This document shows positions 1 through 64,000 of a stretch of DNA of 64,000 bases, in pieces. The stretch spans positions 1 through 64,000 of the forward strand of contig NZ_SBII01000005.1 in assembly GCF_004028155.1 (NCBI RefSeq), given 5' to 3'. The notes under the pieces were generated by a model. The model ran no database searches. It was not told the DNA's origin and saw only the letters and a list, made by a program, of their open reading frames with translations. Within the stretch, counting starts at the first letter, position 1, and every line of letters starts with the position of its first letter. This DNA comes from Flavobacterium cerinum (GTDB taxonomy: Bacteria; Bacteroidota; Bacteroidia; Flavobacteriales; Flavobacteriaceae). The position numbers were made by a program, and so were the translations under genes.

Positions 1-477
1 GCTATTGGAAAATTTATTAGTGAAGAGGCAAAATTTCCTTTAAAATACAACGATGCAAAAAATAGTGATGTAGAGTTTGATAAATTATTAACTTATGATC
101 TTATCGAATCTGTTGGCGGTGGTTGGCTTGTATCCGATAGATTAGTCAATATTATTGATATGAATTTCCCGAAAGAAGTCCAATTTTTTAGATCTACCTT
201 TAATTATAAGGATAAAATATGTGATAGTTACTCGGCCATAAATATTTATAACAGAGTGGACTGTTATGATCTGGATAAAAGTGAATTTGTAAAACATCCT
301 GTTGATGGTTCATATAAATTTTCGAAAATAGCACTAAAAAAAGAGCCCCTTGAAGAATATGGAATGATGTACAACATTGTACGAAATTCTTTTGATAACA
401 AAGTTGTGGCATCAGAGCTTTTTGTTGAACGTATAAAATCAAATAAAATAAATAGCATTACTTTTAAGAAGGCGTAA
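1..477 (+). CDS. Imm11-family (DUF1629-like) immunity protein, 5' end outside the window
   Basis: The frame is open from base 1 to the stop at 475-477, so at least 158 C-terminal residues are present and the start lies upstream. An internal Met at 160 is unlikely to be the start because the family motif begins before it. Visible landmarks match the imm11/MXAN_0049 family: a GGGWLVSDRLVNII segment, a central VDCYDLDKSEF segment, and a C-terminal ASELFVERIKSNKINSITF segment resembling the usual 'vs..v...i...gl.g..F' ending. Members neutralise polymorphic toxins encoded just upstream; the partner toxin is not in the window. The assignment is by motif memory; that it protects against a specific toxin is inference. 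Confidence 0.68.
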   Translation, partial: AIGKFISEEAKFPLKYNDAKNSDVEFDKLLTYDLIESVGGGWLVSDRLVNIIDMNFPKEVQFFRSTFNYKDKICDSYSAINIYNRVDCYDLDKSEFVKHPVDGSYKFSKIALKKEPLEEYGMMYNIVRNSFDNKVVASELFVERIKSNKINSITFKKA

Positions 478-555
478 CATTTTAAACTATGATTGAGGTT
501 GTAAGCAATACCTGTAGTAATAATGAAAAGGGCTTTTTAAATTAAAACAAAAAAA

Positions 556-888
556 ATGGAAAAACAAAATCCTTACGAAGCTTTCCAAAAAGAATCTCCT
601 GAAGTATTTGAAGGTTTTAATGGTTTGGTGGAATCACTCATGAATACCAAAGCACTTGATCAAAAAACTAAGCAGTTAATTTATCTTGGCATTAAGGTGG
701 CTCAGGGAGATCAAACAGCAGTCATGTTTCACGTACCAATGGCAAAAAAACTTGGTGCCACTAGGGATGAAATAAAAGAAACGATTCTACTTACATTGAC
801 TGTATGTGGCTTGAAAGGTGTAAATACATGTTTGGCGCAAGCATTGGATATCTATGATAATGATTTACAAAATCCTATACTTTATTAA
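556..888 (+). CDS. Carboxymuconolactone decarboxylase (CMD/AhpD-like) family protein
   Basis: This 110-residue protein has the length and all-helical pattern of single-domain CMD proteins. The family core is visible: the IYLGIKVAQGD helix, an HVPMAKKLGATRDEIKE segment matching the usual 'H...A...GAT..EI.E' motif, and a following LTVCGLKGVNTCLAQAL helix. The redox-active CxxC of AhpD is absent (the cysteines at about 79 and 87 are eight apart), so a peroxidase-partner role is doubtful. Substrate and pathway are unknown. It begins 78 bases after the immunity gene, with an A-rich leader and no strong Shine-Dalgarno sequence. Confidence 0.8.
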   Translation: MEKQNPYEAFQKESPEVFEGFNGLVESLMNTKALDQKTKQLIYLGIKVAQGDQTAVMFHVPMAKKLGATRDEIKETILLTLTVCGLKGVNTCLAQALDIYDNDLQNPILY

Positions 889-1071
889 AATAGACCAGAC
901 ATTAGAATTAATTATAATTAAAGGCGGCATTGAAAGGCTTCCTCCTGGGCCCTCGCTCAGAAAACCCATTATAACTTGATTTATGATAAGAGTAGGCTAC
1001 ATAAGAAAAAACGCAAAAAGAAACCAGGGAAGTCGTTAAAAAGGCTGGTGACAAATTAAAAGAATATTGGG
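889..1071 (+). other. Short intergenic stretch with a GC-richer patch, no gene supported
   Basis: About 180 bases lie between the CMD gene and the next lipoprotein gene. Around 925-960 the composition is richer in G and C than the neighbours. Near 1005-1086 a Lys-rich frame (KETREVVKKAGDKLKEYW) runs without a start and stops at TAG 1084-1086, overlapping the next gene. It could be a coding remnant of a lost toxin or immunity gene, but nothing recognisable is preserved. Confidence 0.3.
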
Positions 1072-2175
1072 ATGAAATATTTTAGCCTTACTTTCTTATT
1101 GCTGGCCGTATTCTTTAGCGTGGAATCCTGCCAAAACAAAAAAACAAATAGGAGTTGGGAGTTAATAGATTTTAATAAAATACCGGGAGAAACACTCCTC
1201 AACAATTTCTTTGATGCGTTAAGTAAATACCGTTTCAACCAGATTTTAGTACTCAATAAAGACCAGGTCATTTTATTGGGCGATAACAGTGGTGATAGCG
1301 ATGAAGATTATTCCGCTAAGGAAAAGGAAGCGGTTGTTTTTGTATCTGCGGATGGAGGAAAGACGCTGAAAAAACATGTTTTGGGTAAAGGTACGCTTAG
1401 GGAAGCCGTATCGGCGGGCCATATCGTAGTTTTAGTAAATGAAAACAAAGGCTCCAGTCAGCTGATTAAGGCACTCCCTTCATTTGATAAATGGGAAGTA
1501 ACTCAGGAATTTAAAAACGAAGAAATCAATAATATCAACTTTTACTCCACAACAATTGGTGTGGCTTCATTTTACCGCGAAACTTCAGATCAGGAAGCGA
1601 AAAGCGAGATCAGGTATACTTTAGATGGTGGTAAAACCTGGAAAAATATGGGTCTGTATGTGTCAGATGGTTTTGGCGCGTATGTTTTTGCTTCAGCGAA
1701 CGAGATCGAATACATCGAAGCAAACCAATTGATAAGGTTTAATTTCATTACCGGAGAACGAACCGTTTCCAGCCAGAAAATCGCTCCTGAAGGATATGTA
1801 TGTGAGGGCAGTTATTTTAGGGATCCGGTAAGCAGGGAAACCTATACCTATCTGGAAAAGGCATCGAATAAGGAGCTGTCATTAAAAAATTTAAAAACTC
1901 AGGAAGTAACGCCATTGCCTAAAGGAAGTGATCATCTGGAAATTTTCGGTGATTATTACTATACGATGGTACAAAAAGGGGCTTACTATAATTATGTTTG
2001 GACAGCAGATAAAGGAAAAACCTGGCATACGGAAGAATTACGTGATTTCTTTGTGACTTCAGATCCGATAGGTTATTACGGCAAGGGCTATACTTATGCA
2101 TTGGTTACGCTCTTTAATGCAAAAACTGAAGCCGAAAAAGGCGGCCGGTTTGCCATCCGGAAACCTAGTCAATAG
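1072..2175 (+). CDS. Predicted lipoprotein with BNR/Asp-box (sialidase-like propeller) repeats
   Basis: The 367-residue product starts with a basic, hydrophobic signal (MKYFSLTFLLLAVFFS) followed by VESC, a plausible lipobox with Cys20. Three Asp-box-like motifs are seen: SADGGKTL (about 92-99), TLDGGKTW (183-190) and TADKGKTW (311-318), which suggests a beta-propeller fold as in BNR proteins. No sialidase catalytic arginine/glutamate set could be recognised, so enzymatic activity is not claimed. It sits downstream of an Imm11-type gene, and exported BNR-like proteins do occur in toxin-immunity neighbourhoods, but a role there is inference. The ATG is preceded by an AAAAGAATATTGGG leader. Confidence 0.6.
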   Translation: MKYFSLTFLLLAVFFSVESCQNKKTNRSWELIDFNKIPGETLLNNFFDALSKYRFNQILVLNKDQVILLGDNSGDSDEDYSAKEKEAVVFVSADGGKTLKKHVLGKGTLREAVSAGHIVVLVNENKGSSQLIKALPSFDKWEVTQEFKNEEINNINFYSTTIGVASFYRETSDQEAKSEIRYTLDGGKTWKNMGLYVSDGFGAYVFASANEIEYIEANQLIRFNFITGERTVSSQKIAPEGYVCEGSYFRDPVSRETYTYLEKASNKELSLKNLKTQEVTPLPKGSDHLEIFGDYYYTMVQKGAYYNYVWTADKGKTWHTEELRDFFVTSDPIGYYGKGYTYALVTLFNAKTEAEKGGRFAIRKPSQ

Positions 2176-2249
2176 CGATGCATTCCGTCCGAAGCCCAGA
2201 TCTTCAAGCAGTTGTCGATTACGTATCCAATATTATAAAAGAAAGATTT

Positions 2250-3203
2250 ATGTATTATAATAAATTGTTAACAGCGCTTTTTCTGATAGTCACTATAAAT
2301 AGCTTCGCACAGGAAAAAGGGAAACAAAATAAAAAAGTGATGGAAAAAGAGATCATAGAATTTCAAAGCAGAATGTATGACAAAATAAAGAAATTTGATA
2401 AGAGACCGCTTTATTCTCTACAGGTAAACAAGAACAACTGCAGGGTATTGGTTTTGTGTAATGACATTCCACATTGGCTTACTTTTTACGAGAATTATGG
2501 AGAAAGTATGAGCCTTTACTTAAATAACTACATTCCAAAATCAGGTACGCAAATGATTACTGTACAGGTGTTTCCAAAGGAGGGAGAGGAGTATATTGCC
2601 GCGAATGCCGACCTTGATCTAAAAGTGCGGTATGCTGCTGATAAAGATGAAGGCGTAGACGCCCATCGTGTCCTGGCGGGCGCTGAGTTACCTGAAGACA
2701 TTGGCGACAGAAAATTAAAGTACTTTGAAATAAAGATACCTTTTAAAGCAAAGGTCCCCTTTGATTTCAGCAAGGATCTGGAGAATGCTCAGGAGCTGAA
2801 AAATATAGCGGACATAGAACAAAAAGTGGTAAAAAAGTACCAGCTGCTTAAGGAACTTTTAGTAAAAGGTGATGGCTTGTCTTTTGCAAAAGAATTTGAA
2901 TACAGTGATTTAAAAAGTTGCACCTATTTATATGCAAATAAAGCGGAACTGATCGCCGTAGATAAAAGTGATAATGCTGACATTAACAGAGCAAGATTGG
3001 ATGTTAAAAATAGAAAGGTACATCCGATAGCAAATTATGAGATGGTATTTTTTGCTGGCGGGAAATTAGTGCTTCTAAGGACGGCTAAGGATAAGAAGGA
3101 CATGCTAAGACTTGAATATGATACAGAAGCCGGAACAGATGGTGATGAAAAACCAGCTATTTTATACCTGCCGGCCGGAAGCACTGAATTGAAGGTCTGG
3201 TAA
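2250..3203 (+). CDS. Exported protein of unknown function
   Basis: An in-frame ATG exists at 2178, but the ATG at 2250 is preferred because it directly begins a classical signal peptide (MYYNKLLTALFLIVTINSFAQ, cleavage after about residue 20) and is preceded by AAAGAAAGA at a sensible distance. The mature part is about 295 residues, charged (many Lys/Glu) and without further membrane segments. It does not match a family I recognise. It follows the BNR-repeat lipoprotein on the same strand and may be cotranscribed. A periplasmic or outer-membrane location is inferred from the signal peptide only. Confidence 0.55.
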   Translation: MYYNKLLTALFLIVTINSFAQEKGKQNKKVMEKEIIEFQSRMYDKIKKFDKRPLYSLQVNKNNCRVLVLCNDIPHWLTFYENYGESMSLYLNNYIPKSGTQMITVQVFPKEGEEYIAANADLDLKVRYAADKDEGVDAHRVLAGAELPEDIGDRKLKYFEIKIPFKAKVPFDFSKDLENAQELKNIADIEQKVVKKYQLLKELLVKGDGLSFAKEFEYSDLKSCTYLYANKAELIAVDKSDNADINRARLDVKNRKVHPIANYEMVFFAGGKLVLLRTAKDKKDMLRLEYDTEAGTDGDEKPAILYLPAGSTELKVW

Positions 3204-3522
3204 CATATTGAACGTTTGGTAACATATATAAAAAAACTGTTTGAAGAAAGATACTGAAAAAGCGGGTATAGATTCGCTCGATAGAAATATTTAAAGCAAT
3301 ATCCTAACTACTTTTAAACTGATCAAGTACTGTAAACAGTATTGTGCCAACTATAAAAATGATATAGTATAACATAATTTAAAATTTGTTTGAATTATTT
3401 ATTTGTTAGGAATGTAATTTACTAGGTTTGTTTCGGTTGTTGGAAAATGCATTATTCTAATTCCGAAACCAGTGTTTTTTTGACTTTCACGAACCAAAAA
3501 ATGTATGTCTTAAATTTTTTTA
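3204..3522 (+). other. AT-rich intergenic region, no gene seen
   Basis: This 319-base gap has no supported reading frame and no clear terminator. A 10-base word GGTAACATAT occurs twice (3199-3208 and 3218-3227, 19 bases apart), overlapping the stop codon of the upstream gene; this looks like a small tandem duplication. The last 60 bases probably hold the promoter of the AraC-type gene. Confidence 0.4.
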
Positions 3523-4674
3523 ATGGATCAACTAATCAGCTTCTTTGTTGCGGGAACAACATTATTACTGGCATTTTTAATCTTTGCCAATATCAATCAA
3601 GTAAACAGTAAGGCTAATCGATGGTTTGGTTCTTTTATTTTATGTATTTTTTTTATTCAATTTAATGATCTATTAGAAAAAACTGAGTTTTTGAAAATGA
3701 GAACACTCATAAATGATTGGCTGGGAATAACGGATTTTATAATCGCACCCGTTTTTTATTTTAGCGTAATTTATTTTGTTCAACCTGATAGAAAATGGAG
3801 GGCAAGAGATAATTTTCATTTTGCATTTGTTTTTATAATGTTACTTTTACTTTTGCTTTCTCTCCTGATTGAGGTGCCACCACCTAAGACTGTCGATAAA
3901 AAAAATGCCGATATAATTATTAATGTTTTTAACTTAATTTTTTACCTTCAGGTTATTTCATATTGTATTGCGGCTTGTAGAAAAATTGTTGCCTATCAAA
4001 AGAATCTGTTATTGTATAGTTCCAATACAGATGCAATCAACTTAAAATGGTTACAGAGAGTAGTCATTTGTGTGTTGTTCTTAGCAGTTCTTTGGTTAAT
4101 TGATAATGTCTTTAAATTGGCAAAAACCAATGTTTTTTTTGACCATCTTGCCAGTCTCATTTATCTGTTCGGGATCTTTTTTATTGCATATTTTTCTTTA
4201 AAACAAAAAGAATTTTTTCAGTTTAATAAAAAAGAAAAAGAAGATATTGACCTCATTATAAATGAAACTTCAAATTTAGAACTAAACCGGAAAAAAATAG
4301 TTTCAGAGACAGATTTACAAGAAATTAAATCTAGCTTAATTCAACTAATGGAAAATAAAAAACCTTTTTTGGATGCTGAATTAAGCCTGTTCAAGTTGGC
4401 TTCTCAATTAGATGTTTCATCTCATACACTTTCTTACATCATTAATCAGGGTTGTAATGAAAATTTTTATCAATTTATCAATAGATACCGCATCGAAGAA
4501 GCAAAAAAAATGATTCAGGATCCTAACATGAAACATTTAAGTTTAATAGGAATTGCTTTTGAAGTTGGCTTCAATTCTAAAACAGTTTTTAATACTACTT
4601 TTAAGAAAATGACCAATCAAACTCCTTCTGAATTTAAAAAAGCAAATCTCCCTATGTCGCAAATTGTTTTATAA
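3523..4674 (+). CDS. Membrane-anchored AraC-family transcriptional regulator
   Basis: The 383-residue protein combines an N-terminal membrane domain with a C-terminal AraC-type DNA-binding domain. Hydrophobic segments are seen at about 5-25, 35-50, 70-90, 100-120, 140-155, 172-195 and 205-225. The C-terminal part (about 275-378) carries both helix-turn-helix units: LFKLASQLDVSSHTLSYIIN and the second helix pair with IAFEVGFNSKTVFNTTFKK and TPSEFKK. This architecture is common in Flavobacteriia and suggests that a membrane-perceived signal controls nearby genes. The downstream alpha/beta hydrolase lipoprotein (about 145 bases away, same strand) is a candidate target, but this is inference. Confidence 0.85.
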   Translation: MDQLISFFVAGTTLLLAFLIFANINQVNSKANRWFGSFILCIFFIQFNDLLEKTEFLKMRTLINDWLGITDFIIAPVFYFSVIYFVQPDRKWRARDNFHFAFVFIMLLLLLLSLLIEVPPPKTVDKKNADIIINVFNLIFYLQVISYCIAACRKIVAYQKNLLLYSSNTDAINLKWLQRVVICVLFLAVLWLIDNVFKLAKTNVFFDHLASLIYLFGIFFIAYFSLKQKEFFQFNKKEKEDIDLIINETSNLELNRKKIVSETDLQEIKSSLIQLMENKKPFLDAELSLFKLASQLDVSSHTLSYIINQGCNENFYQFINRYRIEEAKKMIQDPNMKHLSLIGIAFEVGFNSKTVFNTTFKKMTNQTPSEFKKANLPMSQIVL

Positions 4675-4818
4675 TATTTTGTGTCTTTTTGTAAATAGTA
4701 AATTTGCGGGTTAAATTTTGTTTTTTAAATAGGTTCGGATTCATAAATCAGAACTTTAGGATGCTAAGAAATAGTAATATTTGTATCGAATTTACTTTAA
4801 AAAATTAAAATAGTCCTG

Positions 4819-5712
4819 ATGATATTAAAAAACGCATTGCAAAAATTAAATCTAAACAAAGCCAATACAATTAGACTATTATATGTTTTCATAGTCACTA
4901 TTTCTGCTCTCTTTTTTACCTCCTGCTCAGACGATGATAAAAATTATGCTTTAGAACATCCTGGAACTGAAGTAGATTTGGGAACGCACAGACTGATGGC
5001 ATACACCATATCTAAAAAATCAAAATATTTGGTTGTTTTTGAATCTGGTCTCGGCAATGACCATACGTCTTGGTATAGTACCGGAAAATCCTCGGAAATT
5101 ATATCCATATCTAATTTTTTAGATTCTGACGTTTTATTATATGATAGAGCTGGCTATGGGAAATCAGAATCTGATACTGAACCTAGAAATATCAATAAAT
5201 TAAGGAGTGAACTTGAAACAATTGTAAATAAATTTGCAAATGGAAGAAAAGTACTGCTTGTAGGGCATTCATTGGGAGGATTGATTATTAGAGATTTTGC
5301 CATAAAGAATTCTAAGAAAGTTGCAGGCTTAGTATTTGTTGATGCTTCTCACGAAAAGTACAACCGTTTTTCGCAGCGTCAGATAGACTCTCTTTATAAT
5401 GCTTTTAAAGCTGATTATGGCGCAAATTCGGGAATAGCGTCAGAAACCCTTCAATTAATCGAGGATTTTAGATACATGGCAGGACTGCCGAATTTGCCTG
5501 ATGTTCCGGTTATCGCAATAAATAGCATGAAAATTGATCGTGAACATGATATAGCCGATAGACAACTATGGTACGATGCTCAGGAATCACTTAAGGCCGG
5601 AGTAACGGATTTCACACATATAACAACAATAAAGGCAGGACATTTTATCCAACTTGATGAGCCTGAACTTGTTTTAGGTAATATCAGACTAATGTTGTCA
5701 AAACTACCTTAA
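4819..5712 (+). CDS. Alpha/beta-fold hydrolase, predicted lipoprotein
   Basis: The 297-residue protein has an N-terminal hydrophobic segment ending in LFFTSCSDDD, a typical Bacteroidota lipobox (Cys36) followed by an acidic stretch that may act as a lipoprotein export signal. The hydrolase core shows the oxyanion region (FESGLGNDHTSW), the nucleophile elbow GHSLGG with Ser151, and a C-terminal catalytic-His candidate in KAGHFIQLDEP (His275). An acidic residue near 240 (KIDREHD) is the likely third member. Substrate is unknown. The 3' end overlaps the convergent pentapeptide-repeat gene by 29 bases. Confidence 0.85.
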   Translation: MILKNALQKLNLNKANTIRLLYVFIVTISALFFTSCSDDDKNYALEHPGTEVDLGTHRLMAYTISKKSKYLVVFESGLGNDHTSWYSTGKSSEIISISNFLDSDVLLYDRAGYGKSESDTEPRNINKLRSELETIVNKFANGRKVLLVGHSLGGLIIRDFAIKNSKKVAGLVFVDASHEKYNRFSQRQIDSLYNAFKADYGANSGIASETLQLIEDFRYMAGLPNLPDVPVIAINSMKIDREHDIADRQLWYDAQESLKAGVTDFTHITTIKAGHFIQLDEPELVLGNIRLMLSKLP

Positions 5713-6496
5713 GATAACCTATTTGCTTAAGCCCGGCATAGGTCAGCTTATCCATAATGGCTCCGTCAAAGCAGACAGTTTTAAAGGCACGATAAGATCT
5801 GTTTGTTACGGAAAAAGGTAGACGGAATGATACGTTCCTGAGCGTTGCTCCCGTAAATGAAACGTCGTTCAGAGCAGACTTGTCAAACTGGACACCAATG
5901 AAGGTATGCCCGGCAAAATGCATTTCCCGAAGGTCGGAATATTTGAAATCCACGCCGTTAAAGACGCAATTCTCAAAGATTGTTTTTCTAAGGTCAATCA
6001 TGGTTAACTTAACGTCGGTCAGTTCTACGTCTATAAATTTTGTTCCGGCCAACAATGACTTGTTAAAGTTGGTAATTACCAGAACGGATTTGTAAAAACT
6101 TGCACCCACAAGGTCAGTCATGGAAAAGGTACAGTCTGTCAGATTTGCACCGTCAAAATTGGCTTCACGTGCATCACTGACCTCAAACAAGCTGCCGGTC
6201 AAGTCAGCGCCAGCGAAGTTAGCTCTGCACAACGGGCTCGCTTTGAATTTTCCTTTGTGTAAAATAACGCCTGCAAAATCACTCTCTTCCAGATTGACCG
6301 CAGTGAGGTTTATCCGTAACTGTCGCTCCTGAGTGGGTGAGAGATTAGTAACCTCCTGTGTCGTTTGTTCAATGTCACTGGTACTATCAACTTTAAAAAC
6401 CGTTTCATCATCATCAGATTGGGGATTTTCTGAAAAATAGTTCAGGTCAACACCCAGAATTTCTGCGAGCCGGTTAAAAGTAGTGATGTCCGGCAT
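5684..6496 (-). CDS. HTH/pentapeptide-repeat protein (intact part)
   Basis: From the Met at 6496 the frame encodes 270 residues. The first 25 (TTFNRLAEILGVDLNYF) are the end of an XRE/Cro-type helix-turn-helix, then an acidic linker, then a right-handed pentapeptide-repeat helix from about 75 to 225 with repeated A(D/N)LxG-type units (ANFAGADLTGSLFE, ANFDGANLTDC, MIDLRKTIFEN). Proteins of this HTH-plus-pentapeptide form are common in Bacteroidota and usually begin about 38 residues earlier. That missing N-terminus is present upstream but out of frame (see next entry), so the start at 6496 would leave a truncated DNA-binding domain. The function of the family is not established. Confidence 0.75.
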   Translation of the reverse strand: MPDITTFNRLAEILGVDLNYFSENPQSDDDETVFKVDSTSDIEQTTQEVTNLSPTQERQLRINLTAVNLEESDFAGVILHKGKFKASPLCRANFAGADLTGSLFEVSDAREANFDGANLTDCTFSMTDLVGASFYKSVLVITNFNKSLLAGTKFIDVELTDVKLTMIDLRKTIFENCVFNGVDFKYSDLREMHFAGHTFIGVQFDKSALNDVSFTGATLRNVSFRLPFSVTNRSYRAFKTVCFDGAIMDKLTYAGLKQIGYLKVVLTTLV

Positions 6497-6612
6497 TGAT
6501 TCTCCCCGTTCCCATTTCCCAACTGCTTGCGGGCTGATAAATAGAAACCCAGCAAGTTGCGCTTGAGAAATATTTATTTTCTTTCGTCCTTGGTAATTTT
6601 ATTGCCGATCAT
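6497..6612 (-). pseudogene. Frameshifted N-terminus of the HTH/pentapeptide gene
   Basis: Reading the minus strand from ATG at 6612 gives MIGNKITK and then, if one base is restored, a normal XRE helix-turn-helix: RKKINISQAQLAGFLFISPQ, then AVGKWERGES, leading straight into the Met at 6496. As written, the frame runs into TAA after KDERK. A single missing base between 6587 and 6588 (GGACGA instead of G-C/A-A-CGA) explains the break. A further in-frame ATG exists at 6627. Either the gene is genuinely frameshifted or this is a base-calling error; I cannot distinguish these. Confidence 0.7.
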
Positions 6613-6915
6613 TTTAGTATTTAACATAGACTAGCTTTTTATTGTTTTTTCGATACTGCAAAGGTATATGGGTGCATTTCCCGAATCAAAAAAACGCAAA
6701 TACTTATGGTTGTATTTACGCTACTTATAGTGTATATTTAGTAAAATATAAGTACCTACCTGAAATATGGAAGGATGGCCATTGCCATATCCGGTTCTGT
6801 AATACTATAAAAGAGATGGAGGGTGTAGAATCATTAACAATTGATAGTTTAAGAATATCCAATAATGTAGTTTCGATAAAGTAAAATAGTGTAATTTTGA
6901 TGCAAATTAATCACT

Positions 6916-7101
6916 ATGAAAACCGATGCTTTATTAAAAACCTTACTGCTAACCTGCATTTTGTCTTTATTTATGGCAGGTTGCAGCGTTCATCATTCAT
7001 CTTCACGATCTGGGAAAATCCCTCCGGGTCAGGCTAAAAAGATGTCGGGGAGCAAAAGCGCAAAACCTTATGCACCAGGTCAACAGAAAAAACAAAAATA
7101 G
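6916..7101 (+). CDS. Small lipoprotein with PPGQAKK / SAKPYAPGQ motifs
   Basis: The 61-residue product has a signal sequence ending in SLFMAGC (lipobox Cys near 23) and a short basic tail with IPPGQAKKMSGSKSAKPYAPGQ. Short lipoproteins with this repeated P-P-G-Q/A-P-G-Q pattern are widespread in Bacteroidota, where they are sometimes labelled 'quinol oxidase subunit 4' on weak grounds; I see no support for that function. A TAATTTTG -7 box lies about 20 bases before the ATG. It appears to be a single-gene unit. Confidence 0.65.
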   Translation: MKTDALLKTLLLTCILSLFMAGCSVHHSSSRSGKIPPGQAKKMSGSKSAKPYAPGQQKKQK

Positions 7102-7578
7102 CTTTGACTATATTGATTTTGGGTTCTGTCTACAGGAATTCTAAGTGCTATATACAAGCCTTTTAAATGGCACATAGCATACCACAGAGATGGCACATTA
7201 TCAAATCGTATTATAGTGTTCTTTTTAAATACAGTCAGCTTCGTGCAGAAGCCTATTAAAAATATAAGATGAGAATTGAAGACTAGGAACTGTCATCTTT
7301 CATTGCACGGTTGAAATTTGGGAGCTTACCAAGCTTTTAAACTGTTTGTGGCACCTTAAAACAGTCAAAAAGCGGCCTTAAAATTACTTTTGAGACGATA
7401 ATTCGAATCCCTCTTCCTCTGCAAAATGCAATGCTACCCCTAAAAGGTGGCATTTTTGCATTAAATGAAAGTTTGTGGCAGAAACATGGCAGAATCACTT
7501 TTGATCAAAGCAAATAGCCGCTGGCAAGGGATTTAACCGCAAAGGTTCGATTCCCTTATCGCCCCAAACCAAGACAAA

Positions 7579-7611
7579 CAATGCCATTGGAATCCAATGG
7601 CATTGTTTTTT
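7579..7611 (+). terminator. Rho-independent terminator after the tRNA-like remnant
   Basis: A perfect 12-bp inverted repeat (CAATGCCATTGG / CCAATGGCATTG) with a 3-base loop is followed by TTTTTT. It starts 12 bases after the tRNA-like CGCCCCA end, the usual position for a tRNA terminator. Confidence 0.75.
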
Positions 7612-7656
7612 GTTAATATACATTATAAACTGCTCCGCTTAATTGTTTATTGTCTT

Positions 7657-7710
7657 AAAAACAGAATACTACGATTTATTAAAAAAAATCAATCGTAGTA
7701 TTCTGTTTTT
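7657..7710. repeat. Perfect 20-bp inverted repeat with A/T flanks
   Basis: AAAAACAGAATACTACGATT (7657-7676) and its exact complement (7691-7710) enclose a 14-base AT-rich loop. Each arm ends in a T tract on one strand, so it could act as a bidirectional terminator, or be a palindrome left by a small element. No gene ends immediately next to it. Confidence 0.6.
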
Positions 7711-7877
7711 TGTGTACTATTGTAAAAACTTGCACTTGATTACCAAGCGTAAATGCACCTATAATTAAGGTCGATATAAACTATAAGTAGCTTGTATATA
7801 AAGTTATAATTTGTTTCAGAAATCTTCGAGTATAAATCAAAGTTCTGATACTTTCTAAATTTAAAAATTATATTAAA

Positions 7878-8594
7878 ATGAAAAATTTTTACGCAATTGC
7901 TAAAGAAGGTGATGAGCCACATGAATTTGAAATTAAATTTTTCGATGATAAAATAAAACATAACAGAGTTACCAATGAAGGTTTAGGAGCTATCAACATC
8001 GAATCTTATTTAAAGCCTGCAACTGATGCTGAGTACGACATGAAATTTCGTGAAGCAATGTATGCAATAAAACCAATTTATAAAGTTCCACATTTTTTAG
8101 ATTACCAATTTTCTCGTTATGAAGGCGAAAAAACTGAATTTTTAGCACAAATTCGTTACGTAATTCTTCCTCGTTCAAAAAATGGAAAACCTGCCCATGC
8201 AGAAATCATTGAAAAGTGGTTGGAATCTAAAGAAGAAAAAAGCGCAAGTATTGGAACATATACCATTCAAACTGGCGACGTCCATGCTCCAATTCAAATT
8301 CAACAAAATTCAAATCATTCATCTCAAAAACAAATTATAAATTACACAACATCGGAAATTAATGATGTTTTTTCTGCTTTAAGAGTCGACATTGAAAAAC
8401 TTGACAAATCAATTCGAGAAGATTTTAATCTAGAGATTAATTATGCAGTAAAACAACTTGAAAAGGAAAATGATATAAAACCACAACTTTTAAATATTGG
8501 AAAACTTATTTCGAATGTAGGTTTACCAATTTTTACAAATCTTATTTCGTCTGGAGCATTTGAAGCAATCAAGCCACTTTTTGGAATACAATGA
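7878..8594 (+). CDS. Protein of unknown function with IQTGDVHAPIQIQQ linker motif
   Basis: The 238-residue protein has no signal peptide. Residues 1-118 form a charged globular part I do not recognise. Residues 125-150 hold a short low-complexity linker (GTYTIQTGDVHAPIQIQQNS) of the 'I..G.v..pIQIQQ.t..S.Q' type, which I associate with linkers in abortive-infection-like (AbiTii-type) and other accessory cytoplasmic proteins. Residues 155-205 are probably helical, and the C-terminus (ISNVGLPIFTNLISSG, about 211-226) is hydrophobic and amphipathic. It lies in an accessory patch beside tRNA-like remnants, with a 66-residue gene following. A defence or immunity role is possible but only inferred. 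Confidence 0.55.
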   Translation: MKNFYAIAKEGDEPHEFEIKFFDDKIKHNRVTNEGLGAINIESYLKPATDAEYDMKFREAMYAIKPIYKVPHFLDYQFSRYEGEKTEFLAQIRYVILPRSKNGKPAHAEIIEKWLESKEEKSASIGTYTIQTGDVHAPIQIQQNSNHSSQKQIINYTTSEINDVFSALRVDIEKLDKSIREDFNLEINYAVKQLEKENDIKPQLLNIGKLISNVGLPIFTNLISSGAFEAIKPLFGIQ

Positions 8595-8655
8595 AACGAA
8601 TTGCATATTAAAAACACACATTTCTGTACTTATTTTAACTCATAAAAACTAAAAA

Positions 8656-8856
8656 ATGACCAAAAATAGCATTAAAGAATCACTTGATTTGATTAGAAAC
8701 GAATTTATAAACGACGCGATAAAACCTAATTTTAAATCGATAGCTCTAAAAGAAAAGTGTGAAATACTTTATGACATTGCACAAAAAGAATTACCTGAAG
8801 ATCATGAACTTCTAAAGGAAGTACTTAAAACTAAAATTGCTTTAAGCAACAAATGA
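8656..8856 (+). CDS. Small hypothetical protein
   Basis: A 66-residue, Lys/Glu-rich, probably helical and soluble protein. It starts 61 bases after the preceding unknown gene on the same strand, with an A-rich AAAACTAAAAA leader before the ATG, so the two may be cotranscribed. No family is recognised. Its codon use and composition resemble the preceding gene, which supports that it is real, but a protein this short could be spurious. Confidence 0.45.
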   Translation: MTKNSIKESLDLIRNEFINDAIKPNFKSIALKEKCEILYDIAQKELPEDHELLKEVLKTKIALSNK

Positions 8857-9122
8857 TTAAAAAAGCAAATGCTTTTGAATTTCCAAATCTAACCAAAAGA
8901 AATTTATCCCGAATTTACTCTATCCTGTCATTTCAGATGTTTATTTTATATTTTCAAAAAATGTTAAAATAGGGATTAGGTGTTCGATTACAAACCCTGA
9001 CAGCCCACGAAATTTATAAACCTCCAAAATCAAATGACTTTGGAGGTTTTTTATTTTTATACCTACAGCTAGAAAAGATTCAAGTTTTGACTTTTTTTGT
9101 CGCATTGCTGTGGTAATTTATA
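8857..9122 (+). other. Intergenic region at the end of the accessory patch
   Basis: No gene is supported. Around 8981-9010 the sequence TGTTCGATTACAAACCCTGACAGCCCA faintly resembles a tRNA T-loop and acceptor end, but the stem does not pair, so a third tRNA remnant is only a suspicion. It is followed by the terminator at 9019-9054. Confidence 0.3.
9019..9054 (+). terminator. Rho-independent terminator
   Basis: Arms AACCTCCAAA (9019-9028) and TTTGGAGGTT (9039-9048) pair perfectly around a 10-base loop and are followed by a T tract. It lies between the accessory patch and the convergent AraC gene. Confidence 0.75.
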
Positions 9123-9908
9123 TTATAAAAATTCATTCGGTCTTTTATTTAGTATTTGAAAGAAGCTGGAACTGAATGCGGGTAAACTTTTGTAACCCAC
9201 AAGATAGGCTACCTGTGATACTGTATATTTTCCGGTACTTAAAAACTCAACTCCTTTTATGACCCGAACCAATTGAATATATTTTGACATTGTGATTGCT
9301 GTTTCTTTCTTAAATATCCTTTCTAAGGATCGCAACGACATATTGTTGCTTTCTGCTATTATACTCACCTGTAAATCACCACTAAAATTATCAATAATGA
9401 AATTACTTATTGCTAACAGTCGCTGATCATTTGGAACCGGAATATTTAAAGAAATGGCTTCTTTAAAAAAAGTAGGCAGACCTACCAAAATTGCATTTAG
9501 AAAGGCTTCTTCTTCAATAGAATGTTCTTCTATTTTATTCCACTTGGATGAGTACGAGATAATTTCCCGTAGTACGGGTGGAACAGAAAATATCCTTACT
9601 TTATCATAGAAGTTCCCTTCTTGAGTAATGGTGTAAAAAATGGTTCTCAAGTTTATATTATCTGAAACGGCTGTAGTTCTATGTGGAAGATTGGATGGTA
9701 TCCATGCAGCATGGTTTTGAGGCAGCAGGTAGATATGCCCATCTACGTGCAGGTACTGAAACCCTTTTTCTACATAGACTAGCTGTGCTCTTTTATGAAA
9801 GTGCTCTTTAGTATCGTGTACCCAATTATCCTCAAACCAGACATAGGCTTTTTTTGCAATGTAATCTACTAATTCGTTTGCCTCTTCATACTGTAACCCA
9901 GGCTCCAT
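9123..9908 (-). CDS. AraC-family regulator (cupin + HTH), NimR-like
   Basis: This 261-residue protein has an N-terminal cupin-type sensing domain (H-x-H region EHFHKRAQLVYVEKG, about 36-50, and IPSNLPHRT) and a C-terminal AraC domain (about 165-261) with VSIIAESNNMSLRSLERIFKK and VSQVAYLVGYKSLPAFSSSFF. It resembles the E. coli NimR (YeaM) type. It is divergent from an MFS gene of the CynX/NimT family, the same arrangement as nimR-nimT, and the shared intergenic region has a 10-bp inverted repeat. Control of the transporter is therefore a reasonable inference; the inducer is unknown. Confidence 0.85.
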   Translation of the reverse strand: MEPGLQYEEANELVDYIAKKAYVWFEDNWVHDTKEHFHKRAQLVYVEKGFQYLHVDGHIYLLPQNHAAWIPSNLPHRTTAVSDNINLRTIFYTITQEGNFYDKVRIFSVPPVLREIISYSSKWNKIEEHSIEEEAFLNAILVGLPTFFKEAISLNIPVPNDQRLLAISNFIIDNFSGDLQVSIIAESNNMSLRSLERIFKKETAITMSKYIQLVRVIKGVEFLSTGKYTVSQVAYLVGYKSLPAFSSSFFQILNKRPNEFL

Positions 9909-9935
9909 AGATTGTCGTTTTAGATTAAATATATG

Positions 9936-9969
9936 GCAAATTTAATTATAGTATTCATTTTAAATTTGC
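9936..9969. promoter_or_regulatory. Divergent promoter palindrome between AraC and MFS genes
   Basis: GCAAATTTAA (9936-9945) and TTAAATTTGC (9960-9969) form a 10-bp inverted repeat with a 14-base spacer. Each arm contains TAAATTTG, a match to the Bacteroidota -7 consensus TAnnTTTG, one pointing at each gene. The + strand box ends about 18 bases before the preferred ATG (9987) and the - strand box about 28 bases before the AraC start. Confidence 0.55.
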
Positions 9970-9986
9970 AAAACAAAAAAAAGTAT

Positions 9987-11192
9987 ATGTATAAAATTAA
10001 AATAAAAAGTAAAAAAAATGCAGGATTTTCTTTTGGAATCTTGCTGCCTTTCCTGGGGATATTAGTACTTGGCTCTACATTACGTGCTCCAATAACGGCA
10101 CTCGGGCCGGTAATGACCGAGATCAGTAAATCTTTGGATCTCTCAAATAGTGAGGCAGGATTACTGACAACGATTCCTTTAATGGCATTCGCATTACTAT
10201 CGATTTTTGTGGGACAGCTATCGAGAAAACTCAATATAGAAAAGTTTATTCTATTTTCAATTATCTTACTGCTGGTTGGATTGTATGTAAGGGTAGTGGG
10301 TACTGTGACAACCTTATTTTTAGGATCGGCAATACTGGGTACTGCAATATGTATTGGGAATGTTTTAGCTCCCGGCTATATAAAGAAAATATTTCCTGAT
10401 AGAGCTGGAATGATTATAGGATTTTATTCCGTTTTTATGAGTCTTACAGCTGCCCTTGCTTCTGGTTTAAGTATTACTATTGGTAGGGAAACAGGACTTG
10501 GTTGGAAAGGTTCTTTAGGAATATGGATATGGGTTAGCCTGCTTTGTTTGTTGTTATGGCTGCCTCTTGCATTAAAAAGATCGAAGGGTGTAGAAAAAAA
10601 AGGAATTGCAAAAAGAGATAAAAACATTTTTAAATCATCATTAGCATGGCAGATTAGTATCTTTATGGGACTTCAATCCTTACTGTACTATTGCATTGTG
10701 ACCTGGCTTCCTATGCTGCTGCAGGATTTTGGTATGGCAAAAGAAGAAAGCGGATGGGTTCTGTTTTATATGCAAATGGCAATGCTTCCTATTACTTTTC
10801 TAGGGCCTATTATTGCCTCTAAACTTTCCAATCAAAAAATGTTGGTTTTAATTGTTGGGGCAGGAATGTTCAGTAGCATCTTATTGATACTGCTTTTTCA
10901 ATTGCAGTATATTTATAGTGCGGTTATACTTTTTGGGATAGCTTCGGGATTGGCTTTCAGTCTTTCAATGATGTTCTTTGTATTACGTACCAGAGATAGC
11001 CACACAGCAACAAGTCTATCTGGTATGGCGCAATCGATCGGGTATCTCCTTGCAGCATTTGGACCTCCTGTATTTGGTAGCTTATATGAGTTTGGGAAAA
11101 CTTGGGATTTCTCTTTGTGGTTTCTTTTAGTTGTTATAGTACTACTGATTTTTACAGGTTTGAAGGCTGCTGCAAACCGATTCATAGATTAA
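9987..11192 (+). CDS. MFS transporter, CynX/NimT family
   Basis: From the ATG at 9987 the product is 401 residues with about 12 membrane segments. The stretch STLRAPITALGPVMTEISKS in the first loop followed by SEAGLLTTIPLMAFAL is characteristic of the CynX/NimT branch (cyanate or 2-nitroimidazole transport). A longer frame starts at 9933, but that start lies upstream of the TAAATTTG -7 box at 9961-9968, so the mRNA would not contain it. The divergent AraC regulator supports a NimT-like export role. The actual substrate is unknown. Confidence 0.88.
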   Translation: MYKIKIKSKKNAGFSFGILLPFLGILVLGSTLRAPITALGPVMTEISKSLDLSNSEAGLLTTIPLMAFALLSIFVGQLSRKLNIEKFILFSIILLLVGLYVRVVGTVTTLFLGSAILGTAICIGNVLAPGYIKKIFPDRAGMIIGFYSVFMSLTAALASGLSITIGRETGLGWKGSLGIWIWVSLLCLLLWLPLALKRSKGVEKKGIAKRDKNIFKSSLAWQISIFMGLQSLLYYCIVTWLPMLLQDFGMAKEESGWVLFYMQMAMLPITFLGPIIASKLSNQKMLVLIVGAGMFSSILLILLFQLQYIYSAVILFGIASGLAFSLSMMFFVLRTRDSHTATSLSGMAQSIGYLLAAFGPPVFGSLYEFGKTWDFSLWFLLVVIVLLIFTGLKAAANRFID

Positions 11193-11241
11193 AGCTTCAT
11201 CACTATAAAATTTATAAATTCAGAAAACTCATCGCTTAAAT

Positions 11242-11273
11242 AAAAGGATAATCGAAAGGTTATCCTTTTATTT
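11242..11273 (+). terminator. Rho-independent terminator after the MFS gene
   Basis: AAAAGGATAA (11242-11251) pairs with TTATCCTTTT (11260-11269) around an 8-base loop and runs into ATTTAAT. It lies about 50 bases after the MFS stop codon. Confidence 0.65.
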
Positions 11274-11373
11274 AATATTAAAATTGTAGAAAAGATTTTT
11301 TTTTAAAGTTAGAAAACAATTTAAATTCTATATTTATATTGAATAAAAATGAAATTAATTATAATAATAGTAT

Positions 11374-12492
11374 ATGGGATTATTTGATAAATTAAGAAAT
11401 GAGTTTATTGATATTATTGAATTCATCGATAACAGTAACAATATAATTGTAGCAAGATTTGAACGATTTCAAAACGAAATTAAAAACAATGCTAAATTAA
11501 TTGTCAGGGAAGGACAACAGGCTGTTTTTATAAATGAAGGTAAAATTGCAGATATTTTTAATCCGGGTACTTATACGCTTAATACTCAAAACTTACCAAT
11601 ATTAAGTACTTTACAAGGATGGAAGTATGGGTTTAATAGTCCTTTTAAGGCGGAGGTATATTTTATAAATACCCGTAATTTTATTGATCAAAAATGGGGT
11701 ACTAAAAATGCTATTACACTTAATGATGACCGTTTTGGGATGTTGGAAATTCGTGCATTTGGAACTTATACTTTCAAGATTACAGATGCTGGAAAATTCA
11801 TAAAAGAAATTGTAGGTACAGATGGACAGTTTACAACTGAAGAGATTGTTGAACAATTAAAAAGTATAATAGTAAGTCGTTTTACAGATGCTATTGGTGA
11901 AGCTAATATGCCAGTAGAGAGTTATGCCGCAAATTTGAATGAACTTTCAATGGCTATTTTTAGTTATATGAAAGATGATTTTGCTTCTTATGGTATGGAG
12001 GTCAGCAAGTTTTTACTTGAAAATGTTTCAATGCCGGAAGAAATCAAAAAAGAAATATTTGAACTTAGCAGGTTAAATAAAATTGATTTTAATAAGTTAA
12101 CCCAATATAAAGCAGCTAAAGCAATAGAATTGGCTGCAAATAACCCTTCGGGTATAGCAGGAGCGGGCGTTGGAATGGGAGCTGGATTAGCAATGGGAAA
12201 CCAAATGGGCCAAGCTTTTAATCAATCTCAACCTGCACAAACATTTAATACTGCACAAAATCAACAAATTCCACCTCCATTGCCAGTAGAAGCAAAATAT
12301 TTTATTGCTCTCAATAACCAACAATCAGGACCTTTTAGTTTAATTCAACTTATAGAAATGACAAAAACCGGACAACTTACAAAAGAGACTTTAGTTTGGA
12401 GTCACGGAATGACCGGATGGGAAAATGCCGAAACAGTTACTGAATTGCAAAATATTTTCACACAAACCCCTCCACCTTTACCGGGCAACTAA
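11374..12492 (+). CDS. SPFH-domain protein with C-terminal GYF_2 domain (YdjI-like)
   Basis: The 372-residue protein has no membrane segment or signal. Residues about 35-245 resemble the SPFH/virion-core-like YdjI family: a REGQQAVFINEGKIADIF strand pair, the GTYTLNTQNLPIL segment, and the DDRFGMLEIRAFGTYTFKI core. A Gly/Ala-rich, low-complexity linker (about 265-285) and a Pro-rich hinge follow. Residues about 306-358 (GPFSLIQLIEM, WSHGMTGWENAE) form a GYF_2-type domain, which usually binds proline-rich or partner proteins. It is 8 bases upstream of a zinc-ribbon membrane protein, so the two probably form one operon and complex. The role is not established. Confidence 0.8.
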   Translation: MGLFDKLRNEFIDIIEFIDNSNNIIVARFERFQNEIKNNAKLIVREGQQAVFINEGKIADIFNPGTYTLNTQNLPILSTLQGWKYGFNSPFKAEVYFINTRNFIDQKWGTKNAITLNDDRFGMLEIRAFGTYTFKITDAGKFIKEIVGTDGQFTTEEIVEQLKSIIVSRFTDAIGEANMPVESYAANLNELSMAIFSYMKDDFASYGMEVSKFLLENVSMPEEIKKEIFELSRLNKIDFNKLTQYKAAKAIELAANNPSGIAGAGVGMGAGLAMGNQMGQAFNQSQPAQTFNTAQNQQIPPPLPVEAKYFIALNNQQSGPFSLIQLIEMTKTGQLTKETLVWSHGMTGWENAETVTELQNIFTQTPPPLPGN

Positions 12493-12500
12493 TTATTCTA

Positions 12501-13583
12501 ATGGAATCGATTGAAATAAAAGAAAAAGAATTAAACATTTTTAAATGTTCAAATTGCGGAGCAGGACTTAAATATAAACCCGGGACTACAACTTTGATAT
12601 GTGATTATTGTGCGACACAAAATGAAATTCATCAAGAAAAAACAATAATTGAAGAATTAGATTTTAATGATTATCTTGAAAAATCTGAATCTGAAAGTCT
12701 TGAATTAGAAAAAATAATTCGTTGTAAAAATTGTGGATCTGCTTCCTCTATAAATGAAAGTTTAAAGTCATTACATTGTCCTTATTGCAGTTCTCCTTTA
12801 GTTGAAGATGATATTAGCGAGGAACGATTTATAAAGCCGGGTTATGTACTTCCTTTTAATTTAGATACTCCAAAAGTTTATAATTTACTTGCTAATTGGG
12901 TAGACAGTCTATGGTGGGCTCCTAATGATTTAAAGAAAGCAGCTCTTTCTCCAATTGGACTGACTGGTATTTATGTTCCGTATTGGACTTTTGATGTGAA
13001 TACCTTTAGTGTGTATGTGGGAGAAAGAGGCGAAAATTATCAAGTTACAACAGGAACTGGTGACAATAAAAGCACTGAAACAAGGACACGATGGTATACT
13101 GCTACGGGTACTATTTCTATTTTTTTTAATGATGTTATTACTCCTGCATCCGGAAATATTGATTTGATTTCTTTGAAAGAATTAGAACCATGGGATACAG
13201 ATGCGTTAATAAAAGTTAATGATCAATTTTTGAGTGGTTTTATTACTGAAAAGTATAAGATTAAATTAAAAGAAGGCTTTCAATCAGCGAAAATTGTTAT
13301 GGATGAAAAAATTGTACAAGAGATCCGTCATGATATTGGTGGAGATAAACAGCGTGTAAGTTCGGTTAACACACAGTACGATAACATACATTTTAAACAC
13401 GTTTTACTACCGGTATATGTAAGTTCATATCGTTATAAAAATAAAATTTATAACTTTTATGTAAACGGAAGAAATGGGAAACTCATTGGAAACAGACCTT
13501 ATAGTACGGTAAAAATCATTTTTACGATTATTACAGCTTGTATTTTAATTGGGATTTTAATTTTAATGTTTAATGGGAATTGA
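12501..13583 (+). CDS. Zinc-ribbon protein with C-terminal transmembrane helix
   Basis: The 360-residue product carries two zinc ribbons: CSNCGAG...CDYCATQ (about 15-40) and CKNCGSA...CPYCSS (about 75-98). A long middle domain (about 110-320) with YVPYWTFDVNTFSVYVGERG and TRTRWYTATG is typical of proteins often misnamed 'primosomal protein N' or 'RNA polymerase subunit P' in databases. A single membrane helix (IIFTIITACILIGILILMF) ends the protein. It starts 8 bases after the SPFH gene. The pair probably forms a membrane-associated assembly in which the ribbon protein anchors the SPFH partner; this is inference. Confidence 0.75.
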   Translation: MESIEIKEKELNIFKCSNCGAGLKYKPGTTTLICDYCATQNEIHQEKTIIEELDFNDYLEKSESESLELEKIIRCKNCGSASSINESLKSLHCPYCSSPLVEDDISEERFIKPGYVLPFNLDTPKVYNLLANWVDSLWWAPNDLKKAALSPIGLTGIYVPYWTFDVNTFSVYVGERGENYQVTTGTGDNKSTETRTRWYTATGTISIFFNDVITPASGNIDLISLKELEPWDTDALIKVNDQFLSGFITEKYKIKLKEGFQSAKIVMDEKIVQEIRHDIGGDKQRVSSVNTQYDNIHFKHVLLPVYVSSYRYKNKIYNFYVNGRNGKLIGNRPYSTVKIIFTIITACILIGILILMFNGN

Positions 13584-13926
13584 TGTTTTATTCAATTGAT
13601 TATAAGTAGAGGCGATAATTTAAATGTCGTCCTAAAACAAAAGAGCTTCAGTTTTAATTGAAGCTCTGCTTATGTCTATTTACTTTATACTTTCCGGAAT
13701 ATTCCTGTTCAAAACTATCTCTTTTTCGGATTGAAAATATAGAAGATTTGGACTACATTCTATATTTTAAACAATGTAAAGTAAATGGTTGCCAGGTAAC
13801 CAAATTTATTATGAATTGATAGTTTGTAAGCTTTATTATATTTGCTGCTGAAAACGGCTCGAAAATTGTTATAATAAAAACGGCAATTTTTTTATGCCTA
13901 CATCATTTAAAAGATTGGATATACTA
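13584..13926 (+). other. Intergenic region with a weak hairpin
   Basis: No gene is supported. AGAGCTTCA (13642-13650) and TGAAGCTCT (13659-13667) form a hairpin without a T tract on the + strand but with TTTTGTTTT on the - strand side, so its terminator role for the upstream operon is uncertain. The remainder is AT-rich and presumably holds the next promoter. Confidence 0.4.
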
Positions 13927-14292
13927 ATGCAGAATACAATTTTCAGGATATTGTGTGGTTTAATTGCTTTGCAAAGCCTCATTTTTGCTTTCGACTATCC
14001 AATTGCTTATACCACGAATTCTATTGAGGATTTAGTTTTTAATGAACTTGAGACAGTGGATGATAAATCGACGAAGGATATTTTACATATAATAGATATT
14101 TTCCCTGAAAACAGTGACCGTGATTCTGAAACTATGGATTATGAGTTTTTTCAGATGGTATTATCTTTAAAAACAAGCAGCTTTTTCTCTTTTTTTAAAA
14201 CAGCACTTCATACGGAGTATAAACAGCCATATTTTCCTGAAAAATATTCTAAGGTGTTTAATCCGCCTCCTGAACATTATTGTTTTTCTTAG
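13927..14292 (+). CDS. Small exported/membrane protein ending in NPPPEH motif
   Basis: The ATG at 13927 is preferred over 13894 because it places an N-terminal hydrophobic segment (FRILCGLIALQSLIFAF) directly after the start; the product is then 121 residues. The centre is acidic, and the C-terminus reads YSKVFNPPPEHYCFS. Short Bacteroidota proteins ending with a conserved 'F.PPPE' are known upstream of metal-efflux and other envelope genes, but their function is not known to me. The downstream neighbour is a small coiled-coil lipoprotein. The first Met at 13894 cannot be excluded. Confidence 0.5.
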   Translation: MQNTIFRILCGLIALQSLIFAFDYPIAYTTNSIEDLVFNELETVDDKSTKDILHIIDIFPENSDRDSETMDYEFFQMVLSLKTSSFFSFFKTALHTEYKQPYFPEKYSKVFNPPPEHYCFS

Positions 14293-14357
14293 TTTTTTGT
14301 TATCTGCCAGTGCAGATAATGGTTTAATTATATCTATAAAAGAAAAAACAAAACAAT

Positions 14358-14690
14358 ATGTTTTATATAAAATCAAAAAGCATTTCATTATCAATTGCTT
14401 TATTGTCTGTTATTATACTTACCTCATGTAATCTGAAAAATGAAATTGAAGGTAAAATTGAAAGTGAGATCCAAAATGAGTTCGAAAACACATTAGGTAC
14501 AGACTCTATTGAAGAGGACATCACTAAGATGAAACAATCAGCTGAAGAAATTAAAAACCTGCTTAATAAAGACTCACTCAACGGTGAGCTGGATAAATTA
14601 AAAGGAGATTTAAAAGATTCTGCTATAAAAGCTAAAGACAGTGCGGTTTCCAATGCTTATAATAGTTTACTGGATAAACTCAAAAATTAG
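14358..14690 (+). CDS. Small coiled-coil lipoprotein
   Basis: The 110-residue product starts with a signal sequence ending in VIILTSCN (lipobox Cys24). The rest is charged, with heptad-like Leu/Ile spacing (KIESEIQNEFENTLG, MKQSAEEIKNLLNK, ELDKLKGDLKDSA), suggesting a helical coiled coil in the periplasm. It follows the previous small protein by 65 bases. No named family is recognised, and its role is unknown. Confidence 0.55.
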   Translation: MFYIKSKSISLSIALLSVIILTSCNLKNEIEGKIESEIQNEFENTLGTDSIEEDITKMKQSAEEIKNLLNKDSLNGELDKLKGDLKDSAIKAKDSAVSNAYNSLLDKLKN

Positions 14691-14907
14691 TTGTATAAGA
14701 AAAGGCTTCTGTTAATTTAGGAGTCTTTTTTATTATTTGTTATTGTCTAATTTATTATTAAGATTAGATTAAAACAATATGTTTGACCTTCAAAAATATA
14801 TCATTGGTTGATAAATTTAGTTTTATCTAACAAATCATCAATGAGATGTTGCTTTTTTCAACAAGATAAAGTGTTATGTATTTTAATATCCGTACTATAT
14901 TTGCCAT
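14691..14907 (+). other. Intergenic region upstream of the riboswitch
   Basis: An imperfect hairpin around AAGGCTTCTGTTAATTTAGGAGTCTTTTTT (about 14703-14733) probably terminates the preceding lipoprotein gene. The sequence TATATTTG at 14896-14903 matches the -7 consensus and would place transcription initiation close to 14910, at the beginning of the cobalamin riboswitch. Nothing else is seen. Confidence 0.5.
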
Positions 14908-15078
14908 CGGATTTTGGTTACCATTTTTATGGTATTAAAAGGGAATCGGGTGTAAATCCCGGACTGTTCCTGCAGCTGTAATCTTCATAAAAAAAAATAA
15001 TATAAATGCCACTGCCAGATAGGGTGGGAAGGCTTATTATTTGAAGAGAGTCAGAAGACCTGCCAACTTTCATTTTTT
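14908..15078 (+). promoter_or_regulatory. Cobalamin (B12) riboswitch
   Basis: The hallmark elements appear in order: GGGAATCGGGTGTAAATCCCG (14941-14961, the conserved G-rich P3-P4 junction), CTGTTCCTGCAGCTGTAATC, the GCCACTGCC segment (15008-15016), GGGAAGGC (15027-15034), and the B12 box AGTCAGAAGACCTGCC (15049-15064). A TATATTTG box at 14896-14903 fits a promoter just upstream. It precedes the secreted T9SS protein at 15191 by about 115 bases on the same strand. Repression by adenosylcobalamin or another corrinoid is expected from the family; translation- versus transcription-level control cannot be told by eye. Confidence 0.93.
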
Positions 15079-15190
15079 CGATGCTTTCAGGATAAAGGCA
15101 TAGAAAGCTAAACTTTTCCTTTGCGGGTAAGGCCATGCCTTCTATTCTTTATTCTTGCGATTTAATGTATATTAATTAATAAATCATAGA

Positions 15191-16324
15191 ATGAAAAGAA
15201 TTTTTACTATTGGTCTTTTACTATTTTTACTAACGTTTTCGTCAAAATTATGCGCTCAGTTTACCGAAACAGATATTAAGTTTTGGGTAGGTGAGGGTAC
15301 AAGTACTGCCGTATTGGTTGTAGATTTTAGAGATGGAAGCAGTGATCCGTCTTTTGCGTGGGGCTACCGTTACAACGAAGGAACCGGGTTAACATTTAAA
15401 GATATGCTGGAAGCCATGGCTGCAGTTGAACCAAAATTTATCATTAAGCTGAGCAATATTGGTTTTCTTGAAGATATAACCTATAATAACCATGCTGGTC
15501 TTGCCGGACATCCTGATTGGTGGAGTACATGGTCTGGAGACAATCTTCAGGAAATGTATATGAACAGTGGAGTTAGCGAAGAACTGTTAAATGGAAGATG
15601 GTATGGAGTATCTTATGGGTTTATGCCTGAAACTGTAGCACCAACAGTTACATACCCTGCTTATAGTTCTACCTGGTTTAATGCTGAAAATGTTACGTAT
15701 TGGATTGGTGACGGTCAAAACAAATCGGTTATTATTATTGATTTTAATGCAGAAGGTACTGAGCCTGTAACCTATGCATGGGGTATAAAATACAACGGTG
15801 TTATTACTGCTGCAACTGCACTTGCTTTAATAGATGAAGCAGATACAAATCTTAACATTACAATTACAAACAACGAAATAACTTCAATTGTTTATAAGGA
15901 TCTAACAGGTGTAGAAGCAGATGGGAATTTGTGGAATACTTTCAAAGGAACTAATATGTCCAATTGGGTTATAAACAATAACATATCAACTGAACTAACA
16001 AATAACAAATGGTTTGGAGCTACGTTTGGTACTGCATCAGCAAGAAGGCCATTTACTCCAATTCCGGCTACAGAGATTGTAAATGGATTAACTGAAAATA
16101 ACAAGATAGCTTTTACAGTCTATCCTAATCCGGTAGCATCGTTTTTAAATATTAAATCAGATGATGCTGTTCAAAAATCAGAAGTATTAAATATTACCGG
16201 ACAGACTGTTTTAACGGTTCTAAATTCTAATAGTATTGATTTAAGTAATATTAATACAGGTATATACTTAGTTAAGGTGTATACAGAAAATGGTATGGCT
16301 ACACAAAAAATAATAAAGCAATAA
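15191..16324 (+). CDS. Secreted T9SS substrate with duplicated domain, under B12 riboswitch control
   Basis: The 377-residue product has a signal peptide (to about residue 23, CAQ) and two related domains: residues about 28-145 (IKFWVGEGTSTAVLVVDF, FAWGYRYNEG) and about 167-281 (VTYWIGDGQNKSVIIIDF, YAWGIKYNG). Both end in a W-x-G pattern (RWYGVSYG, KWFGATFG), so they are a clear internal duplication. Residues about 305-377 are a type A T9SS sorting domain (YPNPVASFLNI, GIYLVKVYTENG). The upstream cobalamin riboswitch suggests a role in capturing or handling corrinoids at the cell surface, analogous in principle to BtuG/BtuH. No BtuB-type receptor is adjacent. Corrinoid binding itself is inference. 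Confidence 0.8.
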   Translation: MKRIFTIGLLLFLLTFSSKLCAQFTETDIKFWVGEGTSTAVLVVDFRDGSSDPSFAWGYRYNEGTGLTFKDMLEAMAAVEPKFIIKLSNIGFLEDITYNNHAGLAGHPDWWSTWSGDNLQEMYMNSGVSEELLNGRWYGVSYGFMPETVAPTVTYPAYSSTWFNAENVTYWIGDGQNKSVIIIDFNAEGTEPVTYAWGIKYNGVITAATALALIDEADTNLNITITNNEITSIVYKDLTGVEADGNLWNTFKGTNMSNWVINNNISTELTNNKWFGATFGTASARRPFTPIPATEIVNGLTENNKIAFTVYPNPVASFLNIKSDDAVQKSEVLNITGQTVLTVLNSNSIDLSNINTGIYLVKVYTENGMATQKIIKQ

Positions 16325-16344
16325 CAACTAAGATTAATGTTTTA

Positions 16345-16372
16345 AAAACCCGTCTTTTAGGCGGGTTTTATA
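16345..16372 (+). terminator. Rho-independent terminator
   Basis: AAAACCCG (16345-16352) pairs with CGGGTTTT (16362-16369), followed by ATATTTTAT. It serves the T9SS gene and sits between convergent genes, so it may also act on the MFS transcript. Confidence 0.7.
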
Positions 16373-16387
16373 TTTTATAGAAACTTA

Positions 16388-17971
16388 TTAGCTGCCCCAA
16401 ACACGGTTCTTAAAAATATCGAAAGTTTGCTTCAAATGTCGGTTTACCAATAGAAAAACAACAAGAGCTGCTAACCCATATCCTATAATAGTAAATATTT
16501 CCATGTTAGATAGCAGGATAGATTGTTTAGAAACTGATCCGGTAAGTTGCTTGAACGCCAGTTTATAAGCATCGTCTGAATTGTAACCTTTAGCAATAAA
16601 ATTTTTTGTTATTTGTTCAATGCGGTTTTGCGTTTCGGGATCTTCAGGTATAACAAATTGAGAAAGTTTGGTAAAGTGAATACGCTGTAAATAGACCTGT
16701 GTATTTTGGATTATGCAAAACCCTATAGTACTTCCCCAAAATCGTCCGGATACGCCTATAACACCTGCGAAAGGTGCGTATTTATCAGGAACAGATGAGA
16801 CTGTAAACAATACTAAAGGAACAAACAATGTTCCTACTGCTACACCTTGTAAAATATATGGAAGCGCAATATCATACAACGATGCATCTGGCACAAAAAG
16901 GAATGTGAACCAAAAATGGTATATGGCAAATATTGAGAAACCAATTATGAATATAATTTTTGATGCCACACCTTTTGCAGCCATAATGGCTGCAAAAATC
17001 ATCCCGATTATATTCCCGGCTAAATTGAGGTACTGCACATGTGCAACTCTTGACGGCTCCCAGTTCCAAACCATGTGCATAGTACTATGACACATGTTTA
17101 GCGTTGCCCTTGCAATATAGAACAGCAAAAACATGAAAAATCCGGTCCTTAGATTTGCAAACCGAAATACATTCATATCCAGCGAAGGTCGTTTAACCAA
17201 TATCTGACGCATAACAAAAAGACCTCCCGTTATCATAGCGATAATAAGCGCTAATGTAATTTGAGAAGAATCGAACCAATATTTTTTCTCTCCATAAATC
17301 AAGAAATAAGTACCACATAAAATAGAGGTAAGGATAAGCACATAGCTCGCCCAATCAATTTGGTATAAAGGCATTTTTTTATGAAATCGGGTATCATTGA
17401 AAGTAAGCATTACCAGGCCTACACATAAAATTTGAAAAATTGCAGAACCATACGCCATATAACTCCAATCATAATTTTCTAACAGCCACACAGCAATATT
17501 CATTATAAAAGGAGAAGCAAGAAGTAAAGCTGAGTAATTAATTGTAAAGCCTATAATTACGGCATTTTTAGATTTAAAACGGGTAATAAGCAATTGCCTT
17601 AGTGGAATCCATGGCAGAGCCATTAAAACGCCTTCAGCCATTCTTAAAATAATGAACAAAGAAAAGTTCTCTGTATAGACATTAAACACAAAGGTTAACG
17701 CCGCAAGACTGTAAATTACGAGAAAATACTTTTTTGGAGGAAAGAATTTAAACAGTCTGCTTTCTATGAGTATTGTAGCCAGAAATGTACCGTAGGTAAC
17801 ACACAAAGAGAACTGTAGATCTTCTGCTTCAACATCAAGGAAGCTTGCAGAATACGTAATGTTAGATGTATATACACCCAACAAAACCATAGAATGTAGC
17901 ATACAAAAAAACAGGATCGCAATAATTGCCCAGTTGGGAACCCAAGGCTTGAACACACTTGTTGCAGACAT
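16388..17971 (-). CDS. MFS transporter of the DHA2 (EmrB-like, 14-TM) drug efflux family
   Basis: From the ATG at 17971 the product is 527 residues with about 14 hydrophobic segments, the DHA2/EmrB size. An upstream in-frame ATG (18004) lies inside the preceding HlyD gene; the start at 17971, about five bases after the HlyD stop codon, is preferred. It is the third gene of a tolC-hlyD-MFS operon on the minus strand, so it probably exports drugs or other hydrophobic compounds across the inner membrane, with the HlyD and TolC proteins bridging the periplasm. The large loop after segment 13 (about 440-480) is polar and EmrB-like. Substrate unknown. Confidence 0.88.
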   Translation of the reverse strand: MSATSVFKPWVPNWAIIAILFFCMLHSMVLLGVYTSNITYSASFLDVEAEDLQFSLCVTYGTFLATILIESRLFKFFPPKKYFLVIYSLAALTFVFNVYTENFSLFIILRMAEGVLMALPWIPLRQLLITRFKSKNAVIIGFTINYSALLLASPFIMNIAVWLLENYDWSYMAYGSAIFQILCVGLVMLTFNDTRFHKKMPLYQIDWASYVLILTSILCGTYFLIYGEKKYWFDSSQITLALIIAMITGGLFVMRQILVKRPSLDMNVFRFANLRTGFFMFLLFYIARATLNMCHSTMHMVWNWEPSRVAHVQYLNLAGNIIGMIFAAIMAAKGVASKIIFIIGFSIFAIYHFWFTFLFVPDASLYDIALPYILQGVAVGTLFVPLVLFTVSSVPDKYAPFAGVIGVSGRFWGSTIGFCIIQNTQVYLQRIHFTKLSQFVIPEDPETQNRIEQITKNFIAKGYNSDDAYKLAFKQLTGSVSKQSILLSNMEIFTIIGYGLAALVVFLLVNRHLKQTFDIFKNRVWGS

Positions 17972-17975
17972 AAGG

Positions 17976-19022
17976 TTATTTGTGTTTTGCGACCACAAGT
18001 ACATTCATCCCTGCTCTTAGGAAATCAGTCTGTTCATCGCTTGCCCATTTTATTCTGACAGGTATTCTTTGTTCGATCTTTATAAAATTGCCGGTTGCAT
18101 TATCAGGAGGCAGTAAAGAAAAACGACCGCCACTGGCCGGAGACAATGATTCTATCATACCTGTAAACGCTTTGCCGCTTACAGCATCTGCTTTTACTTC
18201 GACTTCCTGACCTATATACAGGTATTCTATTTGGGTCTCTTTAAAATTAGCAGTTACCCATTTCTCTTTGCTAACCACAGAAAGTAATGTTTGTCCTTCT
18301 TTGATCATTTGTCCGGGTTGAATTGTTTTTCTTCCGGTCCATCCGTCATAAGGGGCTGTGATTACTGTATAGGAAAGGAATAATGAAGCATTGTCAGCAA
18401 TAGCTTGTTTTGATTTAATTACCGATTCTGCCATTGGAATTTTAGACGATGCCTCAGAAGTACTTAACGAAGTAGAGTGGATAGCATTAGAAATTTCCTG
18501 ATAGCGGGCCAGGGCCAGTTCATAATTTGCTTTAAATTTCTCTACCTGCTGTTCGGTAGCTGCGTCTTCTTTTAATAAAGCTACATATCGTTTGTATTCC
18601 TCATTAGATCGCCATACTTCAGTTTTTGCAGCCTCCAGTTGCGATTGTTTTACAGAGGTATTACTGCTTGTTGTAGCAACATTTTTCTCAATAGCATTGA
18701 TACTCTGTTTTGCATTTTCAACATCTGCTAAAGCCATATCCAAATGAGCTTTATATTCACGATTGTCTATTATAATAAGTGTATCTCCTTTATGGACAAA
18801 TTGATTTTCTTCATAACGGGTTTCCAGTACATACCCTGTAATTCTGGACATGATAGGTGTTACATATTGGTCTACCTGCGCATCATTAGTTTCTTCATGG
18901 TTTCTGTGAAAAATATAGAACCATATAGCTAATGCAATACCGCTTGTTACCAATACTATTGAAATAACGGTTATAACTGTGTGGAACGACTTTTGAGCTT
19001 TTGACGATTTTTGAGTTTTCAT
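17976..19022 (-). CDS. HlyD/EmrA-family membrane fusion protein
   Basis: The 348-residue protein has one N-terminal membrane helix (about 18-40), a biotinyl-lipoyl-like half (VTPIMSRITGYVLETRYEEN, GDTLIIIDNREY), a helical hairpin (about 85-210) and the second lipoyl half with ITAPYDGWTGRKTIQPGQMI (about 222-241), followed by a beta-barrel with GQEVEVKADA. This domain order is that of EmrA-type adaptors. It lies 29 bases after the tolC-like gene and immediately before the MFS gene, giving a complete tripartite pump. Function in drug efflux is a family expectation. Confidence 0.92.
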   Translation of the reverse strand: MKTQKSSKAQKSFHTVITVISIVLVTSGIALAIWFYIFHRNHEETNDAQVDQYVTPIMSRITGYVLETRYEENQFVHKGDTLIIIDNREYKAHLDMALADVENAKQSINAIEKNVATTSSNTSVKQSQLEAAKTEVWRSNEEYKRYVALLKEDAATEQQVEKFKANYELALARYQEISNAIHSTSLSTSEASSKIPMAESVIKSKQAIADNASLFLSYTVITAPYDGWTGRKTIQPGQMIKEGQTLLSVVSKEKWVTANFKETQIEYLYIGQEVEVKADAVSGKAFTGMIESLSPASGGRFSLLPPDNATGNFIKIEQRIPVRIKWASDEQTDFLRAGMNVLVVAKHK

Positions 19023-19051
19023 TAATAGATCAGTAAGAATTTAAAATAGAA

Positions 19052-20413
19052 TTATTTATTTAAAATACCGGCAGTGTGCAACAATTCATATCGTTTTACC
19101 ACGACATCTATATTCAGGGCAATTTTATTATATCTTGCTTGTAATAAGGCATTATCGGCATCTACCATCTCTGTAATCAGTACCAATTGATTCAGATACT
19201 TTAATTTTACAATCCGGTAATTTTCGATAGCAAGTTCCAGTGCCTTATCTGCTACTGGAAGCTTGTCTGCTATTTCCTGATGTTGGGTATAATTTTTAAA
19301 AAGCCTGTTTTTTTCTTCATTCTTTATAATTTCTAATTCTGTTTGTTGAGCAGCTATTTTTAAGTTGGCCGATTTTACACGCGATCTGTTTTTATACAAT
19401 CCGGATAGGTTATAAGTCAGTTCGATTCCTACTTGTCCTAAACTATAGAGGTAGGGACTGGGAGGGAAAAACATATAGTTGGGATACCTTAGGTTATAAT
19501 TTCCGAAAAAACTGATCTTAGGATAATAATTACTTTTGACGATATCTCGTTCTGCTTTTCTAATTTCAATTTCCTGACCTGCAATCTGCATCGGTTCGTT
19601 CTTCATTGTTTTATCCAGATAGTAATTATACTCAGAGATCATTGCTTCAGATTCAAGAACAGCAGTAGTATCAATGACCATTTCCTCATCTTCAGGTAAT
19701 TGCAGTAATGTCTTGAGTTCAAAAAGAGCGATCGACATGTTCTTCTCATTAGTTAACGCATTTAATTCCCTGTCAGATAATTGCAATTCAGCTCGTAGCA
19801 CTTCATTTTTGGTTACAGTCCCATGTGTATTGAAAGCCTTAACTTCTTTTAGTCGTTCCTGTTCTTCTTTTATGCTTTCTTCTATAATTTCCTGAAGTTT
19901 TATCATCTTATAGATCTCCAGAAATATAACGGCAACTCCTAATTGAATGTCGTTTTCAGTTTTTTCGACATTAAGATTCGCAATCTCACGTTCATATTTC
20001 GCTTTCTTAATAGTATTATTTATTTTATTACCTTCATAAATAGGCATTCTAAAAGATGAGCTTATATCATAAATTTCAGGAATAGTTTTAATGACAGCTT
20101 TGTCTTGTAAAAAGCCACCTTTAAACTCTGTTAAGTTGGTAATACGGGAATAAAGTCCATGAAGGTCAATTTCAGGAAGTCTGAGGTTTTTTGTTTCAGT
20201 GATATTATCTTCTGAAAGTTCTTTATTGATTTGGGATTTTAGTATCACTTGATTGTTTGCTTTTGCAATACTTAATGCTTTTGCAAGAGAAATTTTGTGA
20301 GGCTGCTGTGCCCGAAGTTGGGTAGAATAGGTGACGCTAAGAAAAATCGACAGCGACGCTAGTGAACAATAACTTTTTAATGACCTTGGAATAATCCAAT
20401 TTTTAGGATACAT
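19052..20413 (-). CDS. TolC-family outer membrane efflux protein
   Basis: The 453-residue product begins with a signal-like segment (YCSLASLSIFLSVTYSTQLRA) and shows the repeated helical pattern of outer-membrane efflux proteins: the first repeat with ISLAKALSIAKANNQVIL and the second with AERDIVKSNYYPKISFFGNY, each followed by long helical stretches. It is the first gene of the efflux operon (tolC-hlyD-MFS). A second AraC gene lies about 210 bases upstream on the same strand and is the likely regulator. Confidence 0.9.
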   Translation of the reverse strand: MYPKNWIIPRSLKSYCSLASLSIFLSVTYSTQLRAQQPHKISLAKALSIAKANNQVILKSQINKELSEDNITETKNLRLPEIDLHGLYSRITNLTEFKGGFLQDKAVIKTIPEIYDISSSFRMPIYEGNKINNTIKKAKYEREIANLNVEKTENDIQLGVAVIFLEIYKMIKLQEIIEESIKEEQERLKEVKAFNTHGTVTKNEVLRAELQLSDRELNALTNEKNMSIALFELKTLLQLPEDEEMVIDTTAVLESEAMISEYNYYLDKTMKNEPMQIAGQEIEIRKAERDIVKSNYYPKISFFGNYNLRYPNYMFFPPSPYLYSLGQVGIELTYNLSGLYKNRSRVKSANLKIAAQQTELEIIKNEEKNRLFKNYTQHQEIADKLPVADKALELAIENYRIVKLKYLNQLVLITEMVDADNALLQARYNKIALNIDVVVKRYELLHTAGILNK

Positions 20414-20553
20414 AATGTTATCTAATGAATATGATGCAAAGTTCCGCTATTTTATTTGAGACAATAAAACGACTTAAGTCAAACATATATTCATTTCAGA
20501 CAAATGTTAATGCCAAGGCATTTAGTAGCATTTTTTTGATATATTTTAAATGT

Positions 20554-20583
20554 AACATCTATCTATTTAGATAAATAGATGTT
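20554..20583. promoter_or_regulatory. Inverted repeat between AraC and tolC genes
   Basis: AACATCTAT (20554-20562) and ATAGATGTT (20575-20583) are perfect complements around a 12-base core that can itself pair (CTATTT/AAATAG). It could be an operator for the AraC protein, or a terminator for its gene with a weak T tract. The function is not decided. Confidence 0.4.
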
Positions 20584-20622
20584 TTTGTTTCCAATAATAG
20601 TAAAGGATTTATAGGGTTTGTG

Positions 20623-21444
20623 TTATCCTTTTTTCAGGATTTCTTTACCGTTCAGATAATCAGAAGGACGCTGGCCCAAAACTTTGAAAAATGTATTACT
20701 GAATGTAGTTACACTACTATAACCTACGGCTTGTGCTACTTCGCTAACAGGAACTTTTTTCTCTAACAATAATTCTATAGCTTTTAAAATTCGCCTGATA
20801 GTAAAATATTGGATAAACGACATTCCTAAATCTTTTTGGAATAATCTGTTTAGTGAGCGTTCACTGAATCCAAATCGTTTTGCCAAATCAAAAAACAAAA
20901 TTGTTTCGCCTAAGTTGGCATCAAGCCAGGCAACAATATTTGTTAAACGTTTGTCTTTGGGAAAGGGTAATGATAATGGAAGATTTGTGAAGCAGACTTC
21001 AGGTAAAATAGCCTTGATCGCATTAGCAATAATAAAATTGCGGCCCCCAGGTTTTAAGTTGCCGTTCCACCGGTTGGTGAAAAGCATCATTTGCAACAAT
21101 AAATCATTAACAGGGTAGATACCCTCATTCTCATAGAATAGATCTTCTTTAGAATTTACGGGAAAATATAAATTCCGCATTATAACTTCTGTAGAATTCG
21201 GATGAATACTGTGTGCTATGCCTGCAGGAAGCCAAATAAAATGACGTGCCGGAAGAAAATAGGTTTTTGTCTCGGTAGTAACATGAACAATTCCACCTTC
21301 GGTATAAAGCATCTGAGCTTTTTTATGCCTGTGTGTAGGTATCAGTAGTTCTCCCATCAAATCATGGTGACAATAGATACTTTTTATGTCCTTGTCAACA
21401 TCCTTAATGTAGTATTTATCTTCGGGAGTAATAATAGCATCCAT
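20623..21444 (-). CDS. AraC-family regulator of the efflux operon (cupin + HTH)
   Basis: The 273-residue protein has an N-terminal cupin-like sensor (IPTHRHKKAQMLYTEGG, about 35-52, and LPAGIAHSI) and a C-terminal AraC domain (about 168-270) with LAKRFGFSERSLNRLFQK and VSEVAQAVGYSSVTTFSNTFF. It is closely similar in form to the AraC protein at 9123. The efflux operon begins 210 bases downstream on the same strand, so control of it is the most likely role; the inducing compound is unknown. Confidence 0.87.
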   Translation of the reverse strand: MDAIITPEDKYYIKDVDKDIKSIYCHHDLMGELLIPTHRHKKAQMLYTEGGIVHVTTETKTYFLPARHFIWLPAGIAHSIHPNSTEVIMRNLYFPVNSKEDLFYENEGIYPVNDLLLQMMLFTNRWNGNLKPGGRNFIIANAIKAILPEVCFTNLPLSLPFPKDKRLTNIVAWLDANLGETILFFDLAKRFGFSERSLNRLFQKDLGMSFIQYFTIRRILKAIELLLEKKVPVSEVAQAVGYSSVTTFSNTFFKVLGQRPSDYLNGKEILKKG

Positions 21445-21491
21445 TGTGTTCGTGATGAGGTTTATATCACAATAAAAACTTCGCTTATTTA

Positions 21492-22691
21492 TTAAAATAC
21501 GATGAGGTTAATGTCTCTATAGGATAGAGAGAACCAGTCAGCAATAGAACGGTTCGTTAATAGACCATGATAGCAGTAAATCCCATGTTTAAGTCCGGCA
21601 TTACAGCGTATAGAACTTTCTATGCCACCGTCTTCTGCCATTTGTAAAAGAAACGGACTGATAATGTTACTAATTGATATGGAAGCTGTTTTAGAGTAAC
21701 GTGAAGGAATGTTAGGTACACAATAGTGTATCACGTTATTTTTTACAAATGTAGGTTTCTCATGCGTTGTTACTTCCGATGTTTCAAAGCAGCCACCGGT
21801 ATCGATACAAACATCAATAATAACAGCGCCTCTTTTCATGTTCTCCACCATTGTTTCACTAACAACAATAGGAGTACGGTTTTTACCGCGCATGGCACCA
21901 ATTGCAACATCGCATCGCATTAAAGCTTTAAGTAGCGATTTTTCCTGTATGGTTGAGGTAAAAATACGTTGGTTAAGTGCATTTTGAAGGCGGCGTAATT
22001 TTGTAATAGAGTTGTCAAATACTTTTACACTTGCACCCAGTCCTAATGCAGTTTTTGCTGCAAACTCGGCTACAGTTCCTGCCCCAATAATTACAACTTC
22101 GGTAGGAGGGACTCCTGTTATATTACCCAAAAGCAACCCTTTACCTATTTTTTGGTTAATCATTAGTTCAGCTGCAATAAGTACAGATGCTGTTCCTGCA
22201 ATTTCACTAAGTGACTTTACAGCCGGGTAAGACCCGTCTTCGTCCTTTATAAATTCAAAGGCCAGAGCTGTAATCTTTTTTGAAGCCAATGCTTCAAAAT
22301 ATTCTTTCTTTTGTGTTTTTAGTTGTAATGCAGAAATGATTAGCGTTTGAGGATTCATCATTTCAATTTCTTTTGTAGTAGGCGGTTCGACCTTAAGTAT
22401 TACCGGGCAGCCTAATACTTTTTTCGTATCCTGGGTTATCTCGGCTCCCGCGTCACTATATTCCTTATCTGTATAGCTTGAACTCATGCCTGCACCAGCT
22501 TCTATCATTACACGATGACCATGTGCTGTAAGCGAATTAACAGCATCAGGGGTAAGGCTTATCCTGCGTTCCTGATAAGATGTTTCTTTTGGTATACCTA
22601 TAAAAAGTTCACTCTTTTGACGGGTAACTTCAAGTTTTTCTTCCTGTGGCAGTAACTGCTGTTTAGTGAAAGGGGTTAATGATAATGACAT
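21492..22691 (-). CDS. ald: Alanine dehydrogenase / PNT domain protein
   Basis: The 399-residue protein has the AlaDH/PNT N-terminal domain (IGIPKETSYQERRISLTPDAV, about 31-51, and VMIEAGAGMSSSYTDKEY) and a Rossmann NAD-binding segment with VVIIGAGTVAEFAAKTALGLG (about 198-218), then the conserved IDVCIDTGGCFETSE region. It lacks the membrane part of transhydrogenase, so NAD-dependent oxidative deamination of alanine to pyruvate is the best call. It extends about 30 residues further at the N-terminus than classical alanine dehydrogenases. The next gene upstream on this strand is tsaE (53 bases). Confidence 0.85.
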   Translation of the reverse strand: MSLSLTPFTKQQLLPQEEKLEVTRQKSELFIGIPKETSYQERRISLTPDAVNSLTAHGHRVMIEAGAGMSSSYTDKEYSDAGAEITQDTKKVLGCPVILKVEPPTTKEIEMMNPQTLIISALQLKTQKKEYFEALASKKITALAFEFIKDEDGSYPAVKSLSEIAGTASVLIAAELMINQKIGKGLLLGNITGVPPTEVVIIGAGTVAEFAAKTALGLGASVKVFDNSITKLRRLQNALNQRIFTSTIQEKSLLKALMRCDVAIGAMRGKNRTPIVVSETMVENMKRGAVIIDVCIDTGGCFETSEVTTHEKPTFVKNNVIHYCVPNIPSRYSKTASISISNIISPFLLQMAEDGGIESSIRCNAGLKHGIYCYHGLLTNRSIADWFSLSYRDINLIVF

Positions 22692-22743
22692 GGTTTAGCG
22701 GAATATTTGGCTCTAATTTACAAAAAAAACTCTAGTTACTTAA

Positions 22744-23151
22744 CTATTTCACAGTAAGATGACGCCTGCCGTCAGGCAGTTGTTTTATCGTTATAGAAGT
22801 ATGGTCAATAGGGATTAGATTAGGTGTTTTTTCGGGCCATTCTATTAGGCATAGATTACCCGAATAAAAGTATTCGTCCAGTCCCATATCATACGCTTCT
22901 TCTTCCGTATTTATACGATAAAGGTCAAAGTGATATAGTATTTCGCCATTTTCTGTTTCATACTCATTGACTAATGAAAAGGTAGGGCTTGATGTCATGT
23001 CTTTAACACCAAGCTGGCGTGCTAAGGCTTTAATGAATGTAGTTTTGCCTACACCCATACCAGCATGAAAGAGTATTGTTTTTTTTATATTTTGCGCCAG
23101 TATCTGCTGTGCTGCATTGTCTATTTCCGCCAGGGAAAAGGTAATCTCCAT
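22744..23151 (-). CDS. tsaE: tRNA threonylcarbamoyladenosine biosynthesis ATPase TsaE
   Basis: The 135-residue protein has the TsaE/YjeE size. The Walker A motif GMGVGKTT is at about 31-38, preceded by LFHAG; a conserved SSPTFSLVNEYE (about 53-64) and HFDLYRI (74-80) follow, then LIEWPEK (about 101-107). TsaE works with TsaB and TsaD to make t6A37 on ANN-decoding tRNAs. It starts 12 bases after the porX stop and is in the same orientation, a neighbourhood I recall as common in Flavobacteriia. Confidence 0.95.
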   Translation of the reverse strand: MEITFSLAEIDNAAQQILAQNIKKTILFHAGMGVGKTTFIKALARQLGVKDMTSSPTFSLVNEYETENGEILYHFDLYRINTEEEAYDMGLDEYFYSGNLCLIEWPEKTPNLIPIDHTSITIKQLPDGRRHLTVK

Positions 23152-23162
23152 ATGATTGGCCG

Positions 23163-24713
23163 TTATTTTGGATTAAATACTAAGAACGGAATAATCATTT
23201 CTTCAAGCGATATACCACCGTGCTGATAACTGTTTCTGTAATAGCTTACGTAGTGGTTATAATTATTTACATAAGCCAGGAAATAGTCATTCTTTGCAAA
23301 GATATATGAACTGCTCATGTTTATAGTAGGCAGCTGTATGGCTTTAGGATCTTTAACGTGGTATACATCTCGGTCTTCAAAAGTAAGGCTTCGTCCGGTT
23401 TTATATCTAAGGTTAAGGCTGGTATTTTTATCGCCTATTACTTTGCTTGGGTTCTTTACATTTATAGTACCATGATCGGTTGTTAAAATCAATTTAAAAC
23501 CCATTTGCTGTGCCTGCTGAATCATTTCCAGTAAAGGTGAGTTCCTGAACCAGCTAAGAGTAAGGGAACGGTATGCTTTGTCATTACTTGCCAGTTCTTT
23601 AACTACGTCCATTTCTGTTTTAGCATGAGAGAGCATATCAACAAAGTTGTATACAATTGTAGTAAGGTCGTTATCTTTAAGCCCTTTAAAATTATCTACA
23701 AGTTTTTTACCGTCTTTATAATTAGTGATCTTATAATACTCCTGTTTTATATTAATTCCAAGACGTTTTAAATGCTCTGTAAGGAATTCGCCTTCAAAAA
23801 GGTTTTTACCACCTTCATCTACATCGTTTTTCCAGTACTGCGGATATTTCTTTTCCATTTCAAGGGGTGTAAGTCCTGAGAAAATGGCGTTACGTGCGTA
23901 TTGTGTTGCTGTAGGCAGAATAGCATAGTATGCAGCTTCTTTTTCCAGTTTGTAGTGATTTGCTACGACACTTTCAAAAGCTTTCCATTGGTCATATCTA
24001 AGGTTGTCTATTACAACAAAAAGAATAGGCTTTTTCTTTTGGATCTCAGGTACAACAAGTTCCCTGAAAAGATTATGGGAAAGAACAGGCTTGTCTGCTT
24101 TTGGCAAATACCAGTCTTCATAGTTTTTCTCGATAAATTTACCAAACTGGGAGTTTGCTTCCTGTTTTTGAGATTCGAGTATTTCAATCATACTTTGATC
24201 TTCAATGTTTTCCAGCTCCAGTTCCCAAAAGATAAGTCTTTTGTACATGTCCACCCAGTCTTCAAAAGAGTTAACCATGCCCATGTCTATAGCGATCTTT
24301 CTAAACTCTTTTTGATAATCCAAAGTAGTTTTTTCAGATACTAAACGCGAGTGGTCAAGGTTCTTTTTAAGTGAAAGTAATATCTGGTTTGGGTTTACCG
24401 GCTTAATAAGATAATCGGCAATTTTGGATCCAATAGCATCTTCCATTATATATTCTTCCTCACTTTTGGTAATCATAATTACTGGTGTAGAAGATTTTTT
24501 TTCTTTTATAAGAGCAAGGGTTTCAAGTCCGCTAAGGCCTGGCATATTTTCGTCAAGAAACACAATATCAAAGTTTTCCTCATCGAAAATATCTAATGCA
24601 TCTTGTCCATTATTAGCAGTTGTAACCTTATAGTTTTTCTTTTCCAGGAAAAGAATATGTGGTTTGAGCATGTCTATTTCGTCATCTACCCAAAGTATCT
24701 TTATCTCATTCAT
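23163..24713 (-). CDS. porX: PorX, T9SS response regulator with PglZ domain
   Basis: The 516-residue protein starts with a CheY-like receiver (VDDEID at 9-14, phospho-acceptor Asp54 in IVFLDENMPG, Lys104-region YLIKP). The C-terminal PglZ/alkaline-phosphatase-like domain (about 205-516) holds FVVIDNLRYDQW and TDHGTINV with metal-binding Asp/His candidates. This is the architecture of PorX, which with the histidine kinase PorY and sigma factor SigP controls type IX secretion genes. PorX has been shown to bind zinc and to hydrolyse oligonucleotides through this domain. The T9SS cargo genes in the window are plausible clients of the secretion system it governs. Confidence 0.95.
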   Translation of the reverse strand: MNEIKILWVDDEIDMLKPHILFLEKKNYKVTTANNGQDALDIFDEENFDIVFLDENMPGLSGLETLALIKEKKSSTPVIMITKSEEEYIMEDAIGSKIADYLIKPVNPNQILLSLKKNLDHSRLVSEKTTLDYQKEFRKIAIDMGMVNSFEDWVDMYKRLIFWELELENIEDQSMIEILESQKQEANSQFGKFIEKNYEDWYLPKADKPVLSHNLFRELVVPEIQKKKPILFVVIDNLRYDQWKAFESVVANHYKLEKEAAYYAILPTATQYARNAIFSGLTPLEMEKKYPQYWKNDVDEGGKNLFEGEFLTEHLKRLGINIKQEYYKITNYKDGKKLVDNFKGLKDNDLTTIVYNFVDMLSHAKTEMDVVKELASNDKAYRSLTLSWFRNSPLLEMIQQAQQMGFKLILTTDHGTINVKNPSKVIGDKNTSLNLRYKTGRSLTFEDRDVYHVKDPKAIQLPTINMSSSYIFAKNDYFLAYVNNYNHYVSYYRNSYQHGGISLEEMIIPFLVFNPK

Positions 24714-24855
24714 TTTATGAGGGAGTATTATTCGTGAATTTATCGTGCAAGTTAATGGAAAGTAAGGAAATTAAACCTAATTTTTTTATAAAAATGATAT
24801 ACTAAAAACAAGTAAAAGTGTAAAATAGTATGGCATTAAGTGTAAAAATAAAAAA

Positions 24856-24882
24856 AGGCCTGCAAATATGATTTACAGACCT
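24856..24882 (-). terminator. Rho-independent terminator, minus strand
   Basis: AGGTCTGTAAAT and ATTTGCAGGCCT (minus strand) form a 12-bp stem with two G-U pairs and a 3-base loop, followed by a run of T. It lies just after the frameshifted small exported gene at 24921-25203. Confidence 0.75.
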
Positions 24883-24920
24883 TCTCCTTCAATAACCTAA
24901 AGTAACAAAAAATAACGTTA

Positions 24921-25203
24921 TTATTGTTTTCCAGGCCGTGTTGAAGTTTTTTTAATTGAAGATGTGTTAATTGCATTCGATTTTCTACTATTATCTTCTT
25001 CTTTTTTTGCTTTTCTTCTTTCACTGCTTTTTTTTGCCTCTTCATGTTTTTTTGCGTTCCTGTTGAGCCATTAGCGCATCTTTTTCAACCTGTGCCTGGG
25101 TTATGGTTCGGGGTTGCCGCAGTGTTTTATCGTGTTTCTCCTGTGTTGCAGCAAATGCATTTAATGCAAAAACTATACTCAGGTTTAACACAATTTTTTT
25201 CAT
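24921..25203 (-). pseudogene. Frameshifted small exported Lys-rich protein
   Basis: The minus-strand ATG at 25203 opens a signal peptide (MKKIVLNLSIVFALNAFAA) and a charged tail (QAQVEKDALMAQQERKK) that stops early at TGA after RKKT. If one A is removed from the A7 run (T7 at 25047-25053 on the + strand), the frame continues as HEEAKKSSERRKAKKEEDN and ends at 24921 in TSTRPGKQ, giving a single product of about 93 residues. A terminator follows at 24856. The continuity of a Lys/Glu/Arg-rich tail across the break indicates one original gene. Indel mutation, sequencing error in the A7 run, or slippage during translation or transcription cannot be told apart. Confidence 0.7.
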
Positions 25204-25398
25204 AGCAGCTATAAAATTTATTTTCGTAAAATTAGGTATTATGTTCTTATTCAGTTGGCTGCGTCTAAATGATTAACCTATGTTTAACGCTTATTATTAA
25301 TTTACGTTAATATATCTTACAGCATACAGTAAAAAAGAAGATAATCGCGCTTTTGAGACTTCGTTAATTATTATATTTGTTTAAAATTTAGCAGTACT

Positions 25399-26643
25399 GT
25401 GAGCGAAATAAACAAGCTTAAAATATTAAATGACCCAATTTATGGGTTTATTACCATTACAAATCCGCTGGTATATGACCTTATCCAGCATCCTTACTTC
25501 CAGAGACTGCGCAGAATATCGCAAATGGGTATGTCTTACCTTGTTTATCCCGGAGCACATCATACCCGTTTTCATCATGCACTAGGCTGTATGCACATTA
25601 TGCAAAAAACCATCCAGGTATTAAAATTTAAGGGAACGGATATAAGTACTGAAGAAGAAACCGCACTTAATATTGCCATTTTATTACATGACATTGGGCA
25701 TGGCCCTTTCTCGCATGCTATGGAACATAGTATTGTTGAGAATGTAAATCATGAAGCTATTTCGTTATTGTTTATGGATAGGCTGAATCAGATTTTTGAA
25801 GGCAAATTAACGTTGGCTATACAAATTTTTAAAGGAGAATATCATCGAAAATTTATGCTGCAGCTAATTTCCAGTCAGCTGGATATGGATCGTATGGATT
25901 ATCTTAAGAGAGATAGTTTTTATTCGGGTGTAGCAGAAGGTAATATTAATTCTGAACGGTTGATCCAAATGTTCGATGTTCAGGATGATATGCTTGTTAT
26001 TGAAGAGAAAGGAATTTATTCTGTCGAGAAATTTCTTGTAGCGCGCAGGTTGATGTATTGGCAGGCTTATTTGCATAAAACCAGTGTAGCTGCTGAACTT
26101 ATCCTTACCAAAATTCTTAAAAGAGCTAAAGAACTCACTCAACAAGGTGTAATCTTATCTTCAAGTGATCCGCTTCAATTCTTTTTACAGAATAAGATTA
26201 ATCTGGAAGATTTTAATGAAGAGGTACTTACTAAATTTTCGTACCTTGATGACTTCGATATCATGGGGGCTATTAAATCATGGCAGTTTAACGATGATTA
26301 TGTATTAAGTGAATTAAGTAAAATGATCATTAATCGTGATTTACTTAAAATAAAAATGCAGGCCGAAAAAGTAGATAAGTCTCAGGTGATAGAATTACGT
26401 GATCGTTTAATGAAATTGAATAATTTATCAGAAAAAGAAGCCGATTATTTTGTATTTAAAGGTAAAATCAAAAATCAGGCCTACAATAAAACAGGTGAAC
26501 CGATACATATATTAAAGAAAGACCGTACCATAGAAGATGTTGTTGATGCATCTGATCAGCTGAATTTAAAGGCATTGTCTAAACCCGTTACTAAGTATTA
26601 CCTGTGTTTTCCAAAAGTGCTTTTGGAAAAAGCAGCATGTTAA
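25399..26643 (+). CDS. HD-domain phosphohydrolase (dGTPase-like)
   Basis: The 414-residue protein starts at GTG (25399). The HD metal motifs are visible: HHTRFHHALG (about 54-63), LLHDIGHGPFSHAMEHS (about 98-114) and a downstream QLDMDRMDYLKRD segment (about 160-172) supplying the last Asp. This pattern matches the YdhJ-type HD superfamily related to dNTP triphosphohydrolases. The substrate is unproven. A TATATTTG -7 box at 25372-25379 gives a leader of roughly 15 bases. It precedes lpxD by 23 bases. Confidence 0.87.
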   Translation: MSEINKLKILNDPIYGFITITNPLVYDLIQHPYFQRLRRISQMGMSYLVYPGAHHTRFHHALGCMHIMQKTIQVLKFKGTDISTEEETALNIAILLHDIGHGPFSHAMEHSIVENVNHEAISLLFMDRLNQIFEGKLTLAIQIFKGEYHRKFMLQLISSQLDMDRMDYLKRDSFYSGVAEGNINSERLIQMFDVQDDMLVIEEKGIYSVEKFLVARRLMYWQAYLHKTSVAAELILTKILKRAKELTQQGVILSSSDPLQFFLQNKINLEDFNEEVLTKFSYLDDFDIMGAIKSWQFNDDYVLSELSKMIINRDLLKIKMQAEKVDKSQVIELRDRLMKLNNLSEKEADYFVFKGKIKNQAYNKTGEPIHILKKDRTIEDVVDASDQLNLKALSKPVTKYYLCFPKVLLEKAAC

Positions 26644-26653
26644 TTTAATTTTA

Positions 26654-26661
26654 TATTTTTG
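26654..26661 (+). promoter_or_regulatory. -7 promoter box abutting the lpxD start
   Basis: TATTTTTG matches TAnnTTTG and ends five bases before the lpxD ATG (26667). Initiation at the usual distance would give an mRNA with virtually no leader. No matching -33 TTG lies at the expected spacing, so the box is a candidate only. Confidence 0.35.
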
Positions 26662-26666
26662 TCGGG

Positions 26667-27689
26667 ATGAAATTTACAGCAGAACAAATAGCAGGCATAC
26701 TAGAAGGCGATGTTGTGGGTAACCCACAAGCCGAAGTACATAAGCTGGCTAAAATAGAGGAGGGGACAGAAGGTTCACTTACTTTTTTAGCTAACCCAAA
26801 GTACCTGCACTATATATACTCTACACAGGCAACCATTACTATTGTAAACAGGACCTTTGAGCCCGAAAGTGAAATAACAACGACTCTTATTAAGGTAGAT
26901 GATGCCTATAAATCTTTTTCTAAGTTACTTGAATACTATAATCAGGTGAAACTTATGAAGTCTGGAATTGAGCAGCCATCTGTACTATCCGAGAATGTAA
27001 CATATGGAGAAAATCTATATCTTGGAAGTTTTTGCTATATTGGCAAGAATGTAAAAATTGGTGATAACGTAAAAATATATCCTAATAGTTTCGTAGGAGA
27101 TAATGTAACCATTGGCGATAATACTATTCTTTTTGCAGGCGTTCGTGTTTATTCGGAAACAGAAATAGGTAAAGGATGTACATTGCACTCAGGATCAATT
27201 ATTGGGTCAGATGGTTTTGGTTTTGTACCAAATGAAGAAGGTGTATATAGCAAAATACCACAAATTGGCAACGTTATATTAGAAGATAATGTAGATGTAG
27301 GTTCATGTACAACAATAGACAGAGCTACATTAGGTTCTACAATTATTAAAAAAGGGGTTAAACTGGATAATCAAATCCAGATTGCTCACAATGTTGTAAT
27401 TGGAGAGAACACCGTAATAGCTTCCCAAACAGGTGTAGCCGGCTCTACTAAAATTGGAAGCGGATGCATTATAGGTGGACAGGTGGGCATTGTAGGGCAT
27501 ATTACGATTGGTAATAATGTACGCATTCAGGCACAATCGGGTGTTGGGAAAAGTATTGCCGATGGAGAAACCGTTCAGGGTAGTCCTGCGTTAGGATATT
27601 CTGATTTTAATAAATCGTATGTTCATTTTAGGAATTTAACTAAAATTGTAGCCGATATAGAGGAATTAAAGCAACTAAGCAAACAATAA
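26667..27689 (+). CDS. lpxD: UDP-3-O-acylglucosamine N-acyltransferase LpxD
   Basis: The 340-residue protein has the N-terminal uridine-binding domain (1-100) and the left-handed beta-helix of hexapeptide repeats (IGKNVKIGDNVKIYPN onwards). The catalytic His is at 241 (QIAHNVVIG), and GSDGFGF at about 180-186 is the acyl-binding loop. It adds the second 3-hydroxyacyl chain to UDP-3-O-acylglucosamine in lipid A synthesis. It heads the lpxD, lpxC-fabZ, lpxA, efp, lpxD-like row, with 16 bases to the next gene. A TATTTTTG box ends five bases before its ATG. Confidence 0.96.
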   Translation: MKFTAEQIAGILEGDVVGNPQAEVHKLAKIEEGTEGSLTFLANPKYLHYIYSTQATITIVNRTFEPESEITTTLIKVDDAYKSFSKLLEYYNQVKLMKSGIEQPSVLSENVTYGENLYLGSFCYIGKNVKIGDNVKIYPNSFVGDNVTIGDNTILFAGVRVYSETEIGKGCTLHSGSIIGSDGFGFVPNEEGVYSKIPQIGNVILEDNVDVGSCTTIDRATLGSTIIKKGVKLDNQIQIAHNVVIGENTVIASQTGVAGSTKIGSGCIIGGQVGIVGHITIGNNVRIQAQSGVGKSIADGETVQGSPALGYSDFNKSYVHFRNLTKIVADIEELKQLSKQ

Positions 27690-27705
27690 ATTAAAATAAC
27701 AGATA

Positions 27706-29094
27706 ATGGTTAAACAAACCACAATCAAAAGTGATATTTCATTAAAAGGTGTTGGCCTGCACACAGGAAAAGAAGTTACAATGACTTTTAAACCGGCACC
27801 TGTAAACAATGGATATTCTTTTGTAAGGGTCGATTTAGAAGGACAGCCTGTTGTTGAGGCAGATGCTAATTATGTAGTAAACACACAGCGAGGTACTAAT
27901 CTTGAAAAGAAAGGTGTAAAGATTCAAACATCAGAACACGTCCTTGCAGCATTTGTAGGCTGTGATGTTGATAATGTAATTATTGAACTGGATGCTTCTG
28001 AACCGCCTATTATGGATGGATCTTCTAAATTTTTTGTAGAAGCTATAGAAAAAGTAGGTGTTGAAGAGCAGGATGCTGAGCGTGTAGTATATGTAGTTAA
28101 AGAGGTTATCTCTTATACTGATGAAGCTACAGGGAGCGAAATCATAGTAATGCCTTCTGATGATTATCAGGTTACAGCTATGGTAGATTTTGGTACTAAA
28201 GTTTTAGGAACCCAAAACGCTACTCTTAAGAATATGGCAGATTTTAAAACAGAAATTGCTGATTCACGTACGTTTAGTTTTCTTCATGAGCTTGAAGCAC
28301 TTTTACAAAACGGCCTTATTAAAGGTGGAGACCTTAACAATGCTATTGTTTATGTAGATAAAGAGATTTCTCCGGAAACTATGGAGAGCCTTAAAGTTGC
28401 ATTTGGTAAAGATAGTATTACTATTAAGCCAAATGGAATTCTGGATAACCTTACGTTGCATTACCCTAACGAAGCTGCACGACACAAACTGCTTGATGTA
28501 GTTGGTGATCTGGCACTTATCGGGACAAGAATCAGAGGCAAGGTAATAGCAAACAAGCCAGGGCATTTTGTTAACACTCAATTTGCTAAAAAAATGTCTA
28601 AGATCATTAAGACAGAACAGCGTAACCAGGTACCGGTGTATGACCTGCACAAGGAGCCGCTTATGGATACAGTAAAAATAATGAGTATACTGCCTCACCG
28701 CTCTCCATTCTTACTAGTAGATAAAATACTGGAAATGAGTGATAGTCATGTGGTAGGGCTTAAGAATGTGACAATGAATGAAAGCTTCTTCGTAGGTCAC
28801 TTTCCGGGTGCTCCGGTAATGCCGGGTGTACTTATAGTTGAGGCTATGGCTCAGACAGGGGGGATTCTTATCCTTAGTTCTGTACCGGATCCGGAAAACT
28901 ACCTTACTTATTTTATGAAAATAGACAACGTGAAATTTAAGCATAAGGTACTTCCTGGCGATACGCTTGTATTTAAGTGCGATCTTATTTCTCCTATCAG
29001 GAGAGGTATTTGTCACATGCAGGCTAACGCTTATGCTAATGGAAAACTAGTTGCCGAAGCAGAACTAATGGCACAAATAGCCAAAAACAGTTAA
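27706..29094 (+). CDS. lpxC-fabZ: LpxC-FabZ fusion: UDP-3-O-acyl-GlcNAc deacetylase / 3-hydroxyacyl-ACP dehydratase
   Basis: The 462-residue protein is two enzymes in one. Residues 1-305 are LpxC, with zinc ligands His78 (SEHVLAA), His260 and Asp264 (RHKLLDVVGD), and the active-site GHFVNTQFA. Residues about 318-462 are FabZ, with ILPHRSPFLLVD, catalytic His365 (GHFPGAPVMPG) and Glu379 (VEAMAQTGG). LpxC commits lipid A synthesis and FabZ dehydrates 3-hydroxyacyl-ACP, the shared precursor, so fusion may tie the two pathways. The fusion is known across Bacteroidota. Confidence 0.97.
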   Translation: MVKQTTIKSDISLKGVGLHTGKEVTMTFKPAPVNNGYSFVRVDLEGQPVVEADANYVVNTQRGTNLEKKGVKIQTSEHVLAAFVGCDVDNVIIELDASEPPIMDGSSKFFVEAIEKVGVEEQDAERVVYVVKEVISYTDEATGSEIIVMPSDDYQVTAMVDFGTKVLGTQNATLKNMADFKTEIADSRTFSFLHELEALLQNGLIKGGDLNNAIVYVDKEISPETMESLKVAFGKDSITIKPNGILDNLTLHYPNEAARHKLLDVVGDLALIGTRIRGKVIANKPGHFVNTQFAKKMSKIIKTEQRNQVPVYDLHKEPLMDTVKIMSILPHRSPFLLVDKILEMSDSHVVGLKNVTMNESFFVGHFPGAPVMPGVLIVEAMAQTGGILILSSVPDPENYLTYFMKIDNVKFKHKVLPGDTLVFKCDLISPIRRGICHMQANAYANGKLVAEAELMAQIAKNS

Positions 29095-29106
29095 AAAAAA
29101 GATTGT

Positions 29107-29892
29107 ATGAATCAACCGTTAGCATATGTACATCCGGGCGCAAAGATCGCTAAAAATGTAGTGATTGAGCCTTTTACCACTATCCATAACAACGTAGAAA
29201 TAGGTGAAGGAACGTGGATAGGATCTAATGTTACTATTATGGAAGGTGCCAGGATTGGCAAAAATTGCAATATATTTCCGGGAGCTGTAATCTCTGCAGT
29301 ACCTCAGGACCTTAAATTTGGAGGAGAAGAATCATTGGCGATAATTGGCGACAATTGTACTATACGAGAGTGTGTTACTGTAAATAGGGGAACTATAGCA
29401 TCCGGACAAACAGTAATTGGAAAAAACTGCCTTATCATGGCAACTGCTCACGTTGCACACGATTGTCATATTGGAGACAATGCAATCATTGTAAATGGTG
29501 TGTTGCTTGGCGGACACGTAACCATAGGAAACTATGCGATTATTGGTGGTTTATCTGCCGTTCACCAATTTATTAGTGTTGGAGACCATGCCATGATTTC
29601 TGGAGGTTCTTTATTAAGAAAAGATGTTCCGCCTTATACTAAGGCTGCAAAAGAACCACTTTCATATGTGGGTATTAATTCTGTAGGTTTAAGAAGAAGA
29701 GGTTTTTCTCCTGAGAAAATCAGAGAAATTCAGGATATTTACAGAATATTATACCAAAAAAATTACAATACCACTCAAGCTTTAAGTATTATTGAAGCTG
29801 AAATGGAAGCAACTCCTGAGCGTGATGAAATAATCATGTTCATCAGAAATTCTACAAGAGGTGTAATGAAAGGATATACAGGGATTTATTAA
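29107..29892 (+). CDS. lpxA: UDP-N-acetylglucosamine acyltransferase LpxA
   Basis: The 261-residue protein has the hexapeptide-repeat beta-helix (IGEGTWIGSNVTI, IGKNCNIFPG) and the LpxA-specific AHVAHDC segment with catalytic His118, plus the C-terminal helical domain beginning about 190 (GLRRRGFSPEKIREI). It transfers the first 3-hydroxyacyl chain to UDP-GlcNAc. It follows the lpxC-fabZ fusion by 12 bases in the same operon. Confidence 0.97.
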   Translation: MNQPLAYVHPGAKIAKNVVIEPFTTIHNNVEIGEGTWIGSNVTIMEGARIGKNCNIFPGAVISAVPQDLKFGGEESLAIIGDNCTIRECVTVNRGTIASGQTVIGKNCLIMATAHVAHDCHIGDNAIIVNGVLLGGHVTIGNYAIIGGLSAVHQFISVGDHAMISGGSLLRKDVPPYTKAAKEPLSYVGINSVGLRRRGFSPEKIREIQDIYRILYQKNYNTTQALSIIEAEMEATPERDEIIMFIRNSTRGVMKGYTGIY

Positions 29893-29930
29893 ATCCATAA
29901 AAAGAAAAAAATAAACAAACAAACAGTAAA

Positions 29931-30497
29931 ATGGCAAGTACATCAGATATCAGAAACGGATTATGCATTAAGTTTAATCATGATATATATAAAATTATTG
30001 AATTTCTTCACGTTAAACCAGGTAAAGGCCCGGCTTTCGTAAGAACCAAACTAAAAAGCCTTACTAACGGAAAAGTATTAGACAATACATTTTCTGCGGG
30101 ACACAAAATTGAAGATGTAAGAGTTGAAACACACAAATTCCAATTCTTATACCCAGAGGGTGATCAGTACCACTTTATGCATGTTGAATCTTACGAGCAA
30201 ATATCTCTTCATAGAGATATTCTGGATGCTCCGGATCTTCTAAAAGAAGGGGAAATGGTTATGGTTATCATTAATACTGAAACTGATGCTCCTCTATCTG
30301 TAGATATGCCGGCTTCTGTTGTTCTTGAAGTTACTTATGCCGAGCCAGGTGTTAAAGGAAATACAGCTACAAATGCAACTAAGCCTGCTAAGGTTGAAAC
30401 GGGTGCATCTGTAAACGTACCTTTATTTATTAATGAAGGCGATAAAATTAAAATCGATACAGCTACAGGTCAGTACATGGAGCGCGTAAAGGAGTAA
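29931..30497 (+). CDS. efp: Translation elongation factor P
   Basis: The 188-residue protein has the three-domain EF-P pattern. The loop that reaches the peptidyl-transferase centre reads KPGKGPAFVRT (about 30-40), with Lys at the tip. The middle OB domain includes YPEGDQYHFM, and the C-terminal OB domain has the family signature VLEVTYAEPGVKGNTATNA (about 140-158). It relieves stalling at polyproline. No EpmA or other modifying-enzyme gene is adjacent. Confidence 0.97.
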   Translation: MASTSDIRNGLCIKFNHDIYKIIEFLHVKPGKGPAFVRTKLKSLTNGKVLDNTFSAGHKIEDVRVETHKFQFLYPEGDQYHFMHVESYEQISLHRDILDAPDLLKEGEMVMVIINTETDAPLSVDMPASVVLEVTYAEPGVKGNTATNATKPAKVETGASVNVPLFINEGDKIKIDTATGQYMERVKE

Positions 30498-30506
30498 ATT
30501 TATTTT

Positions 30507-30540
30507 AAAAGCTTGAAGATGTAATAATTTTCAAGCTTTT
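30507..30540 (+). terminator. Putative terminator after efp
   Basis: AAAAGCTTGAA (30507-30517) and TTCAAGCTTTT (30530-30540) pair around a 12-base loop, followed by AAATTATAATATTTTT. The T tract is broken, so this may attenuate rather than end transcription into the next gene. Confidence 0.5.
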
Positions 30541-30568
30541 AAATTATAATATTTTTCAAATAGTAAGT

Positions 30569-31498
30569 ATGAAGTTCCCAAGTGTTTTTCCTTTAAAAGA
30601 AATTGCTGCCATTATTGACAGTGAATATGTGGGTGATGATAATTTTCCGGTACATGGCATGAATGAAATTCATGTTGTTGAGCCAGGCGATATTGTTTTT
30701 GTAGATCATCCGAAATATTATGACAAAGCATTACAGTCGGCAGCGACTATAGTACTGATTAATAAGCAGGTTGATTGCCCTGCAGGAAAAGCATTATTGA
30801 TTTCAGATGATCCATTTAGAGATTTTAATAAGCTTACAAGACATTTTAGACCATTCCAATCTTCAAATACATCTATTTCAGCAACAGCTCAAATAGGAGA
30901 GGGAACCGTTATACAGCCTAATTCATTTGTAGGTAATAACGTAAAAATTGGCTCTAATTGTTTAATCCATTCAAACGTTAGTATCTATGATAATACGATT
31001 ATTGGTGATAATGTAATTATCCATGCCGGTACGATCTTAGGTGCTGATGCATTTTATTATAAGAAAAGACCTGAAGGTTTCGACCAGCTTTTATCTGGTG
31101 GCAGGGTAATAATACATGACAATGTTGGTATTGGCGCTTTATGTACTATTGATAAAGGAGTTACAGGAGATACCACTATTGGAGAAGGTACAAAAATAGA
31201 TAATCAGGTTCATGTTGGACATGATACAGTTATTGGTAAAAAATGCTTAATTGCATCACAAACAGGCATTGCAGGTTGTGTTGTTATTGAAGATGAAGTT
31301 ACATTATGGGGTCAGGTAGGAGTTGCAAGTGGCATTACCATTGGTAATAAAGCGGTTTTAATGGCACAATCAGGTGTTAGTAAATCCTTAGAGGGTGGTA
31401 AATCTTACTTTGGATCACCTGCGGAAGAAGCTAGAGAAAAAATGAAGCAGCTTACCTATGTAAAGCGTATACCGGAAATATTGGAAAAACTTAAATAA
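30569..31498 (+). CDS. Second LpxD-like N-acyltransferase (paralogue)
   Basis: The 309-residue protein has the same two-part fold as LpxD: an N-terminal domain with [13 protein letters not shown] and a hexapeptide beta-helix, with the catalytic His kept at 218 ([10 protein letters not shown]). It differs where LpxD has GFGF: here the segment reads [19 protein letters not shown] (about 159-177), and the C-terminus is shorter. Such a paralogue beside efp and sucD is a recurrent Bacteroidota arrangement. It may use a different acyl donor or sugar nucleotide; that is inference. Confidence 0.85.
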
Positions 31499-31499
31499 G

Positions 31500-31862
31500 A
31501 TGAGTGCAAAAGAACTTGTAGCAGAATATTATGAATCCCAAGCTTTTCGAACTGCCGAGGGTATAGGTCGTTATATACATGAAGAAGTTGTTGTGCAATG
31601 GCATAGTTCTAAAGGTTATCTTCAACTGGAAAAAAATGATATTTTAACCTTTGCTGCCGAGCTTGATAAGTCATATAGTGCCCAGCGTTTATTCATATCT
31701 CATATAATTTCAGAAGGCGATGCCGTTACAGTACGTTACACGCATTATGTTAATCCTTTTGAGAGTCCTGCCGATGAAATGATTCTAGCTCATTTTGTTA
31801 TCATCTGGGAAATAAAAGACAAACAGCTTTATAAAGGCTATTTAATGAGTCAGCTAGGTTAA
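31500..31862 (+). CDS. NTF2-like (SnoaL-type) fold protein
   Basis: The 120-residue protein has the small alpha+beta cone pattern of NTF2-like proteins: an N-terminal helix (AKELVAEYYESQAF), then strands around EEVVVQWHSS, a conserved TFAAELDKSYS helix, and C-terminal strands with HFVIIWEIKDKQLYKGYLMSQ. The ATG begins one base after the stop of the LpxD-like gene, so they are cotranscribed. The ligand or activity is unknown. Confidence 0.75.
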   Translation: MSAKELVAEYYESQAFRTAEGIGRYIHEEVVVQWHSSKGYLQLEKNDILTFAAELDKSYSAQRLFISHIISEGDAVTVRYTHYVNPFESPADEMILAHFVIIWEIKDKQLYKGYLMSQLG

Positions 31863-31932
31863 GTTCTTATTTTTTTAGTAAAATATGTTTATAAAAATAG
31901 GCCAAAGCTTTAATTATATTTTACAAAAAGCC

Positions 31933-31940
31933 TATTTTTG
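31933..31940 (+). promoter_or_regulatory. -7 box upstream of sucD
   Basis: TATTTTTG matches the TAnnTTTG consensus 34 bases before the sucD ATG, giving a normal short leader. Confidence 0.45.
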
Positions 31941-31974
31941 CATCACGATTTAAAAATAATTTAAAAAATATATC

Positions 31975-32847
31975 ATGAGTGTTTTAGTTAATAAAGATTC
32001 CAAGATAATTGTTCAGGGATTTACAGGAAGCGAAGGAACTTTCCACGCTACCCAAATGATCGAATATGGTACTAATGTAGTAGGAGGTGTAACGCCAGGT
32101 AAAGGTGGTACTACTCACTTAGATCGTCCTGTATTTAACACTGTAAAAGATGCAGTAGAAATTGCTGGTGCAGACACAACTATTATTTTTGTTCCGCCTG
32201 CTTTTGCTGCAGACGCAATTATGGAAGCTGCTGAAGCAGGTATCAAAGTAATTATTACTATTACTGAAGGTATTCCTGTTGCAGACATGATTAAAGCTTA
32301 TGACTACATACAAGATAAAGATTGCCGTTTAATAGGCCCTAACTGCCCGGGTGTTATTACTCCGGGAGAAGCTAAAGTAGGTATCATGCCTGGTTTTGTA
32401 TTTAAAAAAGGTGAAGTAGGTATCGTTTCTAAATCAGGAACTCTTACTTATGAAGCTGCTGACCAAGTTGTAAAACAAGGTTTAGGTATTACTACAGCTA
32501 TCGGTATTGGTGGTGATCCAATCATAGGTACAACCACTAAAGAAGCTGTTGAGCTATTAATGAATGATCCGGAAACTAAATGTATCGTTATGATTGGCGA
32601 AATTGGTGGGCAACTTGAAGCTGACGCTGCTAAGTGGATTAAAGCTGATGGTAACAGAAAGCCGGTTGTTGGTTTTATCGCTGGAGAAACTGCTCCTAAA
32701 GGCCGCACAATGGGTCACGCTGGTGCTATCGTTGGTGGTGCTGATGATACAGCTGAAGCTAAAAAACGTATCATGAGAGAGAATGGTATACATGTGGTAG
32801 ATTCTCCTGCTGAAATTGGTAAAAAAGTAAAAGAAGTTTTAGGTTAA
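31975..32847 (+). CDS. sucD: Succinate-CoA ligase subunit alpha
   Basis: The 290-residue protein has the CoA-binding N-terminal domain ([19 protein letters not shown], about 16-34), the [20 protein letters not shown] segment (about 122-141), and the phosphohistidine site in [13 protein letters not shown] (about 242-254). It converts succinyl-CoA to succinate with substrate-level phosphorylation in the TCA cycle. The beta subunit (sucC) is not in the window, so the two subunits are encoded apart. Confidence 0.97.
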
Positions 32848-32868
32848 TCCCTTTCTTCTTCTAAATAT

Positions 32869-32897
32869 AAAAGCTCCATTTATGGGGCTTTTTTTAT
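32869..32897 (+). terminator. Rho-independent terminator after sucD
   Basis: AAAAGCTCC pairs with GGGGCTTTT (one G-U) around a short loop and is followed by TTTTT. Confidence 0.75.
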
Positions 32898-33102
32898 GTT
32901 TTATTGTAAGTCGTATTTTATTTCATAATAGAGTAAAAATCGATTTTAGACTTCAAATTAAATAAGAAACCCAGTAATAATAATTGTTATTACCGGTTTT
33001 CTTATTTTTATAAATAGGTGAGTACATTTTTTACGATATAATTATTATCTATTTATATGATTCGGAAGTATATTTACGATGGTTGTGTTACAAATAAAAT
33101 TT

Positions 33103-33591
33103 ATGAAAAAAGCTTTTCCTCCAATAATAGATATAGATTCTAAAATTTTAATATTAGGTACTATGCCTGGAGAAAAATCATTAGAGTTACAGGAATATTA
33201 TGGAAATAGAGGTAATCAATTCTGGAGGCTTTTATTTGGATTAATGAGTAAAGAATTGAGTCTTGATTATGCTATTAAAAAACAGTTGTTAAAAGAAAAT
33301 TATATTGCTCTTTGGGATGTACTTGAATATTGTGAGAGGGAGGGAAGTCTGGATAGTAAAATAAAGAATGAAATTCCGAATGATTTCAAATCCTTCTATA
33401 AAAGCTATCCTAATATTAAGAACGTGTTTTTTTCAAGTAAAAATGCGGCAATTTATTATGATAAGTATGTAGGTAAGAATAAAGATATAACTTATGAAAT
33501 TCTGCCATCGCCCAGCGGGGCAAATGCGACAAAATCCTTTGCTGAAAAATTACAAATATGGAGGGAAAAAATTTTGCCGCTAATTGGGTAA
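33103..33591 (+). CDS. Hypoxanthine/uracil-DNA glycosylase-family protein
   Basis: From ATG 33103 the product is 162 residues. The first motif (ILILGTMPGEKSL) and the NRGNQFWRLLFGL segment match the DNA-deoxyinosine glycosylase branch of the UDG superfamily, as does LPSPSGANAT near the C-terminus, the equivalent of the HPSP motif. An ATG at 33079 also exists, but a TATATTTAC box at about 33069-33077 would start the mRNA at or after it, so the second ATG is preferred. Expected role: excision of hypoxanthine from deaminated DNA. Confidence 0.85.
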   Translation: MKKAFPPIIDIDSKILILGTMPGEKSLELQEYYGNRGNQFWRLLFGLMSKELSLDYAIKKQLLKENYIALWDVLEYCEREGSLDSKIKNEIPNDFKSFYKSYPNIKNVFFSSKNAAIYYDKYVGKNKDITYEILPSPSGANATKSFAEKLQIWREKILPLIG

Positions 33592-34133
33592 TTAACGGCA
33601 AAATTTGTTTAGACAATTTTTAAGACGTAAAATATTTTCTCAGTCTTTTCTGCTTATAACTTCTTATACGGTTATTTACAAAAAGTTTCATTCTTAGCTT
33701 AAAATTACCCCAATTCATCTACTCTTCATTTATGGTTTGTGAGTGCAAGTTCATCATTTGAATTTTATTTGCGTAAAAAAATATGTTAAAAATATAAGAT
33801 TTAATAAATAAATTATAAAAAATTAACCCTGCTTATTTGTAAACAATATGTTTGTTAATTGTTAATTTTTTATACATAACACATGGTTTAAATTCATTTA
33901 AAGCTTCTGATTTATTTTTTTATGATATTTTAACTTAAATTAATGTTTTGTGCTTATTTTTTTATATATTTATGTAATAATTAACAGGTTAGAAGAAGTG
34001 TTTGGCTTCGAGTTTTATTATTACTTACCTAATTTTTTAGTTTTGTTTATGAAAAATAGTTAAAACTGAAAGTGCTAACACCTTATAGTCCTTTCAAATG
34101 TATCTTGAAACTAACAGTTTAAATCACTGGATT
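33592..34133 (+). other. Long AT-rich intergenic region
   Basis: About 500 bases of strongly AT-rich sequence with many stops in every frame. I see no conserved RNA fold and no clear terminator after the glycosylase gene. Several -7-like words occur, as expected at this composition. The final part presumably holds the promoter of the small membrane protein. Confidence 0.4.
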
Positions 34134-34340
34134 ATGAGAATGTTTAATTTTATTGCTTCAGTAGTTGCCTTTGTTGCAGCTTTATTTTATCTAATTTTAG
34201 ATTTCCCCAATTTGGATAATTTTAATGGTGTAATCTATTTTTTATTGATGATAATATTACTTGTTATTTGTATAACGGGAATTATTTTTAACGCACCGGT
34301 TGTTCCTAAATCAATAAAGAGAGTAAAGAATAGCTATTGA
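34134..34340 (+). CDS. Small two-helix membrane protein
   Basis: From ATG 34134 the product is 68 residues with two membrane helices (about 5-22 and 30-50) and a basic tail (VPKSIKRVKNSY). An earlier ATG at 34098 adds a polar 12-residue extension and cannot be excluded. No family is recognised. It is a single-gene unit followed by a terminator shared with the convergent OmpA gene. Confidence 0.5.
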   Translation: MRMFNFIASVVAFVAALFYLILDFPNLDNFNGVIYFLLMIILLVICITGIIFNAPVVPKSIKRVKNSY

Positions 34341-34384
34341 TAAACACTTATGTGAATATTGTTTTTAGTTGTAAATTTTTATAA

Positions 34385-34415
34385 AAAAGGCCGCTCAATT
34401 TGAGCAGCCTTTTTG
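34385..34415. terminator. Bidirectional terminator between convergent genes
   Basis: AAAAGGCCGCTCAA and TTGAGCAGCCTTTT form a stem with one C-A mismatch and T tracts on both strands (34385-34415). Confidence 0.7.
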
Positions 34416-34437
34416 TTTATAATACAAAAGTTATAGA

Positions 34438-35277
34438 TTATTTACCATTCTTTTGGTTTTTCATTTCTTTTTCGATCATATCATAGAACTGATCGATTTT
34501 TGGCAATACAAGAATTCTTGTTCTTCTGTTTGTAGATCTGCCTTCAGCTGTGTCATTACCTGTTAGTGGCACATATTCACCACGACCAGATGCAACAAGT
34601 CTTTTTGGATCGATACCAAAATCGTTTTGTAGTATCCTTACGATAGATGTAGCGCGCTTAACACTTAAATCCCAGTTGTCTTGTAGTACAGGGTTTTTAA
34701 TTGGCACATTATCTGTGTGTCCTTCAACCATACATTCAAAGTCTGGTTTGTCAAGAACGATTTTAGCAACTTTACCTAAAATTTCTTTAGCTCTGTCTGT
34801 TACCTGGTAGCTTCCGCTTTTAAATAACAATTTGTCTGCTAAAGAGATATAAACTACACCTTTTTCAACATTAACTTCAATATCCGGATCGTTAACACCC
34901 ACTGCTCTTTTGATACTTGTTACAAGAGCAAGTGTTACAGAATCTTTACGGGTTAATGCATCCTGAAGTCTTGTAATTTTAAGATCTTTCTCTTTTAAGC
35001 TTTCTAATGACTTTTCGATGTTTTCTGCTCCCTTAGAAGAGAGAGTGGTAAGGTTACCAACAGTACTCATAAGTTCAGATTTATCTTTTTTAAGATCATT
35101 GAGATGGTTTGCCATTGCATCCTTTTCAGTAAGACAGGTGTTCAGTTTAATAGTAGCACTATTTAGCAAATCCTGGATTTCTTTATTTTTAGATTCCAGT
35201 TCGGCAATTTTTTTCTTAGACCCGCATGAAGTCAGCGTCATTGCTGATAGCGTAAGTAATAAAATGGCTCTTCTCAT
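34438..35277 (-). CDS. OmpA-family lipoprotein with coiled coil
   Basis: The start ATG at 35277 (MRRAILLLTLSA) is preferred to the Met three residues upstream; either gives about 280 residues. The lipobox is MTLTSCGSKKK (Cys about 18). A coiled-coil stretch (about 25-115) is followed by an OmpA-like peptidoglycan-binding domain (about 145-270) with VEGHTDNVPI and the peptidoglycan contacts NWDLSVKRAT and GRSTNRRTRI. It probably tethers the outer membrane to peptidoglycan. Confidence 0.9.
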   Translation of the reverse strand: MRRAILLLTLSAMTLTSCGSKKKIAELESKNKEIQDLLNSATIKLNTCLTEKDAMANHLNDLKKDKSELMSTVGNLTTLSSKGAENIEKSLESLKEKDLKITRLQDALTRKDSVTLALVTSIKRAVGVNDPDIEVNVEKGVVYISLADKLLFKSGSYQVTDRAKEILGKVAKIVLDKPDFECMVEGHTDNVPIKNPVLQDNWDLSVKRATSIVRILQNDFGIDPKRLVASGRGEYVPLTGNDTAEGRSTNRRTRILVLPKIDQFYDMIEKEMKNQKNGK

Positions 35278-35339
35278 AAAATTCAAATTTTAAATTTTAA
35301 CAAAATTAAGTATTAATAAAAAAATAGTAACGCGTTTGA

Positions 35340-36347
35340 CTATAAACTATTGTTAAAATTTTTATCAAATATCTTGCCTTTTGTTATATAATACAAGTAA
35401 ATAATACTGGTTGTTTTATAGTAATTTCGGTACTGCTTTGACTCTCTTTTGTTTAAGAAATAAAAAAGTTTTAAATAAAAATATAAATGAGCTTTTAAAA
35501 TAGCTAAAAGATGTTTGAATTCACCTTTTAGAAGAAATCGTATACCTGCCAGTCCATCCATAAGCATCCTTATAAAAAGAATGGGGATTAATTTTGACGC
35601 AGGAAGATTTTTAATCATCATCCAAAGTGAATTCCTGAAATTTAAAAAAGTCTTTTTTGGATTACCGGCAGTGAGAGTTGCTCCACCTATATGATAAATG
35701 ACCGAATTGAAGCAAAAGCGAACTTTAAAGTTCTTATTAAATGCACGCCAGCAAAGATCTATTTCTTCCTGGTGGGCAAAAAAGTCTTCGTCAAAACCAT
35801 TTAGACTATGGTAGACTTCTTTACGAATAAAAAAACAAGCTCCTGAGGCCCAAAATAACTCTATATTAGTATCATACTGACTTTTATCTTCTTCAAGTGT
35901 TTCAAAGATACGACCGCGGCAAAAAGCGAATCCATATTTATCTATAAATCCACCTGCTGCACCCGCATATTCAAAATGGGTCTTGTTATTATAATCCAGA
36001 ATTTTAGGTTGTATAATAGCTGTTTCAGCATCTTTGTCAAAAAGCTCTATTGCAGCAGTGATCCACCCTTCAGTTACTTCTACATCTGAATTGACCAATA
36101 CATAGATATCTTCTTCGACTGATTTCAATGCTTCATTGTATCCCTTTGCATACCCAAAATTACCTTTGTTTCCAATGACCTTAATATCTGGATAAGTCGT
36201 GCTTATAAATTCAATAGAATCATCAGTAGAGGCATTGTCTGCTACATATATCACTGCTTCCTGCGAATGTTTTACAACTGATGGTAAAAACTGCTCTAAT
36301 AGCTTTTTACCATTCCAGTTTAAAATTACAACGGCTATACTTTTCAT
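35340..36347 (-). CDS. Family 2 glycosyltransferase
   Basis: The 335-residue protein has the GT-A fold of GT2 enzymes: VVILNWNGKKLLEQFLPSV (about 6-24), ADNASTDDSIEF (35-46), the DxD-like VNSDVEVTEGW (about 83-93), GGFIDKYGFAF, and an E-E-D-type acceptor motif HQEEIDLCWRAF (about 191-202). A C-terminal tail is basic and partly hydrophobic, fitting membrane association. It overlaps the upstream HsdR-N-like gene by 4 bases (stop-start). Product sugar and acceptor are unknown. Confidence 0.9.
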   Translation of the reverse strand: MKSIAVVILNWNGKKLLEQFLPSVVKHSQEAVIYVADNASTDDSIEFISTTYPDIKVIGNKGNFGYAKGYNEALKSVEEDIYVLVNSDVEVTEGWITAAIELFDKDAETAIIQPKILDYNNKTHFEYAGAAGGFIDKYGFAFCRGRIFETLEEDKSQYDTNIELFWASGACFFIRKEVYHSLNGFDEDFFAHQEEIDLCWRAFNKNFKVRFCFNSVIYHIGGATLTAGNPKKTFLNFRNSLWMMIKNLPASKLIPILFIRMLMDGLAGIRFLLKGEFKHLLAILKAHLYFYLKLFYFLNKRESKQYRNYYKTTSIIYLYYITKGKIFDKNFNNSL

Positions 36348-36796
36348 TTGGCTGGTTTATATTCGGGAAGATCCTGCAGGAAAAAGTATTTTTCCTGTTC
36401 GTAATCCATTTGGCAAAAGTAATGATTTAGCCCATTTGTAACCATCATATGCATAGCATTTAAAGACATGTTGTAGCGGGCGATCTGATCAAAAGTACTT
36501 TGGGAAATCGTTATACCCGGAGCTTTACATTCAACTAATAAAAAAATAGATCCATCAGGCTGAAATACAACAATATCATATCGTTTTGTTAGTCCGTTTA
36601 CCTTAACTGTTTTCTCCACGTTTACATGCGATTTTGGATACATTTTTTGTTCAAGTATATATTTAACAACATGTTGTCTTACCCATTCTTCAGGAGTAAG
36701 AATGATAAATTTTTTACGGATTTCATCAAAAATAGCGACCTTATTTTCACTATTTTTGAAACGGAATGTATAATCGGGAAAATTCAACTTTTGCAT
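36344..36796 (-). CDS. Small HsdR-N-like (PD-(D/E)XK) nuclease-fold protein
   Basis: The 150-residue protein matches the N-terminal endonuclease domain of type I restriction R subunits (HSDR_N family). The nuclease-fold core is seen as RYDIVVFQPDGSIFLLVECKAPG (about 73-95), where Asp74 and the E-x-K pair (Glu90, Lys92) supply the motif. The helicase portion of HsdR is absent and no restriction partner (HsdM/HsdS) is near. It is coupled to the glycosyltransferase by a 4-base overlap and is divergent from holA. A nucleic-acid role is likely; the function is not known to me. Confidence 0.75.
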   Translation of the reverse strand: MQKLNFPDYTFRFKNSENKVAIFDEIRKKFIILTPEEWVRQHVVKYILEQKMYPKSHVNVEKTVKVNGLTKRYDIVVFQPDGSIFLLVECKAPGITISQSTFDQIARYNMSLNAMHMMVTNGLNHYFCQMDYEQEKYFFLQDLPEYKPAK

Positions 36797-36800
36797 CAGG

Positions 36801-36808
36801 CAAATTTA
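36801..36808 (-). promoter_or_regulatory. -7 box abutting the HsdR-N-like start
   Basis: On the minus strand TAAATTTG ends four bases before the ATG (36796). Initiation at normal spacing would give a leaderless mRNA. Confidence 0.35.
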
Positions 36809-36857
36809 AGTTTTTTGGTTATACATACAGTAGAAATGTTATAAACACCAGCTGACT

Positions 36858-37862
36858 GTGGATGAAGTTGTAAAGATCGTTAATGAAATTAAACAGGGTA
36901 ATATAAAACCTATTTATTTTTTAATGGGTGAAGAGCCTTATTATATTGATAAGCTTACCGAATATATTGAAAATAATATACTGACTGAGGAAGAGAAAGG
37001 CTTTAACCAGATGGTTTTGTATGGAAAAGACGTATCTATAGAAGATGTTATATCTAATGCTAAACGCTATCCAATGATGGCAGACAGGCAGGTTGTTATT
37101 GTTAAGGAAGCTCAGGAGTTATCGCGCACCATAGAGAAGTTGGAGAGCTATGCTGAAAATCCACAAACTACAACGGTATTGGTTTTTGCTTATAAATATA
37201 AAACACTCGATAAACGTAAAAAAGTTACCAAAATGCTTGAAAAAGCAGGGGTTGTTTTTGAAAGTAAAAAGATGTACGACAATCAGGTAGGGGATTGGAT
37301 CAAGCGTATACTGTCGGGTAAAAATTATGGAATAGAACCAAAAGCGGCAGCTATGCTTGTTGAATTTTTAGGTACAGATCTTAGTAAAATAAGCAATGAA
37401 CTGGATAAACTAATGATCATTCTTCCAAAAGGTAGCACGATCACGCCTAAAGTCATTGAAGATAATATAGGGATCAGTAAAGATTATAATGTTTTTGAAT
37501 TGCGTAAAGCAATAGGAGAGAAGGATCAGTTAAAAGCGTATAAAATTGCCGATTACTTTTCGCAGAACCCTAAGGATAACCCTCTGGTTATGACTACAGG
37601 CCTTGTGTTTGGTTTCTTTTCGCAATTATTACAGTATCATGGGTTAAAAGATAAAAATCCATCTAATGTTGCAAAACTATTAAAAGTCAATCCTTATTTT
37701 GTAAAAGATTATGATATTGCATTACGTAATTATCCTATGAAAAAAGTAAGCGCTATTGTGGCTACGCTACGCGATATTGATGTTAAAAGTAAAGGTGTTG
37801 GCGTTACTGCTATACCACAATCTGACCTGCTGAAAGAGATGCTTGTAAAGATTTTTAATTAA
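36858..37862 (+). CDS. holA: DNA polymerase III subunit delta
   Basis: The 334-residue protein begins at GTG 36858 (MDEVVKIVNEIKQG). The family features are the IYFLMGEEPYYIDKL segment (about 19-33), VVIVKEAQEL (about 74-83), VVFESKKMYDNQV and the C-terminal helical domain with NVFELRKAIGEKDQLKAYKI. Delta is the clamp-loader wrench that opens the beta clamp. It is divergent from the HsdR-N-like gene with a 61-base gap. Confidence 0.93.
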   Translation: MDEVVKIVNEIKQGNIKPIYFLMGEEPYYIDKLTEYIENNILTEEEKGFNQMVLYGKDVSIEDVISNAKRYPMMADRQVVIVKEAQELSRTIEKLESYAENPQTTTVLVFAYKYKTLDKRKKVTKMLEKAGVVFESKKMYDNQVGDWIKRILSGKNYGIEPKAAAMLVEFLGTDLSKISNELDKLMIILPKGSTITPKVIEDNIGISKDYNVFELRKAIGEKDQLKAYKIADYFSQNPKDNPLVMTTGLVFGFFSQLLQYHGLKDKNPSNVAKLLKVNPYFVKDYDIALRNYPMKKVSAIVATLRDIDVKSKGVGVTAIPQSDLLKEMLVKIFN

Positions 37863-37909
37863 GCTTTTAAATCACGATATTTGCAGGCTAAAATTTGAAT
37901 GAGAGAAAC

Positions 37910-38092
37910 ATGGGAATGAATAAAAATACTATCTTAGGATGGGCTGCTTTTATAATGGTGTTGATGGGATTGCTGCTTATTAGCCTAGGTGCTTTTAGAT
38001 ATGATGATGTTGCTGGATGGGGCTTTGCTGCCGTAGGTATTGGATTCTTTGCTATTGCATGGGTGTTCAGTTCACTAAAAGGTAGGGTATAA
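37910..38092 (+). CDS. CAL67264-family small membrane protein
   Basis: The 60-residue protein has two hydrophobic helices (ILGWAAFIMVLMGLLLISL and WGFAAVGIGFFAIAWVF) joined by GAFRYDDVAG, the signature of a small Flavobacteriaceae membrane family known as CAL67264. It lies 28 bases upstream of ettA, the usual neighbourhood. Starts at 37895, 37910 or 37916 are all in frame; MGMNKNT at 37910 is preferred. Function unknown. Confidence 0.8.
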   Translation: MGMNKNTILGWAAFIMVLMGLLLISLGAFRYDDVAGWGFAAVGIGFFAIAWVFSSLKGRV

Positions 38093-38120
38093 TAAATTTG
38101 AAACTTGAAATAAATAGAAT

Positions 38121-39815
38121 ATGTCAGACGATAAAAAAGTAATATTTTCAATGTCCCGGTTGTCAAAAACCTATCCGGGAGCTCAAAAACCAGTATTAAA
38201 AGATATTTATCTTAGTTTTTTTTATGGAGCTAAAATTGGTATTCTTGGTTTAAATGGTTCTGGTAAATCATCGCTATTAAAAATTATTGCCGGTGTAGAT
38301 AAAAACTACCAAGGCGATGTAGTGTTTTCTCCGGGATATACTGTGGGTTATCTTGAACAGGAACCACAGCTTGATGAAAACAAAACTGTAATTGAAATAG
38401 TTCGTGAGGGTGTTGCTGAAACAGTTGCACTGCTTGACGAATTCAATAAGATAAATGACCAGTTCGGACTTCCGGAAGTATATGAAGATGCAGATAAAAT
38501 GCAGAAGCTGATGGACCGTCAGGCTGAACTTCAGGATAAGATTGATGCTTCTGGGGCTTGGGAGCTTGATACAAAATTGGAAATTGCAATGGATGCTTTA
38601 CGTACACCAGAGCCTGATACCCCAATTAAAGTGCTTTCTGGTGGTGAAAAAAGACGTGTTGCATTATGCCGTCTTTTATTACAACAACCGGATGTATTAT
38701 TATTGGATGAGCCTACCAACCACTTGGACGCAGAAAGTGTACTTTGGTTGGAACAACATTTGGCTCAATATGAAGGGACTGTAATTGCAGTAACACACGA
38801 CCGTTACTTCCTTGATAATGTTGCTGGCTGGATTTTAGAACTTGACAGAGGAGAAGGTATTCCATGGAAAGGGAATTATTCTTCATGGCTTGATCAAAAA
38901 TCGAAACGTATGGAGCAGGAAGAAAAAACAGCATCTAAACGTAGAAAAACACTTGAACGAGAGCTTGATTGGGTAAGACAGGGTGCCAAAGGCCGTCAGA
39001 CCAAACAAAAAGCGCGTTTACAAAATTACGACAGGCTTTTAAATGAAGATCAGAAAGAGCTTGACGAAAAACTAGAAATTTATATCCCAAACGGGCCAAG
39101 GCTTGGTACCAATGTTATCGAAGCTAAAGGCGTTGCTAAAGCATATGGAGATAAATTATTATATGATAATCTTAACTTCACACTTCCTCAGGCAGGTATT
39201 GTAGGTATTATTGGTCCTAACGGTGCTGGTAAAACGACTATCTTCAGAATGATCATGGGTGAAGAAACACCAGATGCAGGAGAGTTTACAGTAGGTGAAA
39301 CAGTGAAGATTGCTTATGTAGATCAATCGCACTCTAACATCAATCCGGAAAAAAGTATATGGGAAAACTTCTGCGATGGTCAGGAGCTTATAATGATGGG
39401 GGGAAGACAGGTTAACTCACGTGCTTATTTAAGCCGATTTAACTTTAGTGGAAGTGATCAGAACAAAAAAGTAAATACATTATCAGGGGGTGAGCGTAAT
39501 AGGCTTCACTTAGCCATAACGCTTAAAGAAGAGGGTAACGTGTTGCTTCTGGATGAGCCTACCAATGATCTTGATATTAACACACTTCGTGCGCTTGAAG
39601 AAGGTTTAGAGAACTTTGCAGGTTGTGCGGTAGTAATTTCTCACGACAGGTGGTTCCTTGACAGGGTATGTACTCACATACTTGCATTCGAAAGCAATTC
39701 AGAGGTATATTTCTTTGAAGGCAGTTTCTCTGAATATGAAGAGAACAGGAAAAAACGTCTTGGCGGCGATCTGGCTCCTAAACGTATCAAATACAAAAAA
39801 TTGATAAGAAACTAA
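38121..39815 (+). CDS. ettA: Energy-dependent translational throttle protein EttA (ABC-F)
   Basis: The 564-residue protein holds two ABC ATPase domains: Walker A GLNGSGKSS (about 43-51) and GPNGAGKTT, and signatures LSGGEKRRV and LSGGERNRL, plus the DEPTNHLD and DEPTNDLD Walker B blocks. There are no membrane segments. The arm/toe-print and interdomain linker (about 250-325, highly charged, KSKRMEQEEKTASKRRK) is typical of ABC-F factors. EttA binds the ribosomal E site and tunes translation to ATP supply. A terminator follows at 39825. Confidence 0.93.
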   Translation: MSDDKKVIFSMSRLSKTYPGAQKPVLKDIYLSFFYGAKIGILGLNGSGKSSLLKIIAGVDKNYQGDVVFSPGYTVGYLEQEPQLDENKTVIEIVREGVAETVALLDEFNKINDQFGLPEVYEDADKMQKLMDRQAELQDKIDASGAWELDTKLEIAMDALRTPEPDTPIKVLSGGEKRRVALCRLLLQQPDVLLLDEPTNHLDAESVLWLEQHLAQYEGTVIAVTHDRYFLDNVAGWILELDRGEGIPWKGNYSSWLDQKSKRMEQEEKTASKRRKTLERELDWVRQGAKGRQTKQKARLQNYDRLLNEDQKELDEKLEIYIPNGPRLGTNVIEAKGVAKAYGDKLLYDNLNFTLPQAGIVGIIGPNGAGKTTIFRMIMGEETPDAGEFTVGETVKIAYVDQSHSNINPEKSIWENFCDGQELIMMGGRQVNSRAYLSRFNFSGSDQNKKVNTLSGGERNRLHLAITLKEEGNVLLLDEPTNDLDINTLRALEEGLENFAGCAVVISHDRWFLDRVCTHILAFESNSEVYFFEGSFSEYEENRKKRLGGDLAPKRIKYKKLIRN

Positions 39816-39824
39816 TTGAAATAG

Positions 39825-39850
39825 AAAAACCCCGCAATTGCGGGGTTTTT
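39825..39850. terminator. Perfectly palindromic terminator after ettA
   Basis: AAAAACCCCGCAA / TTGCGGGGTTTTT is a perfect 26-base palindrome with T tracts on both strands, fitting for the convergent ettA and beta-barrel genes. Confidence 0.9.
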
Positions 39851-39873
39851 TATTATAAAATCAACATTGATTT

Positions 39874-40374
39874 TTAAAATCTGTATCTTACACCAAGTGC
39901 AATATCCGGACCAAAGTTATCTTCTCTGTAATCATCTCCAAAGTAAACTTCTGGTCTAAAGTCAAGAGATAGCTGTAAAGGGAAATCGAAGTTATATTCG
40001 ATACCTATATCTCCTGCAATGAATAAGAATGTTCCGCTGTCATCATTGCCTTTAGCCCATGGCGGAAGGTCATCATTGAATTCCCATGTTCCTAAACCTC
40101 CACCTACACCGGCATACCAATTAAAGCCTCCTTCAATGTTCCATACCCATTGGTATAAACCAGCAAGTTTTATGGCATCATAATAATCGGTATTACGCCA
40201 TCCCAAGTCAAATTCCAATCTGTTTTTTGTAGAAAGACTTCTTTGATAAGAAACTTCACCGCCAAAACCGTCATTATCCCCAAGGCGTAAACCAATAGCG
40301 TTTTTTCTGTCCTGTGCATTTGAGCTAAATGCTAATCCAATTAGCAAAAAAGCCGATAATACTAATTTTTTCAT
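39874..40374 (-). CDS. Outer membrane beta-barrel protein
   Basis: The 166-residue product has a signal peptide (MKKLVLSAFLLIGLAFSSNAQ) and an alternating aromatic/polar strand pattern ending in the typical C-terminal Tyr-Arg-Phe (GVRYRF). It fits a small OmpW/OmpX-size barrel; the length suggests 8 strands. Function unknown. Confidence 0.75.
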   Translation of the reverse strand: MKKLVLSAFLLIGLAFSSNAQDRKNAIGLRLGDNDGFGGEVSYQRSLSTKNRLEFDLGWRNTDYYDAIKLAGLYQWVWNIEGGFNWYAGVGGGLGTWEFNDDLPPWAKGNDDSGTFLFIAGDIGIEYNFDFPLQLSLDFRPEVYFGDDYREDNFGPDIALGVRYRF

Positions 40375-40471
40375 AATGATTTATTGGGTTATTATGATTC
40401 AAAAATAACCCCAATGTTCAGCATGAATATACGACTGTTAAATTTTTAACTGTTATGATTATGTTAAAGAA

Positions 40472-41266
40472 TTAATCAACATTGTAGTTTACCAGTGTTT
40501 CTACCTGATGCTCAGTGCCTGACTGAGGTATTGGTAATTGAAAATCAGGCAGAGGAATTTCTTCCAATTCATAATTAATATCTGTAGTTGCATTAACGAC
40601 ACCTATGTTTTCTGCATAATATTGGGTAGAAACTACTACATTTTGAGGTTTCAAAAGAGGAAATGCTATAGGGAAACCAGACAGTCCTGCAGTAATTTCT
40701 AAGTTAAGCGTAATTTCTACAGGCCTAACATTACTGTAATTTTGCTGACCTGAAGTGTAATTTGCTAATGTTGCTTTTGTTTTTGAAGTAAGTTTGTAAT
40801 TAAATTTTATTTTGAATCCTTCAATTTCCTGTTCAAGAGTTCCGCTTACTGTTCCGAGTTCTGTGTTTTCTGCGGCATTTTGATCGAAAATAATAAAATT
40901 TGATACAGCGATATTTATTGGTAAATCTGCAGCAAAATCTAGTCCGGCATTGCCGGTAAGGTAAATTTTACCATTATCATATCTTATTGCATTTTTATTT
41001 AATGCATTTGAAAAAAATCCGAAAGGTTGGTCTTTGGTTCTTAATTTTTGGAAAGTACTACCATTGATAATAGTGTCATTTGCGACATACAATGAATCCC
41101 TTCCGCTTATTGTTGAATTTTGAACATCATACACCCAGTAATTCCCAATATTAGATGGAAGGAAAGTATTGGTTGGAGTGGGGTTATTGTTGTTTCCATT
41201 ATCGTCATCACTTGAACAGGAAACAATAAAGAGACTTAAAATAAATAATAAATAAGTTTTTTTCAT
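40472..41266 (-). CDS. Lipoprotein of unknown function
   Basis: The 264-residue product has a lipobox in LFIVSCSSDDDNG (Cys17), followed by an Asp-rich segment that in Bacteroidota directs lipoproteins to the cell surface (the LES pattern, C-S-S-D-D-D), and a Pro/Asn-rich spacer. The mature part opens with LPSNIGNYWVYDV, common in uncharacterised Bacteroidota lipoproteins. No family is assigned. Confidence 0.6.
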   Translation of the reverse strand: MKKTYLLFILSLFIVSCSSDDDNGNNNNPTPTNTFLPSNIGNYWVYDVQNSTISGRDSLYVANDTIINGSTFQKLRTKDQPFGFFSNALNKNAIRYDNGKIYLTGNAGLDFAADLPINIAVSNFIIFDQNAAENTELGTVSGTLEQEIEGFKIKFNYKLTSKTKATLANYTSGQQNYSNVRPVEITLNLEITAGLSGFPIAFPLLKPQNVVVSTQYYAENIGVVNATTDINYELEEIPLPDFQLPIPQSGTEHQVETLVNYNVD

Positions 41267-41322
41267 GGTTGTAATAGTTTGATTAGGTGTGCTAATATAA
41301 CTAACAATTTTTAAATGAAAAC

Positions 41323-42150
41323 TTATTTGTCTGTAAATAATAAGGTTGCAATAAGCTGATGACCAAGTTTGGTTTCAAATTCAAAATAATCTTCTTCTTC
41401 AACTTTTTCAACATCGGCATGACGGTACATTTTCCATCGTTTCTTATTGTACTCCAGTGCAGTAAGGTTTTCTATCCAGTCACCCGAGTTTAAATACATT
41501 ACACTGCCTTTCTTGTTTTCTTTACGTGTAATTACAGGTTCATGTATATGCCCGCAAACAACATAATCATAATTGTTTTCTATAGCTAAATCTGCTGCTG
41601 TAGTTTCGAAATCAGATATGAACTTAACGGCCTTCTTTACTCCCGATTTTATTTTTTTGGATAGTGAATATGGCTCTTTCCCCATTTTCATTAAAACCCA
41701 ATTAATAAGTCTGTTCAAAAGTATAAGGTAATCATAGCCAATGCCTCCCAGTTTTGCGATCCACTTAGCATGATGTACAGAGCTATCGAAAACGTCACCA
41801 TGAAAAAACCAAGCTTTTTTTCCGTCCAGTTCCAGTACTACTTTATCTACTATTGAAAAATTACCCATTGATGTATCGCTAAATTTACGTAACATCTCAT
41901 CATGGTTACCTGTTATATAGTATACTTTAGTTCCCTTTGAAGCGAAATCAAGAAATTTTTTTACAACTTTTAAATGATTTTTAGGGAAATAGGATTTTCT
42001 AAACTGCCAAATGTCAATAATATCACCATTAAGAATTAGGGTTTTGGGCTTAATTGTAGAGAGGTAGGCTAAAAGCTCTTTAGAATGGCAGCCGTAAGTA
42101 CCTAAATGTATATCAGACAAGACTACAAGATCAACATTCCTTTTTTTCAT
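41323..42150 (-). CDS. LpxH-like UDP-2,3-diacylglucosamine diphosphatase / metallophosphoesterase
   Basis: The 275-residue protein shows the metallophosphoesterase motifs in order: DIHLG (about 13-17), LNGDIIDIW (about 40-48), ITGNHDEM (about 79-86), FFHGDVFD (about 115-122) and VVCGHIHEP (about 197-205). The residues flanking GDIIDIW and the C-terminal helical segment resemble the UDP-2,3-diacylglucosamine pyrophosphatase family found in Bacteroidota lipid A synthesis. It is divergent from aroC. The exact substrate is inferred from family similarity. Confidence 0.8.
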   Translation of the reverse strand: MKKRNVDLVVLSDIHLGTYGCHSKELLAYLSTIKPKTLILNGDIIDIWQFRKSYFPKNHLKVVKKFLDFASKGTKVYYITGNHDEMLRKFSDTSMGNFSIVDKVVLELDGKKAWFFHGDVFDSSVHHAKWIAKLGGIGYDYLILLNRLINWVLMKMGKEPYSLSKKIKSGVKKAVKFISDFETTAADLAIENNYDYVVCGHIHEPVITRKENKKGSVMYLNSGDWIENLTALEYNKKRWKMYRHADVEKVEEEDYFEFETKLGHQLIATLLFTDK

Positions 42151-42290
42151 TGAGGGTGTTTTTTCTTCTGCAAAGTACTCCTATATATATAAAGGTATGT
42201 TTAAGCGATTGTTATTAAAATATCATAAATCCTAAATTGGAGTTAAGCTTATAACTGAACTATTTATTTTAATTATTAAGCGGAAGGAAT

Positions 42291-42298
42291 TACATTTG
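42291..42298 (+). promoter_or_regulatory. -7 promoter box of aroC
   Basis: TACATTTG matches TAnnTTTG and ends 15 bases before the aroC ATG (42314). Its last TTG would be misread as a start codon of a longer frame. Confidence 0.5.
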
Positions 42299-42313
42299 TT
42301 AAAAATAGTACAC

Positions 42314-43357
42314 ATGGCAGGAAATACATTTGGAAATATATTTAAACTAACAACTTTTGGCGAATCACATGGTGATGCTATTGGAGGGATCATAGACGGA
42401 TGTCCTCCGGGAGTAACTCTTGATATGGATGCAATACAGTATGAACTTAACAGAAGAAAACCTGGTCAGTCGGCTATTGTGACACAACGAAAAGAAAATG
42501 ATAATGTTCAGTTTCTGTCAGGGATATTTGAAGGGAAGACAACAGGAACACCGATTGGGTTTATAGTACCTAACACAAACCAGAAATCAGATGATTATTC
42601 TCATATAAAAGATGTTTACAGGCCTTCACATGCTGATTATACCTACGATAAAAAATATGGTATAAGGGATTATAGAGGTGGAGGAAGAAGTTCTGCGCGA
42701 GAAACTATAAGTCGTGTTGTAGGTGGGGCAATTGCTAAGCAGCTTATGCCGGATATTAAAATTAATGCTTTTGTGTCTTCGGTTGGGGATATCTTTATTG
42801 ATAAGCCCTATCAGGCTCTTGATTTTTCACTTATAGAAAGTAATGATGTTCGTTGCCCAGATTTGGACACTGCAAAGAAAATGGAAGATTATATCAAGCA
42901 GATAAAAAAAGAAGGTGATACAGTAGGAGGAACAATTACTTGTGTTTTGCAAAATGTCCCTGTTGGTTTAGGAGAGCCAGTATTTGATAAACTACATGCA
43001 GAGCTTGGTAAAGCTATGTTGTCAATAAATGCAGTAAAAGGTTTTGAATATGGCAGTGGTTTTTGTGGCGCAAAAATGAAAGGAAGTGAGCATAATGATT
43101 TGTTTAATCCTGATGGAACTACAAAATCAAATCTTTCAGGCGGGATTCAGGGAGGCATTAGCAATGGAATGGATATTTATTTTAGAGTTGCTTTTAAGCC
43201 TGTCGCAACAATTATGCAAAAGCAAATTTCTATTGACAATATGGGTAATGAAGTCGAAATGCAAGGAAGGGGGAGGCATGATCCATGTGTTTTACCTCGT
43301 GCGGTGCCTATTGTAGAAGCTATGGCTGCATTAGTATTAATTGATAAGATGTTGTAA
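42314..43357 (+). CDS. aroC: Chorismate synthase
   Basis: From ATG 42314 the product is 347 residues ([20 protein letters not shown]). A TTG upstream at 42296 is part of the -7 box TACATTTG (42291-42298) and is not a start. The family signature is [18 protein letters not shown], with the FMN-binding [11 protein letters not shown] (about 123-133) and the C-terminal [18 protein letters not shown]. It makes chorismate from EPSP, the last step of the shikimate pathway. The leader between the -7 box and ATG is only 15 bases. Confidence 0.97.
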
Positions 43358-43486
43358 TATTAGAGCTATGTATTAATTATAGCTTTATTGCTATAAAAAA
43401 GTCTAAATATTTCTTAATTTTTTTTAAAAACATTTTTAAAAACATTTTTTTTTAGTATTTTTGAAAAACAATTAAAAACTATAATC

Positions 43487-44341
43487 ATGAAAAAAACTTT
43501 ACTTTTAGGAGCCATGTTAGCTGGTTCTTACTTTACGGCTTCTGCACAACAAATCTTTTCAGTTGATTTCAGCAGTACTCAGGTACTAATTGATAACAAC
43601 TGGTTGTTGATTGATGGTGATGGAGATGAACTTACATGGCAAGTAGATACAGCTGGTTCTACAACAACTGTAGGGAATGGATTTACTGGTGGTGTAGCTC
43701 TATCTGCATCTTTTGATAATGAATCAGGGCCATTAACACCGGATAATTCACTAGTTACTCAATCTTTTGCTGTTCCTGCAAATGGTGCAACACTAACTTT
43801 TAAAGTTGGTGGTATGGACCCTGAGTTTTCTGCAGAGCATTATGCAGTTTATGTTATAAATGCTGCAGATGTTACTGAGACTACTACTGTTGGTGAGTTC
43901 CTTGCATTACTAACTTCACCAAAATTAGAAGAAACTTTAGGTGGTGCTACAGCTGTTAACAAAACTGTAAGTTTAGCAGGTCATGAAGGACAAACAGTAC
44001 GTATTGTTTTTAGACACTATAATATTACTGATCAATTTGTAATTGTTCTTGATGATGTAACTGTAACTGCAGGAAATGTAACTGGTGTAAACGATGCTTT
44101 AGCTTCTCAATTATCAGTATATCCAAACCCTGTTAACAATGTAATTAACATTGCTAATGCTGGAAACATTCTTGTTAATGGAGTAGAAATTGTTGACCTT
44201 AACGGACGTACAATTAAATCTTCTCAGTTTGATGGTGTTGCAAATGCTGAAATCAATGTTTCTGATCTTGCTTCAGGTGTTTATATGATGACTATATCAT
44301 CAGATAAAGGTACAACAACTAAGAAAATTGTAAAAAACTAA
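43487..44341 (+). CDS. Secreted T9SS protein, choice-of-anchor J / cleaved-adhesin domain
   Basis: The 284-residue product has a signal peptide (MKKTLLLGAMLAGSYFTASAQ) and a single lectin-like domain (about 25-200) with IFSVDFSS, NWLLIDGDGDELTW and IVLDDVTVTAG, matching choice-of-anchor J (cleaved adhesin) domains. The last 75 residues are a type A T9SS sorting domain (SVYPNPVNNVINIANA, DLNGRTIKSSQFDG, SGVYMMTISSDKG). It is followed by a paralogue with a nearly identical sorting domain. A surface adhesion or carbohydrate-binding role is only inferred. Confidence 0.87.
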   Translation: MKKTLLLGAMLAGSYFTASAQQIFSVDFSSTQVLIDNNWLLIDGDGDELTWQVDTAGSTTTVGNGFTGGVALSASFDNESGPLTPDNSLVTQSFAVPANGATLTFKVGGMDPEFSAEHYAVYVINAADVTETTTVGEFLALLTSPKLEETLGGATAVNKTVSLAGHEGQTVRIVFRHYNITDQFVIVLDDVTVTAGNVTGVNDALASQLSVYPNPVNNVINIANAGNILVNGVEIVDLNGRTIKSSQFDGVANAEINVSDLASGVYMMTISSDKGTTTKKIVKN

Positions 44342-44361
44342 TTAGTTTTCAATATGTTAAG

Positions 44362-44394
44362 AAAAATAGGCCTTTTAGGCCTATTTTTTTTTTG
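44362..44394 (+). terminator. Rho-independent terminator
   Basis: AAAAATAGGCCT (44362-44373) and AGGCCTATTTTT (44377-44388) pair perfectly around a 3-base loop with a long T run. Confidence 0.88.
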
Positions 44395-44401
44395 AAATAA
44401 A

Positions 44402-44432
44402 TTTGTAGGAGAGAATTTAATTCCTATTTTTG
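44402..44432 (+). promoter_or_regulatory. Promoter of the second T9SS cargo gene
   Basis: TTTG at 44402-44405 and TATTTTTG at 44425-44432 are separated by 19 bases, a full match to the Bacteroidota -33/-7 consensus. The ATG follows 25 bases later. The equivalent upstream region of the preceding paralogue also has TATTTTTG (43456-43463) and the same AATTAAAAACTAT leader. Confidence 0.7.
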
Positions 44433-44457
44433 AGAAAAATTAAAAACTATTATCATC

Positions 44458-45423
44458 ATGAAAAAACAATTACTTGTAGGAGCTTTTATGTTAGCTTCTT
44501 TTTTAACTGCGCAAGCGCAGGAATCTTATTCTTTCGAAACTTCTGAAGGCTTTGCTATTGGTGCTATAGATGAACAAAATAACTGGGGTGCTTCTTTAGC
44601 TGAAATGGTTGTAGCTGCTGACGCTTCTGCAACTAATGGTGCAAACGTATTAGTAGTTGGTACTACTGGTGCAGGTGTGCCTGTTACAACTCCTGCTACT
44701 CCTCGTCCAGGTGTTTTTAGCCCAACGTTTACTATTGCTGGAGATATCGAAGTATCTTACGATATTAAACTTTCATCTATAGGTGAAAATGCTGCAAGTT
44801 TCTTTGCTGCTGCTCAAGCTCCTACTGCTCAGAAAGCTACTTCAAATGTAGGTTTCTTTAATGATGGACAAGTTGGGGTTGTTGCAACTGGAAATGATAA
44901 CACTTTAGGTTATTTCTTAGCTGGAACTGGAGAAGGAACTGCTTTTGTACCTTTTCAAACTGTAGCTAATCAGTGGTACAATGTACGTATAGTACATAAT
45001 TTCTCTGCAACTACACCTAATATCGAGGTATTTATTGATGGTGTTTCAGTGTTTATTGGAGATGTTTGGGGTGCTACAAAAGTTGAGCAATTAGTTGTTA
45101 CTACAGATAACCTTCCTGGTAGCGCTAAAATTGATAATATCAAAGTTAAAGTTGCTGGTACTGCTGGTGTAAATGAAAACACATTAACTTCACTTTCTGT
45201 ATATCCTAACCCTGCAAATGATGTTGTTAATGTTACTAACGCTGAAAACATTCTTGTAAACGGTATTACAGTTACAGATCTTAACGGTCGTACAGTTAAA
45301 TCTTCTAAATTTGATGGTGTAGCTAATGCACAAATCAATATTTCTGATCTTGCTTCAGGTGTATACATGATGACTGTATCTTCTGATAAAGGTTCAATGA
45401 CTAAAAAAATCGTGAAAAACTAA
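44458..45423 (+). CDS. Secreted T9SS protein (paralogue of the preceding cargo gene)
   Basis: The 321-residue product has a signal peptide (MKKQLLVGAFMLASFLTAQAQ), a beta-rich domain of about 210 residues rich in Ala/Thr/Val (with NNWGASLAEMVVAADAS and WYNVRIVHNFSATT), and a type A T9SS sorting domain (SVYPNPANDVVNVTNA, SGVYMMTVSSDKG). The sorting domain is over 75% identical by eye to that of the preceding gene, whereas the middle domains differ. It has its own promoter and terminator. Confidence 0.85.
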   Translation: MKKQLLVGAFMLASFLTAQAQESYSFETSEGFAIGAIDEQNNWGASLAEMVVAADASATNGANVLVVGTTGAGVPVTTPATPRPGVFSPTFTIAGDIEVSYDIKLSSIGENAASFFAAAQAPTAQKATSNVGFFNDGQVGVVATGNDNTLGYFLAGTGEGTAFVPFQTVANQWYNVRIVHNFSATTPNIEVFIDGVSVFIGDVWGATKVEQLVVTTDNLPGSAKIDNIKVKVAGTAGVNENTLTSLSVYPNPANDVVNVTNAENILVNGITVTDLNGRTVKSSKFDGVANAQINISDLASGVYMMTVSSDKGSMTKKIVKN

Positions 45424-45445
45424 TTATTAGTTTTCTTACAATATT

Positions 45446-45475
45446 AAAAGCCTCCATATTGGAGGCTTTTTTTTT
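45446..45475 (+). terminator. Rho-independent terminator
   Basis: AAAAGCCTCCA (45446-45456) pairs with TGGAGGCTTTT (45460-45470), followed by a T run. Confidence 0.88.
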
Positions 45476-45503
45476 GAATAAATCTTTTTTGAAGTAAAAA
45501 ATG

Positions 45504-45920
45504 TTATAAGAATTTGGCTTTCATTTCTGGTGTTGGCAGCATACATTCGTCTTTCTTTCCATACCACTTATAACGATTACGGGCAATATAATCATACACT
45601 TTATTAGTAAGCCATTTTGGTAAAATTGAGAATATACTAATTAAGGAATATACTCCTCCAAGCTCGTTTGCTATTTTAAATGCAGCTTCTGATTTGTAGA
45701 GATATGAAAGTCCGGGTTCATAAAGAATAATGGAATCGGTTTTAGATCTGTCTAATCCAATGTGTTTGATTATTTTCTCTCCAAATTTTGATTGTAATGC
45801 TACAAATCTAAAAATATCTTTTTTATCATGTTTAATGATAAACTGAACGGTACTGTCGCAAAGATTGCAAACCCCATCAAATAATATTATTTTTTTGTCT
45901 TGAGGCAAATTTTCCATCAC
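45504..45920 (-). CDS. DCC-family thiol-disulfide oxidoreductase-like protein (YuxK)
   Basis: The 138-residue protein has the DCC (DUF393) signature ILFDGVCNLCDSTVQFI (about 11-27) with the C-x-x-C pair (Cys17, Cys20), and a conserved FRFVALQS. Members are thioredoxin-like. It starts 6 bases after the mutS2 stop and is in the same orientation, so the two are probably cotranscribed. The redox partner is unknown. Confidence 0.87.
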   Translation of the reverse strand: MMENLPQDKKIILFDGVCNLCDSTVQFIIKHDKKDIFRFVALQSKFGEKIIKHIGLDRSKTDSIILYEPGLSYLYKSEAAFKIANELGGVYSLISIFSILPKWLTNKVYDYIARNRYKWYGKKDECMLPTPEMKAKFL

Positions 45921-45926
45921 AATAGT

Positions 45927-48101
45927 TTATTTCTTTTTAGCTTCAACTAATTCTAGCGATTCAATATCAACTTTTGACGTAAATATGCCGTAGTTCACAG
46001 TAACCTTCTTTTTTTCGATAACATCTATAGTTCCTACAGCTTTACCATCTAGCATTCTAACCCTGTCACCAACTTTAAGAATGGCTTTTGGTTTATTGGC
46101 TTCTTGTTTTATAGCCTTTAGTTTCTTCTCTTTTTTCTCAACTCGAATTTCTTCAACCTTTTCCTGAACTTCTGCAATTACTTGTTTTTGAATTACTTCT
46201 TTTTCTTTTTTCTCTTTTGGGGTAGCTTTTTTACGTTTTGAGTTTTCAATCTCAACTATTTTCAGAAATTCTCCGATAAGGTCTTTTTTATTCTTACTGT
46301 TGAAATATTTTTCACTAATATCATCTAACTTTTGCCCAATATAAATTAGTCGTTGGTTAGCATCATATAATTCTTGATAACTTTCTAATTTCTGTTGAAT
46401 TTTGGTATTGATGTTTTCCATCTTTTTACCTTCTTCACGTGCTTTGGTCTCTTCTTCTTTTAAAGTTTGGGAAGTTTTTTCCAGTTTAGATCGCTCTTTT
46501 TGAAGTGTAGCAATAGTTTTATCAAAACGCACCTTACTACCTTCAATTTTCTTTTTAGCACGATTTATGAGTCCATAGGGTATTCCATTTTTCTGAGCAA
46601 CTTCAAATGTGAAAGAGCTCCCTGCCTGGCCAAGTATTAATTTATACATTGGTTCTAAAGATTTTTCATCAAAAAGCATATTCGCGTTAGTTGCAAAAGG
46701 CAGCTCATTAGCTAATATCTTTAAATTGGTATAATGTGTTGTAATGATACCAAAAGCTTCACGATGATAAAATTCTTCTAAGAAAGTTTCTGCTAAAGCA
46801 CCACCAAGTTCAGGGTCAGATCCTGTACCAAATTCGTCAATTAAAAATAATGTTTTATCATTACACTTCTTAAGAAAATAATTCATATTCTTAAGGCGGT
46901 AGCTGTATGTACTTAAATGATTTTCAATGGACTGATTGTCGCCAATATCAGTCATTATTCTGTCGAATAAAAATGTTTCACTACGCTCATGTACAGGTAT
47001 GAGTAATCCGCTTTGCAACATTAATTGTAGTAATCCAATAGTTTTAAGTGTGATACTTTTACCACCGGCATTGGGACCCGAAATTACAATTATACGATTC
47101 TGTTCTGTCAGTTCAATGGTTTGCGGATATGTAACTTCTCCTTTTCTTTTATTGTTTGAATAAAGGATAGGATGGAAGGCTTCTCTGAAAAATAGCCTTT
47201 TCTCCTCTGTTATATGAGGTAATAGACCATTAATTCTTTTTGCATATTTTGCCTTACCGGATATCACATCAATGTCAGTTAAGAATTCCTGGTATTCGAT
47301 TAATAAAGGAACAAAAGGGCGTATTGTATTGCTTAATTGTAACAATATGCGCTTTATTTCTTCTTTTTCTTCATATTCGTAATTATTCAGCTCACGAGAA
47401 TATTTAAGAGTAGCTTCCGGTTCTATATAAGCTATACTTCCTGTTTTAGAACTTCCCAGAATTGATCCCTTTACTTTTTTACGATACATAGCAGAAACAG
47501 CTAAAACCCTGCGGTTCTCAACTACACTTTCTTTTATGTCGTCTAAATAACCCAATCCGTTGTATTGACTTAAGGCTGAAGTGAAACTTTGGTTTATCTT
47601 AGCTTTAACTAAATTCATCTCTCTGCGTATATTTTGCAGTTCAGGAGATGCATCGTCTTTTATTTCACCATATTTATCTACAACTTTTTCAATATTTTTC
47701 AATATTTCTTTAGTGTACTCTACCTTTTCAGCTCTTGAATTAAGGTTGGGATAGTAATCATTGAATTTCTCAAGAAATTTTATAAGTGTATTAACGGTGT
47801 CAGATATGACTGCAATCTTTCTAAATGCCGAAGCTTCCAGGTAGCTGTCTTCGATAGCAAGAAATTTTATTTCGTTAGCTATTGGGTCAAAACCGTGATT
47901 AGGCAGTGCATTGTTATTATCAAAGGATGATACATATTCTGATGTTTGTAAAAGCGATTCCATCAGTTCCTCTTTATTTTTAAAAGGAGTGATCTGTAGT
48001 GCTTTTACTTGTCCGGGTTCTGTAGTACAGCTTGATGCAACAGCCTCTAGCACAGTATGGAATTCTAAATCTTTTAGGGTTTTATCTGTGATACTTATCA
48101 T
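45927..48101 (-). CDS. mutS2: MutS2-type ATPase lacking the Smr domain
   Basis: The ATG at 48101 (MISITDKTLKDLEF) is preferred to 48164, whose extension (MYMFNSAKYVVFLY) is not family-like; the product is 724 residues. The Walker A GPNAGGKSI is at about 342-350, followed by the MutS signature block with DEFGTGSDPELGGALAE. A long charged coiled coil (about 505-665) and a KOW-like C-terminus (VGDRVRMLDGKAVGTI) end the protein. The Smr endonuclease domain, about 80 residues in B. subtilis MutS2, is missing, so nuclease activity through Smr is unlikely. Family roles include ribosome rescue and recombination control. Confidence 0.9.
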   Translation of the reverse strand: MISITDKTLKDLEFHTVLEAVASSCTTEPGQVKALQITPFKNKEELMESLLQTSEYVSSFDNNNALPNHGFDPIANEIKFLAIEDSYLEASAFRKIAVISDTVNTLIKFLEKFNDYYPNLNSRAEKVEYTKEILKNIEKVVDKYGEIKDDASPELQNIRREMNLVKAKINQSFTSALSQYNGLGYLDDIKESVVENRRVLAVSAMYRKKVKGSILGSSKTGSIAYIEPEATLKYSRELNNYEYEEKEEIKRILLQLSNTIRPFVPLLIEYQEFLTDIDVISGKAKYAKRINGLLPHITEEKRLFFREAFHPILYSNNKRKGEVTYPQTIELTEQNRIIVISGPNAGGKSITLKTIGLLQLMLQSGLLIPVHERSETFLFDRIMTDIGDNQSIENHLSTYSYRLKNMNYFLKKCNDKTLFLIDEFGTGSDPELGGALAETFLEEFYHREAFGIITTHYTNLKILANELPFATNANMLFDEKSLEPMYKLILGQAGSSFTFEVAQKNGIPYGLINRAKKKIEGSKVRFDKTIATLQKERSKLEKTSQTLKEEETKAREEGKKMENINTKIQQKLESYQELYDANQRLIYIGQKLDDISEKYFNSKNKKDLIGEFLKIVEIENSKRKKATPKEKKEKEVIQKQVIAEVQEKVEEIRVEKKEKKLKAIKQEANKPKAILKVGDRVRMLDGKAVGTIDVIEKKKVTVNYGIFTSKVDIESLELVEAKKK

Positions 48102-48230
48102 TGTAGTTCTAAAGCAAATTTTATACAAAAATACTACATATTTAGCCGAATTGAACATATACATATAAAGTTTCGAAAGCTTTATAATTGTATACTATGC
48201 AATGTTTATATTTGTAAAAAAGAAAATATA

Positions 48231-48896
48231 ATGCAGGTAAATATAGAATCTTCCTGGAAGGAAGTACTTTCTTCTGAATTTGAAAAACCTTATTTTAATA
48301 ATCTTATTGATTTTGTAAAAACAGAATATACTCAACAAACCTCTTATCCTAAAGGAAATCAGATATTTTCTGCATTCGATCATTGCCCATTTGATAAGGT
48401 TGAAGTTGTTATATTGGGCCAGGATCCTTATCATGGACCAGGTCAGGCTAATGGATTATGTTTTTCTGTAAATGATGGTATACCAAATCCTCCTTCTCTT
48501 CAAAATATATTTCGTGAAATTCAGACTGATTTAGGGAAGCCATTTCCCCCATCGGGTAATCTTGAGCGTTGGGCAGATCAAGGAGTACTTTTATTAAATG
48601 CTGTACTAACAGTACGTAAAGGAGAGGCTAACAGTCATCAGGGAAAAGGATGGGAAGCGTTTACTGATGCTGTAATTCAAAAAATATCAGATGAAAAGAA
48701 AGATGTTGTTTTTCTTTTATGGGGTGGTTTTGCAAAAAAGAAAGGTGCACGTGTTAATAAAGAAAAGCATTTAATATTAGATTCAGGACATCCTTCACCT
48801 TTAAGCGCAAATAAAGGGCATTGGTTCGGTAATAAGCATTTTAGTAAAACAAATGCTTTTCTGGCAGAAAAAGGTAAAAAACAAATAGATTGGTAA
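48231..48896 (+). CDS. ung: Uracil-DNA glycosylase
   Basis: The 221-residue protein has the complete UNG signature: ILGQDPYHGPGQANGL with catalytic Asp65 (about 61-76) and the HPSPLSA motif with His187 (about 187-193). It excises uracil from DNA. The ATG follows a TATATTTG -7 box (48207-48214) by 16 bases. It is divergent from mutS2. Confidence 0.97.
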   Translation: MQVNIESSWKEVLSSEFEKPYFNNLIDFVKTEYTQQTSYPKGNQIFSAFDHCPFDKVEVVILGQDPYHGPGQANGLCFSVNDGIPNPPSLQNIFREIQTDLGKPFPPSGNLERWADQGVLLLNAVLTVRKGEANSHQGKGWEAFTDAVIQKISDEKKDVVFLLWGGFAKKKGARVNKEKHLILDSGHPSPLSANKGHWFGNKHFSKTNAFLAEKGKKQIDW

Positions 48897-48901
48897 TTTG
48901 G

Positions 48902-49834
48902 TTAGTTGAATGTTAATGCGCCTAGTATTTCTTCACTCATAAAAGGGCCTCCAGGATAGGTAGCGGTATAATCAAGATTAAGCCATACCTGTCCTCGTTC
49001 ATCAATATGATAATGGACTTCTTTACCTCGGCTTTCCTGTATAAAAAGCACTTCTTTTATAAGGTAATTTGCTGTTTCTAAGTCAGCTTTAGTGCCTACA
49101 AGCATTTCTGGATATAAGTGCCCGCCTGTATGTATTATTCTTGGTGTTCCGCCTACAGCGCGTATTGCAGCTGCCATAAGTATAGCGTGATCGTCACAAT
49201 CTCCCGAAAAATGTTGTAGTGATTCACTAGCAGAAGCTATGTATTCACGTCCTTTGGGATCGTTTACATAATTCCATCTGTTTTTTATTTCTTTAAATAC
49301 AGCAAAGCATTGTATCATTAAGCGTTGTTTATGATACCCTTTAATATCTCTAAAATATTTAGTTGTTGCCATAAGAGCAAAGTTGCGAACCAAAGGGTTA
49401 TCATAATCTACAGCAGCAATAATCTTAGATTTATTAGGGAAAGGAAGCAGTTTTGAAATGATGATATCCTGCGGATTAGCATCATCAGCCATTGTGTAAA
49501 CCATAGATCTATAGTCTTCATAAACAGCATTAAAACCATAATTCCCAAATACAGAACCATAAAGCAAAGCAATGAGGTAAAAGAAGATACAGATAATGAG
49601 TACTGTTTTTAGTAATCGTAGCACGAATTGTATGGCAACAATAATAACAATGAAAATCAATATCCTGTCTAAGTGAAAAGGCCATTCAGGGTCTATTAAG
49701 TTTTGGTGAACAATGATACACAGGGGAATAGCTATAAGTATATTCAGTACAAAAATGATAATGGAATCCCATGGCTTCTTTATTTGAAGCTTAGCTTTTA
49801 GATTCTTTAAGGTGGTAGCGTCCAGTTTTATCAT
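48902..49834 (-). CDS. Transglutaminase-like membrane protein
   Basis: The 310-residue product has two N-terminal membrane segments (about 22-40 and 50-95, strongly hydrophobic IFIVIIVAIQFVLRLL) and a C-terminal transglutaminase-like domain. The catalytic triad candidates are Cys in FSGDCDDHAILMAAAIRAVGG (Cys about 213), His in IHTGGHLYPEML and Asp in NLDYTATYPGG. Such proteins are usually proteases or deamidases acting at the membrane; the substrate is unknown. Confidence 0.8.
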   Translation of the reverse strand: MIKLDATTLKNLKAKLQIKKPWDSIIIFVLNILIAIPLCIIVHQNLIDPEWPFHLDRILIFIVIIVAIQFVLRLLKTVLIICIFFYLIALLYGSVFGNYGFNAVYEDYRSMVYTMADDANPQDIIISKLLPFPNKSKIIAAVDYDNPLVRNFALMATTKYFRDIKGYHKQRLMIQCFAVFKEIKNRWNYVNDPKGREYIASASESLQHFSGDCDDHAILMAAAIRAVGGTPRIIHTGGHLYPEMLVGTKADLETANYLIKEVLFIQESRGKEVHYHIDERGQVWLNLDYTATYPGGPFMSEEILGALTFN

Positions 49835-49859
49835 TGTGCACTAAATAAAACATCGTGTT

Positions 49860-50705
49860 TTATCCTGCCGAAGTTTCAAATGCAGTTTTCGTTTCTATAA
49901 TATTAAGTTCAAATAATTGGTCTTGTACTTTATCAAACGTCTTTTTATCAAGTTTCTTTTGCGACCATTCCGTTATTTTAAGCCATTCATTAATATCCTC
50001 AATCTTTTGTTCATACCTTTCAGAGAGTGTTCGGTCTATACTAGGAATTTCCTTAAAATCAGAGGTGGTTTGATTGATAATATCCAAGATGGTTTCAATT
50101 GCCTTGGGATTATTCTTAAGTACTTCATTGCGTACAGCTATCACAAAGCATGGCCATGGAGTAGGGCAGTCGTCAATTCGCCTAAAGATACCTCTATCTA
50201 CAATGGGTTTTGTCATAAAACGTTCCCACATAAAATAGTCGGCACGTCCTTCGGTTAATGCTTCTACGGCGCCGTCAAGCGTATTTATAATTTCAAATTC
50301 CAGTTTTTCAGTATTCCATCCTTGTTTTTTAGCATTTACAAAAGCCATAAGATGAGATCCTGATCCGTATCGGCTAATGGCTACTTTGCCATTTTCGATA
50401 TCGGCCAGTGTTTTGTAATTAGAACCTGCAGCTACATGGATACCCCATACTAATGGAGATTCTACATATACCTGAACAATAGTACTGTCGTTACCGGCAG
50501 CAATATCTTTAATGATACCTTCGGTCAGTATTACAGCAATGTCTGTCTCGCCATTTCGAAGCATATGACATAGTTTACCTGTACCTTCAGGAACATCGGT
50601 CCATTCAAGCAGTATACTTGCATCTTCAAATTCAGCATTTTCAATGCATAAATGCCATGGAAGATTAAAATGTTCCGGAACGCCTGCTATTTTTATCGGT
50701 ATCAT
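49860..50705 (-). CDS. Substrate-binding-protein-fold protein without transporter (NMT1/SsuA-like)
   Basis: The 281-residue protein begins directly with the PBP fold (MIPIKIAGVPEHFNLPWHLC) and has no signal peptide. Type II periplasmic-binding-protein features are seen: TEGIIKDIAAGND, the GKVAISRYGSGSHLMAFVNA hinge (about 106-126), and ALTEGRADYFMWERF. Related cytoplasmic proteins occur in eukaryotes (the Ca3427 type) and in Bacteroidota. No ABC permease or ATPase is adjacent, so a cytoplasmic binding or enzymatic role is more likely than import. Confidence 0.78.
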   Translation of the reverse strand: MIPIKIAGVPEHFNLPWHLCIENAEFEDASILLEWTDVPEGTGKLCHMLRNGETDIAVILTEGIIKDIAAGNDSTIVQVYVESPLVWGIHVAAGSNYKTLADIENGKVAISRYGSGSHLMAFVNAKKQGWNTEKLEFEIINTLDGAVEALTEGRADYFMWERFMTKPIVDRGIFRRIDDCPTPWPCFVIAVRNEVLKNNPKAIETILDIINQTTSDFKEIPSIDRTLSERYEQKIEDINEWLKITEWSQKKLDKKTFDKVQDQLFELNIIETKTAFETSAG

Positions 50706-50783
50706 AATATAAATCTAATTAAAGGATAAAGGTAATAAGAGTAAATTTAATATGTATAATGATTTAGCATATAGCTATAAAAA

Positions 50784-50825
50784 AATCCCTAAAACAGTGT
50801 TATAGCTGTCTTAGGGATTCTTAAA
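50784..50825 (-). terminator. Terminator for the CoA transferase gene
   Basis: AATCCCTAAAACAG (50784-50797) pairs with CTGTCTTAGGGATT (50806-50819), with one G-U on the minus strand, and a T tract follows on that strand. Confidence 0.8.
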
Positions 50826-50840
50826 GCAGGAATGATAAAT

Positions 50841-52349
50841 TTATATTGTTTGTAAAACAGATGCTTTTTTCATTGTTCCTGAATTTATATACTGCTGGTG
50901 CCATGAAAGAGCTTCTTCCAGGATATGTGGTGTATGTCCTTCTCTTTCGCAAGCTCTTTCAAAGTAACTTCTTAATTCTTCTTTATATTCGGGATGTGCG
51001 CAGTTTTCAATGATAACTCTGGCTCTTTCACGAGGTGCTAAACTTCTTAAATCAGCTAATCCCTGGTCTGTCACCAAGATATCAACATCATGTTCTGTAT
51101 GGTCTGTATGAGACACCATAGGAAGTACATGAGATATAGAATTGCCATCTTTTGAAGCAGCTTGTGTAACGAAAATGCTTAGGTAGGCATTACGGGCAAA
51201 ATCACCCGATCCGCCAATACCATTCATCATTTTTGTACCGCTTATGTGTGTGGAGTTTACGTTTCCATAAATATCAAATTCAATTGCGGTATTGATGGCT
51301 ATAACGCCGAGTCTTCTGATTACTTCGGGAGAGTTACTGATATTTTGCGGACGCAAAACAATTTTGTCTTTATAGAAATCAAAATTGTTGAGTATTTTTT
51401 TATGACATTCGTTTGAAACTGTAATTGAGGATGCAGAAGCAAAGTTCATTTTACCATTGTCAATTAGTTCAAAAGTACTATCCTGTAAAACTTCAGAATA
51501 CATAGTAAGGTTTTTAAAATCACCTTTTGATAATCCGGAAAGCACAGCGTTAGCAACTTTTCCAATACCCGCCTGAAGCGGCATAAGTGCTTGTGTAAGT
51601 CTGCCTGCAGTGATTTCCTTTTCAAAGAATTTAACCAAGTGAGCGGCTATAGCTATTGTTTTTTCATCGGGAGCAGTTACTTCTGCAGGGCTATCCGGTA
51701 ATTCTGTAAATACAATACCTGCAACTTTTTCAGGATCTACAGTAATATAATCAACTCCAATGTAGGTGCACGGTTTCACAATTGGTATGATCTTTCTGTC
51801 TGGATATTCTCCAGGAAGAAAGATGTCATGTATTCCGGTAAATGAAACAGGTACTGAAGTGTTTATTTCGATAATGATCTTCTTAGAGAGTTGCGCAAAT
51901 GTAACGGAGTTACCAATGGAAGTGGTGGGTATAATGTATCCATTTTCATCAATTGCAGAAGCTTCGATTACGGCATAATCCATGGCAGGTATGTGACCAT
52001 TCGCTAATAGTTCTGCAGTTTCGCTAAGGTGTTGATCTATAAAGAGTATAGTTCCCTTATTTATTTCTTTTCTTAAAACAGGATCAACCTGAAAAGGCAT
52101 CCTTTTATTGAGGGCATGGGCGCCGGCTAAATCACTATCTGTAGTATGTCCTAATGAGGCACCGGTAATAAGTGTAACAGCTATATTTTCGTTTTGTGCT
52201 CTTGCAGCAAAAGCAGGTAGTACGGCTTTGCTATCGCCTGCTTTTGTAAATCCACTGGAACCAATAGTCATTCCGTCTTCAAATAGTAAGGCTGCCTGAG
52301 TGGCTGTTATAATTTTGTCTTTGTAGTTTTCAAATCGAATTCTTTCCAA
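50841..52349 (-). CDS. Acetyl-CoA hydrolase / succinate CoA-transferase family protein
   Basis: The 502-residue protein matches class I CoA transferases of the AarC/Cat1/ScpC type: TIGSSGFTKAGDSK near the N-terminus, GGSGDFARNAYLSIF (about 385-399), and the YSEVLQD motif with catalytic Glu286. These enzymes exchange CoA between acetyl-CoA or succinyl-CoA and free carboxylates. Exact substrates (acetate-succinate being likely) are inferred. It is a single-gene unit with its own terminator. Confidence 0.87.
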   Translation of the reverse strand: MERIRFENYKDKIITATQAALLFEDGMTIGSSGFTKAGDSKAVLPAFAARAQNENIAVTLITGASLGHTTDSDLAGAHALNKRMPFQVDPVLRKEINKGTILFIDQHLSETAELLANGHIPAMDYAVIEASAIDENGYIIPTTSIGNSVTFAQLSKKIIIEINTSVPVSFTGIHDIFLPGEYPDRKIIPIVKPCTYIGVDYITVDPEKVAGIVFTELPDSPAEVTAPDEKTIAIAAHLVKFFEKEITAGRLTQALMPLQAGIGKVANAVLSGLSKGDFKNLTMYSEVLQDSTFELIDNGKMNFASASSITVSNECHKKILNNFDFYKDKIVLRPQNISNSPEVIRRLGVIAINTAIEFDIYGNVNSTHISGTKMMNGIGGSGDFARNAYLSIFVTQAASKDGNSISHVLPMVSHTDHTEHDVDILVTDQGLADLRSLAPRERARVIIENCAHPEYKEELRSYFERACEREGHTPHILEEALSWHQQYINSGTMKKASVLQTI

Positions 52350-52525
52350 AATTTATAATTTTAGTAAAAAATGATAATCTTTATTTAACAGCTGTTAATT
52401 ATTAGATTATTACTTTAAATATTATATAGCAATTTTACGAAAACGTTTGATTGTCATGCGATCAATAAAAGTCAAAAAAATATTCATTTAAGACAGGGCT
52501 GACACTATTGGATTTAGTTTAAACT

Positions 52526-52876
52526 CTATCCGCCAACTCTTTTTATCTTATAGCCTTCTTTAGCTAAAAAATCCATTATTTTATTCCTAAAATCTCCCTG
52601 AATAATTATTTCTCCATCTTTGGCAGAACCACCAACACCACATAAGGTTTTTAATTGCTTTGCAACAGCTTTAAGGTCATCATCGCTGCCTTCATATCCT
52701 TTTACGATAGTTGCAACTTTACCGCCTCTGTTTTTCTTGTCCAGATGCGCTTCTAATTTCTGTTGATTGTTTGGCAGGGTTTCCTGCTGCTCGTCATTAC
52801 TTTCTAATTCAAAGTCTTTATTGGTGGAAAAAACAAATCCGCCTAAATCATCTAAACTGCTTAATTTCTTTGCCAT
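52526..52876 (-). CDS. SUI1/YciH-family translation initiation factor
   Basis: From the ATG at 52876 (MAKKLSSLDDLGGF) the product is 116 residues; an upstream Met at 52903 adds a non-family N-terminus. The SUI1/eIF1 fold is seen at about 48-116: KKNRGGKVATIVKGYEG and the DDDLKAVAKQLKTLCGVGGSAKDGEI stretch, then IIIQGDFRNKIMDFL and GYKIKRVGG. YciH-type proteins affect initiation fidelity. It is adjacent to the dioxygenase gene in the same orientation. Confidence 0.9.
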   Translation of the reverse strand: MAKKLSSLDDLGGFVFSTNKDFELESNDEQQETLPNNQQKLEAHLDKKNRGGKVATIVKGYEGSDDDLKAVAKQLKTLCGVGGSAKDGEIIIQGDFRNKIMDFLAKEGYKIKRVGG

Positions 52877-52947
52877 AGTGTTTGAATTATAAAATAAAGG
52901 CATCGGATTATTACAGCCAATGCCTTAGTATGGTATAAAATTATATA

Positions 52948-53904
52948 TTATTTTTTGATTAATCCCAGTTCTACAAGGCGTTCATAAAGAAAATCACCTG
53001 CAGTTATATCATCATATAATTTAGGGTGTTGTTTATTGACACAATTCTCTAGACAGTTTAGCTTCATTTCAGCAACAGGATGCATAAAGAAGGGAATTGA
53101 ATAACGGGATGAACCCCATAGTTCTCTTGAAGGATTTACAACCCTGTGGATGGTTGATTTTAGTTTGTTATTCGTGTGGCGTGAAAGCATATCGCCTACA
53201 TTGATAACAAGTTCATCCGGCTCAGCTATAGCATCAATCCATTCGCCTTCGTGATTTTGAACCTGTAGGCCACGACCCTGAGCACCCATTAGCAGGGTTA
53301 TAAGGTTAATGTCGCCATGTGCTGCAGCTCTAACAGCATCTTTAGGTTCGTTTGTAATAGGAGGATAATGTATTGGGCGTAATATGCTATTCCCTTCATT
53401 TACATAATCGTCAAAATAAAACTCATTTAGGCCTAGGTAGATAGCTAATGCACGTAGTACATATACCCCCGTTTTTTCAAGCATTTTATAAGCTTGTTCT
53501 CCTGTTTTATTAAAGTTAGCCAATTCGTTGACCGATACATTATCATGATAGTGTGGATGCCCCTTATAAATAGAATCCTCAGCAAGATACTGTCCGAAGT
53601 GCCAAAATTCTTTTAGATCACCCTGTGTGTGTCCTTTGGCCTTTTCTTTACCAAAAGAAACATAACCACGTTGCCCGCCAATGCCAGGGACTTCGTATTG
53701 TTCTTTGACTTCCAGAGGAAGGATAAAGAAGTTTTTTACTTCATTGTATAGATCGTTTACTAAAGCTTCATCAAGAAAATGTCCCTTTAGTGCTACGAAA
53801 CCAATTTCTTCATACGCATTACCAATTTCATTGATGAATTTTTGTTTTCTCTCAGGGTTATCAGATAGGAAATCGTGTAAATCTACACTGGGAATATTTT
53901 GCAT
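52948..53904 (-). CDS. 2-oxoglutarate/Fe(II) dioxygenase, isopenicillin N synthase-like
   Basis: The 318-residue protein has the double-stranded beta-helix with the Fe-binding HxD...H set: His-x-Asp in AAHGDINLITLLMG (about 190-203) and the distal His in STIHRVVNPS (about 255-264). The N-terminal DIOX_N domain contains VDLHDFLSDN and the GQRGYVSFGKEKAKG region. Isopenicillin N synthase-like oxidases act on varied small molecules; no biosynthetic cluster surrounds this gene, so the substrate is unknown. Confidence 0.87.
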   Translation of the reverse strand: MQNIPSVDLHDFLSDNPERKQKFINEIGNAYEEIGFVALKGHFLDEALVNDLYNEVKNFFILPLEVKEQYEVPGIGGQRGYVSFGKEKAKGHTQGDLKEFWHFGQYLAEDSIYKGHPHYHDNVSVNELANFNKTGEQAYKMLEKTGVYVLRALAIYLGLNEFYFDDYVNEGNSILRPIHYPPITNEPKDAVRAAAHGDINLITLLMGAQGRGLQVQNHEGEWIDAIAEPDELVINVGDMLSRHTNNKLKSTIHRVVNPSRELWGSSRYSIPFFMHPVAEMKLNCLENCVNKQHPKLYDDITAGDFLYERLVELGLIKK

Positions 53905-54070
53905 AAATAATTGCTGTTATAGTATGTATAATGGGCCAAAGCTACAGAAATACAAAAGTATAGAATAATTATATTTCTGTTATGCTTAAGTTATTAACAC
54001 TTCAAAAGTCTGGATTAAATTAGAGGTAAAATTATTTCTATAACATTTATAATACAATCTGTTATTTTAT

Positions 54071-54078
54071 TACTTTTG
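54071..54078 (+). promoter_or_regulatory. -7 promoter box of the E1 fusion gene
   Basis: TACTTTTG matches TAnnTTTG and lies 33 bases before the ATG at 54112. It supplies the TTG that opens a longer in-frame reading starting at 54076. Confidence 0.5.
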
Positions 54079-54111
54079 GATGCGTTTAATAATGATTATT
54101 CAAAAATCACC

Positions 54112-56088
54112 ATGAATTTCGATAGAAAAGAATTAACCAACGAACAATTACTCGATTTATATAAGAAATTAATAAAGCCAAGGCTTATAGAGGAGAAGAT
54201 GCTTATCCTTATACGTCAGGGTAAAGTATCCAAATGGTTTTCAGGTATAGGTCAGGAAGCTATTTCAGTAGGTGTAACTGCTGTTTTAGATAAAGATGAA
54301 TACATATTACCTATGCACCGTAACCTTGGTGTATTCACGGGAAGAGATATTCCGCTTTCAAGACTTTTTTCTCAATGGCAGGGAAAAGCTAATGGCTTTA
54401 CAAAAGGACGTGACCGTTCTTTCCACTTTGGTACACAGGAATACAAAATTATAGGGATGATATCTCACCTTGGTCCACAGCTAGGTGTTGCCGATGGTAT
54501 CGCTTTGGCTCATAAGCTGAAGAAAGAGAATAAAGTAACTGCTGTATTTACAGGAGAAGGTGCTACCAGTGAAGGTGATTTCCATGAAGCATTGAATATT
54601 GCTGCTGTTTGGGAACTTCCGGTATTGTTTATTGTAGAAAATAATGGTTACGGATTATCTACACCAACCAATGAGCAGTATCGTTGTGAAAACATAGCGG
54701 ATAAAGGTATTGGTTTCGGGATGGAGTCTCATATTATAGATGGTAACAACATCCTCGAAGTGTTTACTAAGCTTACAGATATTGTGGCTTCATTACGTGA
54801 AAATCCACGTCCGGTTTTACTGGAATTTAAAACATTCAGGATGCGAGGCCATGAAGAAGCGAGTGGTACAAAGTATGTTCCGCAAGAGCTTATGGATATG
54901 TGGGCTATTAAAGATCCTGTGACTAATTATATGGATTTCCTTAAAGCAGAAGGTGTTCTTACTGAAGAGTATGATACCCAACTTCGTGCTGAATTAAAGA
55001 AAGAAATTGACGAAAATTATCAAAAAGCTTCTAACGAACCTGCTATTGAAGCAAGTTTGAGCGAAGAGTTAAATGATGTATACAAATCCTATAAATATGA
55101 GGAAGTTACTCATTCTGAAAAGAAAGATAATGTTCGTATGATCGATGCTATTTCACAAGGTCTTAAGCAATCTATGGAGCGTCATGAGAATCTTGTGATA
55201 ATGGGGCAGGACATTGCCGAATATGGTGGTGCTTTTAAAATTACCGATGGCTTTGTTGCTGCATTTGGAAAAGACCGTGTTAGGAATACTCCTATATGCG
55301 AATCGGCTATCGTTTCTACAGGAATGGGACTTTCTATTAACGGATACAAATCGGTTATAGAAATGCAGTTTGCCGATTTCGTTTCTACAGGTTTTAACCC
55401 TATAGTAAACTATCTGGCAAAAGTACATTACAGATGGCAGGAAAATGCAGATGTTGTAGTACGTATGCCTTGCGGAGCAGGAGTACAGGCGGGTCCTTTC
55501 CACTCTCAGACTAACGAAGCATGGTTTACAAAAACACCTGGACTTAAAGTGGTGTACCCGGCATTCCCGTATGATGCTAAAGGGCTTTTGGCAGCAGCAA
55601 TAAACGACCCTAACCCGGTTATGTTCTTTGAACATAAAGCTTTATATAGAAGTGTTTATCAGGATGTACCACCAGATTATTACACAATTCCTCTTGGAAA
55701 AGCGGCTCTGTTAAGAGAAGGCAGCGATGTAACTGTGATTTCCTTTGGAGCAGGTGTACATTGGGCGCTGGAAACATTAGATAAAAACCCTGATATAAAA
55801 GCAGATCTTTTAGACCTGCGTTCACTACAGCCATTAGATACTGAGGCTATATATGCATCAGTTAAGAAAACAAATAAGGTGATCATCCTTCAGGAAGATT
55901 CATTATTTGGTGGTATAGCAAGTGATATTTCTGCTATGATCATGGAAAATTGTTTTGAATATCTTGATGCTCCTGTAAAGCGTGTTGGAAGTCTTGAGAG
56001 TGCTATACCGTTTGTAAAAGCACTGGAAGACCAGTATTTACCAAAGCAACGTTTTGAAACTGCTTTAGCAGATTTGATTGCATATTAA
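54112..56088 (+). CDS. 2-oxoacid dehydrogenase E1, fused alpha and beta subunits
   Basis: From ATG 54112 the product is 658 residues; the upstream TTG at 54076 lies in the -7 box. The N-terminal half (1-330) is E1 alpha, with the thiamine-diphosphate-binding GEGATSEGDFHEALNIAAVW (about 154-173) and ENNGYGLS. The C-terminal half (about 345-658) is E1 beta, with MGQDIAEYGGAFK and MFFEHKALYR. It decarboxylates a 2-oxoacid, most likely branched-chain, and passes the acyl group to E2. No E2 or E3 gene is adjacent. Confidence 0.9.
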   Translation: MNFDRKELTNEQLLDLYKKLIKPRLIEEKMLILIRQGKVSKWFSGIGQEAISVGVTAVLDKDEYILPMHRNLGVFTGRDIPLSRLFSQWQGKANGFTKGRDRSFHFGTQEYKIIGMISHLGPQLGVADGIALAHKLKKENKVTAVFTGEGATSEGDFHEALNIAAVWELPVLFIVENNGYGLSTPTNEQYRCENIADKGIGFGMESHIIDGNNILEVFTKLTDIVASLRENPRPVLLEFKTFRMRGHEEASGTKYVPQELMDMWAIKDPVTNYMDFLKAEGVLTEEYDTQLRAELKKEIDENYQKASNEPAIEASLSEELNDVYKSYKYEEVTHSEKKDNVRMIDAISQGLKQSMERHENLVIMGQDIAEYGGAFKITDGFVAAFGKDRVRNTPICESAIVSTGMGLSINGYKSVIEMQFADFVSTGFNPIVNYLAKVHYRWQENADVVVRMPCGAGVQAGPFHSQTNEAWFTKTPGLKVVYPAFPYDAKGLLAAAINDPNPVMFFEHKALYRSVYQDVPPDYYTIPLGKAALLREGSDVTVISFGAGVHWALETLDKNPDIKADLLDLRSLQPLDTEAIYASVKKTNKVIILQEDSLFGGIASDISAMIMENCFEYLDAPVKRVGSLESAIPFVKALEDQYLPKQRFETALADLIAY

Positions 56089-56113
56089 TATTATAATATA
56101 TTTTGTTTACAAG

Positions 56114-56150
56114 GCCACGCTTAAATCTGTTTGAGCGTGGTTTTTTTTAT
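56114..56150 (+). terminator. Rho-independent terminator
   Basis: CCACGCTTAAA and TTTGAGCGTGG pair with one G-U around a short loop, followed by TTTTTTTT. Confidence 0.85.
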
Positions 56151-56217
56151 GCGATATACTCGATACTACTATAAATAAAATCATTAGTAAACTCTCAATC
56201 CTGATTAGTGTTTTTCT

Positions 56218-56225
56218 TAACTTTG
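56218..56225 (+). promoter_or_regulatory. -7 box abutting the Nudix gene start
   Basis: TAACTTTG ends four bases before the ATG at 56230. As with other genes in this window, normal initiation spacing would yield a leaderless or nearly leaderless mRNA. Confidence 0.35.
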
Positions 56226-56229
56226 GTAT

Positions 56230-56649
56230 ATGAGAACATCAAAAATATTTGTTACGGTCGATGCCGTAATATTCAAAAAGACAGACTCAGCATATGACAT
56301 CCTTTTTATAAAACGGAAAAACGACCCTTATAAAGGTAAATGGGCTTTACCCGGTGGTTTTGTAGACGAAAACGAGGACTTGTTTGATGCTGCTAATCGG
56401 GAGCTATTAGAGGAGACGGGAGTTAAAGTAACCAGGCTTGAACAATTAGCTGCTTTTGGTAAACCTGGGCGTGATCCAAGGCAACATATAGTATCTATAG
56501 CTTATACAGGTTTTGCGGAAGAAAACACTAACGCTGTAGCTGCAGATGACGCGGATGAAGCAAAATGGTTCTCAATCAAGAAACTTCCGGAATTGGCTTT
56601 TGATCACGCTGATATAGTTAAGTCAGCACTAGATAAACACAAATTATGA
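56230..56649 (+). CDS. Nudix hydrolase
   Basis: The 139-residue protein has a perfect Nudix box: GFVDENEDLFDAANRELLEE continuing TGV (about 47-69), with the Gly-x5-Glu-x7-Arg-Glu-Leu-x-Glu-Glu pattern. The region before it (LFIKRKNDPYKGKWALPGG) fits the ADP-ribose/NADH-type subgroup. Substrate is unknown. It overlaps the thioesterase gene by 4 bases (ATGA), so they are translationally coupled. Confidence 0.9.
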   Translation: MRTSKIFVTVDAVIFKKTDSAYDILFIKRKNDPYKGKWALPGGFVDENEDLFDAANRELLEETGVKVTRLEQLAAFGKPGRDPRQHIVSIAYTGFAEENTNAVAADDADEAKWFSIKKLPELAFDHADIVKSALDKHKL

Positions 56650-57038
56650 GATTTCATACAAGAAAATGGGTGAAGCCAGAAGATTTGAATCCAAACGGGA
56701 CATTGTTTGGCGGTAAGTTATTAGCATGGATAGATGAAGAAGCTGCGTTGTATTCTATAATACAACTCGAAAATCAGAGAATCGTTACCAAGCATATGTC
56801 GGAAATTAATTTCATGAGTTCAGCAAAACAGGGTGATATTATTGAGATAGGTATTGATGTAGTGCGTTTTGGAACAACATCAATAGTCTTGAAATCTGAA
56901 GTGCGTAATAAAATGACTCAGGAAAAGATCATTACAGTAGATAATATTACTATGGTAAATCTGGATGGCTTAGGAAGGCCATCAGCTCACGGCAAAACAA
57001 AGATAGAATATGTAAAAGACAGAATTCTAAAACCTTAG
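56646..57038 (+). CDS. Acyl-CoA thioesterase, hotdog fold
   Basis: The 130-residue protein has the hotdog-fold acyl-CoA thioesterase pattern: LNPNGTLFGGKLLAWIDEEAA (about 13-33) with catalytic Asp/Glu candidates and the RIVTKHMSEINFMSSAKQGD segment. It hydrolyses acyl-CoA to free acid and CoA. The ATGA overlap with the Nudix gene suggests a shared operon. It is convergent with the MscS gene. Confidence 0.87.
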   Translation: MRFHTRKWVKPEDLNPNGTLFGGKLLAWIDEEAALYSIIQLENQRIVTKHMSEINFMSSAKQGDIIEIGIDVVRFGTTSIVLKSEVRNKMTQEKIITVDNITMVNLDGLGRPSAHGKTKIEYVKDRILKP

Positions 57039-58279
57039 CTGTCAATATAGCCTTTGCCGGAAGGTAATTCAAATATTTCAAGATCAAAGTAAGCAACAGA
57101 AGCTATGATATGGTCAAAAATATCGGCCATAATGTATTCGTAGTTAATCCAGCGCTTGTCTGATGTGAATACATAGATCTCAATAGGTATACCTTTTTCT
57201 GTTGGCTGCAGGTGACGGCACATAATAGTCATATTCTTATTCACACCCGGGTGTGTTTCTATATAACTATTGATGTATTTACGGAATAAACCTAAGTTGG
57301 TTAAGTTTCTGCCATTAATCGACAATGATTTGTCTACATTGTTTTGAGCATTATATTTGTCGATATCAACCTGACGTTGTTCTAGGTAAGCGGATATAAG
57401 CTGGATCTTTTTAAGATCATTCATTTCATCCCTATGGATAAAGCGTACACTATTTGCTTTAATAAGAATGTGTCTTTTGATGCGTCGTCCATCAGATTGC
57501 TGCATGCCTCTCCAGTTCTTAAAAGAATCGGATATTAAGCTATAGGTTGGAATTGTAGTATTGGTGTTGTCAAAATTACGAACCTTAACCGTTGCAAGAT
57601 TAATTTCGATAACATCGCCATCAGCGCCGTATTTTTCGATGGTAATCCAGTCGCCAATGCGCACAATATCGTTTACAGTAACCTGAATACTGGCTACAAA
57701 ACCCAATATAGTATCCCTGAAAATAAGAACGATAATGGCTGAAATTGCTCCAAAAGTACCTAAAAGAGTACCTATTTTTGTGTCAAATAGAATAAGAACA
57801 ATAGCTGTAATGCCGAATATCCAAAGGATTATCATAACAACCTGAACATAACTGTCTATTGGTTTGTCATTATAATCCGGCTGCTGTTTTAAATAATCAC
57901 GTATAGCATTGAAGATACTTCGGATGATCCAAAGGCTGAGCGTAATGATGAAAATTGTAATTCCTTTTGAGAAAATAAATTCCCAGTATACAAAGTCTTT
58001 AAGCGCTACCGGTAATGTTTTGTAAATAAAATATAAAGGAATTAAATGGGCAACATACTTCGATGTCTTGTTTTCAACCAATAAATCATCAAAAGTAGTT
58101 TTCGTCTTTTGAGCGATTATGGCTAAAGTAAGAACAATAATCTTTTTAAAGATCTTATCTAAGAGATAAGCAACAATAGCAATTACAAAAAGATTTACGA
58201 TAAGGTTACCGTAAATAGCAGATACATGCCCTAATTTAAGCTCTCTTAATAGTTTGTATGCCCAGTTAAATATTTCCAT
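57035..58279 (-). CDS. MscS-family mechanosensitive channel
   Basis: The 414-residue protein has five or so N-terminal membrane segments (about 22-45, 65-85, 95-115, 125-150, 155-180) and the conserved pore/beta-domain region with GTFGAISAIIVLIFRDTILGF (about 174-194) and VNDIVRIGDWI with NTTIPTYSLI following. It is of the YbdG/YnaI size. It relieves turgor on osmotic downshift. The DUF3817 gene follows one base apart on its upstream side. Confidence 0.9.
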   Translation of the reverse strand: MEIFNWAYKLLRELKLGHVSAIYGNLIVNLFVIAIVAYLLDKIFKKIIVLTLAIIAQKTKTTFDDLLVENKTSKYVAHLIPLYFIYKTLPVALKDFVYWEFIFSKGITIFIITLSLWIIRSIFNAIRDYLKQQPDYNDKPIDSYVQVVMIILWIFGITAIVLILFDTKIGTLLGTFGAISAIIVLIFRDTILGFVASIQVTVNDIVRIGDWITIEKYGADGDVIEINLATVKVRNFDNTNTTIPTYSLISDSFKNWRGMQQSDGRRIKRHILIKANSVRFIHRDEMNDLKKIQLISAYLEQRQVDIDKYNAQNNVDKSLSINGRNLTNLGLFRKYINSYIETHPGVNKNMTIMCRHLQPTEKGIPIEIYVFTSDKRWINYEYIMADIFDHIIASVAYFDLEIFELPSGKGYIDS

Positions 58280-58582
58280 TTAGATATTTTCGGAATTCTT
58301 ATATTCTTCACCTCTAAAATATTTCCATTCCATATAAAAAGTACCGAATGGGGGTATAGATGCCAGGCAGATGATCAGGTATTTTTTGAATGACCATTTT
58401 AGTTCAAATTTCAGCATTGTAGCCATAATTATATAAACTGTAAATAATAAACCATGTGCCATACCTGCTACGCGAACATACTCAGGCATGTCATACATGT
58501 ATTTAAGTGGCATTGCAATAAAAAACAGAACAAGTGCCGATATACCTTCAAGGGTAGCAATAATCTTAAATAAACGAATCAT
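58280..58582 (-). CDS. DUF3817-family membrane protein
   Basis: The 100-residue protein has three membrane segments and the family signature GISALVLFFIAMPLKYMYDMP (about 14-34), with conserved GMAHGLLFTVYIIM (about 41-54). It immediately precedes the MscS gene (stop and start are adjacent). The function is unknown; some relatives are linked to membrane integrity or transport. Confidence 0.88.
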   Translation of the reverse strand: MIRLFKIIATLEGISALVLFFIAMPLKYMYDMPEYVRVAGMAHGLLFTVYIIMATMLKFELKWSFKKYLIICLASIPPFGTFYMEWKYFRGEEYKNSENI

Positions 58583-58676
58583 AAACGAAAGGTTTTAATT
58601 TTAAGCTGCAAAGGTAGTCATTAGGCGCTTTCAATTAAAGTTAAAAGAATGCAATTCCAGCCAAATTAGCAATAAA

Positions 58677-58704
58677 AAAAGCTGTTTGATGACAAACAGC
58701 TTTT
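58677..58704 (-). terminator. Rho-independent terminator
   Basis: AAAAGCTGTTTG (58677-58688) and CAAACAGCTTTT (58693-58704) pair around a 4-base loop, with a T run on the minus strand. It serves the hypothetical gene at 58726. Confidence 0.85.
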
Positions 58705-58725
58705 AATTATAATGTTTTTGGGTAA

Positions 58726-59100
58726 TTAAAACGCTAAAAAGGCTTTATTGTACTCCTTAAGATCAAGAAGATTATTCTTATGGCTTAGGTCACTGAATAA
58801 AGATAAAAGATATTCAAGACTTTCCATGTTGTTTTCTGCGCCACCTGCATTGCTGTCTTTTACTAACTCTGTTTCGTCATCTACAGGCTCATCATCTGGT
58901 ATAGCGATAAGAAAAGCTCCATTAGCCTCCAGGTGCTCATAAGTAAGACGGATCGCCTTAGTTAATACCGGATTTTGCTCTTCAAGGGAATATTCGCGTA
59001 ATTTTTTCAGATCGGCAATTAATGGTTCGGCTTCAAAACCTTTTTTAAAAAGGTCGAGCTGTATTTTGTTGATCAGTTTTAGTGCACTCGGATTTTCCAC
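58726..59100 (-). CDS. Conserved hypothetical protein, acidic
   Basis: The 124-residue protein is helical and acidic with no signal or membrane segment. The first half (ALKLINKIQLDLFKKGFEAE, about 5-24, and PVLTKAIRLTYEHLEANGAF) resembles small uncharacterised Flavobacteriaceae proteins; an Asp/Glu/Gly-rich linker (about 68-90) separates it from a C-terminal helix pair. No family name is assigned. It has a terminator of its own and is divergent from the DUF6155 gene. Confidence 0.65.
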   Translation of the reverse strand: MENPSALKLINKIQLDLFKKGFEAEPLIADLKKLREYSLEEQNPVLTKAIRLTYEHLEANGAFLIAIPDDEPVDDETELVKDSNAGGAENNMESLEYLLSLFSDLSHKNNLLDLKEYNKAFLAF

Positions 59101-59188
59101 AGTAAAAGTTTATTTAGTTTTGACTTTGTTTAAAGGATTGCAAAAATACTATTTTATATAATTTTTCCACATTCTTTTTTACATTTTA

Positions 59189-59219
59189 TTGCTGATGGTA
59201 AAATTAAGCTTTATTTTTG
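59189..59219 (+). promoter_or_regulatory. Consensus promoter abutting the DUF6155 start
   Basis: TTG (59189-59191) and TATTTTTG (59212-59219) are separated by 20 bases, a full match to the -33/-7 consensus. The -7 box ends six bases before the ATG at 59226, so the transcript would have almost no leader. Confidence 0.6.
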
Positions 59220-59225
59220 GATGCC

Positions 59226-59738
59226 ATGAGTAAACGCGACCTTAAAAAATACCTTGCTTCATTGCCTAATGATGAATTGCAGGAACAACTAATATCACTC
59301 TATGATAAGTTTAGTGATGTAAAAGCTTATTATGATTTTGTTTTTAATCCAAAGGAAGAAAAACTGGAACAGGAGGCGAAGGTTAAAATAGCAAATGAAT
59401 ATTTCCCAATAAAAGGTAAGCGTCCAAAATTACGAAGGTCAACCGCTCAAAAGTACATTAAACATTTTCTATCATTAGGCGTAGATCCTTATATTGTAGC
59501 AGATGTTATGCTGTTTAATATTGAAACGGCTCAAAAATATTCGACAAAACGTGAATTCAGTAATTCGTCTTTTTATAAAAGTATTCTCAATTCTTATAAA
59601 CAGGCTGTAGATTATATTGTTGTAAATGGTATATCGGGTGATTTTAAGGCGCGGTTGTTAGCAATTCATGACCAGACTTTTAAGCAGCATTGGGAAAACA
59701 GGAAAGAATTCGAAAGGATATATGATAATTTTGAATAA
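59226..59738 (+). CDS. DUF6155-family protein
   Basis: From ATG 59226 (MSKRDLKKYLASLPN) the product is 170 residues; the TTG at 59217 lies in the -7 box. It opens with KRDLKKYLASLPNDELQEQL and continues with FPIKGKRPKLRRSTAQKYIKHF, the DUF6155 pattern. It is helical and basic, without signal or membrane segments. Function unknown. The 3' end meets the endonuclease V gene one base apart (convergent). Confidence 0.85.
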   Translation: MSKRDLKKYLASLPNDELQEQLISLYDKFSDVKAYYDFVFNPKEEKLEQEAKVKIANEYFPIKGKRPKLRRSTAQKYIKHFLSLGVDPYIVADVMLFNIETAQKYSTKREFSNSSFYKSILNSYKQAVDYIVVNGISGDFKARLLAIHDQTFKQHWENRKEFERIYDNFE

Positions 59739-59739
59739 C

Positions 59740-60447
59740 TCAAAATAATTCTGTCTGGACATCAATTACATGATAACCTTCTTTAAGTTTTCCGACTCTA
59801 AATAAATTTACCTTTTCATGTGCATGGCGGGTAGGTTCGGGAATCCTATGTTTTAAAACACAAGCTCTCATTAGTTCCAGACTATCGTTTACAGATACTT
59901 TGTGACCTGGCGAAATATAAACAGGTTTTACGCCGTCTTTTGTCCGTAAAGCAAATCCCATATGCTCTCCCTGACTGATTATAGCGCTATTATTAAATTT
60001 TTCAAGTCCTAAGGGTTTGTAATCACCATGAAGCATATTTTTTGCACAACCAATTGAAGGATGGTCGGTAAGTACACCAAAGTGTGATGCAATCCCCATT
60101 CGCCTTGGATGTGTAACACCTTGACCGTCTAGTATCATTAAATCAGGCTTTTGTGGTAACTGTTCCCATGCTTTTAATAATGCAGGAACTTCACGAAAAC
60201 CTAAATAGCCCGGTATATAAGGAAATGTAGTTTTAGCAATGACCAGCGAATAGGAGAGTGGTACCATTTGCGGGTAACTCAATACAACAATGCCGGCATA
60301 TACAATATCAGTATCCTTATTATGAGATATATCTCCACCGGCAATTGTTGTGATATTGACGTTTTCTGTCGTCAATGAGACTTTCTTACGGAGTTCATTT
60401 TGCATATTTGTCGCTTCTGTGAGCGATATAGTATCATAGTTTATCAT
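59740..60447 (-). CDS. nfi: Endonuclease V (deoxyinosine 3'-endonuclease)
   Basis: From the ATG at 60447 (MINYDTISLTEATNMQNELR) the product is 235 residues; an upstream Met at 60480 adds a non-family N-terminus. The EndoV hallmarks are GGDISHNKDTDIVYAGIVVL (catalytic Asp), the PYIPGYLGFREVPALLKAW wedge segment (about 76-95) and LMILDGQGVTHPRRMGIASH (catalytic Asp and the inosine-recognition region). It nicks DNA 3' of deoxyinosine, starting repair of deaminated adenine. Confidence 0.95.
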   Translation of the reverse strand: MINYDTISLTEATNMQNELRKKVSLTTENVNITTIAGGDISHNKDTDIVYAGIVVLSYPQMVPLSYSLVIAKTTFPYIPGYLGFREVPALLKAWEQLPQKPDLMILDGQGVTHPRRMGIASHFGVLTDHPSIGCAKNMLHGDYKPLGLEKFNNSAIISQGEHMGFALRTKDGVKPVYISPGHKVSVNDSLELMRACVLKHRIPEPTRHAHEKVNLFRVGKLKEGYHVIDVQTELF

Positions 60448-60608
60448 ATATCCTTCTTCATAGAATTCCAAAATTAACAATTAAACTACTGGTTTCCTGA
60501 TGTATTTTGCTAATGTTTCATTAAAGTTTAAAGTTCTCATAATAATTATGAGTATCTATACAAATAAGAACGTTTAATTATTATAATTTTGTGGATTACG
60601 AAAACTGC

Positions 60609-62174
60609 ATGGAAAGAGAAGACGAAGTTGAGGACAGAAAAGAGCTGTACCGTTATCAAAAAGAAGATATAGATGCCATTTTTGAGAAGTTTGAAGGCAA
60701 GCCTGACAATTTCCATTTGCTTTACCAGCTCCCTACAGGAGGTGGTAAGACGGTTATATTTTCTGAAATTGCACGACGTTATATTGAAAAATATCAACGA
60801 AAGGTACTCGTATTAACACATAGAATTGAATTAAGTAAGCAAACGTCTAAAATGCTGAAAAGCTTTGGCGTAAAAAACACAGTTATTGATAGTAGTCTTA
60901 AGGATTTACCTTATGATAATGATTTCTCGTGTTATGTTGCTATGGTCGAAACACTTAATAATCGTCTTAAAGATAAAAAATTCCACATGGATTATGTGGG
61001 GTTGGTTATTGTGGATGAGGCACATTATAATTCATTCCGTAAACTGTTTACTTATTTTAAAAATTCAATTTTTTTAGGTGTAACGGCAACTCCATTAAGT
61101 TCTAATGTAGAACTTCCAATGTATGAAACGTACTCTGAGCTAATAGTTGGTGAACCAATTCAATCTCTTATTAATAAGAACTATTTGGCAAAAGCCGAAA
61201 TGTTTGGTTATGATGTGGAACTTACATCATTAAAACTGGGTATTAATGGTGATTATACTGTAGGGTCTTCCGATGAGTTGTACTCACGTTCTGCAATGCA
61301 GGATCTCTTATTGCATTCTTATGAAGCCAGAGCTAAAGGAAAGAAAACACTTATTTTTAATAATGGTATTGTTACTTCAGTGTATGTTTATGAAACATTT
61401 AAAGCAGCAGGTCTACCTATAAAACATCTTGACAATAAAACACCGGATATTGAGCGAAAGAAAATATTGACATGGTTTAAGAAAACACCTGATGCGATTT
61501 TAACATCGGTTTCAATTCTTACCACAGGATTTGATGAGCCTACTGTTGAGGCTATTATTCTTAATAGAGCTACACGATCACTTACGCTTTACTATCAAAT
61601 GATAGGACGTGGGTCCCGTAAGCTGCCGGAAAAAGATATTTTTACTGTAATTGATTTAGGCAATAACGCACAGCGCTTTGGGTTGTGGAGTGATCCTATA
61701 GACTGGCAGTATATATTCCGTCATCCTGAACAGTTTTTAGAAAATATCCGCACAGATGCTGAAATTGAAAGCTATCATGTGTATGAAATGACAGACGAAG
61801 TTCGTGCTAAGTTTAATAAAAGCGCCGATGTTTTGTTTAATGTTGAAGAAGAATATAAACTGGCTATGGATCAGCAGTTACGACCTAAAGTTGTTATTGA
61901 AAAATCCATTCGTCAGCACGCTGTAATGTGTATAGAGAATACAGAAAGCATTGCCGAAGCACGTAAACTTTCCAGAGTATTGGATCCGGATATTGAATAT
62001 CGTGTTAAGCAGTTTACTAAGTTTTTAGCAAAAACCACCAAGAATTATAAAGAGTGGCTTATAGAAGATTATAAAAATAAGCTTACGGTACTAATAGGAA
62101 GTTTATTTATTAAATACCAAGTGTTTGATGATGAAGAAGACGAGGAAGACCCTGTCGAATTGAAAGAATTATAA
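60609..62174 (+). CDS. DEAD/DEAH-box helicase (SF2)
   Basis: From ATG 60609 the product is 521 residues; a GTG at 60591 is part of the -7 box TAATTTTG (60584-60591) and is not used. SF2 motifs are seen in order: Q-like motif ELYRYQKEDIDAIF, Walker A PTGGGKT (about 42-48), VIVDEAH (about 134-140), GVTATPL, and the C-terminal helicase motifs TGFDEPTVEAIILNR and QMIGRGSR. It is a stand-alone DEAH helicase with a short acidic tail (DDEEDEEDPVE). Its substrate (DNA or RNA) is not established. Confidence 0.88.
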   Translation: MEREDEVEDRKELYRYQKEDIDAIFEKFEGKPDNFHLLYQLPTGGGKTVIFSEIARRYIEKYQRKVLVLTHRIELSKQTSKMLKSFGVKNTVIDSSLKDLPYDNDFSCYVAMVETLNNRLKDKKFHMDYVGLVIVDEAHYNSFRKLFTYFKNSIFLGVTATPLSSNVELPMYETYSELIVGEPIQSLINKNYLAKAEMFGYDVELTSLKLGINGDYTVGSSDELYSRSAMQDLLLHSYEARAKGKKTLIFNNGIVTSVYVYETFKAAGLPIKHLDNKTPDIERKKILTWFKKTPDAILTSVSILTTGFDEPTVEAIILNRATRSLTLYYQMIGRGSRKLPEKDIFTVIDLGNNAQRFGLWSDPIDWQYIFRHPEQFLENIRTDAEIESYHVYEMTDEVRAKFNKSADVLFNVEEEYKLAMDQQLRPKVVIEKSIRQHAVMCIENTESIAEARKLSRVLDPDIEYRVKQFTKFLAKTTKNYKEWLIEDYKNKLTVLIGSLFIKYQVFDDEEDEEDPVELKEL

Positions 62175-62188
62175 TTATTTGTTACGTT

Positions 62189-62216
62189 AAGCTGCCTTAA
62201 AAAAGGCGGCTTTTCT
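62189..62216 (+). terminator. Terminator after the helicase gene
   Basis: AAGCTGCCTT and AAGGCGGCTT pair with one mismatch/G-U around a short A-rich loop, followed by TTCTGTTTTT. Confidence 0.65.
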
Positions 62217-62405
62217 GTTTTTATATAGTTTATACTTAATCAAGATTGTCGACTAATATGTTAGCTATCAAAGTAATCACTCAATCTGTTCATGTATAAA
62301 TAAATCTTTAGCTTTAATTTAATACAATCTTATCTTATAATTAGGATTTTAGTGATTAACTTAGGTGAACAGAAATTAGCTTATAACACCTAAAATCGCA
62401 ACACC

Positions 62406-62600
62406 ATGGAACGTATTATTACTCAGCCGGGCAAGGTTAATGAGCTTAACGCCCTTTCTTATGAGCGAGCTGCTGCAGAACTTGCAGATGAAACCGAAAA
62501 AGATGAAGAGCTTTCATGTAGTCTCCTACTTAAGAATCTTTTAATGAACAATTTAAAGCTTCTTAAACTTAATGAGATAAGAGCTATTTTACTATTCTAA
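62406..62600 (+). CDS. Small hypothetical protein
   Basis: The 64-residue product is acidic and helical (NALSYERAAAELADETEKDEE) with a Leu-rich C-terminus (LLLKNLLMNNLKLLKLNEI). It stands alone, 11 bases upstream of a larger acidic gene, and could be the first gene of that pair. No family is recognised; the reading frame is supported mainly by its position and composition. Confidence 0.45.
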   Translation: MERIITQPGKVNELNALSYERAAAELADETEKDEELSCSLLLKNLLMNNLKLLKLNEIRAILLF

Positions 62601-62611
62601 TATCAATAATT

Positions 62612-62983
62612 ATGGAAAATACCGAAAAAAAACATTCGGAGGATTCTCAGGATGATGATAAAAATAAAAAAAGCAACTTCAATACTAAATCCGAAAGAGA
62701 TAAAGATATTGAGGATACGGATAAGTATTTAGCTATGGAGCAGCCTGGTGTAAAATATACTAAAGAAGTTGATCCAACCGTAAACTCTGATCAGGTAAAT
62801 TCAAGAACTACAGATAGTAGTGGAGAATGGAATGAAGAAGGAGGGAATAGTAAAAATTCTGAAGCATTTAATCAGGATGATGATATACTTAATGACAATA
62901 TAGATCTTGATGAAGACCAAAATCAATCCATCTCAAGTGATGATGACGATTTTGAAGAAAGTAATGAACGTTACACAAATTAA
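62612..62983 (+). CDS. Acidic, probably disordered protein
   Basis: The 123-residue product is dominated by Asp, Glu, Ser and Asn (DSQDDDKNKKSNFNTKSERD, DQNQSISSDDDDFEE) and is very likely disordered; no domain is recognised. It begins 11 bases after the small gene before it. A terminator follows at 63001. A regulatory or charge-scaffolding role is conceivable but not inferred from anything specific. Confidence 0.6.
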   Translation: MENTEKKHSEDSQDDDKNKKSNFNTKSERDKDIEDTDKYLAMEQPGVKYTKEVDPTVNSDQVNSRTTDSSGEWNEEGGNSKNSEAFNQDDDILNDNIDLDEDQNQSISSDDDDFEESNERYTN

Positions 62984-63000
62984 GACTTTTTAATATAAAC

Positions 63001-63034
63001 AAGAAGCCCACAAATTTATTTTGTGGGCTTCTTG
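63001..63034 (+). terminator. Rho-independent terminator
   Basis: AAGAAGCCCACAAA (63001-63014) pairs with TTTGTGGGCTTCTT (63020-63033) with a 5-base loop. It ends the small-gene pair. Confidence 0.85.
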
Positions 63035-63182
63035 TTTAATAAATTATTAAGTAAACATTCTGTAATTAATTTGTGTGAATGTTTTCAATTTGATAATTCT
63101 CAGTTATAGCTGCAATCATAATTTTACTAACATTAAATAGCCTTTTTAAAAAGGCTGGTTAAATGTTATGAGTATAAAATCA

Positions 63183-63212
63183 AAAACGTCAAAGTAAGTG
63201 CTTTGACGTTTT
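63183..63212 (-). terminator. Terminator for the maleate isomerase gene
   Basis: AAAACGTCAAAG (63183-63194) and CTTTGACGTTTT (63201-63212) pair perfectly around a 6-base loop, with a T tract on the minus strand, 16 bases after the isomerase stop codon. Confidence 0.8.
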
Positions 63213-63227
63213 AAAGAATACTATATT

Positions 63228-63983
63228 TTAATATTTTCCGCTTAATAATGCACCACCCATAGGTACTTTAGTGTCTAGTCCAAGTTTTTTAAGCATTTCG
63301 TAAGTAGTACATACTGCTGCTGAAGTTACCGGGATGCCAATCTCTTTTTCGATAGCATCAATGGCTTCTAGTGATGGCATTTGTACACAGGCAGAAACTA
63401 CAAGTACATCTACACCTTCAAGGTTAAGGCGTTTGTATATTTCCAATAAGTTTTGAGGATCCTGTGCCGCTACTTCAAGATTGTCTGCAATTTCAAGGGC
63501 AACGAAGTCAACAACCTCAAATCCCTGATGTTCTATATAATCAACAACTAGCTGAGTAAGTGGTTTCATATATGGCGTAATAACGGCTACTTTTTTTGCA
63601 CCTAATACTTTTAGTCCGTTTATTAATGCCCCGGCACTTGTAACGATTGGAGTAGGAGCGTCGTTCTTGACAGTTTCTTCGTACAGGTTAGTTTCAGATA
63701 CACAGTGGTAACCGCGTCCCATACTCATGATAGCCACAAGACAGGCGTACCCCATAACATCTACACGCGCATCAGATAGTTCCTGAGCACATTTAAGGCT
63801 CATTGCATCCATGGCTTCCAGTTCTTCTTTTGTTACTTTCTTCATGCGCATACGGCTTGAATGGAAAGTAAAACGTTCTGGAGATATGGTTTCACGAGAG
63901 CGTAATAAAGCCGGGATCTCCGTTTCCATTGTAATGTTAGAACTTGGTACGATCTGGCCTATTCTATATGTTTTCTTTGTCAT
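63228..63983 (-). CDS. maiA: Maleate cis-trans isomerase (Asp/Glu racemase superfamily)
   Basis: The 251-residue protein has the maleate isomerase signature VPSSNITMETEIPALL (about 12-27) and a conserved RMRMKKVTKEELEAMD segment. The two cysteines that act in this family are placed as expected: Cys81 in MGYACLVAIM and Cys199 in VSACVQMPSL. The enzyme isomerises maleate to fumarate, typically as the last step of nicotinate degradation; no other nicotinate gene is seen in the window. Its start is preceded by AAATGACAAAG-type context near the window end. Asp/Glu racemase activity is a remaining alternative. Confidence 0.87.
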   Translation of the reverse strand: MTKKTYRIGQIVPSSNITMETEIPALLRSRETISPERFTFHSSRMRMKKVTKEELEAMDAMSLKCAQELSDARVDVMGYACLVAIMSMGRGYHCVSETNLYEETVKNDAPTPIVTSAGALINGLKVLGAKKVAVITPYMKPLTQLVVDYIEHQGFEVVDFVALEIADNLEVAAQDPQNLLEIYKRLNLEGVDVLVVSACVQMPSLEAIDAIEKEIGIPVTSAAVCTTYEMLKKLGLDTKVPMGGALLSGKY

Positions 63984-64000
63984 TTTATTTCTATTTCAAC

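Follow-up and report, generated by a model that had tools for sequence, protein, structure and literature searches.

A cobalamin riboswitch precedes the gene for a candidate T9SS-exported cobamide-capture protein with predicted transcobalamin-type beta domains in Flavobacterium cerinum

We analysed a 64-kb stretch of the Flavobacterium cerinum genome (hereafter, the window) and found that a complete cobalamin riboswitch lies directly upstream of a gene for a 377-aa T9SS cargo protein, whose two related domains are predicted to fold like the cobalamin-binding beta domain of transcobalamin. With a probability of roughly 0.7, we read this gene as encoding a riboswitch-controlled, T9SS-exported protein that would capture cobamides with tandem transcobalamin-type beta domains and hand them over to BtuG/BtuB. 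The results support a role in B12 capture as a candidate function. Surface capture of B12 is already known in Bacteroidota; B12 is scarce and contested, and these bacteria have many accessory uptake proteins whose role is unknown. If our reading is true, it adds a B12-binding domain family that is absent from Pfam and NCBIfam, accounts for the domain that many flavobacteria carry N-terminally on BtuG-type propellers and means that T9SS export serves vitamin capture. It would also tie B12 capture at the bacterial surface to the domain that serves as B12 carrier in animals.

Results

The original prediction had claimed a complete cobalamin riboswitch upstream of the gene and proposed a covariance-model search of the region. 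We ran cmscan over the whole window, and a single Rfam family, RF00174 (Cobalamin), scored above its gathering score, which confirmed the claim. The aptamer is located at 14898..15081 on the plus strand and matches the full model (positions 1-189) with 108.9 bits against a gathering score of 31.5 (E = 2.3e-26); it was assigned to RF00174 because the covariance score is above the curated gathering score and the model is complete. The genome (4.1 Mb, 31 contigs) has three cobalamin riboswitches, and that of the window scores highest. The aptamer ends 109 nt before the start codon of the 377-aa gene, on the same strand. Because there are three such riboswitches in 4.1 Mb and the pairing is kept in homologues, we do not regard chance pairing as a fair alternative. 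At the start of the aptamer hit we read TATATTTG (14896..14903, plus strand), a putative match to the Bacteroidota -7 promoter box, whose consensus we take to be TAnnTTTG. Between aptamer and start codon, a long stem in the fold may form an expression-platform hairpin (15089..15155, plus strand), a weak candidate since 21 of 200 shuffled sequences were as stable as the fold of 15075-15165 or more so (-21.2 kcal/mol, z = -1.33). Neither of the two folds tried for this expression-platform region stood out from shuffles. In an alignment of 17 riboswitches, the first columns resemble TATATTTG in many rows (TATTTG, TACTTTTG, CCTTTG).

The gene occupies 15191..16324 on the plus strand as an open reading frame that starts with ATG, and its description as a T9SS cargo with two predicted transcobalamin-type beta domains draws on family matches and homologues. 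Residues 1-23 (15191..15259, plus strand) were recognised by eye as a putative Sec-type signal peptide with cleavage after ...CAQ, and ten homologues likewise start with a hydrophobic stretch followed by AQ. Domain A covers residues 24-157 (15260..15661, plus strand) and domain B residues 163-293 (15677..16069, plus strand). The two are related, with 26% identity over 121 columns (E = 6e-20), and a duplicated motif reads WVGEGTSTAVLVVDF in copy A and WIGDGQNKSVIIIDF in copy B. Residues 310-377 (16118..16321, plus strand) are a T9SS type-A sorting domain, which matched TIGR04183 with 50.7 bits (cut-off 23, residues 310-377) and PF18962 with 49.3 bits (cut-off 27, residues 310-375). Signal, two predicted beta domains and T9SS tail account for the 377 aa. 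A secreted protein with two related domains and a T9SS sorting domain had been predicted; the duplication and the sorting domain hold, with both tail families over their cut-offs, and the Sec-like signal suggests secretion.

Searches of Pfam, NCBIfam and PDB sequences with the window protein matched the T9SS tail only. At E up to 1, Pfam returned PF18962 alone, without DUF5074 or DUF4465. The members of our domain alignments gave only stray weak matches in Pfam (best E = 0.0064 and 0.094), and domain profile searches of the PDB gave nothing useful (best E = 0.89 and 1.5). DUF4430 (PF14478) is presumably the Pfam family of transcobalamin-type beta domains. Even with E up to 10 allowed, none of 17 genomes had a PF14478 match on the domain gene, and hhalign with one DUF4430 protein (L168), a comparison of low power, gave probabilities of 0.2 and 0.1. 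Because sequence comparison does not reach DUF4430, we did not assign the domain to that family. The NCBIfam family NF040672 (SCO2322 family) showed a weak but specific similarity. It matched in 8 of 17 genomes at E up to 10, and in all 8 the best match of the genome overlapped the domain gene, as judged by coordinates and frame length. All these matches were far below the cut-off (best 22.2 bits, E = 1.9e-4, against 85), and none was in the F. cerinum genome. We found no paper on SCO2322 in the open-licence literature.

AlphaFold was run on residues 24-296 of the window protein with 11 sequences (mean pLDDT 90.3, pTM 0.84), and on a domain from Bacteroides pyogenes with 25 rows, one of them doubled and none shared with the first alignment (87.5 and 0.86). 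In both models a beta-grasp is predicted with a beta-hairpin inserted after the helix, plus short extra strands; the second model has a longer stretch between the hairpin and strand 3. In the window model, domain A has strands b1 (38-45), b2 (54-61), b3 (111-116), b4 (122-124) and b5 (136-142), a helix at 69-79 and the hairpin at 83-87/93-98, which maps to 15437..15484 on the plus strand. Domain B has the same predicted topology.

We ranked known structures with VIA-align 2 over the top Foldseek chains, both query structures being predicted. Intrinsic factor (2pmv) aligned with Z = 11.7 to the window model (2.6 A, 102 residues) and 11.4 to the second model (2.4 A, 107 residues), haptocorrin (4kki) and transcobalamin (2bb6) each with 11.5 and 11.0, and the isolated transcobalamin beta domain with cyanocobalamin (5np4) with 10.7 and 10.3. 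Over both models, transcobalamin-type beta domains (CATH 2.170.130.30) gave Z of 10.1-11.7 and 95-107 aligned residues (105-106 for the isolated beta domain). The bacterial protein 3u7z followed with 9.9 and 9.6, and the next unrelated folds (SAMP1, MoaD type) reached 7.2 and 6.5. Foldseek put the same proteins on top, at ranks 1-6 for the window model, with unrelated rows intermixed from rank 7, and at ranks 1-19 for the second model; its best E-values were weak (0.05 and 0.007, respectively). In the window model it is domain B that the listed transcobalamin-type alignments cover, including the one to intrinsic factor at Z = 11.7, and the second model is a free A-like domain. The predicted fold most resembles the beta domain with which intrinsic factor, haptocorrin and transcobalamin bind cobalamin, and this includes the hairpin. 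A viral fold library gave nothing useful.

A plain protein search of 120 relatives matched in 110, of which matches confined to the T9SS tail are uninformative on the domain. In the genomes of five relatives the match had E below 1e-20, and six places, F. cerinum's own included, were used. Among 398 genomes of the same genus, 35 matched: 7 are window-type (own included), 22 have the length of BtuG fusions (743-777 aa) and 6 are weak (E = 4.5e-5 to 5.2e-4). The weak ones were dropped; five have internal stop codons, and the sixth (L157) is a 72-aa frame over a gene that reads by eye as an aminotransferase. Another weak match (G449), with two stops, was also set aside. Plasmid searches gave no match. 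The distribution of window-type relatives is scattered. Among the matches listed, some span about residues 150-270 into the tail with 27-36% identity (e.g., G060, G067, G089).

We collected 11 window-type proteins, eight with two domains and three with one (L010, L011 and L135). RF00174 is directly upstream on the same strand in 10 of the 11, and the homologous riboswitches scored 108.6, 87.0, 98.7, 108.0 and 114.0 bits (L007 to L011) and 95.9, 92.0, 86.4 and 99.6 bits (L131 to L134). The sequence of the eleventh, L135, starts at a contig end 15 nt before the frame, so its upstream region was outside reach. The gap from aptamer to start codon is 24 to 125 nt in nine of the ten riboswitch-bearing genes. 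The mechanical start of the L010 frame falls inside the aptamer, and a likelier ATG is located 81 nt further on, 24 nt past the aptamer. The single-domain genes of L010 and L011 have a TonB receptor gene after them, and behind the two-domain gene of L009 come a T9SS cargo gene and a TonB receptor gene (plug domains E about 3e-9). This L009 cargo is 43% identical to a cargo in the btuB run of the F. cerinum genome.

Domain profile A1 also picks up proteins of about 755 aa. One fused protein was scanned (L038), and a longer form of the domain lies N-terminal to a DUF5074 propeller (E = 1.1e-120); the preceding gene is BtuH by sequence (7biz, E = 3e-43; 8blw, E = 4.1e-68). Comparison of window-type and BtuG-fused domains with hhalign gave a probability of 98.9 (E = 1.3e-17), and by this profile evidence the two are homologous. 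We scanned 84,980 species genomes from motif seeds, a search that depends on near-exact matches to short motifs, and found 133 related places, of which we analysed the best 80. These best 80 are from Bacteroidota by title, except one MAG titled Ruminococcus. A cobalamin riboswitch was detected in 77 of these 80 loci with model R1, which was built partly from 9 of the same 80, and in 9 of 9 by Rfam. BtuB, BtuH and a BtuG-type gene on the strand of the domain were also present in 77 of the 80 (phmmer E up to 1e-8), where the BtuG-type gene had to be separate from the fused protein and on the same strand. In 70 of the best 80 loci the domain is fused to a DUF5074 propeller of BtuG type. These counts represent a stable arrangement by shared descent and synteny, not 80 independent events.

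In five longer loci that we inspected, the riboswitch is at the front of the operon, with 3.4 to 6.2 kb between it and the domain gene. L069 has a fused domain with neither riboswitch, the full upstream region being covered, nor BtuB in the stretch covered, and L079 and L083 showed no riboswitch in a short upstream stretch. None of eight short loci (six fused, the free L042 and the weak match L044) had a riboswitch within the roughly 1.5 kb covered on each side, and the same flanks held none in L159, L160, L161, L163, L135 and L157, while L162 has one. The lack in the short loci may be attributable to flanks of about 1.5 kb, compared with the distance of 3.4-6.2 kb in the longer loci. Unfused forms also occur. 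In B. pyogenes (L050), a free 262-aa probable lipoprotein with the domain is encoded between BtuH- and BtuG-type genes, and the domain is likewise unfused in L051 to L053. In G828 it follows a PKD_3 domain. Profile A2 matched in 6 of 101 genomes in the family of G342, a B. pyogenes-like genome. The original prediction had proposed to check whether homologues lie beside btuB, BtuG or BtuH genes, and they do: a TonB receptor gene follows in three relatives, and the domain homologue occurs in riboswitch-headed btuB-btuG-btuH loci.

In the window itself, the upstream neighbour of the 377-aa gene encodes a 110-aa probable lipoprotein (by eye). Downstream, on the opposite strand, there are an MFS-like gene (PF07690, 28.1 bits, below the cut-off of 33.4) and HlyD and outer-membrane efflux genes. 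We found no btuB beside the gene, in agreement with the original prediction, and the btuB-type gene of the genome is on another contig behind its own cobalamin riboswitch. This second riboswitch heads a run that comprises a TonB receptor gene, genes for two DUF5074 proteins (one a BtuG-type probable lipoprotein, the other with a T9SS tail) and a gene for a further T9SS cargo. BtuF-, BtuC- and BtuD-like genes, named by sequence reading, are in the same locus in opposite orientation. Since this run adds two T9SS cargo genes, three such genes, including that of the window, are behind cobalamin riboswitches in F. cerinum. The genome also encodes three proteins with a B12-binding domain over the cut-off and no DUF4465 protein. 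BLASTP found no kinship between BtuH and the T9SS protein at L004:12612-13595.

Discussion

We propose that the riboswitch is permissive when cobalamin is low, so that the gene is expressed. In B. thetaiotaomicron, B12 almost fully repressed the uptake promoters tested (PMC12751083), and by analogy B12 would repress the window gene. Sec would carry the protein across the inner membrane and T9SS would carry it across the outer one, after which it would probably be displayed at the cell surface or released into the surroundings. There, its two beta domains, each a predicted beta-grasp with a hairpin that would contact the ligand, may hold cobalamin or related cobamides. Either a single ligand might be clamped by both domains, which would then stand in for the missing alpha-barrel, or each domain might bind its own. 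The ligand would then be passed to BtuG/BtuB-type proteins encoded elsewhere in the genome and imported by a BtuFCD-type transporter.

A wider reading is possible, and we hold it tentatively. Bacteroidota may have an unrecognised branch of transcobalamin beta domains for outer-membrane B12 capture, used in BtuG-fused form, in an unfused lipoprotein or in a tandem 'corrinophore' that T9SS secretes and that clamps one cobalamin face to face in place of the alpha-barrel. If the tandem form works in this way, it would be a bacterial, secreted counterpart of transcobalamin that uses the same half of the molecule.

Ubiquitin-type beta-grasp domains frequently bind proteins. The domain might thus use its beta-grasp for protein contacts and assist B12 uptake without binding corrinoids, as a surface scaffold, a docking partner of BtuG/BtuB or an exported helper. 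The riboswitch and the locus association fit this explanation equally well, and in the 70 fused loci the propeller belongs to a family that already binds B12. There is also a precedent: BtuL and BtuK2 are encoded in the uptake operon of B. thetaiotaomicron, and no cobalamin binding was detected for them in the experiments described in PMC12751083, so that membership in such a locus does not by itself prove binding. However, cobalamin-binding beta domains, with their hairpin, are the nearest solved folds and score well ahead of other beta-grasp folds, and no binder is fused to the window protein, which stands by itself. Conservation points in the same direction. In domain A, W57, G58, F92, W111, W114, W137 and Y142 are invariant in 11 of 11 sequences; F92 is at the hairpin, W111 and W114 are in strand 3, and W137 and Y142 are in strand 5. 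The cobalamin contacts of transcobalamin lie in the hairpin, in strand 3 and in the strand 4-5 region (PMC1796856), and the role of the hairpin is also described in PMC13385337. The invariant residues are consistent with a candidate binding face, which is not a contact map. Therefore, we consider a non-binding accessory unlikely, and corrinoid binding by the window protein is the better-supported interpretation. Domain B is less conserved than domain A: in the eight two-domain proteins, mean pairwise identity is 0.40 compared with 0.52, and 10 residues are invariant compared with 18. G34, G36 and G58 are invariant glycines with no clear placement on the two-glycine pattern published for the SLBB superfamily.

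Cobalamin riboswitches can govern genes for precursors, and the ligand might be other than a cobamide, such as a cobamide precursor, a lower-ligand base, a cobalt-containing fragment or a protein with which other organisms carry B12 (vitamin piracy). The extracellular transcobalamin-like clade has itself been proposed to scavenge B12 or precursors (PMC1796856). The loci that we opened give no pointer to such a ligand, as the partners are TonB receptor, BtuG-type and BtuH-type genes, and we regard this explanation as improbable. It is very improbable that the riboswitch controls a protein unrelated to B12 capture (e.g., an adhesin or a stress protein) with a merely generic beta-grasp likeness, as the weak Foldseek E-values and the failure of sequence to reach DUF4430 would allow, because the pairing kept in 10 of 11 proteins, the TonB receptor neighbours and the fusion to BtuG propellers are then hard to account for and the gap in Z to generic beta-grasp folds is about 4.

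Capture of a cobamide by tandem beta domains would differ from known systems in several respects. Transcobalamin and intrinsic factor consist of an alpha6/alpha6 barrel and a beta domain, whereas the window protein lacks the barrel and combines two predicted tandem beta domains with a T9SS tail. The transcobalamin-like SLBB clade is defined by a beta-grasp with a hairpin insert after the helix (PMC1796856, PMC13385337). It is described from animals, low-GC Gram-positives, planctomycetes and, less often, euryarchaea, together with a single fusion to a beta-propeller, from Clostridium; no Bacteroidota member is named in the account of the clade in PMC1796856. In the open-licence literature (titles, abstract starts and cited papers), we found no description of the domain, no B12-riboswitch-controlled T9SS cargo (0 papers combine B12 riboswitch and type IX secretion) and no report of the transcobalamin-like clade in Bacteroidota B12 loci.

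BtuG, BtuH and BtuJ are surface lipoproteins of Bacteroides. They are accessory to B12 uptake at the outer membrane under riboswitch control, a role like that proposed for the window protein, and the new domain has a homologue in loci with BtuG- and BtuH-type genes. In contrast, they are built from a DUF5074 propeller, a BtuH domain and a DUF4465 jelly roll, families other than that of the window domain, and are lipid-anchored, whereas the window protein has a T9SS tail instead. In B. thetaiotaomicron, a riboswitch operon encodes the accessory lipoproteins BtuK1 and BtuK2, and BtuK1 binds cobalamin (PMC12751083). BtuG, BtuH, BtuJ and BtuK1 are known B12 binders of uptake loci (PMC8941943, PMC12751083, PMC13398666). 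If BtuK belonged to the family of the domain, the binding part would already be known. In Flavobacterium psychrophilum, a cobalamin riboswitch is located before a TonB-dependent transporter (PMC9723704).

Distribution of the two domain types

The duplicated-domain protein encoded in the window and its homologues (window type) were found in 7 of the 398 same-genus genomes sampled, versus 22 for the type in which the domain is fused to a BtuG-type propeller, and among the matches listed for these genomes none carries the two types together. G108, a genome from a different family, carries both, and its BtuG-fused locus is identical to a sequence of Chryseobacterium contaminans.

Other cobalamin loci of the F. 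cerinum genome

The genome of F. cerinum also has a btuB-type run on contig C25 (L004, 8172-13595), which is preceded by its own cobalamin riboswitch. This run includes a second BtuG-type DUF5074 protein (11311-12612) with a T9SS tail at its end, followed by a T9SS cargo protein (12612-13595). The latter shares 43% identity over 246 columns with the T9SS cargo (509-1462) of L009, a locus of a window-type homologue that is likewise of the btuB type. Apart from the tail, no Pfam family scored above the cut-off in this cargo, and BLASTP revealed no similarity of the L004 protein to BtuH. The shared cargo may be a further B12 accessory protein. A third cobalamin riboswitch is located on contig C12 (L005, 7838-8025), approximately 370 nt upstream of a gene that we named fabH-like by eye, and no ORF longer than 60 aa lies between them.

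Further loci and a possible relative of the domain

In L069, a domain locus of Epilithonimonas hispanica, the fused domain, BtuG and BtuH are all kept, while the cobalamin riboswitch and BtuB are both absent from the stretch examined. In L163, a locus of genome G828, a PKD_3 domain is fused to the B12-locus domain (1438-2415) and adjoins the end of a putative TonB receptor, a fragment without a Pfam match that was read by eye. The domain itself resembles NCBIfam NF040672 (SCO2322 family) below threshold, and is the top NF040672 match in each of eight genomes (those of the loci L062, L129, L054, L051 and L042, plus G059, G539 and G807). This similarity may indicate a relative in Actinobacteria, with which the SCO2322 family is associated.
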